Part shown: piece after piece, positions 1-64,000 of the stretch
How positions within the stretch are numbered: position 1 is the first letter of the stretch
How the letters are laid out: each line of letters opens with the position of its first letter
NCBI GenBank assembly: GCA_947629925.1
Contig: CANRFO010000005.1
Coordinates: 62,001 to 126,000 of the forward strand
Length of the DNA: 64,000 nucleotides
Reading direction: 5' to 3'
DNA from: an uncultured Ruminiclostridium sp.
GTDB taxonomy: Bacteria > Bacillota > Clostridia > Oscillospirales > Ruminococcaceae
Made by a program: the position numbers and the translations under genes
The notes under the pieces: model-generated
Told to the model about the DNA's origin: nothing
What the model saw: the letters and a program-made list of their open reading frames with translations, nothing else
The model's database searches: none

Positions 1-1
1 T

Positions 2-58
2 CTGTACAGCGGCACTCTTGATCTGAAAGAGGCGATCAAAGTGGGAGAAGGTGACTGA
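2..58 (+). CDS. hisA: C-terminal end of HisA (ProFAR isomerase), truncated by window start
   Basis: Frame reads [18 protein letters not shown], typical HisA C-terminus, immediately upstream of hisF. Confidence 0.7.
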
Positions 59-60
59 TT

Positions 61-816
61 TTGCTTGCTAAAAGAATAATACCTTGCCTTGATGTAAGAA
101 ACGGAAAAGTCGTCAAGGGCGTCAATTTTGAAGGTATCCGTGATGTGGGCGACCCAGTGAAATACGCCGAGGAATATAACCGTCAGGGCGCTGATGAAAT
201 CGTTTTTTATGATATAACGGCATCTGCGGAAGGCAGAGGTCTTATGCTTGATGTGGTCCGTGAAACTGCAAAAAGAGTTTTTGTCCCGCTTTGTGTCGGC
301 GGAGGAATAGGCAGTATCAATGATTTTCGTGAAACGCTGAGAGCAGGCGCGGATAAGGTATCGGTAAATTCACAGGCGCTTACAAATCCCGATCTTATAA
401 GTGAGGCAGCGAAAATTTTCGGAAGTCAGTGCGTTGTGGTGGGAATTGATGCAAAGCGTGACGGCAACGGCGGATATACCGTTTATCGCAACGGCGGAAG
501 AATAGATATGAAGATGGAGCTTGGCAAGTGGGTGAAGGAGATAGAAGAACGTGGTGCGGGTGAGATCTGCCTTAACTCAATGGACGCTGACGGTACAAGA
601 GCGGGATTTGATATTGAAATGCTTGATTATGTCTGCGGCAAAGTGAACATTCCTGTTATAGCAAGCGGCGGAGCAGGGAAGTTAAAGCATTTTTCAGACG
701 CTCTTATTCAAACGAATTGCTCGGCGGTACTGGCGGCATCTCTTTTTCATTTCAAAGAGCTTACAATTGAACAGGTCAAAGATGATTGCAGGAAAAATGG
801 AATTTCTGTAAGATGA
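61..816 (+). CDS. hisF: Imidazole glycerol phosphate synthase cyclase subunit HisF (TTG start)
   Basis: [25 protein letters not shown]... [20 protein letters not shown] motifs. Confidence 0.97.
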
Positions 817-835
817 TATGATTTACGGAGGAAGT

Positions 836-1183
836 ATGACGAATATTGATGTAAATTCTCTTGATAAATACTTTGTAAAATCTGAGCTTATTCCTGCGGT
901 AGCGTTTGATGTCGACACTAAAACCGTTCTTATGCTTGCATATATGAACAGAGAAAGTCTGAAAAAAACCCTTGAAACAGGTTATACATGGTATTGGAGC
1001 CGCTCAAGACAAGAGCTTTGGAATAAAGGAGCAACAAGCGGTCATTTGCAAAAGGTGGTTTCAATTTACAGTGATTGTGATGATGATACTTTGCTTATAA
1101 ACGTAAAGCAAACAGGCGTTGCTTGCCATACGGGCAGTTACAGCTGTTTTTTCAATAAAATATATGGAGGAAACAATGACTGA
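836..1183 (+). CDS. hisI: Phosphoribosyl-AMP cyclohydrolase HisI (start at ATG 836 after GGAGG)
   Basis: [52 protein letters not shown]. Confidence 0.95.
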
Positions 1184-1502
1184 GGTATTTGAAGAACTTT
1201 ATCAGACGGTTTTGAGCCGCAAATCAGCAAAGGAAGAGGGTTCATATACCTGCTATCTGTTTGAAAAGGGAATTGATAAAATCCTGAAAAAATGTGGCGA
1301 GGAATGTACAGAAATGGTTATCGCCGCAAAAAATGCAGATAATGAGGAGCTGAAAAACGAGATAGCAGACTTGATGTATCACATTATGGTAATGTGCGTT
1401 GAAAGAGGTCTGGAATGGAAAGATGTGGAAGATGTTCTTGCTCAACGCAGCCAAAAAACGGGCAATTTGAAAAAATTTCATCAAGTGGACAAGAACACAT
1501 AA
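1176..1502 (+). CDS. hisE: Phosphoribosyl-ATP pyrophosphatase HisE (start at 1176, overlaps hisI)
   Basis: [34 protein letters not shown]...[13 protein letters not shown]. Confidence 0.95.
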
Positions 1503-1512
1503 TTCTTCTTAT

Positions 1513-1545
1513 AAAAAAGTGATTGCTTTATGCAATCACTTTTTT
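1513..1545 (+). terminator. Intrinsic terminator of his operon
   Basis: AAAAAAGTGATTGC-TTTA-TGCAATCACTTTTTT. Confidence 0.85.
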
Positions 1546-1968
1546 ATAACTTCGCACAAAGAATGGCAATCTAAATTTCAATAAAACATACGAATTATAA
1601 TAAAATTGATACCCCGCTCGTCATGCCCGTCAACATCGTGCTTTTACCAATCTTGATTTTCTGAATCAGCCGCACAAGCATCATTGTGCAGTCAAGTTCC
1701 TCAATTCGTGTACAGTACTGAATCAAGTCGAAATGGTCAAATCGGGTAAAGAACTATATGAATGCCGAAATATTTTTACCGCCGCAGACCTTGTGTACGG
1801 CGAAAAGGAAATGTACACTGTCCGTCCTTACCGTGTTCAGGGTATAATCATGTTTCTTGCAGGAATAAGCGACCTTACAGACAGCGATATTCCAAGAGCA
1901 GTTGGACCGAGTAAAACTGAAAAATACCCGATACATAAGTGTTAATAGTGACAAGTAACTATTTTGCC

Positions 1969-3736
<1,768 letters not shown>

Positions 3737-3937
3737 TTTCCGCCATTCCTCCGGAAGATAGATTGGCGGGTCGAAAACGGGGGGCGGAGCTCCTTACCTA
3801 TGCCCATAACTTTTTTACTGAACTGTGGAAGCGAAAAACTGCCAAAGAAACCCTGATTGCGTTTGAAAAGCAGTGACGGCATTGCGGCAGGACGGGGGAT
3901 TTGATATAACTTATGTGCGTTTTCCAAATCATTTCTT

Positions 3938-5616
3938 TTATTGAGCCACTGTATAAAGCGCATAGAAATAGCCTTTCTTGTCCATCAAATCATCAAACAT
4001 TCCGGATTCGACGATATGGCCGTCTTTTAGAACAATGATGCCGTCATACTGCTTTAGGAGCGATTCTACTAATGAGTGAGTTACGACGATGCGAGTGATG
4101 CCGTCTAATTTCAATATATCGCCGGTCACTTGATATGCTGTCTGTGCGTCAAGTGCCGCAGTCACTTCATCGGCAAGCAAAACCGATGATTTTTGCAAGA
4201 GGCTCCGGGCAATGGCGATGCGCTGCTTCTCGCCGCCGGACAGGTTCTTACCGTTCTCGCCGCACAGGTAGTCCCCGCCGCGCTCGTTTATGAGCCGCGA
4301 TAGCCCCGAAAGCTCAATTGCCCTATCCACATCGGCGGTCGGGAAGTCTCGAAACATGGTAATGTTGTCGCGGATAGAGGCGTCAAACACAAACACATTT
4401 TGCTCGACCATTGAAACCAACTCATAGAGTGACTTACTGCTGATTCCCATAAGCTCTGTGCTGTCGTAGCATATCGCTCCCTTGTAGTCGTGGCGCGACG
4501 CCATCATAAGCTTCAAGAGCGTAGATTTCCCACTGCCGGAATTGCCAACAATGGCATAGCTCTTTCCTGCCTTAAAATCTATATTAATGTCGTGCAGTAT
4601 CTCATTGTCCTGCTCATAGCCGAAGCACAGATTATGTACTGAAATGCCGTTTTCCAAACAGTTGGGGATGTCTTTTCCTTCGTCGCGGACATTTAACTCT
4701 AACGTCCGCGCCATTTTGTCAACGAGGCCGAGCGCCGCCCGCCTTGAAGCCAACAGCTCCGGCATTTGGCTGACAACAGTGATCACCGCACCGGTCAGAT
4801 CCATAAAAACAAACAGGATACCCGGCGTAATGCCCCAGCCCAGATAGGCCAGTACCGCACCGGCGAGAAATGTCCCCATCTGAGCGGAAAAACCCGCAAT
4901 GCCGCCTATCATTCCGAGAAGAACGCTGATCCTTCGCTTCTGGCATTTGGCGGTTTCCACAGCTGAGCTGCTTTGCTCCAAAAGGCTGACGGCGGCGCCC
5001 TCCGCGCGGAAGCTTTTTATGACGGAGAAGCCGCTGAGGATGTCCTTGAGAGATGCGGTAAATTCGCCGTTCTTCTCCGATACAGCTTTCTCCACCTTCT
5101 CCATACGCGCCCCCTCCCGCATGGAGGCGAGGAACGGCAGAGCGCACAGGCCGATGGCAATGGCGGCAAGGATCGGGCTGTACAGCAGCATCAGAACCAC
5201 TGCGCCAGCCGCCCAGACAATATTAAAAACAAGAACATACTGCTTTTCAAGATAGTTTGTCTCTACGGAAGTCAAATCGTTTGAAAACGCGGAGATGTAT
5301 GTGCTTGTGGCCTCGCTCTGAAAGGACGCGATACTCTTCCGTGTCAGCTCCCGGAATGCGAAGCTTTTGAACTGTGACAGCGCTTTTTTCATAAACTGTG
5401 GCTGCGCCCAATACTGAAGTCCTTTGATCGGTATGATTAAGAGGATAATGCCGGTTGTCAGTACAGCCAGCACACTGAGGGACAACGCGCCCGGCTCGCC
5501 GGACACATTGTCGACAAGCTGCTGAATGAGCCATGCTGCCGCCAGATTCAGCACACTGAACAGGATGGAAGTAAGGAGCATGGCGCATACGCCAGTTTAT
5601 TCCCTCTGAAAAACAT
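3938..5616 (-). CDS. ABC transporter, fused permease/ATP-binding protein; likely N-terminal frameshift (intact ORF 3938..5581)
   Basis: Walker A GNSGSGKSTLL, signature LSGGEKQRIAIARSLL, Walker B VLLADEVTAALD; frame upstream of 5581 reads MFFRGNKLAYA then shifts. Confidence 0.85.
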
Positions 5617-5641
5617 GGAAATATATTCTCTGCGCAAGGTC

Positions 5642-6715
5642 TTATTCTTCACTTGTGATTTCCTCCCACATCCGGCTGAGAGATTCGTTTTCCAGAGAGT
5701 TTACCGTTTTGGCGACTGTTTCCGCGGCGGTGCTGCCTAAGCTGTCGAAGGCTGTCTGTTGTTTTACCGTGCTTACAAAGCGCAGGCTGTCAGCGGAATA
5801 GCGGGGACTCCGGTCAAATTCCTCCGCCAGCTTTTTTGCCGCCAGCAGGGAGCCCCGCGCTTCATCGGGTCTTCCCAGCTTCATCTGCGCGTGGGCAAGG
5901 CCGGCGTAGAAGGCCGCGCAGGGCTTGTCGAAAAGATTGCTCTTTCCATCCGCCTTAAGCCCCGCGAAGTAATCCAGCGCCAGCTTGAGAATCGAAGCGC
6001 CAGAGGCATAGTCGTCCCGCTTGAAGTACACGTTCAAAAAGCCGCTCACGATCCGTATCAGCATTGCCGATACGGAAACAAGCGCCGAGGAGAGAACCTC
6101 CACCGCCTCCTCAGGGCGGTTGCAGAAGGCCGCGAGAGACTGCCCGATCACATCGTCGTTGATGCCGCGCGGGTTGTTGCTTTTCAGCAGCTCCAGGGCC
6201 TTTTCCTCCTCGCCAAGCTCGGAATACGCACCTGCCATGTCGTATGTGATGGAAAATTCGCTGATTTTCGGGTCGGTATTCTGCCCCAGCAAAAGGATTG
6301 CGCGCTCCATCAGTTCGATGGAACGCCGAAGCAGCGGCTTCTCGATGCTCATCAGCCCAAAAAGGTAGTAGAGCTTCGCGCTTTGATACACGATGTCAAA
6401 GCAGTTTGGATAGCGCAGCAGCGCTTTTTCCGCCTCGGCAAGTCCGTCCGTATCCCTGTTTTGTAAACACTCCCTGAGCCGGGCGGCCGTGTCGGCCTGC
6501 TTGTTGCTTTTCACATTATAGCCGAGCAGGACATCCACCGATGTATCAAACAAGTCAGCAAGTTCAACGAGCAGCGTCAAATCAGGCGCGGATAAGTTCG
6601 CCTCCCATTTATAGACTGCCCCAACGGTAACACCCAACGCATCCGCCAACTGCTGCTGTGTCAGTGATCGCGCCTTTCGGAACGCACGAATGGTATCGGC
6701 CAGATTTATTTTCAT
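5642..6715 (-). CDS. Xre-family HTH transcriptional regulator with TPR-like C-terminal region
   Basis: MKINLADTIRAFRKARSLTQQQLADALGVTVGAVYKWEANLSAPDLTLLVELADLF; helical repeats after; GGAGG upstream of 6715. Confidence 0.88.
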   Translation of the reverse strand: MKINLADTIRAFRKARSLTQQQLADALGVTVGAVYKWEANLSAPDLTLLVELADLFDTSVDVLLGYNVKSNKQADTAARLRECLQNRDTDGLAEAEKALLRYPNCFDIVYQSAKLYYLFGLMSIEKPLLRRSIELMERAILLLGQNTDPKISEFSITYDMAGAYSELGEEEKALELLKSNNPRGINDDVIGQSLAAFCNRPEEAVEVLSSALVSVSAMLIRIVSGFLNVYFKRDDYASGASILKLALDYFAGLKADGKSNLFDKPCAAFYAGLAHAQMKLGRPDEARGSLLAAKKLAEEFDRSPRYSADSLRFVSTVKQQTAFDSLGSTAAETVAKTVNSLENESLSRMWEEITSEE

Positions 6716-6855
6716 TACAAATCCTCCCTGGATTCGGTATTTGATAATATTATACCAGCTTTTTTCTGTTTTTGAACACACCGTTCGTATAATTTAGAGA
6801 GAAATAATTATACTGTTAGTATGGGTATGTCCTTATATGAGACCAAGTAGGCAGT

Positions 6856-6899
6856 AAAAAAAGCTCTCTCTGATCATCTATAATCAGAGAGAGCTTTTT
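6856..6899. terminator. Strong (bidirectional) intrinsic terminator
   Basis: AAAAAAGCTCTCTCTGAT-N-ATCAGAGAGAGCTTTTT. Confidence 0.8.
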
Positions 6900-7029
6900 G
6901 CACCCGAAACCGTCAACCGACCGTTGATAAGTTTGATCAGTTCCTTATCACCATCAAGCCAAAGTATCGGGTATTTTTATTTATCTCCTGAAAATTTTAC
7001 ATCGGTACATCGTTCTTACCTTCAAAGAT

Positions 7030-8130
7030 TTACAGCTTCTCCTTCATCTCGCTCATCAGCGCAGGAATATCTATCCCCTGCGGGCAGTGTTTTGTGCATT
7101 CTCCGCACCCAAGACAGTCCTTAGGCGTAGGCTTGTCGCTGTTCCTCAGCCCGTGAAGCGCCCATTCGCCGTTTATGCGGTAATCGTTGCACACCGTCAT
7201 CATTCGGGGAATATCTATCTGTGACGGGCAGTTATCACAGCAGTAGCGGCAGCCTGTGCAAGGCACCTGTATCTGACTTTTGAACATATCGCACGCCTTG
7301 AACAACAGTTTTTCTTCTTCATCAGAAAGCGCGCTTCCGTCAGAAAAAGTATTGATATTGTCACTTACCTGCTCCATGTTTGACATACCGCTCAATACCA
7401 CCTGCACCTGCGGCAGTCTTTTCACCCATCTAAACGCCCAGCTTGCTATGCTCCAGTCGGGGTGAGCCTCTTTAAGCACCGCCTCTGCTTCGGGAGTAAG
7501 CGAAGCCAGCCTTCCGCCTCTTACAGGTTCCATAACTATAATGGGAACGTTTCTTTCCGCCAAAATTTCATATTCGCCCTTTGCACCACCGAAAAGCCAG
7601 TCATAGTAGTTTAGCTGTATCTGTGTGAAATCCCAATTCTCCAGATCCGAGAACTTTCTCAAGACCTCGTGAGAGGCGTGAGCGGAAAATCCCAGATACT
7701 TTATCTTTCCCTGTTTTTTCAATTCCTTGAAATAATCGATGCACCCGCATTTTATGTAGTCCTGATAGTTTCCGTCGCCCATGGCGTGAAGCAGATAGAA
7801 GTCAAAATGATCGGTGTTGCATCGTTTGAGCTGTTCCTCAAAAACTGCATTATAGTCGGGATTTGCGCCATAATTGAACTTTGTCGCCAGATAATAGCTG
7901 TCCCTGTCGTAGTCAGACAGAATTTCCCCCAGAAACCTTTCCGAATCCCCGCCGTTGTAAACATAGGCGGTATCGTAATAGTTTACACCGCTTTTCATAG
8001 TAAGGTCGATCATCTCCCGACCTTTTTCTCTGTCGATAGGATTTCCCGGCAGATCAAATCTTTGCGGCAGTCTCATATTTCCCATTCCCAGTCTTGAAAG
8101 GGAAATATTTTTAAAGCTTTTAAATTCCAT
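7030..8130 (-). CDS. Aldo/keto reductase with C-terminal 4Fe-4S ferredoxin-like domain
   Basis: YDTAYVYNGGDSERFLGEIL ... CTGCRYCCDNCPSQIDIP ... CLGCGECTKHCPQGIDIP. Confidence 0.92.
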   Translation of the reverse strand: MEFKSFKNISLSRLGMGNMRLPQRFDLPGNPIDREKGREMIDLTMKSGVNYYDTAYVYNGGDSERFLGEILSDYDRDSYYLATKFNYGANPDYNAVFEEQLKRCNTDHFDFYLLHAMGDGNYQDYIKCGCIDYFKELKKQGKIKYLGFSAHASHEVLRKFSDLENWDFTQIQLNYYDWLFGGAKGEYEILAERNVPIIVMEPVRGGRLASLTPEAEAVLKEAHPDWSIASWAFRWVKRLPQVQVVLSGMSNMEQVSDNINTFSDGSALSDEEEKLLFKACDMFKSQIQVPCTGCRYCCDNCPSQIDIPRMMTVCNDYRINGEWALHGLRNSDKPTPKDCLGCGECTKHCPQGIDIPALMSEMKEKL

Positions 8131-8142
8131 AATTTTTCCTTT

Positions 8143-9684
8143 CTACAATACCTTTACTATTTCGGCGCTCTGTGGCGCGGCTGTTATGATTCCGTTTTTG
8201 GCGGTTATTTCTTCTCCGATACGATAGATCATTTCTCCTATCCACATTTTAAACGGGAACGAGCATTCTTTATCCGACGGATTTATTACCACCAGTATTT
8301 TTTCGTTTTCACAGCTTCGGATATAAGCTAAAGGACAACAATTTTCCTTTGCATATACAAATTCTATTTTACCGTTGTTCTGAAGCGGTTTGCAGCTTTG
8401 TCTCACCTTGATAAGATTTCTTATTTCATTCAGCAGGGAATCGTCGTTTTTTATATTTTCCTCCGCCGTCGGTCTGTTTTCATCAGGATCAAGCGGGATA
8501 TAAAGCTTTTCAGGAGAAGCGCTGCTGAACCCTGCGTTTGCCGAATTGTCCCACTGCATTGGTGAGCGTGAGCCTGTTCTTCCGTATCCTCCCTCAACTG
8601 AAGTAAGCCCTTCAACATATTTCATACCTATTTCGTCGCCGTAATAGATAAACGGAGCGCCCGGCATTGTGAGCAAAAATGCGAAGCATATTTTCAGTTC
8701 GTCTGTATCAAATTTCCTCGCCAGTCTGTCCATATCGTGATTTCCAGACGGTATGCAGATAAGCCCCTTTTTACCGCTTTTGCTGTAATTTTCGCTGTAT
8801 TTTTTTACGAACTCCGCCGCGTTTCCTTTTCCGCGTTTTGAAAAGAACGGCTCCTCACAGCGGAACAAATCGTTATATCTTGAAGATCCGAAATGAAGCA
8901 GAAAGTCCATATGAAACCCTGCTTCGAGAGATTTGTCAGGCTCGCCCCATTCGGATACCAGTACCGCGTTGGGAAACTCTTTGTCCAGAAAAGCTCTTAC
9001 ATTTTTCCACAGCCCTATATTTCCTTTTCCGTCAACGTCGTTTTTCACCAATGAAGCCGCCATATCGACGCGAAATCCGTCGCACCCCATTTTGAGCCAG
9101 AATCTCATAACATCCTTCATAGCTTCAAGAGTAGCTTTAGGCGCTTCATCGTCCACGGACATCTGCCACGGTTTTGAAGGCTTGTAGTACCCGTAGTTTA
9201 ACGCAGGCTGTGTTGAAAAGAAATTTACAGCGCAGCAGCCGTCCCTTTGGGAGATACCTCTTATGCAGTTCATACCGTCAGGCTGTTCCCACACGCTGTC
9301 CGTCCACACATACCTGTCTGAAAACTGATTTTTCTCAGGCTTCATCGACTCCTTGAACCACTTATGCTCCACCGACGTATGCCCCGGTACTAGATCTAAC
9401 AGTATATGCATTTTCTTTTTATGAACTTCATTGAACAGCCGCTTTATATCCTGATTTGTTCCATATCTTGGCGCAACGGTATAATAGTCCTCAACATCAT
9501 ATCCCGCGTCACAGAATGGCGAAACAAAGCAGGGATTGAGCCATATCGCGTTGCAGCCTATGTCCTTGATATAATCCAGTTTTGATATTATTCCGAGAAT
9601 ATCGCCTATTCCGTCTCCGTCAGAGTCGCAGAAGGACTGAGGATATATCTGATAAAAAACAGCATTGTCAAGCCATTTTGCCAT
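8143..9684 (-). CDS. GH13 alpha-amylase/alpha-glucosidase family enzyme (start 9684)
   Basis: MAKWLDNAVFYQIYPQSFCDSDGDGIGDILGIISKLDYIKDIGCNAIWLNP; DGFRVDMA; GNHDMDRL. Confidence 0.92.
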   Translation of the reverse strand: MAKWLDNAVFYQIYPQSFCDSDGDGIGDILGIISKLDYIKDIGCNAIWLNPCFVSPFCDAGYDVEDYYTVAPRYGTNQDIKRLFNEVHKKKMHILLDLVPGHTSVEHKWFKESMKPEKNQFSDRYVWTDSVWEQPDGMNCIRGISQRDGCCAVNFFSTQPALNYGYYKPSKPWQMSVDDEAPKATLEAMKDVMRFWLKMGCDGFRVDMAASLVKNDVDGKGNIGLWKNVRAFLDKEFPNAVLVSEWGEPDKSLEAGFHMDFLLHFGSSRYNDLFRCEEPFFSKRGKGNAAEFVKKYSENYSKSGKKGLICIPSGNHDMDRLARKFDTDELKICFAFLLTMPGAPFIYYGDEIGMKYVEGLTSVEGGYGRTGSRSPMQWDNSANAGFSSASPEKLYIPLDPDENRPTAEENIKNDDSLLNEIRNLIKVRQSCKPLQNNGKIEFVYAKENCCPLAYIRSCENEKILVVINPSDKECSFPFKMWIGEMIYRIGEEITAKNGIITAAPQSAEIVKVL

Positions 9685-9698
9685 ATAAAACACTCCTT

Positions 9699-11180
9699 TT
9701 ATAAAATAGTGAACTCGGCTGTTCCGCCATTGATGTCCTCGCAGAACACGCCTATAATAACTCCCGTAAATCCCTCGCAGACCTCGCTGCTGAGATATTT
9801 TGACTCCATTCCTCCAATCTGTACCCACTGTCCTTTTTCAAATCCGTACAGCTTGTAATACTGCGCCTGCGCCTCAATTTTCAGTTTAAGCTCATTTGTT
9901 TCGATCGTATTCGTCGCCAATGCTACGCCGCCGATATTGATGATACCGCTTACAGTACAGCTTTCTCCGTTTTTCTCCGCCACAACGTCATAGTGGTCGT
10001 TCTCGTCCATATAAACGGTCAGCCCGCACCTCATACCTTCCGAAACAGAATTTACATTCACCTCAACTTCAGCTGTGCAGTCAAATTCCTTCTGCCTAAC
10101 GCCCGCAAAGGTGACGTTCCCTCTGCTGTTCAGCTTGCTTTCCGTGCCTCTCAGCTTCAGCACGTTCCCCTCAAAGCTGTAATTGCTGTGATCGGGACGC
10201 CTTATATAGCATGCCTCTTTTTCCGAAAAGCTCCACTTATAAGCGGGATATTCCACGTCGGGAATACTCCTGCAAACGCCGTTTTCCAGTTCAAACCCAC
10301 ATCGGCTTGTACCGTCGCTGCCCACTTTAAGCCAGCCGTTTTCGTCAAAGAACACAGGCTCAAGGAACACCTCACGCCCCAGATGATGAAACTGCCGCCA
10401 CATATTTATCTGCCTGAACGCCAGATTTACCATCCACCATTGACCGCTTCCGTCCTGAACGATGTCTGCGTGACCCGCTCCCTGCACCGTATATCCGCCT
10501 AAATGACGGTTTGTAAGTATGGGATTATGCGGGCAGCCCTCATAAGGACCAAACGGCTCTCTGCTCCTGAACATACACTCGGTATGCCCGTATTCGGTTC
10601 CGCCCTCCGCCGCTAAGAGATAATAATATTCTCCGATATGATACAGGTGAGGAGCTTCAAGAAATCTTCCTCCGCTCCCTTTGGAAATGCATTTGCAGGG
10701 ACCAAGCACCTTTCCCGTTTCAATATCTATCTCGCACAGGGAAACTCCGTTCTCTCCATTATCGTCCTCGCCGTTGCTCATAAAGTATACCTTGTCCCCG
10801 TCAAACAGCAGAGAAGGGTCAATGCCCCCTCTGTCCACCAAAACAGGCTCCGACCATTCTCCGTTTATGTCGTCCGTATAAACGTAAAAATTCCCGTCGC
10901 CGCTGGTATTTGTGACAACAACGTAAAATCTCCCCTTGTTGTATCTTATGGTAGGAGCAAATAAGCCGCCCGACGGATCAACGCCGTTCAGATCAAGCTG
11001 TGAAGTTCTTGTTATACAGTGTCCTATCTGTTCCCAATCGACCAGATTTCTGCTTTTAAAAAGCGGGAGACCGGGGAAAAACTGAAAGCTGCTGCAAACC
11101 AGATAAAAGTACCCGTCATCCGCCCTGCAAACGCTTGGGTCAGGATAAAATCCTCTTATCACAGGATTTATATATTTCAT
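9699..11180 (-). CDS. Glycoside hydrolase family 43 (beta-xylosidase/arabinofuranosidase-like)
   Basis: NPVIRGFYPDPSVCRADDGYFYLVCSSFQFFPGLPLFKSRNLVDWEQIGH; GGLFAPTIRYNKGRFYVV; GHADIVQDGSGQWWMV. Confidence 0.93.
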   Translation of the reverse strand: MKYINPVIRGFYPDPSVCRADDGYFYLVCSSFQFFPGLPLFKSRNLVDWEQIGHCITRTSQLDLNGVDPSGGLFAPTIRYNKGRFYVVVTNTSGDGNFYVYTDDINGEWSEPVLVDRGGIDPSLLFDGDKVYFMSNGEDDNGENGVSLCEIDIETGKVLGPCKCISKGSGGRFLEAPHLYHIGEYYYLLAAEGGTEYGHTECMFRSREPFGPYEGCPHNPILTNRHLGGYTVQGAGHADIVQDGSGQWWMVNLAFRQINMWRQFHHLGREVFLEPVFFDENGWLKVGSDGTSRCGFELENGVCRSIPDVEYPAYKWSFSEKEACYIRRPDHSNYSFEGNVLKLRGTESKLNSRGNVTFAGVRQKEFDCTAEVEVNVNSVSEGMRCGLTVYMDENDHYDVVAEKNGESCTVSGIINIGGVALATNTIETNELKLKIEAQAQYYKLYGFEKGQWVQIGGMESKYLSSEVCEGFTGVIIGVFCEDINGGTAEFTIL

Positions 11181-11233
11181 GTGTTCCTCCTGTTGTAATA
11201 AAATGACATAAACAAGGTTGTTTGAATAATTTT

Positions 11234-11262
11234 ATTTTATACTATATATATGTTTTTGTCAA
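11234..11262 (-). promoter_or_regulatory. Sigma70-type promoter for GH43/GH13/aldo-keto genes
   Basis: TTGACA-17 nt-TAAAAT on minus strand. Confidence 0.65.
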
Positions 11263-11281
11263 TGCGAAAAAGTGACAAAAT

Positions 11282-11310
11282 AAAGTCCTCGGCATATAAC
11301 CGAGGACTTT
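11282..11310 (-). terminator. Intrinsic terminator downstream of substrate-binding protein gene
   Basis: AAAGTCCTCGG-TTATATG-CCGAGGACTTTATTTT (minus strand). Confidence 0.75.
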
Positions 11311-11334
11311 GAATTGTGTCGTTTTAAACGGAAT

Positions 11335-12963
11335 TTAATCTTCTGCGGGAGGAGTTGTTGTGATTTCTTCGCCTCTTGCGTCTGCCGCCATTCTGTCGCG
11401 GTAGGGCTGGAGATAGCCTTCAACTACACCGTAAATAGATTCCATCTCGTTGGTGTAAGAAATATCGCCGAATACAAGACCGTCAAGCAGATGGTCAGTA
11501 CCGTCAACAAAGAGGTTCTTGAAGTCAACGCTGAAACCGTAAAGGTTATCATAAAGCAGAGTGTACTTGGTGCCGTCCAGCATATCCTTGTACATATCAT
11601 ACTGTTCGTCAGTCCATACAGCCTTATACTTTTCTTTTCTCGGAGTTCCGCATACAGGGCAGGTGTCTACGCCTAATTCGTTTTCTTCAACTGTGAACAT
11701 ATGTCTGCCCTTGTCGTCGGCGTTTTCGGAAGTATCGCCGCAGTCCGGGTTAGCACACTTAGGATAGTATGAAGGAGAATCGTCAGTCATCTTTGCTCTT
11801 TCGTTTGCAATATTTTCAGGATCAGCCTGTTCGGTGCGGAGTAATGTGATCCAGTCAATAGCGCCCTTTACATTGGGAGCACCTGCGGGTACAAGGTAGC
11901 CGAAAGAGTCGGTAGCCTGATAATATACATCAGAAGCGTCATCTCTGGGGAAGGGGATAAACTTCATCTCATTGGGTATGCCTGCTCCGTCCAAGGATTC
12001 CTTGGCTGCGGGATAAGACCATGTAGGCTCCATTCCCAGGAAGAGAAGCTGACCGTCCTTGAACGCTTCACCGGGATCGATATAGCCGCTTACCTTACCG
12101 TTTGCGACCTGTTCGGCGGTAGCGCCCACAAGTCCCTGCTTACGCAGACCTTCCAGCCACTGCATGCAGCGAACTATATCTGCGTCCTTCAGGTTGTTGT
12201 AAATATTTCCGTCTTTTACTTCGATTATCTTCTTGCCTGTGGTATAGGAGAACGCAAGCGCTCCTACGCCGTTGTATGCGATATGATTTACAGGGTCGAT
12301 ATTCTGCCACTGCTTGAGCAGCTCCTCAAAGGCAGACCATGTCCATGTTCCGTCCTGAACCATTTTTATAGGATCGGGAATACCGTTTTCTTCAAGCACA
12401 CGGTTGTTGTAGTTAAGAGCGAAAGATGTCTTATTAAGATAAGGCACATAGAAATGTTTTCCGTTGTATGCGTACTGTTCAGCCGTAGGCTTCATTTCAG
12501 ACCAAAGGTCGCTGTCAAGATCTATGTAGCTGTCAAGAGGAGTAAACATGTTGAAGCTTGCTCCGTGAGGGAATACCCAGCCTTCATAGCGTATTATATC
12601 GGGAGAATCGCCTGTTGCGATCTTTGTGCCGAGCATTTCGGCATAGTTGAGCGATGTAGCGGTAGCTTCTACCTCAACCTCGCCGCCGTATCTTTCTTTG
12701 AACAAAGTCAGCATATCAGCGCTTGCTGTTTCAAAGTTGTTTTCATAAGTCAGATACTTGATTATGCCTGTTTCGGCAGATTCATCAATTTGTGGTGCAG
12801 TTGCTTCTGCGAAAGATGCTGAAGTGGTAGTAGCGGTGGTTCCGTCGCCGATGTTATTATCAGTACCTCCCCCGCTTGGATTGCTGCTGTTGTTGCATGC
12901 TGTCATACTCAGCACCATTGCGGCGGAAAGAACCGCAGCCAGCAGTTTGTTGGTAGTTTTCAT
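11335..12963 (-). CDS. Extracellular solute-binding lipoprotein (ABC sugar family 1) with an internal Cys4 zinc-ribbon-like segment
   Basis: MKTTNKLLAAVLSAAMVLSMTACNNSS lipobox; SBP-like body; CANPDCGD...CPVCGTPRKEKY insertion. Confidence 0.87.
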   Translation of the reverse strand: MKTTNKLLAAVLSAAMVLSMTACNNSSNPSGGGTDNNIGDGTTATTTSASFAEATAPQIDESAETGIIKYLTYENNFETASADMLTLFKERYGGEVEVEATATSLNYAEMLGTKIATGDSPDIIRYEGWVFPHGASFNMFTPLDSYIDLDSDLWSEMKPTAEQYAYNGKHFYVPYLNKTSFALNYNNRVLEENGIPDPIKMVQDGTWTWSAFEELLKQWQNIDPVNHIAYNGVGALAFSYTTGKKIIEVKDGNIYNNLKDADIVRCMQWLEGLRKQGLVGATAEQVANGKVSGYIDPGEAFKDGQLLFLGMEPTWSYPAAKESLDGAGIPNEMKFIPFPRDDASDVYYQATDSFGYLVPAGAPNVKGAIDWITLLRTEQADPENIANERAKMTDDSPSYYPKCANPDCGDTSENADDKGRHMFTVEENELGVDTCPVCGTPRKEKYKAVWTDEQYDMYKDMLDGTKYTLLYDNLYGFSVDFKNLFVDGTDHLLDGLVFGDISYTNEMESIYGVVEGYLQPYRDRMAADARGEEITTTPPAED

Positions 12964-13306
12964 TCTTCCGTTCCTTTCATTAGTGGGTTTTATGTCAGCC
13001 CTATGCTGACATTTATACACTTATATTATATCATTTTAGCTCTGCATTCGATAGAATAATTCTGACATAATTCAACTAAAATGAGAGTGCTTCGGCCTGA
13101 AAACACTCTGTTTTTTATTTCAGTCCTCCACACACGGATCAAAGAGTCAAAAGCCTGAAAATCAGCAAATACCTTATAATAAAAAAGTAAAAACAGTAAA
13201 ATTGTACATATATTTTTATATGCATGAACAGAGTTGCTATTTTTAAGATTAGTATAATTGTGACATAAATAAAATTGAATATGGGAATAATCGGCTTTTA
13301 CACCGC

Positions 13307-13334
13307 AAAAAAGGACAGGCGAACCTGTCCTTTT
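13307..13334 (-). terminator. Intrinsic terminator
   Basis: AAAAAAGGACAGG-CGAA-CCTGTCCTTTTATT. Confidence 0.75.
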
Positions 13335-13352
13335 ATTTTCATCTGATAGATC

Positions 13353-13646
13353 TTAAAGCTGCTGTTCCTCTTCTTCCTCTGCAGCTTCTTCAGCCACATT
13401 TTCAACTGCGTCTTCAATTGCGTCGGCTATATCGTCAGCGGCATCTTCAACTGAATCTTCTTCATCATTGAAAAAGTTTTCAAATTCTTCATCATCTACC
13501 GCGTCGTCTAAAGGATCAAACTCAGGAAAATCGTCATCTTCCTCCTTTGTCTTTATCAGTTTGTCCTTCAGCAGCATTGTAGCGACAAAAGCGCCGCCGA
13601 TAACTGCGATTATTCCGATGAGAAATCCGACAAGTCCCTTATTCAT
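13353..13646 (-). CDS. Small membrane protein with a long acidic (Asp/Glu-rich) tail
   Basis: MNKGLVGFLIGIIAVIGGAFVATMLL TM segment then E/D-rich low complexity tail; RBS GGAGG upstream. Confidence 0.7.
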   Translation of the reverse strand: MNKGLVGFLIGIIAVIGGAFVATMLLKDKLIKTKEEDDDFPEFDPLDDAVDDEEFENFFNDEEDSVEDAADDIADAIEDAVENVAEEAAEEEEEQQL

Positions 13647-13745
13647 TTATAAATCCTCCTAAAAAGCATTTTCTTTTTACCATTATATAACAAAATCCGT
13701 TTTTTTTCAAGTCCTATGCAAAATATAGCAAAATAAACAAATATG

Positions 13746-14525
13746 TTACAAATTTCCTGTTAAATTCATCAACACAGCAAGCGCCGCCACAGGCGCCGTC
13801 TCACATCTTAAAATCCTTTTCCCCAGCGTAGCGGCAACTATTCCGTGTTCCGCGGCAAATTTTGCCTCCTCTGCCTCAAAACCGCCCTCACTGCCTATGA
13901 AAACGTCGATTTCCTTTGCGTTTTCAAGCGGGAGCTCCGATAATTTCATTCCGCCGCATTCATAAAAAAGTATCCCCGTTTTTTCGACAGAATATTCCGT
14001 CACAGCTTTTTTAAAATCTGTCAAATCGCCTATCTGCGGTATTTTTCCTCGTCCGCACTGCTTTGACGCCTCTTCGGCGATTTTCTGCCATCTTTGGATT
14101 TTTTTGCCTGCATTTTTTTCATCGGGACGTGAAACGCACCTCTTTGACAAAACGGGAACTATCCTTGAAACTCCAAGCTCCGTTGCCTTCTGAACGATAA
14201 AGTCCATTTTGTCCCCTTTGGGAAGACACTGGTACAGCGTAACGAAAACATCAGGCTCCGCCTCGTTTTTCTGCCTGTCCATAACCGCAAATTCCACATA
14301 GTCCTTATTCACAGCGGTTATCCTGCAAAGGCTGTCCTCGCCGTTTCCGTCGCACAGCACCGCCAGCTCTCCCGCTTTCATACGCAGGACAGTAGCAATA
14401 TGCTTTGCGTCCTCTCCCGTTATAATAACGCTTTTGCCGCTGGTATCGGCAAAAAATCTGGGGTATCTCCACCGCTCGATTTTTTCCTCGGTTATCACCT
14501 TTTCAAAATCCTCGTTCAATTTCAA
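13746..14525 (-). CDS. rsmE: 16S rRNA (uracil1498-N3)-methyltransferase
   Basis: RYPRFFADTSGKSVIITGEDAKHIATVLRMKAGE; FIGSEGGFEAEEAKFA; LGKRILRCETAPVAAL. Confidence 0.95.
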   Translation of the reverse strand: MKLNEDFEKVITEEKIERWRYPRFFADTSGKSVIITGEDAKHIATVLRMKAGELAVLCDGNGEDSLCRITAVNKDYVEFAVMDRQKNEAEPDVFVTLYQCLPKGDKMDFIVQKATELGVSRIVPVLSKRCVSRPDEKNAGKKIQRWQKIAEEASKQCGRGKIPQIGDLTDFKKAVTEYSVEKTGILFYECGGMKLSELPLENAKEIDVFIGSEGGFEAEEAKFAAEHGIVAATLGKRILRCETAPVAALAVLMNLTGNL

Positions 14526-14537
14526 CTCTCCACCGCC

Positions 14538-16550
14538 TTAATTAAAGCCGAATTTCTCTCCGATGCTGAACAGCCGCTTTGTAAGCTCTCTCAGCCCCTT
14601 ATTCTTTTCCTTTGTCAGTTTAGGGTCGTCCTTCAGGATCGCCGCCGAATATCTTTGCACCTGCTTCACCGTTTCCATATTTCCCGTCATACTTGCGATT
14701 TTCAGCGGCGGCAGCCCGTGCTGCGCATATCCGAAGAAATCTCCCGGACCTCTTAATTCCAAGTCCTTGTCCGCTATCTCAAATCCGTTGCTTGTAGCGA
14801 CCATCGTTTCCATTCTCGTCTTTGTGTATTCGGTCTTGCTGTCGCTCACCAGTATGCAGTGCGACTGAACGTTTCCCCGTCCTACACGTCCTCTCAGCTG
14901 ATGGAGCTGTGATAGCCCGAACTGCTCCGCATTTTCTATTATCATCACCACAGCGTTGGGAACGTCAACTCCCACCTCGATAACTGTTGTTGAAACAAGA
15001 ACAGAGACCTTGTTCGCCTTAAAGTCCGCCATAACAGCGTCCTTTTCCGCCTGTTTCATTTTTCCGTGGAGCAGTCCCACTGAAATACCTGAAAAATATC
15101 CGTTTTTCAGCTTTTCAAAATAAGCCGTTGCGGCAGTCTTTTCGCTTGCTCCCTCCTCGATCAGCGGACACACGATATAAGCCTGATACCCCGTTTTAAC
15201 ATACTTTATCACAAAATTATACAGCCGCTGATGATAGCTTTCGTCCACCCAGTACGTCCTTATGGGTATTCGTCCTTTCGGCATTTCGTCCAGCGCTGAG
15301 ATATCCAGATCGGCATATATCATCAGCGCCAGCGTTCTGGGAATAGGCGTAGCCGACATTACAAGGCTGTGAGGGCTTGTCCCTTTCGCCTGCAATTCCG
15401 ACCTTTGCGCCACGCCGAAACGGTGCTGTTCGTCTGTTACCGAAAGCCCCAGCTCCTTGAATTCCACATTTTTTTGTATCAGCGCCTGCGTTCCCACGGC
15501 GACCAGCGATTTTCCGCTTTTCAGCCGTTCTTTAACCTCATTTTTTTCCTTTTGTGAAAGAGAACCTGTCAGCAACTCCACCTTTATCCCAAATGGCTCA
15601 AGAAACGCCGAAAGGCTGTCCCTATGCTGTTTTGCCAGAATTTCCGTAGGCGCCATCAGGCTTGACTGCACCCCGTTCTTTGCCGCAAAATACATCAGCG
15701 CCGCCGCCACCAGCGTTTTGCCGCTGCCCACGTCGCCCTGCAAAAGCCTGTTCATCGGCAGCTCGCCCAGCATATCTGCAATACATTCCTCCACTGCTCT
15801 TTTCTGAGCATTTGTGGGAACAAAGGGCAGGGAACCGTAAAACCCACTCATATCCACAGGCTTCAGCCTTACTCCCGCCTTGCTTTTTTTCCTGTTTTTC
15901 AACAGCATAAGCCCAAGCTGCAGCACCAGCAGCTCCTCAAATATCAGCCTGTACTTAGCCTTATCCAGCATTTCCGCGCTTTCGGGGAAATGAATATTCC
16001 TCAGCGCCTCATCGATAGGGAGCAATCCCGCTTTTTCTCTGATATAATTCGGCAAAAGCTCCTCGCCCTTGTAAATATCCAGCGCCGTCCTCATATTTGC
16101 GGCTATCATATTGTTTGACAGCCCTTTTGTGAGAGAATATTTGGGAGTTATTTTATTTTCCGCCCACTCGGGGATAAACAGCGGGGAAGCGATCTCTTTT
16201 TTTGCAAAATCAAAGTTTACTTTTCCGTAAAAAAGATAACTCTGCCCAACCACTAACTTGTCAAAGGAAAACTGCGTGTTGAAGAACGTCACCAGCATTT
16301 CGTCCGTGTCGTCGCTTATCGCCGCTTGATATACCACTATCCTCCCAAGGTGCGGGCGGAATTTTTTGACGACCCTTCCTTTAAAAGCGCAGCTTTCCCC
16401 GTTTTCTATCTCGCAGATATTTTTCGGAGCGCTGAAATCAATATAATCTCTGGGATAAAACTCTACCAATCCCTCAACGGTGGTTATCCCCAGCTTTTCG
16501 TACAGCTTGGCTTTTTTCTCGCCCACGCCTTTGAGATACGTTATATCCAT
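14538..16550 (-). CDS. recG: ATP-dependent DNA helicase RecG
   Basis: LLQGDVGSGKTLVAAAL; VTDEQHRFGVAQR; VSTTVIEVGVDVPNA; QLHQLRGRVGRG. Confidence 0.97.
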   Translation of the reverse strand: MDITYLKGVGEKKAKLYEKLGITTVEGLVEFYPRDYIDFSAPKNICEIENGESCAFKGRVVKKFRPHLGRIVVYQAAISDDTDEMLVTFFNTQFSFDKLVVGQSYLFYGKVNFDFAKKEIASPLFIPEWAENKITPKYSLTKGLSNNMIAANMRTALDIYKGEELLPNYIREKAGLLPIDEALRNIHFPESAEMLDKAKYRLIFEELLVLQLGLMLLKNRKKSKAGVRLKPVDMSGFYGSLPFVPTNAQKRAVEECIADMLGELPMNRLLQGDVGSGKTLVAAALMYFAAKNGVQSSLMAPTEILAKQHRDSLSAFLEPFGIKVELLTGSLSQKEKNEVKERLKSGKSLVAVGTQALIQKNVEFKELGLSVTDEQHRFGVAQRSELQAKGTSPHSLVMSATPIPRTLALMIYADLDISALDEMPKGRIPIRTYWVDESYHQRLYNFVIKYVKTGYQAYIVCPLIEEGASEKTAATAYFEKLKNGYFSGISVGLLHGKMKQAEKDAVMADFKANKVSVLVSTTVIEVGVDVPNAVVMIIENAEQFGLSQLHQLRGRVGRGNVQSHCILVSDSKTEYTKTRMETMVATSNGFEIADKDLELRGPGDFFGYAQHGLPPLKIASMTGNMETVKQVQRYSAAILKDDPKLTKEKNKGLRELTKRLFSIGEKFGFN

Positions 16551-16556
16551 AAAACC

Positions 16557-17087
16557 TCACTCAAGATCCAGCCTGTAAAATTTTGCCTGAAAAACTCTCC
16601 CGTCAAAGCAGGTGTAGCTCCCGTCCTTCCAGTAGTGCATACCCGCCTTTTCCATAACTCTCCCGCTTGCGGGATTGTCCACTGCGTGATCGGAATATAT
16701 CTGCTTTATCCCGATACTTTTCAGATATTCTATTATCCCCCTGACCGCCTCGGTGGTATATCCGTTTCCCCAGTAGTCGTAAGCGATATTGTACCCTATG
16801 GAGTACATCTGATATTCAGGTTTAAATATTGCGCCGCCGCTTCCGATAAGCATTCCCGTGCTTTTAAGCTGAAATCCCCATTGAAGAGACCCGCTGTCCT
16901 CCTCGTCGTAATGCTTTATCGTTCCCGCCAGCCACTCTTTTGTCACTTCCACGGAATGATGCGTAGTGTAAATCATAAATTTTGTAACTCTCCCATCGCC
17001 TGTCCACGTTTTGTAAATGTGTTCCGCATCCTCTATCCTCAGCTTTCTAAGCAAAAGCCTTTCGGTTTCAATCTCTTTGAATTTCAT
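16557..17087 (-). CDS. GNAT family N-acetyltransferase (RimJ/RimL-like)
   Basis: FKEIETERLLLRKLRIEDAEHIYKTW; YNIAYDYWGNGYTTEAVRGIIEY. Confidence 0.9.
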   Translation of the reverse strand: MKFKEIETERLLLRKLRIEDAEHIYKTWTGDGRVTKFMIYTTHHSVEVTKEWLAGTIKHYDEEDSGSLQWGFQLKSTGMLIGSGGAIFKPEYQMYSIGYNIAYDYWGNGYTTEAVRGIIEYLKSIGIKQIYSDHAVDNPASGRVMEKAGMHYWKDGSYTCFDGRVFQAKFYRLDLE

Positions 17088-17105
17088 AAATTTCTCCCTG
17101 CTGAA

Positions 17106-17129
17106 AAAGAGAACCGTACGGTTCTCTTT
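17106..17129. terminator. Intrinsic terminator
   Basis: AAAGAGAACCGTACGGTTCTCTTT palindrome. Confidence 0.65.
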
Positions 17130-17182
17130 AGAAAATCAGCATTTATTCAGTTTTTCATGATACTGAGCAATTGCTTATCAGC

Positions 17183-18838
17183 TTACTCCACCGAAACGAT
17201 ATAGTAGTAAATAGGCTGTCCGCCGTTTACCAGCACGATCTCCAGATCGTCGCCCAGCTTTGATTTCAGCAGCTGATATGCCTCCTCTGCGCTTTCATCA
17301 GTGACGTCCGCTCCATAAATAACGGTTATATAAGAAGAATCACCCTTTAAAAGCTTTTTGGTAACTTTAAGCAGTGCCTTCTGGACATCTCTTTCCACAA
17401 ACGCCAGCTTTCCGTTTTCCATAGCTAAAATATCGCCCTGCTTTATCTTCTTGCCGTCAAAATCACTGTCTCTTACCGCAAAGGTGATAGAACCTGTTCC
17501 CACGTTATCAAGAGCCGCTGTCATGTTGACACTGTTTTCGCTTACGGAAGCTTCACTATCAAACGCGATCATGGCTGATATACCCTGCGGGATAGTCCTT
17601 GACTGCAATACGATAACATTCCTGTCAGTCACAAGCTTTGCCGCTTGTTCAGCCGCCATAATGATATTTTTGTTATTCGGGAGAACAAAAACGTTTTCCG
17701 CTGGAGTAGCCAACACAGCCTCTTCAATATCCTCAGTAGAGGGATTAGACGTCTGCCCGCCTCTTACGATACTGTCAACGCCCAGATCGGTAAAGATAGC
17801 TTCAAGTCCTGCGCCGTTCACCACTGAAACGAACCCGAACTTCTTTTCAGGCTTTACAGGCTGAGCTTTTTGCTTCTTTGCCATTTCCACCTTTTTCTTC
17901 TGGGTCTTATGCTGTTCCTTCATATTTTCGATTTTCATATTCACCAGCGGACCGAATTTTATCCCCTGTTCAAGCGCTTTTCCGGGATGTTCGGTGTGAA
18001 CGTGTACTTTGATTATATCATCGTCGTCCACTACTACCACGCTGTCGCCTATGCTCTCAAGGTAAGCTCTCAGCGAGCTTGCGTCTTTGCTGCTTGGCGT
18101 CTTTTTAACAATGAACTCGGTGCAGTAGGTAAATTCAATATCCGCTTTTACGCTTCCTGCGGCGTTGGTAATAACAGGTTCTTTCTTGGCGTTTTCATTC
18201 TCGCCTGCGCTGTCGGAAATTATCTCTCCTCCGTCGATGACCTGCTTCATTCCCTCCAGTATAACAAGGAATCCTTTTCCGCCCGCGTCTACTACTCCCG
18301 CCTTTTCAAGCACAGGAAGAAGCTTCGGCGTATTGTCAAGCGACGTTTTTGCAGTTTCGATAAGAGCGGCAAATACCTCGGAAATATCCTCGGTTTCCTC
18401 TGCTTTTTTCACAGCGGCTTCGGCGCTTTCTCTCGCAACTGTAAGCACAGTGCCTTCAGTGGGATTCATGACAGATTTATAAGCCGCTTCCACGCCCTTT
18501 GTGAGCGCGGCGGCAAAATCCTTTGCGGAAGCCTCGGTCTTGTCCTTCAGCCCCTTTGAAAGCCCTCTGAACAAAAGTGAAAGAATAACACCTGAATTGC
18601 CTCTTGCGCCTCTCAGCATAGCTGACGCGGTAGTGCCTGCCACAGCGCCCGCCGTTACGTCGTCGCTCATTTCTTTAAGCTCAGGGAGAGCGTTTTTGAT
18701 GGTCATAGACATATTCGTACCTGTATCTCCGTCGGGAACAGGGAACACGTTAAGCTCGTCCACCTCCGCCTTATGGATTATGATATTGTAAGCTCCCGAT
18801 ATGATCGCGTCACGGAGCATTTTTCCGCTGATATTCAA
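17183..18838 (-). CDS. DAK2 domain (DhaL/FakA-like, YloV) fatty-acid kinase-type protein
   Basis: FPVPDGDTGTNMSMT; LRGARGNSGVILSLLFRG; DAGGKGFLVILEGM. Confidence 0.92.
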   Translation of the reverse strand: MNISGKMLRDAIISGAYNIIIHKAEVDELNVFPVPDGDTGTNMSMTIKNALPELKEMSDDVTAGAVAGTTASAMLRGARGNSGVILSLLFRGLSKGLKDKTEASAKDFAAALTKGVEAAYKSVMNPTEGTVLTVARESAEAAVKKAEETEDISEVFAALIETAKTSLDNTPKLLPVLEKAGVVDAGGKGFLVILEGMKQVIDGGEIISDSAGENENAKKEPVITNAAGSVKADIEFTYCTEFIVKKTPSSKDASSLRAYLESIGDSVVVVDDDDIIKVHVHTEHPGKALEQGIKFGPLVNMKIENMKEQHKTQKKKVEMAKKQKAQPVKPEKKFGFVSVVNGAGLEAIFTDLGVDSIVRGGQTSNPSTEDIEEAVLATPAENVFVLPNNKNIIMAAEQAAKLVTDRNVIVLQSRTIPQGISAMIAFDSEASVSENSVNMTAALDNVGTGSITFAVRDSDFDGKKIKQGDILAMENGKLAFVERDVQKALLKVTKKLLKGDSSYITVIYGADVTDESAEEAYQLLKSKLGDDLEIVLVNGGQPIYYYIVSVE

Positions 18839-18858
18839 AGCAGTTTTCTCCTCTGTTA

Positions 18859-19218
18859 TTATGATTTTATGTTGTCAACAAAAACATTCACTGATTCAAC
18901 TTCAAGGTCGGTTTCTTCATTTACGGCATAGGAAATTTTATGCTGGATACTTTTCACTACTGAGGATATGTTCACTCCGTACATGACCGTTATATGCAGG
19001 TCTATCTGCAATTTCCCGTCTGAGTTTCTCACGGCTACGCCTTTATCTGCGTTTCTCTTTTTGCCGATGAAAGGCAGCGATTCAAGCAGCGACCGCCCAA
19101 CGCTTGCAGAATTTATGTCCGCAACGCCGAAGCAGTCTTTCAGCGTACTTCCGATAAGCTGTTCAAAATAATTGCGTGATATATTTATATCACCGAGATG
19201 GCTTCGTACAACTACCAA
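18859..19218 (-). CDS. Asp23/Gls24 (YloU) family protein
   Basis: GNPRN-type small Asp23 protein preceding DAK2 gene; DLHITVMYGVNISSVVKSIQHKISYAVNEETDLEVESVNVFVDNI. Confidence 0.85.
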   Translation of the reverse strand: MVVVRSHLGDINISRNYFEQLIGSTLKDCFGVADINSASVGRSLLESLPFIGKKRNADKGVAVRNSDGKLQIDLHITVMYGVNISSVVKSIQHKISYAVNEETDLEVESVNVFVDNIKS

Positions 19219-19277
19219 TACAAACGCCTCCTTTTACATATTACATGCACATAAAATATTTTAACATAAATTTGATA

Positions 19278-20141
19278 TTATTTCAAGCCTTGCACAGGCT
19301 TCGCAACAAATTTAAAGGGAAAATCAAAATATTTCGCCGCATTTTCCGCCTTTTCTTCATTTTCAAAAATTCCGAAAACACCGCTTCCGCTTCCTGTAAG
19401 AGAAGCAGATATCGCTCCCTTTGCTTTCATATCCGACTTTATTTTTCCTATTCTTTCGTCTTTGTAAAGCTTTTCAAAAACGTTATACGCCTTTTCTCCC
19501 TCATATCCTTTTTTCTTTTCAAGCTCTTCGATAAACCCTTCAAAATCTCCTGTACCGCTGACAGGCTGTTTATCGTACAATTTGTACGCTTCTGCGGTAT
19601 TGCAGGAAAAATTCGGCTTTACTATCAGAATACGCAGACTATCATCAAGCCCGCTTATGCTTTTCATCTCATCTCCGACGCCTTTGCAGACGGCCGCTCC
19701 TCCTCTGATACAAAACGGAACGTCTGCGCCGAGATTTGCCCCTGCTTTTTCAAGTGCGGGAAGACTCACGATGTTGCCGCAAAGTCTGTTCATGGCGATA
19801 AGCACAGCGGCTCCGTCGGTGCTGCTTCCGCCAAGACCTGCCATGACAGGGATATTCTTCTTTATGTCAATATAAACAGCAGCTTCAATACCGTTTTTTT
19901 CAATAAACATTTTTGCCGCCTTAAAAGCTATGTTTTTTTCATCGCATGGTATTGACGGTTCGTCGCAGGAAACGAAGATCCCTTTTCCATCGCAAAGCCT
20001 TACATTGACCGTATCGGCAACGGACACCTGCTGCATTACGGTGCTGAGAGAATGATAGCCGTTTTCCAGCTTTCCCGTTATATCAAGAAAAAGATTTATC
20101 TTAGCGTATGCGGGAACAGTGATCTCACCCTTAAAGCTCAT
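19278..20141 (-). CDS. ispE: 4-diphosphocytidyl-2-C-methyl-D-erythritol kinase
   Basis: VPAYAKINLFLDITGKLENGYHSLSTVMQ; PVMAGLGGSSTDGAAVL; LTGSGSGVFGIF. Confidence 0.95.
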   Translation of the reverse strand: MSFKGEITVPAYAKINLFLDITGKLENGYHSLSTVMQQVSVADTVNVRLCDGKGIFVSCDEPSIPCDEKNIAFKAAKMFIEKNGIEAAVYIDIKKNIPVMAGLGGSSTDGAAVLIAMNRLCGNIVSLPALEKAGANLGADVPFCIRGGAAVCKGVGDEMKSISGLDDSLRILIVKPNFSCNTAEAYKLYDKQPVSGTGDFEGFIEELEKKKGYEGEKAYNVFEKLYKDERIGKIKSDMKAKGAISASLTGSGSGVFGIFENEEKAENAAKYFDFPFKFVAKPVQGLK

Positions 20142-21300
20142 TCAGAAACTCCCAAATTCTTTGAAGCGCCGTATCAAGGTGCGCCAGCGAATAAGCGTAG
20201 CTGACCCTCACAAATCCCTCGCCGCTGTCCCCGAAAGCGTCGCCCGGAACGATAGCCACTTTTTTTGTTTGCAGAAGTCTTTTGCAGAATTCCTGAGAGG
20301 AAAGTCCCGTGGACTTTATGCAGGGAAAAGCGTAAAACGCACCCTCAGGCTCAAAGCAGGGAAGTCCCATATCGTTGAAGCCTTTTACCACAAATCTTCT
20401 CCTTGAGTCGTACTCGTCCTTCATATTCTGCACGTCCTCTTCACATTCCGTAAGCGCGGTTATCGCCGCATACTGGCTCACGGTGGGACTGCACATTATA
20501 CCGTACTGATGTATTTTCAGCATTTGCGTTGTTATGGGAGCGGGAGCCATAGAATACCCCATTCTCCACCCCGTCATTGAAAACGCCTTGGAAAATCCGT
20601 TTATCAGTATCGTTCTCTCCTTCATTCCCTCAATTTCGGCAATGGAAACGTGTCTTTCCTCCCCATAGGTGAGAACGCCGTATATCTCGTCTGAAATAAC
20701 GATTATGTTCGTATCTCTCAGGACCTCCGCTATCGCCTCAAGCTCATTTCTTCTCATAACAGCGCCCGTTGGATTGTTGGGATAGGGAAGCACCAGCGCC
20801 TTTGTCCTGTCGGTTATTTTTTCTTTCAGTTCCTCAGGCGTCAGCTTGAAGTTATCCTCTAACTTCGTTTCGATAGTTACCGCAACTCCTCCCGCCATAT
20901 TAACAAGCGGAGCATAGCAAACAAAGCTGGGTTCAGGCACCAGCACCTCGTCGCCCGGGTCGAGCAGCGCCCTGAATGCGCCGTCTATCGCCTCAGACCC
21001 GCCCACGGTCACAAGTATTTCGCTTGCAGGGTCGTATCTTATGCCGTTGTTTTTAAAGGTATAGTCGCTTATCGCCTCTCTCAGCTTTATCAGCCCTGCG
21101 TTTGCGGTATAGGTGGTCTTGCCCTTTTCAAGAGTCCTCACAGCCTCTTTTCTGATATTCCAAGGCGTTTTGAAATCAGGCTCTCCCACAGACAGCGAAA
21201 TAACGTTGTCCATAGTTGCGGCAATATCGAAAAATTTTCTTATTCCCGAAAACCTGATCTCCGTGACCCTTTTGGACAGCAGCTTGTCATAATCCATCAC
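20131..21300 (-). CDS. Pyridoxal-phosphate aminotransferase class I/II
   Basis: VISLSVGEPDFKTPWNIR; YPNNPTGAVM; ISDEIYGVLTYG; NGFSKAFSMTGWRMGY. Confidence 0.94.
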   Translation of the reverse strand: MMDYDKLLSKRVTEIRFSGIRKFFDIAATMDNVISLSVGEPDFKTPWNIRKEAVRTLEKGKTTYTANAGLIKLREAISDYTFKNNGIRYDPASEILVTVGGSEAIDGAFRALLDPGDEVLVPEPSFVCYAPLVNMAGGVAVTIETKLEDNFKLTPEELKEKITDRTKALVLPYPNNPTGAVMRRNELEAIAEVLRDTNIIVISDEIYGVLTYGEERHVSIAEIEGMKERTILINGFSKAFSMTGWRMGYSMAPAPITTQMLKIHQYGIMCSPTVSQYAAITALTECEEDVQNMKDEYDSRRRFVVKGFNDMGLPCFEPEGAFYAFPCIKSTGLSSQEFCKRLLQTKKVAIVPGDAFGDSGEGFVRVSYAYSLAHLDTALQRIWEFLNEL

Positions 21301-21776
21301 GGTGAAACAAGGCTCCTTTCGTCAGCGCTTTCCCCTGCAAAATTAACGCCTTTTTCCTTATATCTCTGCAAGATGAAGTGAGTTGCGGTGGAAAGAACTC
21401 CGTCAAGGGGAGCCAGCCTTTCCGACACGAACATAGCCACCTGTCTCAGATTTTTTCCTCTTATGATTACCGCAAGATCAAATCCGCCGCTCATAAGCTG
21501 AACCGTATCCACCTCGTCATACTGAGCGATAGTTGCGGCAATATCGTCGTATCCGAACTTTGCCTCAGGGGAAACTTTAAGCTCGATAAACGCCGTAACT
21601 GCGTTTGTGTTAGCCTTTTCCTCGTTGATGATGGCGGAATAGCCTATTATTATCCCGTCCTCCTCAAGCTGCTTTATCTGTTTTCCGACCTCTTCGGGGG
21701 TCATTCCCGTGAGAGTGGCAAGCTGTTCGTTTGACATTCTTGCATTTTCTCTCAGCAGATCCACCAGATTTTTCAT
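21297..21776 (-). CDS. Lrp/AsnC family transcriptional regulator
   Basis: MSNEQLATLTGMTPEEVGKQIKQLEEDGIIIGYSAIIN winged HTH + RAM domain. Confidence 0.9.
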   Translation of the reverse strand: MKNLVDLLRENARMSNEQLATLTGMTPEEVGKQIKQLEEDGIIIGYSAIINEEKANTNAVTAFIELKVSPEAKFGYDDIAATIAQYDEVDTVQLMSGGFDLAVIIRGKNLRQVAMFVSERLAPLDGVLSTATHFILQRYKEKGVNFAGESADERSLVSP

Positions 21777-21790
21777 ACCTATATCCTTTC

Positions 21791-22615
21791 TCAGTCAATA
21801 TTTACCCCAACGGGCTTTCTGTTTTTATAGTAATATATCTTATCAAATCCGCATTTCTTTGCAAGGGCTATGCTTTCCCTTATCCCTTTTCCAAGGTCAT
21901 TTGTCCTGTGTGCGTCAGAACCCACCGTGATTATCTCTCCGCCGCATTTTTTGTAAAGGCTGACGTAATGCTCATCAGGCATCGTCACCCCTATATTCTG
22001 CCGCAGTCCCGAGGAATTTATCTCTATCCCCATTCCGTTTTTTACAAGCGTTCTGAAAATTTCCTCAATGATATTTTCATACCTGCTCATATCTATCTTT
22101 ATTCCGAAATCGCCTTGTATATATCTCAGCGGATATGTAAGATGTCCCAGCACGTCGAACCGTCCCCATTCCGCCATTTGCAGCACTTCGTCAAAATAAA
22201 GTCCCAGCAGATAGTACGGGTCTGTCTTCTGATAATCAAGATAGTAAAAATCGTCCCAGCCCTTTACCATATGGCAGGAGCCGATGATAAATTCATAGTC
22301 ATAGCTGTCAAGCATACGCTCTGTCAGCTTCATATCGTGGAGCGGCTGTCCCAACTCCACCCCGTAATGCATATCCAGCTTCCCCTCAAATTCCCTTATC
22401 ACCTGCGGCACCAGTATTGATGATTCCCTGACGGGCTCTTCATAAAGAAATTCCTCGTCATAGAACTTGTTTATCTCCAGATGGTCGGTTATCGTATAAT
22501 GCTCTATCCCAAGCTCCACCGCCCGCTGTGCCATTTCTTTGACGGTATTTTCCCCGTCGGGGGATTGAATGGAATGATTGTGACAGTCAGCTATCATTCT
22601 TATTTCTTTTTCCAA
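21791..22615 (-). CDS. PHP-domain histidinol-phosphatase family protein
   Basis: MIADCHNHSIQSPDGENTVKEMAQRAVELGIEHYTITDHLE; TVGSDAHRTNDLGKGI. Confidence 0.88.
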   Translation of the reverse strand: MEKEIRMIADCHNHSIQSPDGENTVKEMAQRAVELGIEHYTITDHLEINKFYDEEFLYEEPVRESSILVPQVIREFEGKLDMHYGVELGQPLHDMKLTERMLDSYDYEFIIGSCHMVKGWDDFYYLDYQKTDPYYLLGLYFDEVLQMAEWGRFDVLGHLTYPLRYIQGDFGIKIDMSRYENIIEEIFRTLVKNGMGIEINSSGLRQNIGVTMPDEHYVSLYKKCGGEIITVGSDAHRTNDLGKGIRESIALAKKCGFDKIYYYKNRKPVGVNID

Positions 22616-22704
22616 TATTCAACACTCCTGTAACATCTGACGCTTTATCAAAATAAAATATACAATTATTTTATCACAAAAATAAAATTTTGTCTATCTA
22701 AATC

Positions 22705-22733
22705 TTTACATTTTCTCAAAAATTAGTTATAAT
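22705..22733 (+). promoter_or_regulatory. Sigma70-type promoter
   Basis: TTTACA-17 nt-TATAAT upstream of ACT-domain gene. Confidence 0.65.
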
Positions 22734-22762
22734 ATAAAAAAAGCTTGAAAGGAATATACAGA

Positions 22763-23032
22763 ATGAAAGCCGTAGTAGCCGTTATAGGAAAGGATACGGT
22801 AGGTATCCTTGCTAAGATAAGCACTATTTGTGCGAAGTACAACGCCAACGTTATGGATGTTACCCAGACCATAATGCAGGATATGTTCGCTATGACAATG
22901 CTCATAGATATTTCAAAATGCAGCTCCGAATATGGGGTACTTGCCGAACAGCTGAAAAAAGCGGGCGAAGAAATGAATTTGCAGGTCCATGTAATGCATG
23001 AGGATATTTTTAACTCTATGCATAAGGTCTGA
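22763..23032 (+). CDS. ACT domain-containing protein
   Basis: MKAVVAVIGKDTVGILAKISTICAKYNANVMDVTQTIMQDMFAMTMLID. Confidence 0.93.
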   Translation: MKAVVAVIGKDTVGILAKISTICAKYNANVMDVTQTIMQDMFAMTMLIDISKCSSEYGVLAEQLKKAGEEMNLQVHVMHEDIFNSMHKV

Positions 23033-23060
23033 ACTTAATTAAAAAAACAGAGGGAAATTT

Positions 23061-24425
23061 ATGACCACAATGTTAAGCTCCAATGATATTCTTGAAACCA
23101 TAAAGATGATACAGGAGGAAAATCTTGATATCCGCACCATAACCATGGGTATATCTCTCCTTGACTGTATCGATAGTGATATAGACAGATCCTGCACCAA
23201 AATTTACGAAAAGATGATGAGGGTAGCTCAGAATCATGTAAAGACAGGCGAAGAAATTGAAAAACGCTACGGCATACCTATTATAAACAAGCGCCTTTCC
23301 GTAACGCCCATAGCAATGCTTGCCGCCGCCGCAAAGGGAAGTCCCGTAAAATTTGCCAGAACTCTCCAAAAGGTCGCTGAGGGAACAGGCGTGAATTATA
23401 TCGGCGGTTATTCCGCCCTTGTTCACAAAGGTTTTTCCGCAGGCGACAGAGAGCTTATCGAGTCAATTCCTGAGGCACTTTCTGAAACCACAAACGTCTG
23501 CTCTTCGGTAAACGTAGGCTCCACCCGTGCGGGAATAAATATGGACGCGGTAAAGCTGATGGGTCAAGTGATACTTGACAGTGCAAAAGTCACAGCAGAC
23601 GACCATTGCTTCGGTGCGGCAAAGATAGTTGTTTTCTGCAACGCCGTTGAGGATAATCCTTTTATGGCAGGCGCATTCCACGGCGTAGGCGAACCCGACG
23701 TTGTCCTCAACGTAGGCGTAAGCGGCCCGGGCGTAGTAAGAGCCGCTCTTGCAAAAATGCCCGACGCCGATATAAGTCAAGTGGCGGAAGTAATAAAAAG
23801 GACCGCTTTCAAAATAACCCGTATGGGTCAGCTCGTGGGAACGGAAGCAGGGAAAATTTTAGGCGTTCCTTTCGGAATAGTCGATCTCTCCCTCGCCCCA
23901 ACTCCCGCAGTAGGTGACAGCGTAGCCCATATCCTTGAGGAAATGGGACTTGAAAGCTGCGGCGCGTATGGCACTACCGCCGCCCTCGCTATGCTCAACG
24001 ACGCAGTGAAAAAAGGCGGCGTAATGGCGTCCTCTCATGTAGGCGGACTTTCGGGAGCGTTTATCCCCGTTTCCGAGGACGCAGGAATGATAGACGCGGT
24101 GAATGCAGGTTCTCTGGGGCTTGAAAAGCTGGAGGCGATGACCGCTGTTTGCTCAGTAGGACTTGATATGGTGGTAGTTCCCGGTGATACCCCCGCCGAT
24201 ATAATTTCGGGAATGATAGCCGACGAAGCGGCAATAGGCATGGTAAACAGCAAGACCACCGCTGTAAGAGTTATCCCCGCCATAGGAATGAAGGAGGGCG
24301 ACACCCTTGAATTCGGCGGACTTTTCGGCAGCGGTCCCGTAATGAAGATAAACCGATTTGACTGCTCAAAATTCATCTCAAGAGGCGGCAGACTTCCCGC
24401 ACCTCTGCAAAGTCTGAAGAACTGA
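23061..24425 (+). CDS. PFL family protein (DUF711/UPF0210)
   Basis: Long conserved [28 protein letters not shown]...; pairs with upstream ACT protein as in other Firmicutes. Confidence 0.93.
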
Positions 24426-24430
24426 CAGGC

Positions 24431-24457
24431 AAGCCCGCTCTGTGCGGGCTTTGTTTT
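24431..24457 (+). terminator. Intrinsic terminator
   Basis: AAGCCCGC-TCTGT-GCGGGCTTTGTTTTT. Confidence 0.8.
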
Positions 24458-24692
24458 TGCCTTTAGATACAAAAATAAGTATTTTACAAGCAGAAAAATA
24501 ACCAAAAAACAAAATATACATATAATTTTTTTAGATATAATCTCCGAATTTTATGAAAAGGGTATTGAAAAAAAACATCAAGAGGTTTAAAATAATTGCG
24601 ACGGAAACGATAGTTTCTGTATTTATTTTTTCTTAATACACACTATATTAAATAAAAGCTATAACAGGAACAAAAGAAACGGAGGCGCTGTC

Positions 24693-25028
24693 ATGCCTGA
24701 TATAACAAGCGTAGGTTCCATACAGTATATTCTTGAGCTGGACAGAAATGCGCGCGAGCGAGTTGAACAAGCCGCTAAAGAGGTTGAAGAAATAAAGGCT
24801 GAGGCTGATAAAAAAATTGAAGAAATGCGCGAAAGATACCGCGGGATTTTAAATCAGCGCCTTGAGACCGAAGAAAAAGCGTGCAAAGAAGAAAGTGACA
24901 AGAAGATAGCTCTTATAGAAAAAAATAAAAATGAAAAAATTGCCGCTTTTGACAAGGTGTTTGAAGAAAACCGCCGAACGCTTGAGCAGCAGATCTTTGA
25001 TGCCGTTATCGGCAAACGGGGGAAATAA
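24693..25028 (+). CDS. V-type ATP synthase subunit G/H-like coiled-coil protein
   Basis: Charged coiled coil, first gene of V-ATPase operon. Confidence 0.75.
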   Translation: MPDITSVGSIQYILELDRNARERVEQAAKEVEEIKAEADKKIEEMRERYRGILNQRLETEEKACKEESDKKIALIEKNKNEKIAAFDKVFEENRRTLEQQIFDAVIGKRGK

Positions 25029-25031
25029 ATC

Positions 25032-26057
25032 ATGGCGGACGCAATAATTGCAAAAGCCAAAGCCATTTACGGACACCTCCTTACACATGAAGATTATAAT
25101 AACCTGCTTCATAAAACCGAACTGAGTGACGTCGTCGCGTATCTTAAAACAACTTTCAACTATAAGGATACGTTTGCAAATGTAAATGAGGCTCAGATAC
25201 ACCGCGGTCAGGTGGAGCAGCTTATTTCCAAAGATGTATTTGAGTTGTATCTGAAGCTTTGCAGATTTATGGCGGCGGATAAAAACAGCTTTTGCTACTA
25301 TCTGATAAAGGAACTGGAAATAAAGCAGATAATTACCGCTCTTATGTATATAAACGCAGGTTCTCAGGAAGGTTATCTGCTCGGAATGCCGTCATATCTT
25401 ATGGGATATGTTTCATTTGATTTGATGAAACTGGCTCAGGCTAAAAGTTATGCCGAGGTCTTGAACGTCCTGTCAGGAACGCCGTATGCAAAGGTTTTGA
25501 AACCGATGCTGACAGGAACTGAAAGTATTCTTGAGCTTGATGAATGTGCAGTCGCTATGTTCGCATGGTATGTACATTGGGCATTCAAAACTATCGACCG
25601 CAGTTTTAAAGGCGCTGAAGCAAAGAATTTAAAGGAAATATTCCTTCGTCAGTCGGATTTGAACAATATTATGATGTGCTACCGTAAAAAAAGCCTTTTC
25701 AATGAGGATAAGGAAAAAATAAAGAGATCGCTTTACAGCACTTATTATCGTCTGACGCCTCAGCTGCTGGACGAAATACTGTCTCAGCCCGACGCGGCTC
25801 AGCAGCTTTTAAACCTGCTGAAAAAGATCTATTTGAAAAACAGGGTGGAATATGACCCTGAAAATATCGAAATAGCAATACGAAGATATAATTTCAGCTA
25901 TTACAAAAAGCAGCTCTGCTTCAGCAAAAACGGGACCATGGCGCTGTATGCGCTTATGGCGCTGTGTGAAGTCGAGAGTTCCAATCTGCGCAAAATAATA
26001 GAAAGTGTCAGATACGGAAGACCTCCTGCAGAAACGGAAAAACTTCTTGTAATTTAA
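25032..26057 (+). CDS. ntpC: V-type ATPase subunit C (AC39-like)
   Basis: Position in operon; AIIAKAKAIYGHLLTHEDYNNLLHKTELSDVVAYLKTT. Confidence 0.9.
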   Translation: MADAIIAKAKAIYGHLLTHEDYNNLLHKTELSDVVAYLKTTFNYKDTFANVNEAQIHRGQVEQLISKDVFELYLKLCRFMAADKNSFCYYLIKELEIKQIITALMYINAGSQEGYLLGMPSYLMGYVSFDLMKLAQAKSYAEVLNVLSGTPYAKVLKPMLTGTESILELDECAVAMFAWYVHWAFKTIDRSFKGAEAKNLKEIFLRQSDLNNIMMCYRKKSLFNEDKEKIKRSLYSTYYRLTPQLLDEILSQPDAAQQLLNLLKKIYLKNRVEYDPENIEIAIRRYNFSYYKKQLCFSKNGTMALYALMALCEVESSNLRKIIESVRYGRPPAETEKLLVI

Positions 26058-26111
26058 ATATTTATCGCAGATATCCTTGCAAAAAACTTTCATTAAGAGA
26101 AAGGGAAATCG

Positions 26112-28448
26112 ATGGCTATCGAAAAAATGGCCCTTGTCCATATCGAGGGGGCTTTAAAAAGAGTTAATAAAACTCTTTTGAAATGCTGTGAGAGTAAATG
26201 CTTTCACATCATAAACCAGAATCGGGCGGGCGATCCCACGAAAGGACTTCGTTCCTTTAAATCAAAAAGCCCGTTTACTCCGCTGCTCAATCGTTCGCGC
26301 GCACTTGCGGACACATTGGGGATAGAAGTAAAAACGGTAGATTATGATGATGTGGATATGAATGTAAGCGTGGACTTCGATAATTACCTGAAATCCATTG
26401 AGTCAAAAGCGCAGGAGCTGTCCGACAAAAGACACGAGGTCGAAGCTTCCCTGAAAGACCACAGCGAAGCGCTTATACTTGCTGAGCGGCTTACAGGCTT
26501 TAATGTCAAATTCTCAGACGCATTTGCATGTAAATTTTTGAAGATACGTTTCGGACGTCTGCCTTTGGACAGCATACCGAAGCTGTCGTATTACAGCGAC
26601 CGTGATTTTACTTATTATACTTTCGCAACGGACGAAAAATACGCTCAGATCCTTTACCTCGTTCCTATAAACGATGCGGTGGAAGTGGATGAAATTTTTA
26701 ACTCGCTGTTTTTTGAACGCACAAGGGTCCCCGATTATTTCTACGGCGATGCAGACGAAGCCAAGACCGAAATGCTTAAAGCCGTCCGTGAGGAAAATAA
26801 CCGCCTTGATATTATAGACGCAGATATAAAAGCGTTGAAGCTGGAAGTTGAGAGCGGTTTCCAAAAGGCGGTAAGCAAGCTTGCGGCTTTGGAACAAAGT
26901 TATGATTTAAGACAGAATGTCGCGGTATACAACAAAAAATTCTTTATTGCGGGATACATTCCCAAAAGAAAGCTTAAAGAATTTACGGAATCGCTGGAAA
27001 GTATTCCTGATGTAAGCGTGGCGGAAAAGCCTCTTGACAGCGAGCCGAATTCTTCTCCGCCTGTTTTGCTGAGAAACTGCTGGCTGTTCAGACCGTTTGA
27101 GATGTTTGTAAAAATGTACGGTCTGCCTAATTATAAGTGCTTTGACCCTACTCCGTATGTTGCAGTAACATTCATGCTGATTTTCGGAATAATGTTCGGA
27201 GACGTGGGACAAGGACTGCTTATAACGATCCTCGGAATAATACTTGACAAATGGCGGAAGGTAAAGCTTGCCCCCATAATGCAGCGCATAGGTATTACCA
27301 GCGCGTTGTTCGGGCTGCTTTACGGCTCAGTGTTCGGAAACGAAGAAATAATCGAGCCTTTCTTCAAGATACCCTCGGTTTATCAGGCTCTCGGATATTC
27401 TACCGCCCCGTCCGATATTTTCCAGGTATCTACGATACTGCTTCTTGCTTCTATTGCGATAGGCGTCGTACTTGTGCTTATATCAATGGCGATGAATGTC
27501 GCTGAGAATATACGCACCCCTCAGTGGTTGTCCGAAGCGGTGATAAGTCCGAACGGCATTGTGGGAATGATCTTCTATGCTTCTGTTATGTTAGGCGTTG
27601 CATTACAGCTGGGTCTCGGCATACCGATGTTCAGTGCCGCATATGTTATCTGCCTCATTATTCTTCCTTTGGCTCTGATATTTTTTAAAGAACCGATCAT
27701 ATCCTTCTTTGCAAAGAGAGTTAAACGAAGCAAGAACGTGAATATAGTGCGCGCGGTCAAAACATACAGCGCGGCAACGTCGCCTCTTGATTCAATAAAC
27801 GGTTCTGATGAGATACTTGAGGAACTGATAAATACAAACTTTGTAAGGGCGCAGTACGGCGTCATGGAAGCGGAAGCCTATGAAGCTGTAAAGAGGCGTA
27901 ACGACAAAGATTATATCTTCTATCCATTTGAAAGCGACGGCAAAAATGTAAGCGGCGTTTATGTGGCTATGGTCAATGATTTTCCCATGACTGAAAAGAT
28001 ATTTTCTTCTTTCGGTTTTAAGAAAATGAAAATGCCCGGTCATATCGAGGATATAAGAAAGGAAGAAAATCTTCGTCTTTCCGAATACACTGATGATGAG
28101 GAGAAAAAGGAGCATAAATCCGTCGGAAACTTTATCATCGAAGGAATTATCGAGCTTTTTGAAAGCTGCCTTACCTATATAACGAACACAATGTCCTTCC
28201 TTCGTATAGGAGGATTTATACTGAGCCATGCGGGTATGATGCTCGTTGTGTCGGTGCTTGCCGAAAAGGCGGGAGATGCCGCGATAGTGGTTCAGATTTT
28301 GGGAAATCTTTTTGTAATAGGTATGGAAGGCTTCCTGGTCGGAATCCAGGTGCTTCGTCTTGAATTTTATGAGGTATTCAGCCGCTTCTACAAAGGAGAC
28401 GGAAAACCCTTCAGCCCTGTTGTTGCAAATTACAGCGCAGAAGAATAA
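26112..28448 (+). CDS. ntpI: V-type ATPase subunit I (a-subunit)
   Basis: 778 aa; TPYVAVTFMLIFGIMFGDVGQGLL; TNTMSFLRIGGFILSHAGMML; multi-TM C-terminal half. Confidence 0.95.
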   Translation: MAIEKMALVHIEGALKRVNKTLLKCCESKCFHIINQNRAGDPTKGLRSFKSKSPFTPLLNRSRALADTLGIEVKTVDYDDVDMNVSVDFDNYLKSIESKAQELSDKRHEVEASLKDHSEALILAERLTGFNVKFSDAFACKFLKIRFGRLPLDSIPKLSYYSDRDFTYYTFATDEKYAQILYLVPINDAVEVDEIFNSLFFERTRVPDYFYGDADEAKTEMLKAVREENNRLDIIDADIKALKLEVESGFQKAVSKLAALEQSYDLRQNVAVYNKKFFIAGYIPKRKLKEFTESLESIPDVSVAEKPLDSEPNSSPPVLLRNCWLFRPFEMFVKMYGLPNYKCFDPTPYVAVTFMLIFGIMFGDVGQGLLITILGIILDKWRKVKLAPIMQRIGITSALFGLLYGSVFGNEEIIEPFFKIPSVYQALGYSTAPSDIFQVSTILLLASIAIGVVLVLISMAMNVAENIRTPQWLSEAVISPNGIVGMIFYASVMLGVALQLGLGIPMFSAAYVICLIILPLALIFFKEPIISFFAKRVKRSKNVNIVRAVKTYSAATSPLDSINGSDEILEELINTNFVRAQYGVMEAEAYEAVKRRNDKDYIFYPFESDGKNVSGVYVAMVNDFPMTEKIFSSFGFKKMKMPGHIEDIRKEENLRLSEYTDDEEKKEHKSVGNFIIEGIIELFESCLTYITNTMSFLRIGGFILSHAGMMLVVSVLAEKAGDAAIVVQILGNLFVIGMEGFLVGIQVLRLEFYEVFSRFYKGDGKPFSPVVANYSAEE

Positions 28449-28483
28449 ATAAAACAAAATAATTATTTCGGAGGAAATGAAAA

Positions 28484-28930
28484 ATGGAAAAAATCGTACT
28501 TTTACTTTTACCCCTTGTTGCTGTCGCTCTTATAATTATCCCTCTTGTAATATGTCTGGTACGCAAAAAGCAGGGTAAATCCGTTAATATCAAGAGATCC
28601 ATTATTGTAAACGCAAGCTCGTTCATTGGCTGCATGGCTCTTATGATATGCATTATGCCTGCTCTTGTAGGGGCTGAGCCTGCTGATGCTGAAACGACTG
28701 AAGCTGCTGCCGATGGTCTTGCAAAAGGACTTCAGTATCTCGGCGCCGCTCTTTCGACAGGCCTTGCCACAATAGGAACAGGTATTGCAGTCGGCGGAGC
28801 TGCTCCTGCGGCTATCGGTGCTACAAGCGAAGATGAAAAGAACTTCACAAAATCCCTTATATTCGTTGCACTGGGCGAAGGCGTTGCAATCTACGGCTTG
28901 CTTATTTCCATACTTATCCTGTTCAGCTAA
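28484..28930 (+). CDS. ntpK: V-type ATPase subunit K (c-ring proteolipid)
   Basis: GAALSTGLATIGTGIAVGGAAPAAIGA...FVALGEGVAIYGLLISILIL. Confidence 0.92.
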   Translation: MEKIVLLLLPLVAVALIIIPLVICLVRKKQGKSVNIKRSIIVNASSFIGCMALMICIMPALVGAEPADAETTEAAADGLAKGLQYLGAALSTGLATIGTGIAVGGAAPAAIGATSEDEKNFTKSLIFVALGEGVAIYGLLISILILFS

Positions 28931-28950
28931 AACCAAAGGAAGGGTTCGGC

Positions 28951-29259
28951 ATGAAATTTTATCTTATAAGTGATAACAATGACACTCTTATGGGAATGCG
29001 CCTTGCAGGTATAAACGGCGTGGTCGTGCATGAAAAGCCTGAAGTTATCGAAGTTCTGGATAAAGCTATGAACGATTCGGAAGTTGCCGTTATACTTATG
29101 ACTGAAAAGTTGATAAACCTTTGCAGAGAAAGAGTGTATGAACTGAAGCTTAATTGTCCGAAGCCGCTTATTGTTGAAATATCCGACCGTCACGGTACAA
29201 GCGAGGTTTCCAAAACCATAAGCAGTTATGTCAACGAAGCTATTGGACTTAAGATTTAG
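28951..29259 (+). CDS. V-type ATPase subunit F
   Basis: 102 aa; MKFYLISDNNDTLMGMRLAGINGVVVHEKPEV...LIVEISDRHGT; operon position. Confidence 0.9.
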   Translation: MKFYLISDNNDTLMGMRLAGINGVVVHEKPEVIEVLDKAMNDSEVAVILMTEKLINLCRERVYELKLNCPKPLIVEISDRHGTSEVSKTISSYVNEAIGLKI

Positions 29260-29286
29260 CAGAACGAAAGAAAGGAGCATAAAGCT

Positions 29287-29871
29287 ATGGCAGATGATAT
29301 AGAAAAAATTGCCCGCTTTGAAGATACTATCAATAAAGAAGCAGACGCTGAGATCAATTCTATGCTCTCTGAGGCAAAGAAAAATGCCGACGAAGCTGTA
29401 AGAAGCGCTTGCGAACGGTATCAGGAAAAAAGCTCGGATATTATTTCCGATGAAATAAAGAAGATGAAGAGCCGCTATGAGCGTACGGTTTCTCAGAAAA
29501 GCTTTGAAGCTTCAAGAGAGGTTATTGCGCACAGAAACGAAGCGGTAGAGCAATTTTTCTCTGAACTTGAAAAAAAGCTTATTGCATACTCCTCTACTGA
29601 AGAATATAAAGAATATCTTGCGAAAGAGATCGGTGAGATCAACGCCGAGCGTGCTTTTACTTCGTCTGTAAAGATATATGTTCGTTCAACTGATGCAGAA
29701 GGAGTCAGAAAGCTGTATCCTGACGTATGCGTTCAGGCGGACAAAAAGATAAAGCTTGGCGGCGCAAACGTATTTTATCCCGACGAGGGTATTTGCATAG
29801 ATAAGACCCTTGACAATTTATTTGAACAGCAAAAGGCCGAGTTTGTAAACAATGCCTTTATGCGGCTTTAA
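29287..29871 (+). CDS. ntpE: V-type ATPase subunit E
   Basis: Coiled-coil stalk protein between F and A genes; KIKLGGANVFYPDEGICIDKTLDNLFEQQKAEF. Confidence 0.88.
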   Translation: MADDIEKIARFEDTINKEADAEINSMLSEAKKNADEAVRSACERYQEKSSDIISDEIKKMKSRYERTVSQKSFEASREVIAHRNEAVEQFFSELEKKLIAYSSTEEYKEYLAKEIGEINAERAFTSSVKIYVRSTDAEGVRKLYPDVCVQADKKIKLGGANVFYPDEGICIDKTLDNLFEQQKAEFVNNAFMRL

Positions 29872-29882
29872 GAGGTGATAGC

Positions 29883-31646
29883 TTGAATACTGTTTATGCT
29901 ATAAACGGCCCTGTAATCAAGGTGAAGAACACAAAAGACTTTTCAATGCGTGAAATGGTCTATGTAGGTGAAAAAAAGCTGATAGGCGAGGTCATCGGCG
30001 TCAGCTCCGACTTCACAATAATACAGGTATATGAAAATACAGACGGCCTTAAAGTAGGCGAACAGGTATTTACAACAGGTTCTCCCATGAGCGCCACATT
30101 GGGCCCAGGCATTATATCAAACATATACGACGGTATCCAGCGTCCCCTTGGAGATATGAAAAAGCTTTCGGGAGCGTTTGTATCTGAAGGAAGCAGTATT
30201 CCTGCCCTTGACCTTCAGCGTAAATATGATGTAAAAATAACTGTAAAAACAGGCGATAAGGTTACAGCGGGGCAGGTTTATGCCACTTGTCCCGAAACAC
30301 CGCTCATAACTCACAAGTGCATGATACCCCCTTCAATAAAGGAAGCTGAAGTTACCTATACTGCTCCCGACGGTCAGTATACGGTAAACGATGAAGTGTT
30401 GAAAATAAAGATAGACGGCGAGGAGCAGGAGCTTTCATTAACTCTTTGCCAGAAATGGGCAATAAGAGAGCCTCGTCCTTCAAAACGCCGTCTGCCTATC
30501 AGCCGCCCTCTTATCACAGGACAGCGTATAGTTGACTCTATCCTGCCGATAGCAAAGGGCGGAGCCGCCGCAATACCCGGAGGCTTCGGCACAGGCAAGA
30601 CTATGACCCAGCACCAGCTTGCAAAATGGTGCGATGCGGACATAATCGTGTATATCGGCTGCGGCGAGCGCGGCAACGAGATGACTCAGGTGCTTGAGGA
30701 ATTCAGCGAGCTTATCGACCCGAAATCAGGCAGACCGCTTACCGACAGAACCGTTCTTATAGCCAACACCTCAAATATGCCTGTTGCCGCCCGTGAAGCG
30801 TCTATTTACACAGGCATAACCCTTGCGGAATATTACCGCGATATGGGCTATCACATAGCGATAATGGCGGACAGTACCAGCCGATGGGCTGAGGCTCTCC
30901 GTGAAATATCGGGACGTCTGGAGGAAATGCCCGCTGAAGAAGGTTTCCCTGCATATCTTCCTTCAAGACTTTCCGAGTTCTATGAACGTGCAGGCTACGT
31001 TGACACTTTAGGCGGAGATGAGGGCAGCGTCACCATTATCGGCGCCGTTTCACCACAAGGCTCTGACTTCTCCGAGCCTGTTACCCAGAACACAAAGCGC
31101 TTTGTCCGCTGCTTCTGGGCATTGGATAAATCCCTTGCTTATGCCAGACATTACCCCGCTATCAACTGGATGACCAGCTACAGCGAGTATGCCGACGAGC
31201 TTTCCGATTATTACGCCGAAAACGTAAGCCCCGACTTTACCTCCGTTCGTCAGGAGATCTCAACGCTTCTTGTTGAGGAAAACAATCTGATGGAAATAGT
31301 AAAGCTGATAGGAGCAGACGTTCTCCCCGATGACCAGAAACTGATAATCGAAACCGCAAGGCTCATCAGAGTGGGCTTTTTGCAGCAGAACGCTTTCCAC
31401 AAGGACGACACCTACGTTCCTCTTGAAAAGCAGCTTCTTATGATGAAAACTATTCTTTTCCTTTATCATAAAGCATATGAAGCTATCGGAAAAGGTGTCC
31501 TTATTTCCTCAATAATAAAAACGGGAATTTTTGACAAGCTGATAAAGATGAAATATGACATTCCCAACGACAAGCTTGAAATGTTTGAAGGTTACGACAG
31601 AGAAATAGAAAACATTTTTGCGGAATTGAACAGGGAAACAGCATAA
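29883..31646 (+). CDS. ntpA: V-type ATPase catalytic subunit A
   Basis: [73 protein letters not shown]. Confidence 0.98.
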
Positions 31647-31684
31647 GCAGCACAAACAAAAGATAACAAAGGAGACTGGTATAA

Positions 31685-33082
31685 ATGGCGATACAGTATG
31701 CCGGACTTAGCTCCGTAAACGGACCGCTTGTCTGCCTTGAAGGCGTTAAAGACGTTGGATTTGACGAAATAGCCACTATATATCTTGATGACGGAACTCA
31801 GAGGACAGGTCGTGTTGTTCAGATGGAAGGCGACAAAGTCGTTCTTCAGGTATTTGAGGGAACAGGCGGACTTTCACTGGAAAACACCAAGACCGTTTTT
31901 GGCGGTAAGCCGCTGGAGATACCTCTTGCTGAGGAAATGCTGGGCAGAGTATTTAACGGCGTGGGAAAGCCTATCGACGGTTTAGGACCTGTTTTCCCCG
32001 AAAAATACGCCGACATCAACGGCAAGCCCCTGAACCCCGTTGCCCGCTCATATCCAAGAAACTATATCCACACGGGAATAAGCTCCATAGACTGCCTTAT
32101 GACCCTTATAAGGGGACAAAAACTGCCTATCTTTTCAGGCTCAGGTCTGTCCCACAACAAGCTGGCAGTTCAGATAGTCCGTCAGGCTAAAATAGCTGAT
32201 TCGGAAGGGAAGGACTTTGCGGTGGTATTTGCCGCTATGGGTGTACAAAACGACGTTGCGGATTATTTCCGCCGCAGTTTTGAGGAATCAGGAGCGATAG
32301 AACGTGTCGTAATGTTCCTGAATATGTCTAACGACCCTATAATCGAGCGTATCCTGACCCCAAAATGCGCATTGACAGTAGCTGAATATCTTGCCTTTGA
32401 GAAGAATATGCATATTCTTGTAATAATGACAGATATTGCGTCCTACGCCGAAGCGCTCCGTGAATTCAGCTCCTCAAAAGGCGAAATCCCCGGAAGAAAG
32501 GGCTACCCCGGTTATCTCTATTCCGACCTTGCCTCTCTTTACGAAAGAGCAGGCGTTATTGAGGGCAGTACAGGTTCTGTTACCCAGATACCCATTCTCA
32601 CAATGCCCAATGATGATATAACTCATCCTATCCCCGACCTTACCGCTTACATCACAGAAGGTCAGATAGTTTTCGACCGCAACCTTGACCAGACGGGCAT
32701 TTATCCCGGCTTGTCGGTTTTGTTGTCATTGTCTCGTCTGATGAAGGACGGCATAGGCGAAGGATTTACCCGTCCCGACCATCCCGACGTTTCAAACCAG
32801 CTTTTCTCCGCTTACGCCAAGGTGCAGGACGCGCGTTCCCTCGCCTCCGTAATCGGTGAAGACGAGCTTTCTGAGATCGACAAAGCCTATATGAAATTCG
32901 GCGACGCTTTTGAAAAGCATTTCTTGAGCCAAGGCTTTGAGGAAAACCGCAGTATGGACGAAACTCTGGATCTGGCATGGGATCTTTTATGTATGCTCCC
33001 CACAGGCGAACTGGACAGAATGAGCGAAAAGCTCATATCCGAAAATTACGACCCTGCAAGAGCGGAAAAGTTTATGAGATAA
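31685..33082 (+). CDS. ntpB: V-type ATPase subunit B
   Basis: [43 protein letters not shown]. Confidence 0.98.
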
Positions 33083-33119
33083 TTATTAAAACAATTATTA
33101 CAGAAAGGGCGGTGATACT

Positions 33120-33743
33120 ACGGCACAGCAGATCTTTCCGACCAAAGGGAACCTTATGGCGGCAAAGCGCTCATTAAGTCAGGCTCAGCTCGGCTATGAG
33201 CTTATGGACAGGAAAAGAAACATACTTATCCGCGAAATGGTAAATCTGTCGGATAAAGCGAAAGAAATACGCGGAAGCATTGATCAGGTCTTTTCAGACG
33301 CTTACCGCTCTTTGCAGGAAGCAAACATAATGCTTGGCGTAGTTACTCCGCTGACCAATCAGATACCTGAAGAAACAGGCGTTAAGGTGACATACAGAAG
33401 CGTTATGGGCGTAGAGCTTCCTACCGTTAAGCTTGAAGAAGCTCCCCTTGAAATGACGTACAGCCCAATGCTTACGAACAGTCAGTTTGACAGAGCCTTT
33501 ATCTGTTTTAATAAAGCGAAAATGATGGCGGCAACATTGGCTGAGATAGAAAACAGTGTTTATCGTTTATCTGTTGCGATAAAAAAAACACAGAAGCGTG
33601 CCAATGCTCTGAAAAATATTCTCATTCCCAGATACACCGAGCAGGTCAAATTTATCACCAACGCTCTGGAGGAAAAGGAAAGAGAAGAGTTCTCCCGCCA
33701 GAAGATAATCAAAGCCAATAAAGAAAAGCAGGAAACTGCATAA
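33120..33743 (+). CDS. ntpD: V-type ATPase subunit D; apparent ACG start codon (nearest ATG in frame is 33156)
   Basis: ACG(33120)-AQQIFPTKGNLMAAKRSLSQAQLGYELMDRKRNILIREM; SD-like AGAAAGGGCGG upstream. Confidence 0.85.
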   Translation, partial: TAQQIFPTKGNLMAAKRSLSQAQLGYELMDRKRNILIREMVNLSDKAKEIRGSIDQVFSDAYRSLQEANIMLGVVTPLTNQIPEETGVKVTYRSVMGVELPTVKLEEAPLEMTYSPMLTNSQFDRAFICFNKAKMMAATLAEIENSVYRLSVAIKKTQKRANALKNILIPRYTEQVKFITNALEEKEREEFSRQKIIKANKEKQETA

Positions 33744-33746
33744 AGC

Positions 33747-33773
33747 AAAATCCCTCCGCAAGGAGGGATTTTA
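33747..33773 (+). terminator. Intrinsic terminator of V-ATPase operon
   Basis: AAAATCCCTCC-GCA-AGGAGGGATTTTATT. Confidence 0.85.
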
Positions 33774-33777
33774 TTAT

Positions 33778-33903
33778 TTAGTTTTCGCTGTTTTGCTTTT
33801 TCTTGTTCTGCTGGTTTTGCTGGCTTTTATTCTGCTGCTGGTTTCCGCTCTGCTGATTGCTTTGCTTGTTTTGCTGGTTGTTCTGCTGGTTCTTGTTATT
33901 CAT
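33778..33903 (-). CDS. 41-aa Gln/Asn/Lys-rich low-complexity peptide
   Basis: MNNKNQQNNQQNKQSNQQSGNQQQNKSQQNQQNKKKQNSEN*; GGAGG 6 nt upstream of ATG; absent from ORF track (<60 aa). Confidence 0.7.
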   Translation of the reverse strand: MNNKNQQNNQQNKQSNQQSGNQQQNKSQQNQQNKKKQNSEN

Positions 33904-34098
33904 AACAGTCCTCCAATGAAGAAAATACGAATAGTTGATCTATTCACATATATTTTTCCCCAAATATACAAGACTATGCAAAAAGAATATAGAGCAGAGC
34001 CAGGATAAGTTTTTGATCTGCATTTTCATTCATAAGTACGATAAGGAGTATAAATATAAGCTGTTTATCTTTATCGTACCGTAAATCGAAAGAGTCGT

Positions 34099-34920
34099 TC
34101 ATCGCCCTGCTCTTTTTCTCTGACAGTTTGGGCAGTTGCATTGTGCCTGATTGTGTTCCTGAACGTATTTGTTGAAGTTGGGAGGTGAAGAGCTGTTCTT
34201 TGGCTGACTCTCTGACTGCTTCTTCCTTATTTCATCTACGTTGATATAATCGTCGCTGCATTTTTCTTTTTCCTGATCAAATTCTTCATCAGTCTTTGTT
34301 TCGTTTTTTTCGTCTGATTCTTCATTTGCGTCGCTGCTGCAATTGTCTTTGTCAGCGAGTTCCTCGTCATCTTCTGCCGTATTTGAATATGTAGTAAGTT
34401 CTTCGGTATTTTCTGCCTCATTTGATTTATTTTCATCTTCTACAGCTTCTTTTTCTTTTGCTGCTTTCTCTGCCTCTTCTTTTGCGATACGCTTCGCTTC
34501 CTCTTGAGCGGCTTTTTCTTTTGCAATTCTCTCTGCTTCTTCCTGAGCAGCTTTTTCTTTTGCAATTCTCTCCGTTTCCTCCTTAGCGGCTTTTTCTTTT
34601 GCAATTCTTTCCGCTTCTTCCTTAGCGGCTTTTTCTTTTGCAATTCTCTCTGCTTCTTCCTGAGCAGCTTTTTCTCTTGCAATTCTCTCCGCTTCCTCCT
34701 TAGCGGCTTTTTCTCTTGCGATTCTCTCTGCTTCCTCCTTAGCGGCTTTGGCAGCCTTTTCTCTTTCAAGTTTTTGTTCCTCAGCTTTTTCTGCGGCTTT
34801 TTTTGCCTCTGCCAGCTGCATTTCCGCTGATTTTTTAGCCATCTCCAGAGCTTCCTTTATGTAAATCTGCTGCTTTTTCTCAAGCTCTGACTGACTGATA
34901 TTGCTCTTTGTCCATTCCAT
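34099..34920 (-). CDS. Alanine/glutamate/lysine-rich helical repeat protein with Cys-rich C-terminus
   Basis: Seven tandem copies of ~13-aa EEAERIAKEKAAK unit; C-terminal QAQCNCPNCQRKRAGR; SD GGAGG upstream. Confidence 0.8.
   Translation of the reverse strand: MEWTKSNISQSELEKKQQIYIKEALEMAKKSAEMQLAEAKKAAEKAEEQKLEREKAAKAAKEEAERIAREKAAKEEAERIAREKAAQEEAERIAKEKAAKEEAERIAKEKAAKEETERIAKEKAAQEEAERIAKEKAAQEEAKRIAKEEAEKAAKEKEAVEDENKSNEAENTEELTTYSNTAEDDEELADKDNCSSDANEESDEKNETKTDEEFDQEKEKCSDDYINVDEIRKKQSESQPKNSSSPPNFNKYVQEHNQAQCNCPNCQRKRAGR
34470..34745 (-). repeat. In-frame ~39-bp tandem repeat (7 units)
   Basis: Repeated ...GAGGAAGCGGAGAGAATTGCAAAAGAAAAAGCCGCTAAG... Confidence 0.85.
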
Positions 34921-34936
34921 AAGTATTCCTCCCTGT

Positions 34937-35257
34937 TCAAAAAAGTCCGTCCAAGACCCCGCTGTCTTTCAGCAGGGGAAGAACATTCATAATTTTTATA
35001 AGCTTTATGGCGTTATCTGCTTTTTGCTGATTTTCAGGGCGCAAATGAGGCTTTAACGCAAGCAGCAGCTGTGTGTTCTTGTCAGAACGGTTCATCTGCG
35101 ACATTATTTCTCCCAGCTTCATTACAGCGTCTAAATCTATCCCGCCCAATAAATCGTTTTCTTCCTCCGACGTCTTATCGTCGGAAGTATTTCCTTTTTT
35201 GTCATCAGAATCCAAAAGCTGTTCAAAAAGCTTGGCAAGCAATTCCTCCTGCGACAT
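34937..35257 (-). CDS. Hypothetical protein (106 aa, acidic N-half, helical C-half)
   Basis: MSQEELLAKLFEQLLDSDDKK...LLLALKPHLRPENQQKADNAIKLIKIMNVLPLLKDSGVLDGLF; 16 bp upstream of repeat gene. Confidence 0.75.
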   Translation of the reverse strand: MSQEELLAKLFEQLLDSDDKKGNTSDDKTSEEENDLLGGIDLDAVMKLGEIMSQMNRSDKNTQLLLALKPHLRPENQQKADNAIKLIKIMNVLPLLKDSGVLDGLF

Positions 35258-35275
35258 TGAACCGCTCCTTTCGTA

Positions 35276-35503
35276 TCATTCCTGTAATTTTTTCATTATT
35301 TTTTCAGCTTCAGGGGAATTTAGCAGTTTTTCCTTTGCCGAAGGATCCTGAATTATTTTTTTAAGCTTTTCCGAATCCTCTTTTCTCATATTGCTGAGCA
35401 TATCGTCCACATTACCCTGCTCCAATGAACTTTTCAGTTTTTCAGGGCTTATGCCGAGCTTTTTGCTTGCAAGCTCTATCATTTTTTCCATACTGCTGTT
35501 CAT
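35276..35503 (-). CDS. Hypothetical small helical protein (start 35503)
   Basis: MNSSMEKMIELASKKLGISPEKLKSSLEQGNVDDMLSNMRKEDSEKLKKIIQDPSAKEKLLNSPEAEKIMKKLQE; GGAGGTCATTT ATG. Confidence 0.75.
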   Translation of the reverse strand: MNSSMEKMIELASKKLGISPEKLKSSLEQGNVDDMLSNMRKEDSEKLKKIIQDPSAKEKLLNSPEAEKIMKKLQE

Positions 35504-35634
35504 AAATGACCTCCTTTTAATGTATGAAGCATGTTTATATATTATTCGCGAATTTGACATTTCAGGTGAAATTTGTTATAATACAATCATGTATTTATCA
35601 TCATGGTCAATTTTATTTTAAGGAAAGAGATTAT

Positions 35635-36108
35635 ATGAAAATAATTGTTGTGTCGGATACACATAAAAATTTTGAAGCATATAACGATGTTGTTAATCGT
35701 AATCCCGCTGATTATTACATACATCTTGGAGACGGAGTAAATGAGTTTGCCGATGTTGCTAAGTCCAATCCAGATAAAAACTTTATTTTTGTAAAAGGCG
35801 AGGATGATTTTTGCAAGGCTTCTACCAAGCAGCTGCTGAGAATAGGGAAGTGCCGCCTGTTTTGTGCGCATGGAAATGAGCAGAATGTGACAGGCGGTCT
35901 GGACACGATCATTTCAGAAGCCAAGAAGGCAGGCTGCAATATACTCCTTTACGGGCACACTCATTTGTACCGCGCGGAAAAGATTGACGGCATATATGTT
36001 ATGAATCCGGGCTGCCTCGGGTCACCCCGCGGAAAAAGCGCCTTGTCGTACGGAGTGCTTGAAATAAGCGATGACGGTCAGGTGAAGATGAATATCGTGG
36101 CTTATTGA
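35635..36108 (+). CDS. YfcE/MJ0936-type metallophosphoesterase
   Basis: MKIIVVSDTHKN; HLGDGVNE; CRLFCAHGNEQ; LLYGHTHLYRAEKIDGIYVMNPGCLGSPR. Confidence 0.93.
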   Translation: MKIIVVSDTHKNFEAYNDVVNRNPADYYIHLGDGVNEFADVAKSNPDKNFIFVKGEDDFCKASTKQLLRIGKCRLFCAHGNEQNVTGGLDTIISEAKKAGCNILLYGHTHLYRAEKIDGIYVMNPGCLGSPRGKSALSYGVLEISDDGQVKMNIVAY

Positions 36109-36130
36109 TCATTATATGCATATACAAAGA

Positions 36131-36163
36131 AAATGTTAAATGTTTTTGCATTTAACATTTTTT
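36131..36163 (+). terminator. Intrinsic terminator
   Basis: AAATGTTAAATG-TTTTTG-CATTTAACATTTTTT. Confidence 0.75.
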
Positions 36164-36181
36164 CAACTCAGGAGGATTTTT

Positions 36182-36922
36182 ATGCAAAATCCCAAAATGA
36201 TAATATTTGATTATGGGCATACGCTTTTGTATGAACCTGGGTGGGATCCTGTCAGAGGAAATGCAGAATTATTGAAATATGCCGTTAAAAATCCGTATAA
36301 CTATACGCTGGAAGATGTAAGAAAAGCGGCGGAGCTGATTTTCGGAGAACATATCGAAAACATTCGCAAAATCGGATATGACATTGGCGGTCAGATCGGT
36401 AATAGAGTGTTATATGAGTATTTGGGAATAGAGTTTTCATTGACTCCGCTTGAAATGGAAACCGTTTTTTGGAACGGCGCGTCTATGGGCGCCATTATGC
36501 CGAAAGCAGATATAATGCTTGATCACATAAATAAAAAAGGCATAAGAAGCGCGGTGCTCAGCAATCTTCTATGGTCTGGCGACGCTTTGTCCCAACGGCT
36601 CAACAGACTTTTGCCGATGAATAAATTTGAATTTGTTATGACCTCAAGCGACTATATCATGCGCAAACCCAACCGCATTTTGTTCGATATTGCTTTACGG
36701 AAAGCAGGTCTTAGGGCTGACGAGATATGGTACTGCGGTGACAGCATAAGAGCAGATATTTACGGAGCGAAAAGCGTCGGGATGTTTCCTGTACTTTACG
36801 AGGGAGTAACTCCCGACGAACCGAACAACTTTGCAAAACAGAACGACGGCATTACGATTGACTTTGATTATCTTCATATTCACGATTGGCAGGAGCTGAT
36901 AGATATTATAAACACCTTGTAA
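36182..36922 (+). CDS. HAD-superfamily hydrolase (start 36182)
   Basis: KMIIFDYGHTLLYEPGWDP; AVLSNLLWSGDALS; YCGDSIRADIYGAKSVGMFPVLY. Confidence 0.9.
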   Translation: MQNPKMIIFDYGHTLLYEPGWDPVRGNAELLKYAVKNPYNYTLEDVRKAAELIFGEHIENIRKIGYDIGGQIGNRVLYEYLGIEFSLTPLEMETVFWNGASMGAIMPKADIMLDHINKKGIRSAVLSNLLWSGDALSQRLNRLLPMNKFEFVMTSSDYIMRKPNRILFDIALRKAGLRADEIWYCGDSIRADIYGAKSVGMFPVLYEGVTPDEPNNFAKQNDGITIDFDYLHIHDWQELIDIINTL

Positions 36923-36951
36923 TATAAATACTGTAAAATATATTACCGATA

Positions 36952-36984
36952 AAAAAACAGGTATGATCTCTCATACCTGTTTTT
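36952..36984 (+). terminator. Intrinsic terminator
   Basis: AAAAAAACAGGTATGA-TCTC-TCATACCTGTTTTT. Confidence 0.85.
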
Positions 36985-37252
36985 AATATATAACGGAAAA
37001 TTATCAATACATGCCGTTGCAGAGAAGCAAGCGTTGTATTCCATCAGAATTTTATCAGCGAAAATATGACGGATACCTGTTTCAAATCATCGGCAGTTTA
37101 GACAGAAACGAGATCGTAGATTTAGCAATGTCTACAAAAATCATTGATTATCCGAAATAATTAAAAAAAGCTGTAACTTTTTGCCTCCCTGATTTGTTTT
37201 CTTTATGTAGGGAAAAATTTGTTGTTTCCCGTGATATGAGGGGAGTGAAGCT

Positions 37253-39838
37253 ATGCGCACATTGACATATCTTATATTCAAATACTGGCGAAAGCATAAG
37301 AAAAATGCCCTTGCGCTTATTTTTTCATCTTCTATGATAGTGGCGGTCATATTTTTCACACTGCTGTTGGTGCGGGAGGAATTTAACCGCTCGCTTCAGT
37401 CAATGTTTGATTCCCACGGGAATGCGGAATACATTGTGGGAAATTCAAATGACGAGCTTTTAGCTTATATCGTGGGGGATAAGACCGACTTTGATGTCAG
37501 CAGTATATATGTCAACGGTGAGATATACGCAGGAATGGATAAAATACCTTACGGAACTGTTGAGGACGAAAGCGGTATTATCCGTATTCCCGTAAAAACA
37601 GGCAGGCTTCCCGAAGGGCCTGACGAAGCGGCGATCGAGGAAGGCGCTGCCCAAAAATTGCGCTGGCTTGGCAGAGTGGGGGATACGTTGGAGATAGACG
37701 GGAAAAGATACACAGTTACGGGAATTATCGACAAGGCATACGGTGAACGCAAGGGCGCACCCTTTTCCTTCGCTATGCAGAATGATCATACAAAATATCC
37801 TCTTCCGCTTATTTTCACAGGACAGACGGACAGCTCTCCGATTTACAGAATAGATCATCTCAGCGGGTTATATGACGCTTCCGCTTATGAAATGAACTAC
37901 GCCTACGCAAATAAGCTTATGGAAAACGATGAGATAATGAACCGTGTTCTGTCACTTTACTTAGAGCAGTCAGAGCAATATGAGGCAGGAGAAGAGCCTA
38001 ACTGGTTCGACTGGACAGGCGGCGATTATCGTCAGCTGTCAATAACAGAGCATTTTGAATATCAGCGAAAAATGGAGGGCAACGAAACAGGATTTTTTCT
38101 GCGGATATTCACTTTGGGAGCAATAGTGGCTGTCCTGTCCGTATTCTCTGTTTTGCGGAATATATTTATAGAGCGGAGAAGCAGAACGCAGATACTCAGG
38201 CGTATCGGAATGTCTGACAGGCGTATCGGCGCTATGTACGCCATAGAATGTTTTCTTATGATAATTTTGCAAACAACGGCAGGACTGCTTTTCGGCTGTG
38301 CGATCTACGGAGCAGTATTCGCCTTCAGGGTGAATGTGCTGGGCTATCCTCCATACAGCGGATTTACGGCTAATTCCTATATTTCTGTCTTCAGTCCCGA
38401 CCCGTTCATCGTTTCCGTAGCTGCTTCCGTCGCCATAATGGCGCTTGCGTACCTTATAACGGTATTGACCACAAAAGCAAAGCGAAAGCCGCCACGCAAA
38501 AACGTAAAGCCCCGCTCTCTGTCCCGCTGCTTCAGCGGTATATTCCGTCAGAGAACGGTGAGCATGATACAGACTGCCGCACTTGTGCTTATCTGTTTCA
38601 GCACTGTGTTTTCCTATATGTACTATACCGACAGCGGAAAAAGCGCTGAAGAAGGCTATGCTTCCTTTAACGGCGGCTCCTGGGATCATTGGAGCAAAAG
38701 CACTGCCGAATATTATGTTGACGGTCTTGATATGGAAGCGGAAGGCATAGAGGATTATTATTTCGCCGACGATATGCCTTTTTTCGGCAGCATTGAAAGC
38801 TATGGCAATCTCAAGAACGCTATGTATTTTGCCCCCTCCCGATATGGTTCGGGGATAGACGACAGCTTAGCCGACGCCTTGCCCAACTACGCTGTGGCGG
38901 TGGGATATATAGAAAATCCTTTTATTATCTGTGACGAACCAAACAGCCTTTATTCAAACAAAATAGAATTTTTCGAGCAGGACGAAAAGAACCTGATACT
39001 TCAGCTTTCCGATCAGGAATATCAGAACTTTTTCGACGAAGGGCAGCTTGGGACGAAATATCTGTATCAGGCTAAAACTAAGCTGACAAGAGCTTCCCTG
39101 ATACTTTCGCTCCAACAGTATGTGAAGCAGGGAGAAATAAACATAGACAAGCTCAACAGCGGCGAGGAAGTGATAGCTGTTGTAAGCGCGGGAAAATCTC
39201 CCTTTGAGGCAGGAGAAACGCTGCATTTAGGTATGGCAACTGACGACAGCGGCTCAGGCTGCGGCATTTCCCGTATAGATCACGCTGATGTGAAAATAGG
39301 TGCGGTGGTCCTGATACCGCAAAGCATTGATACTGTGACGGGGCTGGCGCTGAAATCCGACTTCGGGGATAACAGCGGCGCCGAACCTCCTTATAACCTG
39401 CTGACTACCGCTACGGGAGCGGGCAATATGGGAATGTCCTGCGCCAGCTACACAAAGATATACTGTATGGGCGATATGGACGGAGGACTTATTCCCGCAA
39501 ATTCGGGAATGAGCGTGACATACCTTGACGATATGAAGCGGGATAATTTCCTGACGCAGGCTTCAAAGCTGGGAGGCTCCGTTCTTGTGCTGACAGTAAT
39601 GCTTATGCTCGGTTTTGCGGCATATTTTAACGGAATAGGGATAAAAATACGGCTCAAAGCCTATGACATATCCGTTTTAAGAGCGCTGGGGACGCCGATT
39701 AAAAAGATAAAGAACAAACTGATGCTTGCGTGTATGAAAATACCCATAGCAGCGTCGGCAATTTCCTTTGTTCTTCTTTCGGCTTACCGTGCATTGACTG
39801 AATATGCCAGTCACATACCTGATCTGCCTTACAGATGA
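37253..39838 (+). CDS. FtsX-like ABC transporter permease; last transmembrane segment lies in overlapping ORF 39835..40059
   Basis: MRTLTYLIFKYWRKHKKNALALIFSSSMIVAVIFFTLLLV; multi-TM; followed by cognate ATPase. Confidence 0.88.
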   Translation: MRTLTYLIFKYWRKHKKNALALIFSSSMIVAVIFFTLLLVREEFNRSLQSMFDSHGNAEYIVGNSNDELLAYIVGDKTDFDVSSIYVNGEIYAGMDKIPYGTVEDESGIIRIPVKTGRLPEGPDEAAIEEGAAQKLRWLGRVGDTLEIDGKRYTVTGIIDKAYGERKGAPFSFAMQNDHTKYPLPLIFTGQTDSSPIYRIDHLSGLYDASAYEMNYAYANKLMENDEIMNRVLSLYLEQSEQYEAGEEPNWFDWTGGDYRQLSITEHFEYQRKMEGNETGFFLRIFTLGAIVAVLSVFSVLRNIFIERRSRTQILRRIGMSDRRIGAMYAIECFLMIILQTTAGLLFGCAIYGAVFAFRVNVLGYPPYSGFTANSYISVFSPDPFIVSVAASVAIMALAYLITVLTTKAKRKPPRKNVKPRSLSRCFSGIFRQRTVSMIQTAALVLICFSTVFSYMYYTDSGKSAEEGYASFNGGSWDHWSKSTAEYYVDGLDMEAEGIEDYYFADDMPFFGSIESYGNLKNAMYFAPSRYGSGIDDSLADALPNYAVAVGYIENPFIICDEPNSLYSNKIEFFEQDEKNLILQLSDQEYQNFFDEGQLGTKYLYQAKTKLTRASLILSLQQYVKQGEINIDKLNSGEEVIAVVSAGKSPFEAGETLHLGMATDDSGSGCGISRIDHADVKIGAVVLIPQSIDTVTGLALKSDFGDNSGAEPPYNLLTTATGAGNMGMSCASYTKIYCMGDMDGGLIPANSGMSVTYLDDMKRDNFLTQASKLGGSVLVLTVMLMLGFAAYFNGIGIKIRLKAYDISVLRALGTPIKKIKNKLMLACMKIPIAASAISFVLLSAYRALTEYASHIPDLPYR

Positions 39839-40059
39839 CATCTATGGAAGAGGTATATACCTTGCAGCAGATACCGTGGAAAACCGCAGCGGAAGTATTT
39901 TTCTGGTACAACAGATGGTGGAGGGCGGACCCGATCTTGCCGACTTTGGCGGTGCTGCTGATAATAGGCTCAATATCCTTGCTTCTTACACACAGAGCAT
40001 TTAAAAAATTTAACTCAGACATATCCGCAAGCTTGAACGAGGGGAGGACAAGACAATGA
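39835..40059 (+). CDS. C-terminal part (last TM) of FtsX permease, separated by frameshift or ATGA coupling
   Basis: MTSMEEVYTLQQIPWKTAAEVFFWYNRWWRADPILPTLAVLLIIGSISLLLTHRAFKKFNSDISASLNEGRTRQ; ATG overlaps upstream TGA. Confidence 0.75.
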   Translation: MTSMEEVYTLQQIPWKTAAEVFFWYNRWWRADPILPTLAVLLIIGSISLLLTHRAFKKFNSDISASLNEGRTRQ

Positions 40060-40709
40060 TAAGAACTGAAGCTCTGACAAAAATATACGGCACGGGCGAG
40101 GGTAGCGTTAATGCCTTGAACCATGCCGACATACAGATAGAAAGCGGTGAGCTTACCGCTATAATAGGAAGATCAGGCAGCGGAAAATCTACCTTGCTTA
40201 ACCTTCTGGGCTGTCTTGATACCGCCACAAGCGGAAGGATATTCTATGACGATACCGAGATAACCTCATTGAATGACACAGGAGCCGCCGACTTTCGCCT
40301 TAATCATATAGGCTTTGTGTTTCAGTTTTTCGATCTTCTCCCTGAGCTTACAGCGGCGGAAAATATTCTTCTTCCCGCGAGGCTTGCAGGAAAAACTCCT
40401 GAAAATTATCAGAGCATTGTTGAAGCCTTGGGGATTGCCGACCGTATCGACCATTATCCTTCCCAGCTTTCAGGCGGTCAGCAACAGCGCGCCGCCATAG
40501 CAAGGGCGCTGATAAACGACCCTGATGTTATTCTGTGCGACGAGCCTACAGGAAACCTTGACGAGAAGTCGGGGGAGGAGGTAATGGAAATGCTCCTGAA
40601 AATGAACCGTGAACAGGGAAAGACGATACTTATAGTCACACACGATCCTGAAATAGCCGCGAAATGTCACCGCATTATTGAGATACGCGACGGCGAGGTG
40701 AAAATTTAA
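40056..40709 (+). CDS. ABC transporter ATP-binding protein (LolD/MacB type)
   Basis: IIGRSGSGKSTLLNLLGCLD; LSGGQQQRAAIARALINDPDVILCDEPTGNLDEKSG. Confidence 0.96.
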   Translation: MIRTEALTKIYGTGEGSVNALNHADIQIESGELTAIIGRSGSGKSTLLNLLGCLDTATSGRIFYDDTEITSLNDTGAADFRLNHIGFVFQFFDLLPELTAAENILLPARLAGKTPENYQSIVEALGIADRIDHYPSQLSGGQQQRAAIARALINDPDVILCDEPTGNLDEKSGEEVMEMLLKMNREQGKTILIVTHDPEIAAKCHRIIEIRDGEVKI

Positions 40710-40773
40710 AAGTGTGTAAGACAATGTCTATACTTGCTGTCAAGCACCCGCGCCTCAGCACCTGAACATTTTT

Positions 40774-43581
40774 TCATGCTTTGCTGTCATTCTTTATTTT
40801 TATACTGTACAAATTTACATTTTCATTTATTTTTATTGTAAGATCATGTATACCGTTTACAGGTTTAACTATATGTGTTTCAAATGTTGCAAAATTTTCA
40901 GGCTCTACAAAAGAAGGCAGTTTATAAAACGCTATTTCTTCTTTTTCATTATTGATAAAGAAGGAAATATCTGAAGCGTTTCCTGTGGTAGAGGCTTTGA
41001 AACTGATAATATTTCCGCCTTTGAAATCACAGTCATAGAATGTTATGCTTCCGCCGAAAGTGCCTTTGCCTTTGACATATTCGCGTTTGGAGTCGCTTGT
41101 ATATCGTATTTCAACATTTTTCTTATCATCGTAGGAAATTGCAGGAGTTTTCACAGATAGATCCCTGTATGAGTGCGGTTTACCTGACAATGAGGTTTCC
41201 ACTCTGCATTTGTTGTCGCTGCTGGAACCGCCCGCGTAAATAACATATTTTCCTTCATCAAACACATACTCATTATCAACAACGTCCCAACGCCCGAATT
41301 CTTTTTTATCAATGTTGAATATAAAGTTTACTTTTTCACCTGCTTTTATAAAGCGTCTTTTAAATCTGCAGAGCTGTTTTAGAGGTCGTTTATATCTGCT
41401 GTTCAGCTCAGATATGTAAATTTGAACAACTTCATCTCCATCTGTTTCAGAGATGTTTTCAACATCAACACTTACTTTGACAGTATTTTTCTTATCAGTT
41501 ACATTCAGATTATCATATTTGAATTCAGAATAGCTTAAACCGTATCCGAACGGATAAAGCGGCTTTCCGTCATAATAAAGATATGTGGATCTTGTTTTTA
41601 TAATATCATAATCGAGTATATCAGGAAGCTCATCAGTCGATTTATACCAAGTTAAAGATGTTCTGCCTGCGGGATTATTTAATCCGATAATTGTCTGAGC
41701 AACAGCGTTTCCCATTTCTGCTCCGCCGTGTGCTGTGTATATTATCGCAGGAAGCAATCTATCTAACTTTGTTATTGAGTAAGGATAACTTGATATTATG
41801 CAGGTTACGGTATTTTTATTGACTGCAAAAACATTTTTTATAAGATTGGTTTCAAACTGAGGAAGCTCAATACTTTTTCTGTCATATTCCTCACGGGCTA
41901 CCATCATAGGGTCGTTTCCGACGCATACGATTGCGTGGTCGCATTTTGCAGCTATGTTTTTGGCTCTTTCTATGCCGTTATCCAGTATTTCTTCAATAAA
42001 AAGCCGATTGTCTTCTGTCCTGCTTCCTTCATCGGCAGAAAGACAGCTATTCTGGTCAACAAATACAGATTTGTTGTTCCAACTTTTATAAGTTGTATAT
42101 TTTCCTGTTGATGAAGGCTTAAGAATGCTTCTTACAAACCATTGGAAAAGGGAAGTGTCTGATGCGCTGTAAATACCGTTTTCAGAAATATATTTTTTAT
42201 TTTTTACAGATAAAAGAACTATTTCATCTCCGCGGTCGCATTTTATAAATTTACAGCTTTCGTCAATAATATCACAGTCGGCCTTGACTGTACCGTCGTC
42301 CTTTACGCTGAGATACTTATTGTTATATACCGATTTAACAGCAACTATATCCATTGCATCTTCGCAGTAAATTTCTGCATTCGGGAGCAATTTTTTTAAG
42401 CCGTCATATACGGTTACATTATAAGATGTTGTTCCTGTGTACCAGTCACGGAAATTTTCTTTTGCATGAATACCTATAAGTGCAAGTTTTTTTATGTTTT
42501 CTTTTTTAATAGGAAGCAAACCGTTGTTTTTAAGCAAGGTTATTGTTTCCTTTGCTGCTTGAAGATTAAGAGATTTAAATTCTGCGCAGTTTACTTTGCT
42601 CTTTGAAATATTTCGGTAAGGATCATTTTCAGGAGGATTAAATTCTCCAAGCAAAAAACGGGGATAGAGCGCATTTATAACTGCTTTGTCCAGCTCATGT
42701 TCATTCAGCAATCCTTTTTTCAGTGCATATCTTAGAGATTCAACAACGGTTTCTTCATTATCACACATTATGTCTGTGCCGTTTTTTATTGCCATTGATA
42801 TTGTTTGAGCATGATTTTTTGTGAAATTATGATGAGTTACGGTTTGCGTAAAATCGCCGCCGTCAGTCAATGCGTATTTCATGCCCCATTTCTTTTTGCA
42901 AATTTCATTTATTTCCGGGTTCAGCATTGCGGGAAGACCGTTAACGGAATTATATGATGTCATGATTCCGGGGGCATATCCTGCTTCTATTGCAGGTTTA
43001 AATGCGCGGTAATAATATTCGTATTTCGTCCTCGGTTCTATATTTGATGATGAAGATGTTCTGTTTGCTTCGTTATTATTGGCGTAAAAATGTTTCAGGG
43101 AAGGGACAGCTCTATAATAATCAGGGTCATTTCCTACAATACCCTTTGTATAATGTTTTACCATTTGTCCTGCAAGAAAAGGATCCTCGCCGTAGCATTC
43201 TTCGGTCCTGCCCCAGCGCGGATCTCGGCATAAATCCACAGTAGGCCCGAAAAGGACAAGGTGGTTCCATTTTGAGTTTTGGTCATAATATCTAAGTTCT
43301 GTTCCGGCTGCTTCTCCTATTTTCTCCATAAGCTCCGTATCAAACATTGACGCCATTCCGATAGGTTGAGGGAAAACAGTAGCAGGTTCGTCATCGTTGT
43401 GAGAAACATATCCTCTTGCAATTTCGCCGCCTATTCCGAAATCTTTTATGCCGAGGCGCGGTATTCCCGCCTGATGTGTGGGGATAAGATGGATTTTTTC
43501 TTCAGTCGTAAGTAGCGAAACTAAGTTTTTTATGCGTTTCTTTAAAGGAAGAGATGTGTTGAGATAGCCATATTTTTTCAT
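40774..43581 (-). CDS. Glycoside hydrolase family 3 (beta-glucosidase/xylosidase-like) with an internal inserted domain and C-terminal CBM6/35-like region
   Basis: GPTVDLCRDPRWGRTEECYGEDPFLAG; KHFYANNNEANRT; YALTDGGDF; PFGYGLSYSEFKY; insertion around 41990-42355. Confidence 0.9.
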   Translation of the reverse strand: MKKYGYLNTSLPLKKRIKNLVSLLTTEEKIHLIPTHQAGIPRLGIKDFGIGGEIARGYVSHNDDEPATVFPQPIGMASMFDTELMEKIGEAAGTELRYYDQNSKWNHLVLFGPTVDLCRDPRWGRTEECYGEDPFLAGQMVKHYTKGIVGNDPDYYRAVPSLKHFYANNNEANRTSSSSNIEPRTKYEYYYRAFKPAIEAGYAPGIMTSYNSVNGLPAMLNPEINEICKKKWGMKYALTDGGDFTQTVTHHNFTKNHAQTISMAIKNGTDIMCDNEETVVESLRYALKKGLLNEHELDKAVINALYPRFLLGEFNPPENDPYRNISKSKVNCAEFKSLNLQAAKETITLLKNNGLLPIKKENIKKLALIGIHAKENFRDWYTGTTSYNVTVYDGLKKLLPNAEIYCEDAMDIVAVKSVYNNKYLSVKDDGTVKADCDIIDESCKFIKCDRGDEIVLLSVKNKKYISENGIYSASDTSLFQWFVRSILKPSSTGKYTTYKSWNNKSVFVDQNSCLSADEGSRTEDNRLFIEEILDNGIERAKNIAAKCDHAIVCVGNDPMMVAREEYDRKSIELPQFETNLIKNVFAVNKNTVTCIISSYPYSITKLDRLLPAIIYTAHGGAEMGNAVAQTIIGLNNPAGRTSLTWYKSTDELPDILDYDIIKTRSTYLYYDGKPLYPFGYGLSYSEFKYDNLNVTDKKNTVKVSVDVENISETDGDEVVQIYISELNSRYKRPLKQLCRFKRRFIKAGEKVNFIFNIDKKEFGRWDVVDNEYVFDEGKYVIYAGGSSSDNKCRVETSLSGKPHSYRDLSVKTPAISYDDKKNVEIRYTSDSKREYVKGKGTFGGSITFYDCDFKGGNIISFKASTTGNASDISFFINNEKEEIAFYKLPSFVEPENFATFETHIVKPVNGIHDLTIKINENVNLYSIKIKNDSKA

Positions 43582-43660
43582 ATATCATACCTCAGATAAA
43601 AGATAATAATTTGTCATATTTTATTATATTATGACTTAAAGTTTATGTCAATAATTTCAC

Positions 43661-43689
43661 TTGATAAAAAAGTTAAAATATGTTACAAT
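43661..43689 (+). promoter_or_regulatory. Sigma70-type promoter upstream of mazG cluster
   Basis: TTGATA-17 nt-TACAAT. Confidence 0.65.
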
Positions 43690-43742
43690 TTGAAAAAACG
43701 AGATTTAATTGTAAAGATGGCAAAAATGGAGGATAAATCAGT

Positions 43743-44564
43743 ATGGATCTGCAAACAACAACCGATAAAGATAAGGAAAGAGAAGTATATCCTACAAAAG
43801 AAAAATATGATATAAGCGACCTGCTTGCGATAATGAAGATATTGCGAAGTGAAAACGGCTGCGCATGGGATAAGGAGCAGGATCATCATTCAATCAGAAT
43901 GAATGTCCTCGAAGAAGCCTATGAAGTTATGGAAGCAATCGATTCAAACAACGCTGATCTACTTAAAGAAGAGCTTGGAGATTTGTTGCTTCAGGTGGTA
44001 TTCCATGCAGAAATGGAGAACGAGGTAGGTTCTTTTGCTTTTGACGATGTGTGTGACGGAATATGCAAAAAACTTATATACAGGCATCCTCATGTTTTCG
44101 GAAACATTCACGTTGAAAATTCAGCGGAGGTGTTGAAAAACTGGGATTCTTTAAAGAGCAAGTCAAAGGGCGAAGAAACGTCAACTCAAAGGCTTGAAAG
44201 TGTACCTAAACTCCTTCCTGCACTGATGAGAGGCGATAAAGTTTGCAAAAGAGCTGCGAATACAGGCATAGAATGTATAAAACCCGATGAAGCGGTGGAA
44301 AATATTAAAAACAGCGTTTCAAAGCTGGAAAAAGCAGTTTCTTTGTCTGATGAAGATGATATAGAAAATAAATTGGGTGAAGTTCTGTTTGCTTGCTGTA
44401 ATTTGGCATCACTTTTTAAGAAAGATAGTGAAAATGCCTTGACAAACGCTGTAAATCAGTTTATAATGCACTTTAGAGCGATGGAAGAAACTGCTTTGAA
44501 CAGCGGCTCTACCATTGATAAAACTCCTGCCGAGGAGGTAAAGGCTCTGTATTCTTTCAAATAA
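43743..44564 (+). CDS. mazG: Nucleoside triphosphate pyrophosphohydrolase MazG
   Basis: LRSENGCAWDKEQDHHSIRMNVLEEAYEVMEAIDSNN; EELGDLLLQVVFHAEM; YRHPHVFG. Confidence 0.94.
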   Translation: MDLQTTTDKDKEREVYPTKEKYDISDLLAIMKILRSENGCAWDKEQDHHSIRMNVLEEAYEVMEAIDSNNADLLKEELGDLLLQVVFHAEMENEVGSFAFDDVCDGICKKLIYRHPHVFGNIHVENSAEVLKNWDSLKSKSKGEETSTQRLESVPKLLPALMRGDKVCKRAANTGIECIKPDEAVENIKNSVSKLEKAVSLSDEDDIENKLGEVLFACCNLASLFKKDSENALTNAVNQFIMHFRAMEETALNSGSTIDKTPAEEVKALYSFK

Positions 44565-44604
44565 CAGTAAAGTGCAGTTTAAACGGTTCATTTAGGAGGT
44601 AATG

Positions 44605-44880
44605 ATGACAAAGTCGGAACTTATAACATCTGTATCTGAAAAAGCAGGTATAACGAAAAAGGACTCTGAAAAAGCAATTTCCGCTATCATTGAAGCTATA
44701 ACGGAATCACTTGCAAACGGAGAAAAAGTTCAGCTCGTGGGCTTCGGAACTTTTGAAGTGAGAGAACGCGCGGAAAGAACGGGAGTGAATCCACGCACTC
44801 AGCAGAAGATAGTTATTTCTGCCACCAAGGTCCCTGCTTTTAAAGCAGGAGCTTCGTTAAAGGAAGCAGTAGCGGAATAA
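44605..44880 (+). CDS. hup: HU-family DNA-binding protein
   Basis: MTKSELITSVSEKAGITKKDSEKAISAIIEAITESLANGEKVQLVGFGTFEVRERAERTGVNPRTQQKI. Confidence 0.97.
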   Translation: MTKSELITSVSEKAGITKKDSEKAISAIIEAITESLANGEKVQLVGFGTFEVRERAERTGVNPRTQQKIVISATKVPAFKAGASLKEAVAE

Positions 44881-44963
44881 TTATTAAAAATTCATATTTT
44901 TTGGGGCAGCCTTCATAATGGAGGCTCCCCCTAATTTATCTTTAATGCAGAAAGGAAAAATAA

Positions 44964-45203
44964 ATGAGACTGGATAAATATTTAAAGGTTTCAAGGCTTA
45001 TAAAACGTCGTACCGTTGCAAATGAGGCGTGTGACGCCGAGAAGATATTTGTTAACGGAAAACCTGCCAGAGCATCTTATGAGGTTAAAACCAATGATAT
45101 TATCGAAATACATATAGGCAAAACTCCTCTTAAAGTAAAAGTACTTAAAATTGTCGAGGTCGTAGGAAAAGAAGGAAGCTCAGAGCTTTATGAAGTAGTT
45201 TGA
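44964..45203 (+). CDS. rqcP: S4-domain RNA-binding protein RqcP/YabO
   Basis: MRLDKYLKVSRLIKRRTVANEACDAEKIFVNGKPARASYEVKTNDIIEI. Confidence 0.94.
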   Translation: MRLDKYLKVSRLIKRRTVANEACDAEKIFVNGKPARASYEVKTNDIIEIHIGKTPLKVKVLKIVEVVGKEGSSELYEVV

Positions 45204-45275
45204 TGTTCTAAAATAATAAACGCCGCATAGAAATATATCAAACGGTTGTCCGTTTGAAAAGGAGGCGTTTTATTT

Positions 45276-45551
45276 ATGGAACAAAAAAATATTCTCCATA
45301 ATCTTGTGATGGAAAACAGAAAACGGCTGGTATTATCAGGAGTAAAAGAGGTAGAAGGCTTTACTGAAACAGAGGTGTGCCTTTATACAGATATGGGACA
45401 GCTCACCATAAAAGGGAAGAACCTGAAGGTTAATCAGGTAAGCACCGAAACAGGTGAACTTACGATGACAGGGGATATGATAAACGTACTAATTTACTCC
45501 GAAAAAACAAGGCGTTCTCCTGATAATTTTATAACAAAGCTTTTCAGGTGA
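45276..45551 (+). CDS. yabP: Sporulation protein YabP
   Basis: NILHNLVMENRKRLVLSGVKEVEGFTETEVCLYTDMGQLTIKGKNLKVNQ. Confidence 0.93.
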   Translation: MEQKNILHNLVMENRKRLVLSGVKEVEGFTETEVCLYTDMGQLTIKGKNLKVNQVSTETGELTMTGDMINVLIYSEKTRRSPDNFITKLFR

Positions 45552-45558
45552 GTTAGCT

Positions 45559-46107
45559 ATGTTTGAAAATATAAGCTCCACAATGAACCAGTGCTTTGTT
45601 TTCTTTATCGCAGGAATAGTTATGGGACTATTTTATGAGGCGCTGAGATTTTCCCGCATGCTTATCCGACATAATGCCGTGGCTGTTTGCATAGAGGACG
45701 CTGTTTATCTTTCCTTAACTGCTGTAATAGGATTCATTATTGCACTTTCTGTCGGAATAGGTTATTTCAGAATATACTATATAGTTTGTGAGGTAATAGG
45801 CGCAATACTTTATTTTTTGACATTAGGCAGGCTTATAAATTACGCGCTGAGGCATTTTTCAAATGCTGTAAAACACATATTAAGAGTGTTTTTTGACAAA
45901 ATAATTCAATTTTCACGAAAATATATTGTACCAATTGCAAAAAAAGTATCGCCTTTATTTAGCAAATTCGCTGAAATTGCTGAAAATGTAAAAAAATATC
46001 GAAAAAAAGGCTTGAAAAGCGAACATAGTATGATGTATAATAAAAAAGAACAATCAGACGGCGGAGGTGAAAACAGAAGTGTCGTCCAAGCCAAAATCAG
46101 AAAATAA
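45559..46107 (+). CDS. yabQ: Spore cortex biosynthesis protein YabQ
   Basis: Membrane protein immediately after yabP; FFIAGIVMGLFYEALRFSRMLI. Confidence 0.88.
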   Translation: MFENISSTMNQCFVFFIAGIVMGLFYEALRFSRMLIRHNAVAVCIEDAVYLSLTAVIGFIIALSVGIGYFRIYYIVCEVIGAILYFLTLGRLINYALRHFSNAVKHILRVFFDKIIQFSRKYIVPIAKKVSPLFSKFAEIAENVKKYRKKGLKSEHSMMYNKKEQSDGGGENRSVVQAKIRK

Positions 46108-46375
46108 ACACGGCTCTTTGCTGTTTTACCTTGCTTTGGCAACTGTGTTTATATTTGCTCTCGTTGAGATAATATCCATGCAGGTCGAAATTTCTAAAAG
46201 AAATGCTGAATTGGATTCCGTTACAAATGAGTTGAATAATGTTCTTGTTGCGAATGAGCAGCTTAAACGTTACAGCAGTGCGGAAAATCAAATTGATTAT
46301 ATTGAGCAGATAGCGCGTGATCAGCTTGATTATTCATATTCAGACGAAACAGTATATTATTTTGTACCCAAATGA
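46079..46375 (+). CDS. divIC: Septum formation initiator (DivIC/FtsB-like)
   Basis: Single TM plus coiled coil, IEQIARDQLDYSYSDETVYYFVPK; overlaps yabQ 3' end; GTG start with GGAGG. Confidence 0.88.
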   Translation: MSSKPKSENKHGSLLFYLALATVFIFALVEIISMQVEISKRNAELDSVTNELNNVLVANEQLKRYSSAENQIDYIEQIARDQLDYSYSDETVYYFVPK

Positions 46376-46388
46376 TTTGTATGTAAAT

Positions 46389-46430
46389 AAAATCCCTTTG
46401 ACGTTCAATAAGCCGTCAAAGGGATTTTTT
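46389..46430. terminator. Intrinsic terminator
   Basis: AAATCCCTTTGACG-N-CGTCAAAGGGATTTTTT. Confidence 0.85.
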
Positions 46431-47376
46431 ATGATTTGATATAATCCTTTAAAATTTCAGGATTGAATATATTTGGCAACGCATTTTCGATTATTTCACT
46501 CAGACTTTCACCGATTTCCGGGTCGACGTCGTTGTTTTTGATAAATTGTGACAATGCCTTTGATCTAAAAAAGCTTTTTTCATTTTTTGCTTTTGGACGC
46601 TGTTCTATGATATTCTCCACATCGATGTTTTCTATCGGCTTTGCGTCGTTAAACAGTATAGTGTTTATATTATGCAAACAGTTTAAAAAAGCATATTCAG
46701 ATATTTCACTTAAACATGATGCTGCAGAAAAAAGCCGCGGAGTAACTGAACTTTCGTTCGGCATTCCGAAAAAGACATCAAGATAAGCGATAAACATTTC
46801 AAGAGGAGTGAATGTATGCTTTGCCGCAAATGAAAGAGTCATCATCTCAGCGTCAGCACAATATGCGTCAACAGCGCTTATCAATCCGTTCATAGAAGTA
46901 TTGAGCGGACAAATATCCAAAATAATTCCGCATTTAGCTTTATAGTCGGTTATAAATTGACTAAGACAGTCCTCATCCTGAAAATCCTTTACAATTCGGA
47001 TAATATCTGCACATTCGGAATTTTGTATTGTTTCAATATCGTCGGATAACTCATCAAGTTTTATATTTTCTGCATTTATTTCAATTATTATTTTTGAAGC
47101 AGGAAAATTCTTTGCTAAAGAAATCATGTTTATAGGCAGAACAACATACGCAAAGTCCTTTTGAAGAAGCGTAAGAAGGTCAGTCACATCTTCGACTCTG
47201 AATATGAATTTGCTGCTCATATCAATATCATTAGGAAAATATTTCAGAGCGTGACTGTCTGTTTCTATGTAATCAACGCATATGTTAAGCAGTGATACGG
47301 CATAATCATATATATTTTTTTCATCTGTATTTTCGGTAAAATCAATATTGCACAGGCTGTTATCGACTATAATCAT
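46429..47376 (-). CDS. Hypothetical protein, possibly a degenerate HMGL-like (DRE-TIM) barrel
   Basis: 315 aa ORF; segment MNGLISAVDAYCADAEMMTLSFAAKHTFTPLEMFIAYLDVFFG resembles C-terminal barrel part of HMGL-like lyases. Confidence 0.6.
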   Translation of the reverse strand: MIIVDNSLCNIDFTENTDEKNIYDYAVSLLNICVDYIETDSHALKYFPNDIDMSSKFIFRVEDVTDLLTLLQKDFAYVVLPINMISLAKNFPASKIIIEINAENIKLDELSDDIETIQNSECADIIRIVKDFQDEDCLSQFITDYKAKCGIILDICPLNTSMNGLISAVDAYCADAEMMTLSFAAKHTFTPLEMFIAYLDVFFGMPNESSVTPRLFSAASCLSEISEYAFLNCLHNINTILFNDAKPIENIDVENIIEQRPKAKNEKSFFRSKALSQFIKNNDVDPEIGESLSEIIENALPNIFNPEILKDYIKS

Positions 47377-47482
47377 AAAAATTATTGAACCTTTCTTATA
47401 TTTCAGTAATTATTTTATCACACTCCGAATATTTTTTCAATACAAGCTTATAGGAAAAAGTAGGTTTTTGTTATAAAAACTG

Positions 47483-47511
47483 TTTACTTTTAATCCTGAT
47501 TTTGGTATAAT
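47483..47511 (+). promoter_or_regulatory. Sigma70-type promoter upstream of tepA
   Basis: TTTACT-17 nt-TATAAT. Confidence 0.6.
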
Positions 47512-47596
47512 AATATAATGTGGGTAGGTATGGACATGTATATTTCGCCATATTCCGAAAAAAATAACTTAAAAGTTATTTTTGAAAGGTGATAAT

Positions 47597-48523
47597 ATGG
47601 GAAATAAAAAAAATAAGCATAACGAGCCTTCTAAACCTACTGAACCCATCGAAGGAACCGAGGCTGATACTCAGAACGAGGAAACTCTTGATGAAAATCA
47701 AAACCAAAGGATAATTGATACGGGAATAGTGGCTACCAATGCCAAGCATGCGATACATTGTCTTACTGTTATCGGACAGATAGAGGGACATTACATTCTG
47801 CCTCCTCAGAATAAGACCACAAAGTATGAACACATTATTCCCGCTCTTGTAGCAATTGAACAGGATCCTGATATTGAAGGACTTTTGATTATTCTTAATA
47901 CGGTTGGCGGAGATGTCGAAGCGGGGCTTGCGATCTCAGAGTTGATTGCAGGAATGAAAAAGCCGACTGTATCAATTGTTGTGGGAGGCGGTCATTCGAT
48001 CGGAGTTCCGCTTGCAGTAAGCGCAAAGCAGAGCTTTATCGTCCCTTCCGCTACAATGACAATTCACCCTGTAAGAATGAACGGTTTATTGCTGGGGATA
48101 CCTCAGACGTTATCTTACTTCGACCGAATGCAGGAAAGAATAATCAATTTTGTAACTAAGAACAGCGGAATGTCTGCTTCAAGGTTTAAAGAGCTTATGA
48201 TGAAAAAAGATGAACTTGTCATGGATGTCGGCTCAGTAGTTGACGGTGAAACAGCTGTAAAAGAGGGACTTATTGATAATCTTGGCGGGTTATCCGACGC
48301 TGTTCAGTGCCTTTATGATATGATAGAAAGTGAAGAAAGCGAAAAGAAGAGTCCTGCGAAAAAAAAGAATGCAAAAAAAAGATCGTATAAAACTTCAGGA
48401 ACAAAAAAATCCGCATCTTTACCGCTTGATGAACAACGAGCTGTTTCACTGCTCAATATGATTTGCAGCGGCGAGATCGTTTATGAAAACGGACAATTTG
48501 TCCCTTCTGGGAGGGACGAATGA
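47597..48523 (+). CDS. tepA: ClpP-like translocation-enhancing protein TepA
   Basis: [68 protein letters not shown]. Confidence 0.93.
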
Positions 48524-48705
48524 TGATTTATTCAATAATAAGTGATTTTGATATTTTTTTTGATATTAGTCAGTTAAATGAGCAATATTCATTGTCTGAC
48601 CCGAATAAAAAGCTGTCAAAAAACGAGCAAAAAAGACCGTCTGACTTTTTTTCAACAGATCCGAAGGATTATCTTAGGAAAAGCGGAAATATGTATATAG
48701 GCTGA
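48520..48705 (+). CDS. YlzJ-like small protein
   Basis: 61 aa, ...[20 protein letters not shown]; YlzJ position between tepA and spoIIIE. Confidence 0.7.
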
Positions 48706-48755
48706 CGGTCAGCCTTACATATCAATAAAAAGAAAGGTACATAATTTTACTGTTT

Positions 48756-49613
48756 ATGGAATATTTTTCTATAATTATTCAGGGAATAATTCAAGGGCTT
48801 ACTGAATTTCTTCCTGTTTCAAGTTCAGGTCATTTGTCAGTGGCTCAGCATTTTCTGGGAGTTGAAGAATCGACCCTATTGATCTCCATTGTGCTTCACC
48901 TCGGAACTCTTGTGGCTGTTTTTATCGCATTTTGGAAAGACATCTGGGAGATCATAAAAGAATTTTTTCTTTCTATTAAGGATATTTTTACAGGCAAATT
49001 TTCGTGGCATGATATGAATGACAGCAGACGCATGCTTTTTATGGTGATCATTGCCACGCTTCTCCTTGTGCCTGCATACCTTGTTAAAGACTTCTTCACT
49101 TCTATGGAAGGCGACGGAGATATAATATTTGAGGGCTGCGCATTTTTGTTTACAGCGCTTTTACTGTTCTTATCAGACGCTTGTATCAAAGGTTACAAAA
49201 CAGGCAAGGACATGAGCGTAAAAGATGCAGTTGCAATCGGGCTATTCCAATGCGTTGCGCTTTTCCCTGGAGTTTCACGTTCAGGTTCAACCATAACGGC
49301 AGGCTTGTTCAGCGGGCTTTCGAGAGAAACGGCGGTTAAATTTGCCTTTATTTTAGGTATTCCCGCAATTCTCGGCGGAAGCGTATTGGAAATAAAAGAC
49401 GCATTTGATACAGGTATAGAATTCAATGTCCCTCTTTTGGCAATCGGATTTATTGTTTCGGCAGTAGTAGGTCTTCTTTCAATAAAACTTGTAAGCCTTG
49501 TAACAAAAAAGAACAAATTCAAGTTTTTCGGTATTTATCTTGTTGTTCTCGGCTTATTATGCGTTATTGCGGGATTATATGAAAATATTACAGGAACGCA
49601 TATCGGAATTTGA
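48756..49613 (+). CDS. uppP: Undecaprenyl-diphosphatase UppP/BacA
   Basis: QGLTEFLPVSSSGHLSVAQHFLG; PGVSRSGSTITAGL. Confidence 0.97.
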   Translation: MEYFSIIIQGIIQGLTEFLPVSSSGHLSVAQHFLGVEESTLLISIVLHLGTLVAVFIAFWKDIWEIIKEFFLSIKDIFTGKFSWHDMNDSRRMLFMVIIATLLLVPAYLVKDFFTSMEGDGDIIFEGCAFLFTALLLFLSDACIKGYKTGKDMSVKDAVAIGLFQCVALFPGVSRSGSTITAGLFSGLSRETAVKFAFILGIPAILGGSVLEIKDAFDTGIEFNVPLLAIGFIVSAVVGLLSIKLVSLVTKKNKFKFFGIYLVVLGLLCVIAGLYENITGTHIGI

Positions 49614-49669
49614 TAATTACATTTATGTTGGGAAAATAAACAGACAGGATGTTTAAAACGGAGGTTTAA

Positions 49670-52312
49670 ATGGCAGCTTCACAGCAAAATAAAGGTTCCA
49701 GAACTACATCTTCAAAGTCAAAGGCTTCTTCAGCGGCTGAGGCAAGACGCGCAGAAGCTTTGGAAAAAAATAAAAGAAGACGCAATATATGGTCAGTTGT
49801 GCTTTTCGCCATAGGTCTGCTTGTGACAGCGTTCTCTTTTTTTGGAAACGCACATTCGGAAAACTCTAATATGTGGGATCATATTCATGGGTTTTTCTGC
49901 GGAGTGTTCGGAGCAACAGCTTTCTTTATAGGTCCGTTTATTATATACGTTGCGATCATGATAAGCCTCGATAAGGTAAAGTCAACGATAACCGCAAGGA
50001 TAGTTCAGATAATAGCGTTTATATTTCTTTTGAGTGCTGCAATACAAATTATTTTTATAGGACAGACAGCATCGCCTGAAGCCGAAGGATTTGCAGAAAT
50101 TGTAGGAGAATTATACAACAATGGTACAAACCTTTCAGGAGGCGGAGTTGCTTCGCTTCTGATAGGTTTCCCGCTTCTGTTTCTCGGACGCGTTGGCGCT
50201 ACGATCGCGATTATCCTTATAATATTTGTAATAATAATGCTTATTGCCAATATCAGTCTGTTGGATTTTCTGCGGCTCGTATCAAAACCGTTTGTAAAAT
50301 TAGGCAAATACATAAAAAATAAACGTTTGGAATATGAAGAAGAAAGCCGTTATATCAATGAGGAGCGCGAAAGAGCCGCTGCGGAGCTTGCTGAAAAACA
50401 GGCGAATGATACTGAAGAAGCTGATATTGATGATAAAATCAAACGCTTTGATGAAATCACAAAGGGACTTACAGGTGAAAAAAAGCTTCATGACAATTCT
50501 GTCGATAATGCTGCAAAGGCAATTGTCGAGGAGCAAAAGCAATCTTCTGACGAATATCTGACAAAAATAGGAGCAAAATCGCCTTTGGTTCCTCCGAGGT
50601 TAACCGATGAGGATTACAAGAGAAATGAAGAAGTGGCTAAAGAGCTTAATTCCGAGCAGCTCAATTTAGATAGCGCTGTACCTGAAAACGATGAAGCAAA
50701 CGAGATTGATGAAGCAATAAATGATTATAACAAAGAACTTGAACGTAAGAAAAATAACGGCATTATTGTAGATACTGTTGTTAATACTGATGAAGACGGT
50801 CAGCAGGTAATTGATCAGGTAGTTACTTCCATAGATGAGTATACTTTGCCGCCGATCAGCCTTTTGGACGAAATAAAGCGCAGCAATACTGATGAAAATA
50901 TAAATGCTGAAATAGAAAATAATTCTTCGATACTTGTAAATACTCTTAAAGAATTCGGAGTGGTTACAACGTTCCTTGAAGCGGTACGCGGCCCTTCGGT
51001 AACCAGATATGAGCTGAAACCCGCCCCCGGCGTTAAAATATCAAAAATCACAAATCTTGTTGACGACATAACTTTAAGCCTTGCCACTGCGGGAGTTCGT
51101 ATTGAGGCTCCGATACCGAATAAAGCGGCAGTAGGGATCGAGGTCCCCAACAAGGAAAGAGAAACTGTATTTATTCGTGAGATGATAGAAAGCGAAGCCT
51201 TTAAAAATTGCAGCAGCAAATTAGGCTCCGCTCTGGGAAAGAATATTTCAGGCGATGCTGTTATTTGCGATATTTCAGAAATGCCGCATATTCTTATTGC
51301 GGGAACTACCGGTTCGGGAAAATCCGTATGTGTAAACTCGATCATAATGAGCATTCTTTACCGTGCAACGCCTGAAGAAGTAAGGCTGGTAATGATCGAC
51401 CCGAAGGCGGTCGAATTTCTGAAATACAATGAGATCAGCCATTTGCTTTTGCCTGTTGTTACTGATCCCAAAAAAGCGGCAGGTTCACTTGCGTGGGCTT
51501 GCACGGAAATGGATAAACGTTATAATATTCTTAGCGAAAATAACGTGCGTGACATAAAGGCTTATAATAAGCTTGCAGCTACGAGAGAAGATTTAAATCC
51601 GCTTCCCAATATCGTTATTTTCATTGATGAGCTTGCCGATTTGATGATGTGTGCAAAAAACGACGTTGAATCAAGCATATGCCGCCTTGCTCAGAAGGCA
51701 AGAGCAGCGGGAATGTATCTTGTTGTCGCAACGCAAAGACCTTCTGTTGATGTTGTTACAGGTCTTATAAAATCAAATATTCCCTCAAGAATTGCCCTTA
51801 AAGTTGCTTCTCAGATTGACAGCCGCACTATTTTAGATGCAGGCGGTGCAGAAATGCTTTTGGGCAACGGAGATATGCTGTATAAATCTGTAAAGATGGC
51901 AAAACCGCTTCGTGTTCAGGGATGTTGGGTTTCAGATGATGAAATTGAGCGCGTTACGGAATTTATCAAAAATAAATATGAGCTTGAGTATGATAAAGAT
52001 GTTATTGAAGAAGTAGAGCATCAGGCTAAATGTATCGGTGCAGATGATAAGAATAAATCTTCATCATTTGACGGAGAACTTGATACAAACGACGAAAAGC
52101 TTGATGAGGCAATAGATGTTGTATTTTCAAACGGCGGAGCAAGCACATCTGCACTTCAGCGAGCATTGAAGATCGGATACGGAAGGGCAGCGCGTCTTGT
52201 TGATATTATGGAGCAGCTTGGAATAGTCGGTCCGCCTGACGGCAATAAACCGCGTCAGCTTATGATGAGTAAAGAAAGCTGGTATGAAAGAAAGCTAAAT
52301 AAGCAGGATTAA
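49670..52312 (+). CDS. spoIIIE: DNA translocase FtsK/SpoIIIE
   Basis: HILIAGTTGSGKSVCVNSIIMSILYRATPEEVRLVMIDPKAVEF; C-terminal winged-helix gamma domain. Confidence 0.97.
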   Translation: MAASQQNKGSRTTSSKSKASSAAEARRAEALEKNKRRRNIWSVVLFAIGLLVTAFSFFGNAHSENSNMWDHIHGFFCGVFGATAFFIGPFIIYVAIMISLDKVKSTITARIVQIIAFIFLLSAAIQIIFIGQTASPEAEGFAEIVGELYNNGTNLSGGGVASLLIGFPLLFLGRVGATIAIILIIFVIIMLIANISLLDFLRLVSKPFVKLGKYIKNKRLEYEEESRYINEERERAAAELAEKQANDTEEADIDDKIKRFDEITKGLTGEKKLHDNSVDNAAKAIVEEQKQSSDEYLTKIGAKSPLVPPRLTDEDYKRNEEVAKELNSEQLNLDSAVPENDEANEIDEAINDYNKELERKKNNGIIVDTVVNTDEDGQQVIDQVVTSIDEYTLPPISLLDEIKRSNTDENINAEIENNSSILVNTLKEFGVVTTFLEAVRGPSVTRYELKPAPGVKISKITNLVDDITLSLATAGVRIEAPIPNKAAVGIEVPNKERETVFIREMIESEAFKNCSSKLGSALGKNISGDAVICDISEMPHILIAGTTGSGKSVCVNSIIMSILYRATPEEVRLVMIDPKAVEFLKYNEISHLLLPVVTDPKKAAGSLAWACTEMDKRYNILSENNVRDIKAYNKLAATREDLNPLPNIVIFIDELADLMMCAKNDVESSICRLAQKARAAGMYLVVATQRPSVDVVTGLIKSNIPSRIALKVASQIDSRTILDAGGAEMLLGNGDMLYKSVKMAKPLRVQGCWVSDDEIERVTEFIKNKYELEYDKDVIEEVEHQAKCIGADDKNKSSSFDGELDTNDEKLDEAIDVVFSNGGASTSALQRALKIGYGRAARLVDIMEQLGIVGPPDGNKPRQLMMSKESWYERKLNKQD

Positions 52313-52335
52313 CATTAAATTTACGGAGTAACGGC

Positions 52336-53346
52336 ATGCAAACGAATTATCATTTGGGGAAACATCGAAAAAAAAATAACAAAGTGATAAAAAAAATCGC
52401 CGTTGGAAATGCGGACATAAAACCTATAGGTAAATCGGCATACATTACTATCGGAATACTTATAGTTGCATTTCTTCTGTTCTTCTTTCTCAATGACCGC
52501 TTTTTCAGGATTGAAGGAATACCTACATGGGCTGACCTTTATAAAGGCGCAGGACTTACGTCAGGTACTGAAGTAGAAGGAGATGTTTCAGTTCACTTTA
52601 TTGATGTGGGACAGGGCGACTGTGAACTTATCAAAACTGCTACAAAATCAGTCCTTATCGACTGCGGCGAAAAAGAATACTATGCAGATGTAATATCGTA
52701 CATAAAATCCCAGAACATAGAACGTTTGGATTATGTTATAGTGTCTCATCCTCATTCAGACCATGCAGGAGGAATGAGCTTCATTCTTGATGAATTTGAT
52801 ATAGGAACGGTCATTCTGCCGAAGATACAGGAATCAGTAATTCCTGTCACAAGCACATATATACGTCTCCTTACATCAATAGATAACAAGAATATAAATG
52901 TGGAATATGCTGATCCGGGTCGTAAGTACAATATTGATGAAAGCACGTTTACGATCTTATCTCCGGTTGACGATTATGAAGACTTGAATAATTATTCAGT
53001 AGCCGTTCGGTTTGCACATGGGGAAAACTCATTTCTTTTTACAGGCGATATCGAAAATGAAGCTGAAACCGATATTCTTGAAAACGGACTGGATATTTCT
53101 GCCGATGTATTAAAGGTCGCGCATCACGGAAGCTCTACCTCCAGCAAAAAAAGTTTTCTTAATGCAGTTTCACCTAAGTATGCAGTTATTGAGGTCGGAT
53201 CTCCCAACAGTTATAATCATCCTAATGAAGACGTATTGCAACGTCTTAACAAAATGGATCTTGCTATATACCGCACTGATAAAAACGGTAATATTGTTTT
53301 TGTAAGTGACGGAAAGAATTTGGAAATAATAGCGGAAAGGAATTAA
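52336..53346 (+). CDS. ComEC/Rec2-related MBL-fold hydrolase
   Basis: VHFIDVGQGDCELIKTATKSVLIDCGEKEY; VSHPHSDHAGGM; KVAHHGSSTSS. Confidence 0.94.
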   Translation: MQTNYHLGKHRKKNNKVIKKIAVGNADIKPIGKSAYITIGILIVAFLLFFFLNDRFFRIEGIPTWADLYKGAGLTSGTEVEGDVSVHFIDVGQGDCELIKTATKSVLIDCGEKEYYADVISYIKSQNIERLDYVIVSHPHSDHAGGMSFILDEFDIGTVILPKIQESVIPVTSTYIRLLTSIDNKNINVEYADPGRKYNIDESTFTILSPVDDYEDLNNYSVAVRFAHGENSFLFTGDIENEAETDILENGLDISADVLKVAHHGSSTSSKKSFLNAVSPKYAVIEVGSPNSYNHPNEDVLQRLNKMDLAIYRTDKNGNIVFVSDGKNLEIIAERN

Positions 53347-53348
53347 AA

Positions 53349-53564
53349 ATGCTTATTATAGACAGATTTGAAGAGAATATGGCTGTTATTGAAGACACTG
53401 AAGCGGAAAATCATTTTGAAGTGAAAAGGGAATTGATTGCAGATGATGCTTCCGAGGGTGATGTTGTTTCGCTGATAAACGGAATATATGAAGCGGAAGA
53501 AGACGAAACAAAAAAGCGCAAAGCAGATGTGCTTGCGCTTTTGAAGAAAATAGGACTTGAGTAA
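53349..53564 (+). CDS. DUF3006 domain-containing protein
   Basis: MLIIDRFEENMAVIEDTEAENHFEVKRELIADDASEGDVV; pairs with MBL-fold gene. Confidence 0.9.
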   Translation: MLIIDRFEENMAVIEDTEAENHFEVKRELIADDASEGDVVSLINGIYEAEEDETKKRKADVLALLKKIGLE

Positions 53565-54122
53565 TTATAGATAGCTGTCTTTTATAAACATATTCATTAT
53601 TTTTGTAACTATATCTGATGGTTTTTCATAGAACCTTTCACGCATCTTCTTTGCTTGTTCAAAGTTAGGTGCGTATATTTTTAAATTCATAAGCTCTGAA
53701 CCGTCGATCTCGTTTATGAACTTTACCGTCAGATAGCATGGACCGTCAAAGTCAGTACGCTCGATCCTGCAAATGACTGAACGTTCAAGCTCAGCCATTT
53801 GCAGCACATATTTTCCGTAATCTATACTTTTTTCTCTTACCGACATAGGTATCCTGTTATGAAATTCCTTTGACATAAGCTTTCCGTTAGGCATTACCGA
53901 ATATATTATTTTATTCTGTTCTTTTTTTTGCTCTATCATTTTTTTCTCAACAGCTATACTGAGCGCTTCAAGAAAATCAAAGGAATTTACAGCTTCATGC
54001 TCGGAAACGATGTCGCTTAATTGTTCATCGGTGAGATCACCGAGTTTATCGAGCAAAAAGCATATGTATATCTGAATTGTCAGCGGATCGTCTATTGTTA
54101 TTTTAGGTGATTCGTACAGCAT
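53565..54122 (-). CDS. DUF4364 family protein
   Basis: IQIYICFLLDKLGDLTDEQLSDIVSEHEAVNSFDFLEAL winged-HTH-like N-terminus. Confidence 0.8.
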   Translation of the reverse strand: MLYESPKITIDDPLTIQIYICFLLDKLGDLTDEQLSDIVSEHEAVNSFDFLEALSIAVEKKMIEQKKEQNKIIYSVMPNGKLMSKEFHNRIPMSVREKSIDYGKYVLQMAELERSVICRIERTDFDGPCYLTVKFINEIDGSELMNLKIYAPNFEQAKKMRERFYEKPSDIVTKIMNMFIKDSYL

Positions 54123-54131
54123 AGTTTCTCC

Positions 54132-55208
54132 TTAACAAAGAAAAGACATCAAAGCGATATTCATAACTGCTTCTACGCATGGAACCGCTCTTGGAACTAC
54201 ACAAGGGTCGTGCCTGCCTTTTATTTCAATAACTGCATTTTCTTTTTTTATGAAATCAACAGTATTCTGAGGGCGTGCAATAGAAGGAGTAGGCTTAAAC
54301 GCCGCGCGGAAAATAACAGGCATACCGTTTGAAATACCGCCGAGGATTCCACCTGCGTTATTTGTTCTTGTTTTTATCGTGTCGTTTTCAACATAGAATT
54401 CATCATTATTTTCACTGCCTTTAAGAAGAGATGAAGAAAAACCTGTACCGAATTCTATACCTTTAACGGCGGGAATCCCAAAAATAAGCTGTGCAATACG
54501 GTTTTCAATGCCGTCAAATATTGGGTCTCCAATTCCACAAGGAAATTCGACAGCACCACATTCAATAATTCCGCCTACTGAATCAAGATTTTCACGCGCA
54601 TTACTGATTATTCTTCTCATCTTTTCATCTGCCGTTTCATCAACGAGCGGCAAATATCTGCTTTTTACCTTTTTTAGCAGTTCGGCGTTCAGAGTAATGT
54701 CATTAAATGGCGTATCTTTTTCACAGCCGATAGAATATATGTGCGCTCCGGTTGTTATACCGCGTTTTTCCAGAATTTGCCCGCATACTGCTCCTGCAAA
54801 AACCAAAGGAGCGGTAAGGCGTCCTGAAAAATGACCGCCGCCTCTTTGGTCGTTTGCTCCTTTATATCTTACATATCCTGTATAATCGGCATGCCCGGGC
54901 CTTGCAATTCCTGATATATTCTTATAGTCATTTGAGTGCTGGTCGCTATTTTTAATGACCGCACACAATGCCTCTCCTGTTGTTTTGCCATTGTAAAAAC
55001 CACTTATTATATGAGGTGTATCGGTTTCATTACGCATAGTACTTGTGCCGTCTTTTTTGGGGGCGCGTCGAGCCATAAATTCAAGTATTTTATCTAAATC
55101 AAGCTCTTCACCTGACGGAAGATTATCTATCACCACGCCTATTGTAGGACCGTGCGATTCTCCGAATACGGAAATTGACATATTCCCCAGTTTAATCGTA
55201 GATGACAT
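54132..55208 (-). CDS. aroC: Chorismate synthase
   Basis: GNMSISVFGESHGPTIGVVIDNLPSG; RPGHADYTGYVRYKGANDQRGGGHFSGRLTA; GISNGMPV. Confidence 0.97.
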   Translation of the reverse strand: MSSTIKLGNMSISVFGESHGPTIGVVIDNLPSGEELDLDKILEFMARRAPKKDGTSTMRNETDTPHIISGFYNGKTTGEALCAVIKNSDQHSNDYKNISGIARPGHADYTGYVRYKGANDQRGGGHFSGRLTAPLVFAGAVCGQILEKRGITTGAHIYSIGCEKDTPFNDITLNAELLKKVKSRYLPLVDETADEKMRRIISNARENLDSVGGIIECGAVEFPCGIGDPIFDGIENRIAQLIFGIPAVKGIEFGTGFSSSLLKGSENNDEFYVENDTIKTRTNNAGGILGGISNGMPVIFRAAFKPTPSIARPQNTVDFIKKENAVIEIKGRHDPCVVPRAVPCVEAVMNIALMSFLC

Positions 55209-56409
55209 ATGTTTTTCCTCCGAGAGCTTCAAAATCTTCAAAAAATCTTGGGTAAGATTTGCTTACACATTCAGCGCCGATTATTATAACAGGCTCGGTC
55301 GCCCTTGTAGAAGCGATTGCAAGCGACATAGCGATTCTGTGATCCACATGAGCATCGCAAATGCCGCCGTGTAAAGAGGTCACCCCCTCAATTGTAAGAC
55401 TGTCGCTGTTTTCGGTTATTTTTGCTCCGAGCTTGTTCAGCTCCGAAGCAGTTACAGCGAGCCTGTCACATTCTTTGAGCCTTAGCCTGCCGCAGTTGGT
55501 TATATGTGATATGCCTTTTGAGAATGTTGCAAGGACCGCAAGTATCGGAACGATATCGGGGATTTGCGAAGCGTCGACATCAAAAGCGTTTCCTTTTGCC
55601 TGAGAGACTATATCAAGTATAGCTTTATCGCCTTGAATACTGTTCGGATTAAGACCCTCTATATCAATATCAGAACCGATTGCATTTGCTACGACATAAA
55701 ACGCCGCATTTGACATATCGGCTTCAACAAAAGTATCGCATGCTTTATACTGTTGATTGCCTGGAATAAAATAACCATAGTCCGTTTTTTCGGCAATCAC
55801 GCCGAAGTCGCTGAGAGCTTTTACTGTTATATCGACATACGATTCAGACTGTAAAGGTGTTGTAATAATTATTTTACTGTCGCCGTCAAGAAGAGGAAGA
55901 GCAAACAGCAGCCCGCTTATAAACTGTGAAGAAATATCCCCCGCAATTGTATATGTTCCTGATTGAAGCTTTCCTGAAAATTTATACGGCATTTTTTCAG
56001 TTTCAAATGTTATTCCTTTTTTTGAGAGTTCAGTAAAATAAGGCGTTATAGGCCTTTCAGGAAGCTTTGCCCTGCCTGTGAACACGGAATTGCAGCCAAG
56101 CGCAGCGGCGACAGGAATAAGGAATCTAAGTGTAGAACCGCTTTCAAAACAGTCTGCATAAATGTTTTTTTCTACTTCGGATATTCCTTCAACAACAGTA
56201 TCTGAACCTTTTTTTGTTATTTTTGTGCCCATAGCGGTTAAAATTCCGATAGTGGCAGACGTATCGTCGCACTCAAGCAGATTTTTTATTACCGAAGTGC
56301 CTTTTGCCAATGCTGAACATATCAGCATACGATGGGAAATATTTTTTGCGGACGGAACAAGAACTTTGCCTGACAGCAAAGAGGGCGTTATCCTAATATT
56401 TTTCTTCAT
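55192..56409 (-). CDS. aroA: 5-enolpyruvylshikimate-3-phosphate synthase
   Basis: LVPSAKNISHRMLICSAL; ESGSTLRFLIPVAAALG; LRLKECDRLAVTASEL; VDHRIAMSLAIAS. Confidence 0.97.
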   Translation of the reverse strand: MKKNIRITPSLLSGKVLVPSAKNISHRMLICSALAKGTSVIKNLLECDDTSATIGILTAMGTKITKKGSDTVVEGISEVEKNIYADCFESGSTLRFLIPVAAALGCNSVFTGRAKLPERPITPYFTELSKKGITFETEKMPYKFSGKLQSGTYTIAGDISSQFISGLLFALPLLDGDSKIIITTPLQSESYVDITVKALSDFGVIAEKTDYGYFIPGNQQYKACDTFVEADMSNAAFYVVANAIGSDIDIEGLNPNSIQGDKAILDIVSQAKGNAFDVDASQIPDIVPILAVLATFSKGISHITNCGRLRLKECDRLAVTASELNKLGAKITENSDSLTIEGVTSLHGGICDAHVDHRIAMSLAIASTRATEPVIIIGAECVSKSYPRFFEDFEALGGKTYVIYD

Positions 56410-57458
56410 ATAAACTCCAAAAATTTTCTGTATTCGTTAAGCGTCAATGTTTTTATAATGCATTTTCCCACATCAGTGCAAAGAATTATCCTTATAGTAT
56501 CAGATGTGCGTTTTTTGTCTTCAATTGACAGAGAATATAGCTTATCGGCTGAAATGTCAATAGAACAGGGCAGGGAATTGACATTAAGGCATTTTTTCAG
56601 TTTTTCTGCTGTTCCTGAATTTATCAATCCCTGTTTTTCAGCAGAGTTTGTTATAAGATACATTCCTATTGCGACGGCTTTTCCGTGAGATATTTTCCCA
56701 TATCCGATATATTTTTCAATAGCATGTCCGAATGTGTGACCGAAATTAAGTATCATTCTTTCGCCTGTGTCATGCTCATCTACTTCCACAACATCTCGTT
56801 TTATACTTATACATTCGGTTATTATATCTTCCAACATATCGTGTGCATTTTCTTGGCAAAGCTTATTAAATAAGGATTTTGAACGTATCATACCGTATTT
56901 GATAACTTCGCCCATTCCGTCGGCAAAAATTTCATCTGATAGCGTGGAAAGGACATCTGTGTCTGCAATTACAAGAACAGGCTGTTTAAAAGCACCTACA
57001 AGGTTTTTCCCCGCATCAATGTTTACAGCTGTTTTTCCTCCTACCGAGCTGTCCACCTGAGCAAGGAGCGTAGTGGGAATTTGGACGTAATCGATCCCGC
57101 GAAGATAAGACGCAGCGCAAAATCCTGTAAGATCGCCTACAACGCCTCCTCCGAGCGCTATTATAAAGTCCGAACGTGTTATGTCATTTTCTGAAAGAAA
57201 ATTATAAATTTTAATAAGCTGTTCATGAGATTTTGAAGTTTCACCATTAGGCACCACAAATTTCACAACGTTAAAGCCTGAGCTTTCAAGGCGTTGAACA
57301 ACATTATAGCCATAAAGATCATTAACGATATCGTCTGTGACAATGGCGCATTTATGTGATTTTACAATCGGCTTTATAAGCTCACCGCACTTATTGAGCA
57401 AGCCTTTTCCCACAAGAATGTCATAGCTTGTACTTGCGTTTATGGTTATCTTTTTCAT
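56406..57458 (-). CDS. aroB: 3-dehydroquinate synthase
   Basis: ALGGGVVGDLTGFCAASYLRGIDYVQIPTTLLAQVDSSVGGKTAVN; LNFGHTFGHAIE. Confidence 0.97.
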   Translation of the reverse strand: MKKITINASTSYDILVGKGLLNKCGELIKPIVKSHKCAIVTDDIVNDLYGYNVVQRLESSGFNVVKFVVPNGETSKSHEQLIKIYNFLSENDITRSDFIIALGGGVVGDLTGFCAASYLRGIDYVQIPTTLLAQVDSSVGGKTAVNIDAGKNLVGAFKQPVLVIADTDVLSTLSDEIFADGMGEVIKYGMIRSKSLFNKLCQENAHDMLEDIITECISIKRDVVEVDEHDTGERMILNFGHTFGHAIEKYIGYGKISHGKAVAIGMYLITNSAEKQGLINSGTAEKLKKCLNVNSLPCSIDISADKLYSLSIEDKKRTSDTIRIILCTDVGKCIIKTLTLNEYRKFLEFI

Positions 57459-58477
57459 GCCAGAGTACCGACTTTCTTGCCCAGTACGGAAGCAATCTGA
57501 TTGCACTTGTCCATACAGCTTGAAAAATGTTTTGGTGTAAGTGACTGAGCGCCGTCGCATAGCGCTTTCTGAGGATTATTGTGAACTTCTATGATAAGTC
57601 CGTCTGCTCCTGCTGCGACTGCAGCCATAGACATAGGCTCAACAAGCTCATATTTACCTGTAGCATGGCTTGGGTCAACAATTATCGGAAGATGAGTAAG
57701 AGATTTAAGTACAGGAATTGCTGAAATGTCCAGAGTATTTCTTGTTTGGGTTTCAAATGTTCTTATGCCTCTTTCACATAGAATTATGTTTGTATTTCCA
57801 CCTGCAAATATGTATTCGGCAGACATAAGAAGCTCTTCAATTGTATTTGCGAGACCACGTTTAAGTAAAATAGGTTTTTTGCATTTGCCGAGCTCTTTAA
57901 GCATTTCAAAATTCTGCATGTTTCTTGCGCCTACCTGAATTATATCGACGTCATCAAAGAGATCAAGATGCGCAAGGGACATAAGCTCAGTAACGATTGG
58001 GAGCCCTGTGGCTTTCTTTGCTTTCAGAAACAGTTTAAGCCCCTCATCTCTAAGACCCTGGAAAGAATAGGGAGAAGTTCTGGGCTTGAACGCTCCGCCA
58101 CGGAGAAAGTTTGCGCCTGCCGCTTTTACCTGCATACATGTATCCACGATCTGTTCCTCATTCTCTATTGAGCAGGGACCAGCAATAACAGCTACATTAC
58201 CGTCACCTATCAAAGAGCCGCTTGCGTTTATTACAGTGTCTTCAGGGTGAAATTTTCTGTTGACTCCCTTATACGGCTCTTGAACACGCTGTACGGATTC
58301 AACTATTTCTTGAGCTTCAATAGCTTCCATGTCTACTTTATGGGTATCGCCGATAAGTCCGAGGATAGTGGTATGAGCGCCTTTTACCTCGTTAATCCTG
58401 ATATTTTGCGCTTCAAGATTTCTGCAAAGCTCATCAACTTCGTTTTTGGGCGCTCCGTTTTTAAGAATAATAATCAT
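57455..58477 (-). CDS. aroF: 3-deoxy-7-phosphoheptulonate (DAHP) synthase with N-terminal regulatory extension
   Basis: VAVIAGPCSIENEEQIVDTCMQVKAAGANFLRGGAFKPRTSPYSFQGL; PIIVDPSHATGKYELVEPM. Confidence 0.97.
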   Translation of the reverse strand: MIIILKNGAPKNEVDELCRNLEAQNIRINEVKGAHTTILGLIGDTHKVDMEAIEAQEIVESVQRVQEPYKGVNRKFHPEDTVINASGSLIGDGNVAVIAGPCSIENEEQIVDTCMQVKAAGANFLRGGAFKPRTSPYSFQGLRDEGLKLFLKAKKATGLPIVTELMSLAHLDLFDDVDIIQVGARNMQNFEMLKELGKCKKPILLKRGLANTIEELLMSAEYIFAGGNTNIILCERGIRTFETQTRNTLDISAIPVLKSLTHLPIIVDPSHATGKYELVEPMSMAAVAAGADGLIIEVHNNPQKALCDGAQSLTPKHFSSCMDKCNQIASVLGKKVGTLA

Positions 58478-58514
58478 TATTTATAATCCTTTCTTTTTTA
58501 TTTATTTTATAAAC

Positions 58515-58542
58515 AAAAAACCTGCACCGTTGAGATGCAGGT
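58515..58542 (-). terminator. Intrinsic terminator (attenuator) between leader peptide and aroF
   Basis: ACCTGCATCTCAACGGTGCAGGTTTTTTG on minus strand, 27 nt before aroF operon 5' end region. Confidence 0.85.
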
Positions 58543-58576
58543 CATAAGCCCGTGATAAAACACGTCACATTATCCT

Positions 58577-58681
58577 TTACACCGCAACTTTATTTTTGGC
58601 ACAGAGAAAATACTTGTAGCTAAAGTAAAAGCCCAAGCTGCTAAACCAAAATATAAAAGAAACGGTAAACAGGTTTAACAT
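58577..58681 (-). CDS. Aromatic-amino-acid leader peptide (34 aa) of aro operon attenuator
   Basis: MLNLFTVSFIFWFSSLGFYFSYKYFLCAKNKVAV*: 7 Phe, 3 Tyr, 1 Trp; GGAG 6 nt upstream of ATG; upstream of terminator and aroF. Confidence 0.82.
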   Translation of the reverse strand: MLNLFTVSFIFWFSSLGFYFSYKYFLCAKNKVAV

Positions 58682-58722
58682 AACATACTCCGAAAAACAT
58701 AACATTAAATTCATATGTTATT

Positions 58723-58751
58723 ATTTTACCTCAGTAAAATGTATTTGTCAA
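58723..58751 (-). promoter_or_regulatory. Sigma70-type promoter of the aro operon leader
   Basis: TTGACA-17 nt-TAAAAT on minus strand, 42 nt upstream of leader ATG. Confidence 0.8.
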
Positions 58752-58852
58752 GTACTGAATGATAAAAAATAAAAAAATTAAAAAAGGGGTTGATTTTTCT
58801 TTATCGTTATGATATAATATAAAAGCTGTGACAAAACAGCTGAATAAAAATT

Positions 58853-58939
58853 GCAGGTATGGCGGAATTGGCAGACGCGCTAGCTTCAGGTGCTAGTCCT
58901 CGCAAGGGGGTATGGGTTCAAGTCCCTTTACCTGCACCA
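58853..58939 (+). tRNA. tRNA-Leu (anticodon CAG), CCA encoded
   Basis: GCAGGTA/TACCTGC acceptor, CTAGC-TTCAGGT-GCTAG anticodon arm, variable arm, GGGTTCAAGTCCC T-arm, CCA. Confidence 0.97.
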
Positions 58940-58955
58940 GCGGCTGAGCCGCTAC

Positions 58956-58988
58956 AGCATGCTCCCAGAACACGGGAGCGTGCTTTTT
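58956..58988 (+). terminator. Terminator downstream of tRNA-Leu
   Basis: AGCATGCTCCC-N-GGGAGCGTGCTTTTT. Confidence 0.8.
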
Positions 58989-59056
58989 AAAAATCTATTT
59001 TGTCACAACATCACACTAGCATGACGCTGGATCCATTAGAAAGGAAGGTGAATGAT

Positions 59057-59116
59057 ATGAATATTTGCATCGGAAAAATCGAGAATATATATCATTCACA
59101 CTTGCTTTTACTTTAA
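59057..59116 (+). CDS. Putative 19-aa leader peptide upstream of GNAT gene
   Basis: MNICIGKIENIYHSHLLLL*; SD AAGGAAGG 8 nt upstream; followed by terminator. Confidence 0.5.
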   Translation: MNICIGKIENIYHSHLLLL

Positions 59117-59139
59117 CTTCATTTGTGGATAATAAATTT

Positions 59140-59172
59140 AAGTGTTCTCTTTTTTTCGAGAACACTTTTTAT
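59140..59172 (+). terminator. Intrinsic terminator/attenuator before GNAT gene
   Basis: AAGTGTTCTC-TTTTTTTC-GAGAACACTTTTTATTTT. Confidence 0.8.
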
Positions 59173-59193
59173 TTTCAGAAATGAGGTATTTAA

Positions 59194-59640
59194 ATGGAAA
59201 AACTAAAATTTATTCAAGTCGAAAAAGGAAAACCGGAGCATTATGAAATGGCAAAAAAGTTATGGCTGCCATTCTGCAGAGAAATCGATGAGCATGAGGG
59301 AATATCTGAGACTGAAGAAGAGATACTGCATGATCTTTCAAGGAGAATAAACATTCAAGGCAGCAGAGAAAATATGCATTTTGAACTTGCATTGTCAGAC
59401 AACAAACCTATCGGCATTGCGATGTTTGCAATAGATACGGGAACAGTCTATGGTCTTCTTGAGAGCGGATATGGTGTTATCACAGGATTTTACATATCGC
59501 CCGAATACCGCCGAATGGGTTATGGGAAAGAGTTTTTTAGGCATATTGAGCAGACACTGAAGGCTGACGGTGCGCCAAAAATATATCTACTCCTGACGGT
59601 GTAACTGGTAAACCGTTTTGGAAACTAACAGTGATGTACA
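59194..59640 (+). pseudogene. GNAT acetyltransferase with 3' frameshift (ORF stops at 59604)
   Basis: VITGFYISPEYRRMGYGKEFFRHIEQTLKADGAPKIYL then +1 frame reads PDGVTGKPFWKL. Confidence 0.7.
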
Positions 59641-59647
59641 TATTTTT

Positions 59648-59887
59648 TTAATTATCATTCTTGCCCTCCTTTTCAAGAAGCCACAGAACATTTAGTTCAT
59701 TCAGTCTATTATAAACATCTTTGATGTCAAAATACATTTCATCATATCCTTCCGCACTTGGATTTCTGAAATCTGTAGAGAATAAAATATAAAATCCTCC
59801 AGATTCAGAAGTGTCATCAACGACTTTAATGTAAAAGTCCTTCATATCTCCACTTTTAGCCAAACCGATTGTATTAAATATAGTCAT
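59648..59887 (-). CDS. Hypothetical small protein, candidate immunity protein
   Basis: MTIFNTIGLAKSGDMKDFYIKVVDDTSESGGFYILFSTDFRNPSAEGYDEMYFDIKDVYNRLNELNVLWLLEKEGKNDN; GAGG RBS; 10 nt after toxin-domain stop. Confidence 0.6.
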   Translation of the reverse strand: MTIFNTIGLAKSGDMKDFYIKVVDDTSESGGFYILFSTDFRNPSAEGYDEMYFDIKDVYNRLNELNVLWLLEKEGKNDN

Positions 59888-59897
59888 TTCGTCCTCG

Positions 59898-60176
59898 CTA
59901 TTCCTTGAAAGTAACATGGTTATTAACAATTGGCTTATTGGTGATAGGATCGATAATTTCTAAGTGAACATGTGGTTTCCCTGGTGAATGATTGCCGCAA
60001 ATCGAATTATTATCCATTCTAAATTGACGTATTTGACCATCTACTACATTTCTGTAAACACCAGATCCAGGTTTTCCAATCTCACTGTATCCTTCACCCA
60101 AAAAATCAATACCTGCTTGTAATTCACTTGGATTTAAAAACAGCGGTAAATTCGACCCTGATGATAAAAAATATAT
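59898..60176 (-). pseudogene. 5'-truncated polymorphic (Rhs/secreted-type) toxin C-terminal domain
   Basis: Open frame without start: FLSSGSNLPLFLNPSELQAGIDFLGEGYSEIGKPGSGVYRNVVDGQIRQFRMDNNSICGNHSPGKPHVHLEIIDPITNKPIVNNHVTFKE. Confidence 0.65.
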
Positions 60177-60217
60177 TTATATCAAGGATATTAGCTGAGC
60201 AATTGTCAACAAAATAA

Positions 60218-61522
60218 TTACAGTTTATTTACAAGTTCTTTAAAATGTTTTCCTCTTTCTTCAAAGTTTTTGTAAAAACCGTAGCTTGCGGCAGCAGGGG
60301 ATAGAACACAACAATGTTTTGAAACCTCATACGCTTTTTGAACTGCCTCTTCCATATCCTTTACTTTAAATACATTCGAAGTATCATTAAGCATAGCGGC
60401 TATCCGATAGCCGCTGTCAGGCAAGCAAATTATGTTTTTTACATTTCCCTTATTCAAAAATTCTATGAGAATATCATAGTTTATTCCTCTATCCATTCCG
60501 CCGATAATTACAGTATCGGCGGAAAATGTTTTTATAGCATTTATAGCAGCAAGCGGGATCGTGCTGATACTGTCATTTACATATTTAACGCCGTTTACAG
60601 TTCTGACAACTTCCATTCTGTGTTCTAGTCCGTTAAAGCTCTTGATCGCTTCAGTCGCCATATCAATATTACAGCCTGCATTTACAGCCGCAGCAAGCGC
60701 AACTGCTATATTGTATAAATTATGCTTTCCTTCCAGTCTGGGAGAAACTTTTTCATAAGGAATCATAGTGTCAAAAAAGACAATATCGTTTCCGCTTACA
60801 TAAATATCCGCTTTTTTGTCCATTGAAACGGTTATTTTTTGGGAGGGAATTAAGTTTATCTCTTCAGACAAATTTTCTATATTGAGTATAGTAATATCGT
60901 CTTTACGCTGAAATCTGTATATGTTTTCCTTGGCATATTTATATGCGTTGAAATCAACGTAATGGTCCAGATGTTCCTCATAAACATTCAACAAAACTGC
61001 AATATTCGGCGATGCCTTAACATACTCAAGCTGATGACAGGACATTTCACATACTATTATTGTATCTTTTTCCAAGCTGTCAATTATCGAAAGAGGCGGA
61101 ATACCTATATTCCCGATAAGAACGGATTTTTTTTCGCAGTGTTCAAGTATGTGATGAATAAGACTTGAAGTGGTGGATTTACCTTTTGTACCTGTAACAC
61201 CGATAATTTTATTTTTGCAAAATTTTAAAAGCAAGTCAGTCTGACCCGTTATTTTCTTTTTATTTGTTTCGGAAAGCCTGTCAAATAATGCTATTCCCGG
61301 CGTTTTCATAACAATATCATACTCGTCTATTGCATTAAGATAATTTTCTCCTGAAAAAAGCTCATATTGCTCTATTTCAGGCGTAACTGTCAGATTTTGG
61401 TCTGCAATTCCTATTTTGCAGTCGATATTTTTCAGTATATCAAGCGTAGAACGTCCTTCACGTCCAAAACCAAGTATTAAAACTTTCTTTCCTTGAAAAA
61501 AAGCATTGAGTTTATCTTTCAT
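60218..61522 (-). CDS. murD: MurD-like UDP-N-acetylmuramoyl-L-alanine:glutamate ligase (possibly MurD2 type)
   Basis: VLILGFGREGRSTLDIL; IGVTGTKGKSTTSSLIHHIL; NVYEEHLDHYVDFNAY; GLEHRMEVVRTVNGVKYVNDSISTIPLAAINAI. Confidence 0.9.
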   Translation of the reverse strand: MKDKLNAFFQGKKVLILGFGREGRSTLDILKNIDCKIGIADQNLTVTPEIEQYELFSGENYLNAIDEYDIVMKTPGIALFDRLSETNKKKITGQTDLLLKFCKNKIIGVTGTKGKSTTSSLIHHILEHCEKKSVLIGNIGIPPLSIIDSLEKDTIIVCEMSCHQLEYVKASPNIAVLLNVYEEHLDHYVDFNAYKYAKENIYRFQRKDDITILNIENLSEEINLIPSQKITVSMDKKADIYVSGNDIVFFDTMIPYEKVSPRLEGKHNLYNIAVALAAAVNAGCNIDMATEAIKSFNGLEHRMEVVRTVNGVKYVNDSISTIPLAAINAIKTFSADTVIIGGMDRGINYDILIEFLNKGNVKNIICLPDSGYRIAAMLNDTSNVFKVKDMEEAVQKAYEVSKHCCVLSPAAASYGFYKNFEERGKHFKELVNKL

Positions 61523-61524
61523 AG

Positions 61525-62862
61525 TTAAAGCCTTTCAAAATCAACTTCGGTAAGCAAATTTATAAATTCATCGGGAACAAAATTATTTTCATCAAAGAAT
61601 TTATCAAGCGTTTCAGATTCCGTAATTGCATCTTGATTTTCAAAATGCTCCTTTAGTAAAATAGGTAAGCTCTCAAATTTTCTCTTTTTTGCCGCTGTAT
61701 AAAGCGCAAGATTTATTTCCTTTTTCGTGCCTACACATTCAAAAGGTTTGTCGTAATCTTGATATACCAAGCCGTTGAACAAGTCTCGGTATTCTTCACA
61801 ATTCAGCATATCTTTGCCAAAAATCTTCACAAGCTGTTCATCGGTCAAAAACGCCGACAGCATAATATAAACATAAAGGCATTTTGCGCAATTTGCACAC
61901 CAGGTATCTGTTTTTGAGCCTAAATTACAGCTTTGAAAAACAGGGAAGTACTTGGGGTACTGAACGAACTTTTTTGTTATCTGCCATTCGCTCCACGGTC
62001 TCAGCATACTGAAATATTCAGGATAATTTCCGTAGAATTTTTTTGTATAATAACGAAAATCGCTCTCAAATTCTGTGCTTTTGCTGTACTGATGATTTAT
62101 TGCTGTCCCCGTTATATTGACTTCATTCGCACTGCTTTCATTGGAAAGGGCAATATATTTTTTCCCGCTGCAATAAGCAAATATCCACGAAGAAAAAGCA
62201 ATCACGGCAGACAAGGGAGTATGACCGTTCAAATAACCTGCGGCATTAAGCTCTAAAAGTTGCTTGTCGATAGTACGCTTTACACCGATAATTTGATTGT
62301 CAGTATATCCTGCTGTATTAGCGCAGTTTAAGGTAGCGCCTCTCGGATTTATTATATAGCAAGAATTTTGATTTTTATATTTGCTCAGCAATTCAAGCGT
62401 TACAACGCTGTCTTTTCCTCCGCCCACAGGAATAAGAAAACCTTCTCCCTCATATGATGATGAAAATATTTTTTCATCATTTGAGCAGGGAATTATCGTC
62501 ATAAAACTGTCAACATCGGTTTTTATACCATTTTTATAAAAAAATTCGCCAAGACCGTTAAAGTACAGCTTTTTCCACCATTTGATCTGTTCGTCAGTCA
62601 AGCTTCCGCAGTTGATTTTTACAACAGGCGGACAAGCACATTTCCAATAGCTGACAAGCTCCGCCATACCCAGTGAAAAAACCGCATAATCAAACAGCTG
62701 CTTGTCTTTTACATTTCTGATAAGCTCAGGAGCAAAGCTCCAGCAGGGAGCAAATTCATATTCATCTATCTTAAAATGAAATATAAAGCTGTCATCTTTG
62801 ATCTCATAGCTTTCGTATATAAATTCCTTATGATGTTCTCTGAGCTGTTCAAATTTTCCCAT
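61525..62862 (-). CDS. MurL-like UDP-MurNAc-L-Ala-L-Glu epimerase (PP-loop ATPase-like)
   Basis: FLIPVGGGKDSVVTLELLSKYK PP-loop-like motif; directly adjacent (2 bp) to murD-like gene; 445 aa. Confidence 0.65.
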   Translation of the reverse strand: MGKFEQLREHHKEFIYESYEIKDDSFIFHFKIDEYEFAPCWSFAPELIRNVKDKQLFDYAVFSLGMAELVSYWKCACPPVVKINCGSLTDEQIKWWKKLYFNGLGEFFYKNGIKTDVDSFMTIIPCSNDEKIFSSSYEGEGFLIPVGGGKDSVVTLELLSKYKNQNSCYIINPRGATLNCANTAGYTDNQIIGVKRTIDKQLLELNAAGYLNGHTPLSAVIAFSSWIFAYCSGKKYIALSNESSANEVNITGTAINHQYSKSTEFESDFRYYTKKFYGNYPEYFSMLRPWSEWQITKKFVQYPKYFPVFQSCNLGSKTDTWCANCAKCLYVYIMLSAFLTDEQLVKIFGKDMLNCEEYRDLFNGLVYQDYDKPFECVGTKKEINLALYTAAKKRKFESLPILLKEHFENQDAITESETLDKFFDENNFVPDEFINLLTEVDFERL

Positions 62863-62915
62863 AAAAGAATATCCTTTCTATGGTTTTGGGCGGCTCGAAA
62901 GAACCGCCCTGTATG

Positions 62916-63848
62916 TTAAAGTATATGCCTTTTTACAAATGCGTCAATGCTTTCGGGATCACATCTGTCAAATGTATCGTCACATTCTCTGACTTCCCAG
63001 TATTCGTTATATTCGGTATACTCGCCCGCTTTAAGCACTTCAAGCGTACCAAGCGATTCTATCTCCATTATATACTGATTTGTATAGGTTTCATAGTTTA
63101 CGGAATAATCAGGATATTCGCCCACAGGGTCAAAATCAAAGCGCTTTATGAAAAGCTGGCCGTTGTTAAGATATGCACCCCAGCCGTCCTCGTTGTTGAT
63201 ACCAATTTTAAATGCCTCTTCCTTATCAGTCTGAGCAAGTGTGATATATTTATCGCAAGCGAAAAATCTCGGATCTCTCACATCTGAATATGCCCAGAAA
63301 ACCATTCTTCTGTTAGAAAGAAGTCCTGTATCCTTCGTACATTGAGGAACTATCTCAACGCCGCCTTTTTCCGCTACGGTAAGGCACCAAGGCGCCAACT
63401 TTATTTCATAATCTGCAATATTTTTTATTATATGATTAACAGTAACGTTTGAGCCTGTTTCGTCTAACGTAACGGTCATAATATGACGTTCGCCCACCTT
63501 TTCTCTGTCCTCGGGCATTAACTTGATAGAATTGCCCGATATTTCATAGGGAACAGGGTGATTGTCGGGAGTATAGCTTTCGGGATAACTCTCAGGACTG
63601 CTCCAAAGGCGGTGACCGCCGTATATGTACCAGTTCTCATCTGTTTCAAAGAAATCGTGGAGCTGCTGCTTATCGTTAAAGCTGTCACGGTTTATGTCCT
63701 CACGGAAAATGTTTTGTTTTCCGTTAAGTCCGTAATAAATCATACGAGGACCCACGTCCACCGTAACAATAACGGTAGCTGTCTCATTCTTCATTTGTAT
63801 GCATTTTCCGAAGTTTTTATAGCTTATTTCCGAAAATTCAACGCTCAT
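62916..63848 (-). CDS. DUF4380-like (aldose epimerase fold) protein
   Basis: VIVTVDVGPRMIYYGLNGKQNIFRED... YGGHRLWSSPESYPESYTPDNHPV. Confidence 0.75.
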   Translation of the reverse strand: MSVEFSEISYKNFGKCIQMKNETATVIVTVDVGPRMIYYGLNGKQNIFREDINRDSFNDKQQLHDFFETDENWYIYGGHRLWSSPESYPESYTPDNHPVPYEISGNSIKLMPEDREKVGERHIMTVTLDETGSNVTVNHIIKNIADYEIKLAPWCLTVAEKGGVEIVPQCTKDTGLLSNRRMVFWAYSDVRDPRFFACDKYITLAQTDKEEAFKIGINNEDGWGAYLNNGQLFIKRFDFDPVGEYPDYSVNYETYTNQYIMEIESLGTLEVLKAGEYTEYNEYWEVRECDDTFDRCDPESIDAFVKRHIL

Positions 63849-63867
63849 TTTTAAATTTCCTTTCTTA

Positions 63868-64000
63868 TCATTTTAAAATTATAGGCTTAGACGTATAGCT
63901 CAAGCCGCATTTTTGCTTTTTTTCCAATGCAAGAGCATATTGGTCGTCGCAAAAAACTTCGATCTCCGCTTGCCTTTTTGCGGCAGGACATTTTTTTTCA
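63868..64000 (-). CDS. C-terminal part of an unidentified protein running off window end
   Basis: Open frame ...CPAAKRQAEIEVFCDDQYALALEKKQKCGLSYTSKPIILK*. Confidence 0.35.
   Translation of the reverse strand, partial: EKKCPAAKRQAEIEVFCDDQYALALEKKQKCGLSYTSKPIILK

Follow-up and report, generated by a model that had tools for sequence, protein, structure and literature searches.

The window analysed here, 64,000 nucleotides of DNA from an uncultured Ruminiclostridium sp., carries on its minus strand the genes aroF, aroB, aroA, and aroC, in this order. The gene aroF (57455..58477) encodes DAHP synthase (TIGR01361, 401 bits; NF006421, 498 bits) and would be the first gene under the control described below. 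It is followed by aroB (3-dehydroquinate synthase, 56406..57560; TIGR01357, 362 bits), whose true start probably lies downstream of the listed ATG, by aroA (3-phosphoshikimate 1-carboxyvinyltransferase, i.e., EPSP synthase, 55192..56409; TIGR01356, 353 bits), and by aroC (chorismate synthase, 54132..55241; NF003793, 392 bits). Gene order and profile matches agree with an earlier note on this DNA, which had placed a terminator before aroF-aroB-aroA-aroC.

Reading along the minus strand, the four genes are preceded by a promoter, a Shine-Dalgarno (SD) sequence, a 34-codon open reading frame (ORF), and a terminator. The promoter is of the sigma-70 type (TTGACA-N17-TAAAAT, 58751-58723) and matches the consensus at 11 of 12 positions, with the -35 element TTGACA at 58751-58746, the -10 element TAAAAT at 58728-58723, and a spacer of 17 nt. 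The SD sequence GGAG (58691-58688) lies 6 nt 5' of the ATG of the leader ORF, MLNLFTVSFIFWFSSLGFYFSYKYFLCAKNKVAV* (58681-58577), whose 34 codons include 7 for Phe, 3 for Tyr, and 1 for Trp. Between this ORF and aroF lies an intrinsic terminator (58543-58519), after which comes a T run. All of these elements, including the 11 aromatic residues, had been claimed by the earlier note, and all of them are present.

Most relatives for which upstream DNA was read carry TTGACA and a -10 element resembling TAAAAT or TACAAT before the leader, and most have GGAG or GAGG in the position matching the SD sequence. Scanning both strands of 1.8 kb returned five terminator-like sites, the leader terminator being one of them, compared with 1.4 expected. 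Of 200 dinucleotide shuffles, none folds as well as the leader RNA (z -4.1). A second in-frame ATG is found 5' of the leader start (MNLMLCFSEYV-M..., window positions 58714-58681, minus strand), close to where transcription is predicted to begin; the closest relatives lack it, and it probably goes unused.

RNA folding, which the earlier note had put forward as a check, gave a classic attenuator fold. In the RNAalifold consensus, the FIFWF codons pair with the AKNK codons of the same ORF (the 1:2, or protector, stem), and the terminator forms as well. The 5' arm of the 1:2 stem is segment 1 (codons S-F-I-F-W-F, 58645..58658), and its 3' arm, placed by RNAalifold and pair counts, is the first part of segment 2 (codons A-K-N-K, 58588..58600). 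Over ten leaders, 129 of 130 cells of this 13-pair stem are paired, compared with 41-65% for slid controls, and its covariation score was equalled by 2 of 500 shuffles. One species (G003) has UUCCGG in place of UUUUGG, which turns Trp into Arg, together with CCGGAG in place of CCAAAA, so that two U-A pairs are now C-G; judging by the sequence, the RNA stem is kept here at the expense of the Trp codon. The 1:2 stem can account for the near-invariant nucleotides of the F-I-F-W-F codons. Its loop contains an inner hairpin, GCUUGGGCU / AGCUACAAGU (58612..58638), whose pairs in the RNAalifold consensus are mostly invariant.

The terminator consists of segment 3 (ACCUGCAUC, 58534..58542), which is its 5' arm and also the partner of the antiterminator, and segment 4 (GGUGCAGGU plus the U-run, 58514..58528), which is its 3' arm. 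Segment 3 was delimited by the terminator scan and pair counts, and segment 4 by the sequence, the terminator scan, and pairing. Paired cells make up 97.8% of the total, A-U is replaced by G-C in 4 of 10 species, and the covariation score exceeds that of all 500 shuffles.

The antiterminator 5' arm, delimited by folding and conservation, is the second part of segment 2 (GUUGCGGUGUA, 58578..58588) and overlaps the leader stop codon. Folding prefers a register in which GUUG-C-GGUGUA, ending in the stop codon, pairs with UGCAUC-U-CAAC. In the core of this register (GGUGUA/UGCAUC plus the flanking G-C), 67 of 70 cells are paired (95.7%), compared with 21-54% for slid controls. The earlier note had UGCGGU pairing with ACC-U-GCA, for which 55 of 60 cells are paired. 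Its proposal that a segment at the leader stop pairs with the terminator 5' arm is matched by a conserved pairing, but the register is probably a different, overlapping one, with which the proposed register possibly competes as an alternative. Among the genus leaders, antiterminator covariation was not above shuffles in either register, and this arm therefore rests on conservation and folding. Of the attenuator hairpins, the note had named the terminator and the antiterminator and had overlooked the 1:2 stem.

To follow the device within the genus, we used a sample of 71 genomes, 12 of which (the source genome included) have an aroF at least 80% identical to that of the window. The leader and terminator are present in all 12, although these carriers are related and not independent. 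In 10 of the 12, the leader lies upstream of aroF with no recognised intervening gene; two of these 10 (G063 and G003) have extra DNA between terminator and aroF, amounting to about 200 or more additional bases (L090 and L091). The insert at L090 contains inverted-looking repeats, ACTTGTTCTCATAG / CTATGAGAACAAGT, and resembles a small mobile element. In the other two carriers (G020 and G037), the leader and terminator lie about 1 kb upstream, and a methyltransferase-like gene stands between terminator and aroF, so that the device heads an operon and not aroF alone. Going by its position, this SAM-methyltransferase-like gene (L120 and L125) would belong to the regulated operon.

The comparison of upstream regions, another of the checks suggested, shows conserved aromatic codons and a covarying terminator and 1:2 hairpin. 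Specifically, codons 9, 11, 13, 18, 19, 20, 24, and 25 are aromatic in 10 of 10 distinct genus leaders, with exchanges between Phe and Tyr at codons 18, 20, and 25. In three species (G019, G063, and G003), codon 30 is the last of the leader, whose stop lies four codons before that of the window's own leader; the antiterminator segment is retained at the RNA level, directly 3' of the earlier stop. Such retention beyond a shifted stop is expected if the pairing, and not the peptide, is under selection.

Among genus members without such an aroF, we inspected two loose pattern matches with 1-2 mismatches (L121 and L112) and found no leader-terminator-aro arrangement at either; in this search, a reversed control pattern matches about equally often. 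A second group of genomes of the same genus (L093-L110) has a DAHP synthase that is 59-64% identical, and upstream of it we found neither an aromatic leader with a terminator nor a T-box at the gathering threshold. In many further members of the genus, no match to aroF was obtained.

Beyond the genus, distant aroF homologues were fetched by sequence, and a leader was defined as an SD-led ORF with at least 20% aromatic residues and an adjoining terminator. An aromatic leader is found at 25 of 37 distant aroF loci with a nearby terminator, compared with 1.6 expected from dinucleotide shuffles. Cultured carriers of such leaders before aroF include Emergencia timonensis SN18 (L035) and Candidatus Soleaferrea massiliensis AP7 (L037). 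A separate sample of the order comprised 159 genomes and yielded 105 usable aroF loci; a terminator lies no more than 200 nt away from 66 of them, and none was found near the other 39. A Phe/Tyr-rich leader is present at 57 of these 66 terminator-bearing loci, compared with 3.4 expected, and three aromatic residues in a row occur in 51 order leaders, compared with 0.9 expected; because simple criteria were used for aromatic content, SD sequences, and terminators, all of these counts are approximate. The shuffles are the sole chance control, many of the genomes are metagenome assemblies, and the automatic rule may take a wrong ORF as the leader at a few loci (e.g., L180 and L205). According to the family labels of the survey, the order leaders are drawn from at least 15 families. 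As examples such as MTKNFAFAYFYFYFYFGK (L166) and MKNLMFAAFEYFYFYFYFYFTSKNRVKQFVLQTF (L212) illustrate, their sequences differ and their codon class is common.

The composition of the leaders bears on which amino acids are sensed. In the 57 order leaders, which were picked for aromatic richness, Phe makes up 18%, Tyr 12%, and Trp 0.3% of residues; Phe occurs in 57 of 57, Tyr in 56 of 57, and Trp in 4 of 57. In a set chosen by SD and position alone, genus members included, Phe ranks first (13.9%) and Tyr third (10.2%), and Trp stands at 1.4%. The single Trp of the genus leaders is lost in one species (G003). Moreover, trpE in the source genome is directly preceded by a T-box (L173, G000:C2:103758-104049; E 6e-20), which scores 91.4 bits, slightly under the Rfam cut-off of 93 bits, and whose specifier, judged by eye in the alignment, appears to be UGG. 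A search for an aromatic leader at the genome's pheA and tyrA found none. The earlier note had proposed that the leader senses total aromatic charging. Since Trp is rare in the leaders and trpE has a T-box of its own, we replace this proposal with one in which the signal is most likely the charging of Phe and Tyr tRNAs. This suggests a division of labour between a T-box (Trp, at trpE) and a leader peptide (Phe/Tyr).

Altogether, the leader is very probably a ribosome-mediated transcription attenuator that senses the charging of tRNA-Phe and tRNA-Tyr and controls aroF-aroB-aroA-aroC. Ribosome-mediated attenuation, as first proposed in the earlier note, is supported by the leader anatomy and its conserved aromatic codons, the compensatory changes in the 1:2 stem and the 3:4 terminator, the conserved 2:3 antiterminator pairing, and the order-wide recurrence, all of which come from computation. 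From these we infer that the leader is translated, that ribosomes stall within it, that transcripts of two lengths arise, and that their balance responds to Phe and Tyr.

The proposed course of events is as follows. Transcription would start near 58716, and a ribosome would trail RNA polymerase through the leader ORF. With ample Phe- and Tyr-tRNA, the ribosome would get to the stop codon and cover segment 2; segments 3 and 4 would then form the terminator, and transcription would stop before aroF. When Phe- or Tyr-tRNA is scarce, the ribosome would stall within the FIFWF...FYF-YKYF codons, blocking the 1:2 stem, and segment 2 at the stop would pair with segment 3 while segment 4 has yet to be transcribed. 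With 2:3 paired, the polymerase would continue into the aro genes. If the leader is not translated, 1:2 and 3:4 would both form, making off the default state.

To illustrate this logic, we folded the leader with a ribosome footprint set on each codon and the terminator 3' arm not yet made. In the window's own leader, the terminator 5' arm is predicted to be paired upstream with a probability of about 0.82 for a stall on every aromatic codon, a value that falls to about 0.3 when the ribosome occupies any position from codon 31 to the stop. The model thus reproduces the attenuation logic, and the masking of the antiterminator by a ribosome at the stop, an earlier suggestion, is seen in the simulation. 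For the order leaders, the mean is 0.78 for stall compared with 0.39 for stop, with stall exceeding stop in 54 of 57; at the last core codon, the value is 0.79, compared with 0.58 with shuffled spacers. At equilibrium, the full terminator usually wins, a stalled ribosome notwithstanding, and the choice made by the switch would therefore be kinetic, during transcription.

Two other explanations start from the peptide. The FIFWFS..FYFS peptide might respond to a free aromatic amino acid by arresting its own ribosome, in the manner of TnaC and Trp, and the strong conservation of the genus peptide, including the non-aromatic I10, L16, and K23, fits such nascent-peptide arrest. However, the core nucleotides pair in the 1:2 stem and the inner hairpin, which can explain this conservation; Trp is replaced by Arg in one species with compensation in the RNA; and across the order, Phe/Tyr richness alone is conserved, not the peptide sequence. 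We regard arrest as very unlikely. Slightly less likely still is a small hydrophobic protein with a function of its own, whose transcript the terminator merely ends while aroF uses another promoter. The peptide is indeed hydrophobic, and the additional DNA between terminator and aroF in G063 and G003 would suit this explanation, but the order-wide turnover of the sequence leaves Phe/Tyr richness, placement relative to the terminator, and the RNA alternatives in place, the RNA segment is retained where the stop has moved, and no Rfam or NCBIfam match was obtained.

T-boxes usually serve amino acid gene control in Firmicutes, and the source genome has seven T-box candidates, so that a T-box or another tRNA- or metabolite-binding leader RNA might be looked for here. 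Rfam searches of the leader returned no T-box, phe leader, or trp leader at the gathering threshold, and nothing meaningful at E<=5; an NCBIfam search with the leader peptide gave no match. The T-box leader model (RF00230) was accordingly rejected for the aroF leader, as no covariance-model match was obtained there and the seven candidates lie elsewhere in the same genome. Since the structure is moreover made from the ORF itself, this explanation is extremely improbable.

Returning to ribosome-mediated attenuation, we consider it likely that a Phe+Tyr leader is the standard control of aroF across the order, with a T-box for Trp at trpE, and that the peptides turn over while codon class and switch persist. 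If true, two different tRNA-charging sensors split the aromatic pathway, in bacteria that also use T-boxes.

The E. coli attenuators pheL/pheM and trpL combine leader codons, alternative 1:2, 2:3, and 3:4 hairpins, and a terminator. Their logic, summarised in PMC11802643, is shared with the present leader; unlike it, they belong to Proteobacteria, and their targets are pheA, pheST, and trp instead of the common pathway. Closer in target is aroR of C. glutamicum, a leader with Phe-Tyr-Phe that controls the aroF operon (Neshat et al. 2014, as summarised in PMC11802643; PMC4046766) and, according to that summary, responds to Phe limitation, Tyr availability being without effect. As described there, aroR resembles the present leader in being a Phe/Tyr leader peptide that attenuates a DAHP synthase operon, whereas it comes from an Actinobacterium with a Phe-Tyr-Phe core, and the present leaders have many more Phe/Tyr codons and span an order of Clostridia. 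Another counterpart, uORFC-13-1 (PMC8632094), known from prediction alone, is a uORF with at least one Phe codon and an intrinsic terminator, found exclusively upstream of aroF in 24 sequences, from Acholeplasma and unknown environmental organisms only; by its description, it parallels the present Phe-containing uORF and terminator before aroF.

In 2010, leader-peptide attenuation was regarded as known only from Proteobacteria and Actinobacteria until the Firmicutes his case (PMC2965389). The his leaders of bacilli (PMC2965389) and the ilv-leu leader of S. aureus (PMC5794164) are, like the present series, cases of ribosome-mediated attenuation from low-GC Gram-positives, in which one might rather look for a T-box; they concern other amino acids and other lineages. 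We searched the literature, most subscription journals being outside its reach, for this device in Oscillospirales or Clostridia and came across no description of it. The kind of device is already known, and the present member and its breadth appear to be new; since other organisms have known or predicted attenuators of DAHP synthase (aroR, uORFC-13-1), the present series is a new, widespread case of a known kind. Its presence at most of the aroF loci with a terminator would explain how a major clostridial order gates the shikimate pathway, and dozens of short genes that lack annotation would gain a function.

The series would also be a natural one in which to study how a codon-based sensor evolves under drift of the peptide sequence. 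A C-terminal ...CC motif (FCCENPES, LCCANREED, LCCLKAKM) is common to several lineages (L018, L020, L034, L039, L015, and L025), and it may reflect conservation of an RNA segment close to the stop instead of a peptide motif.
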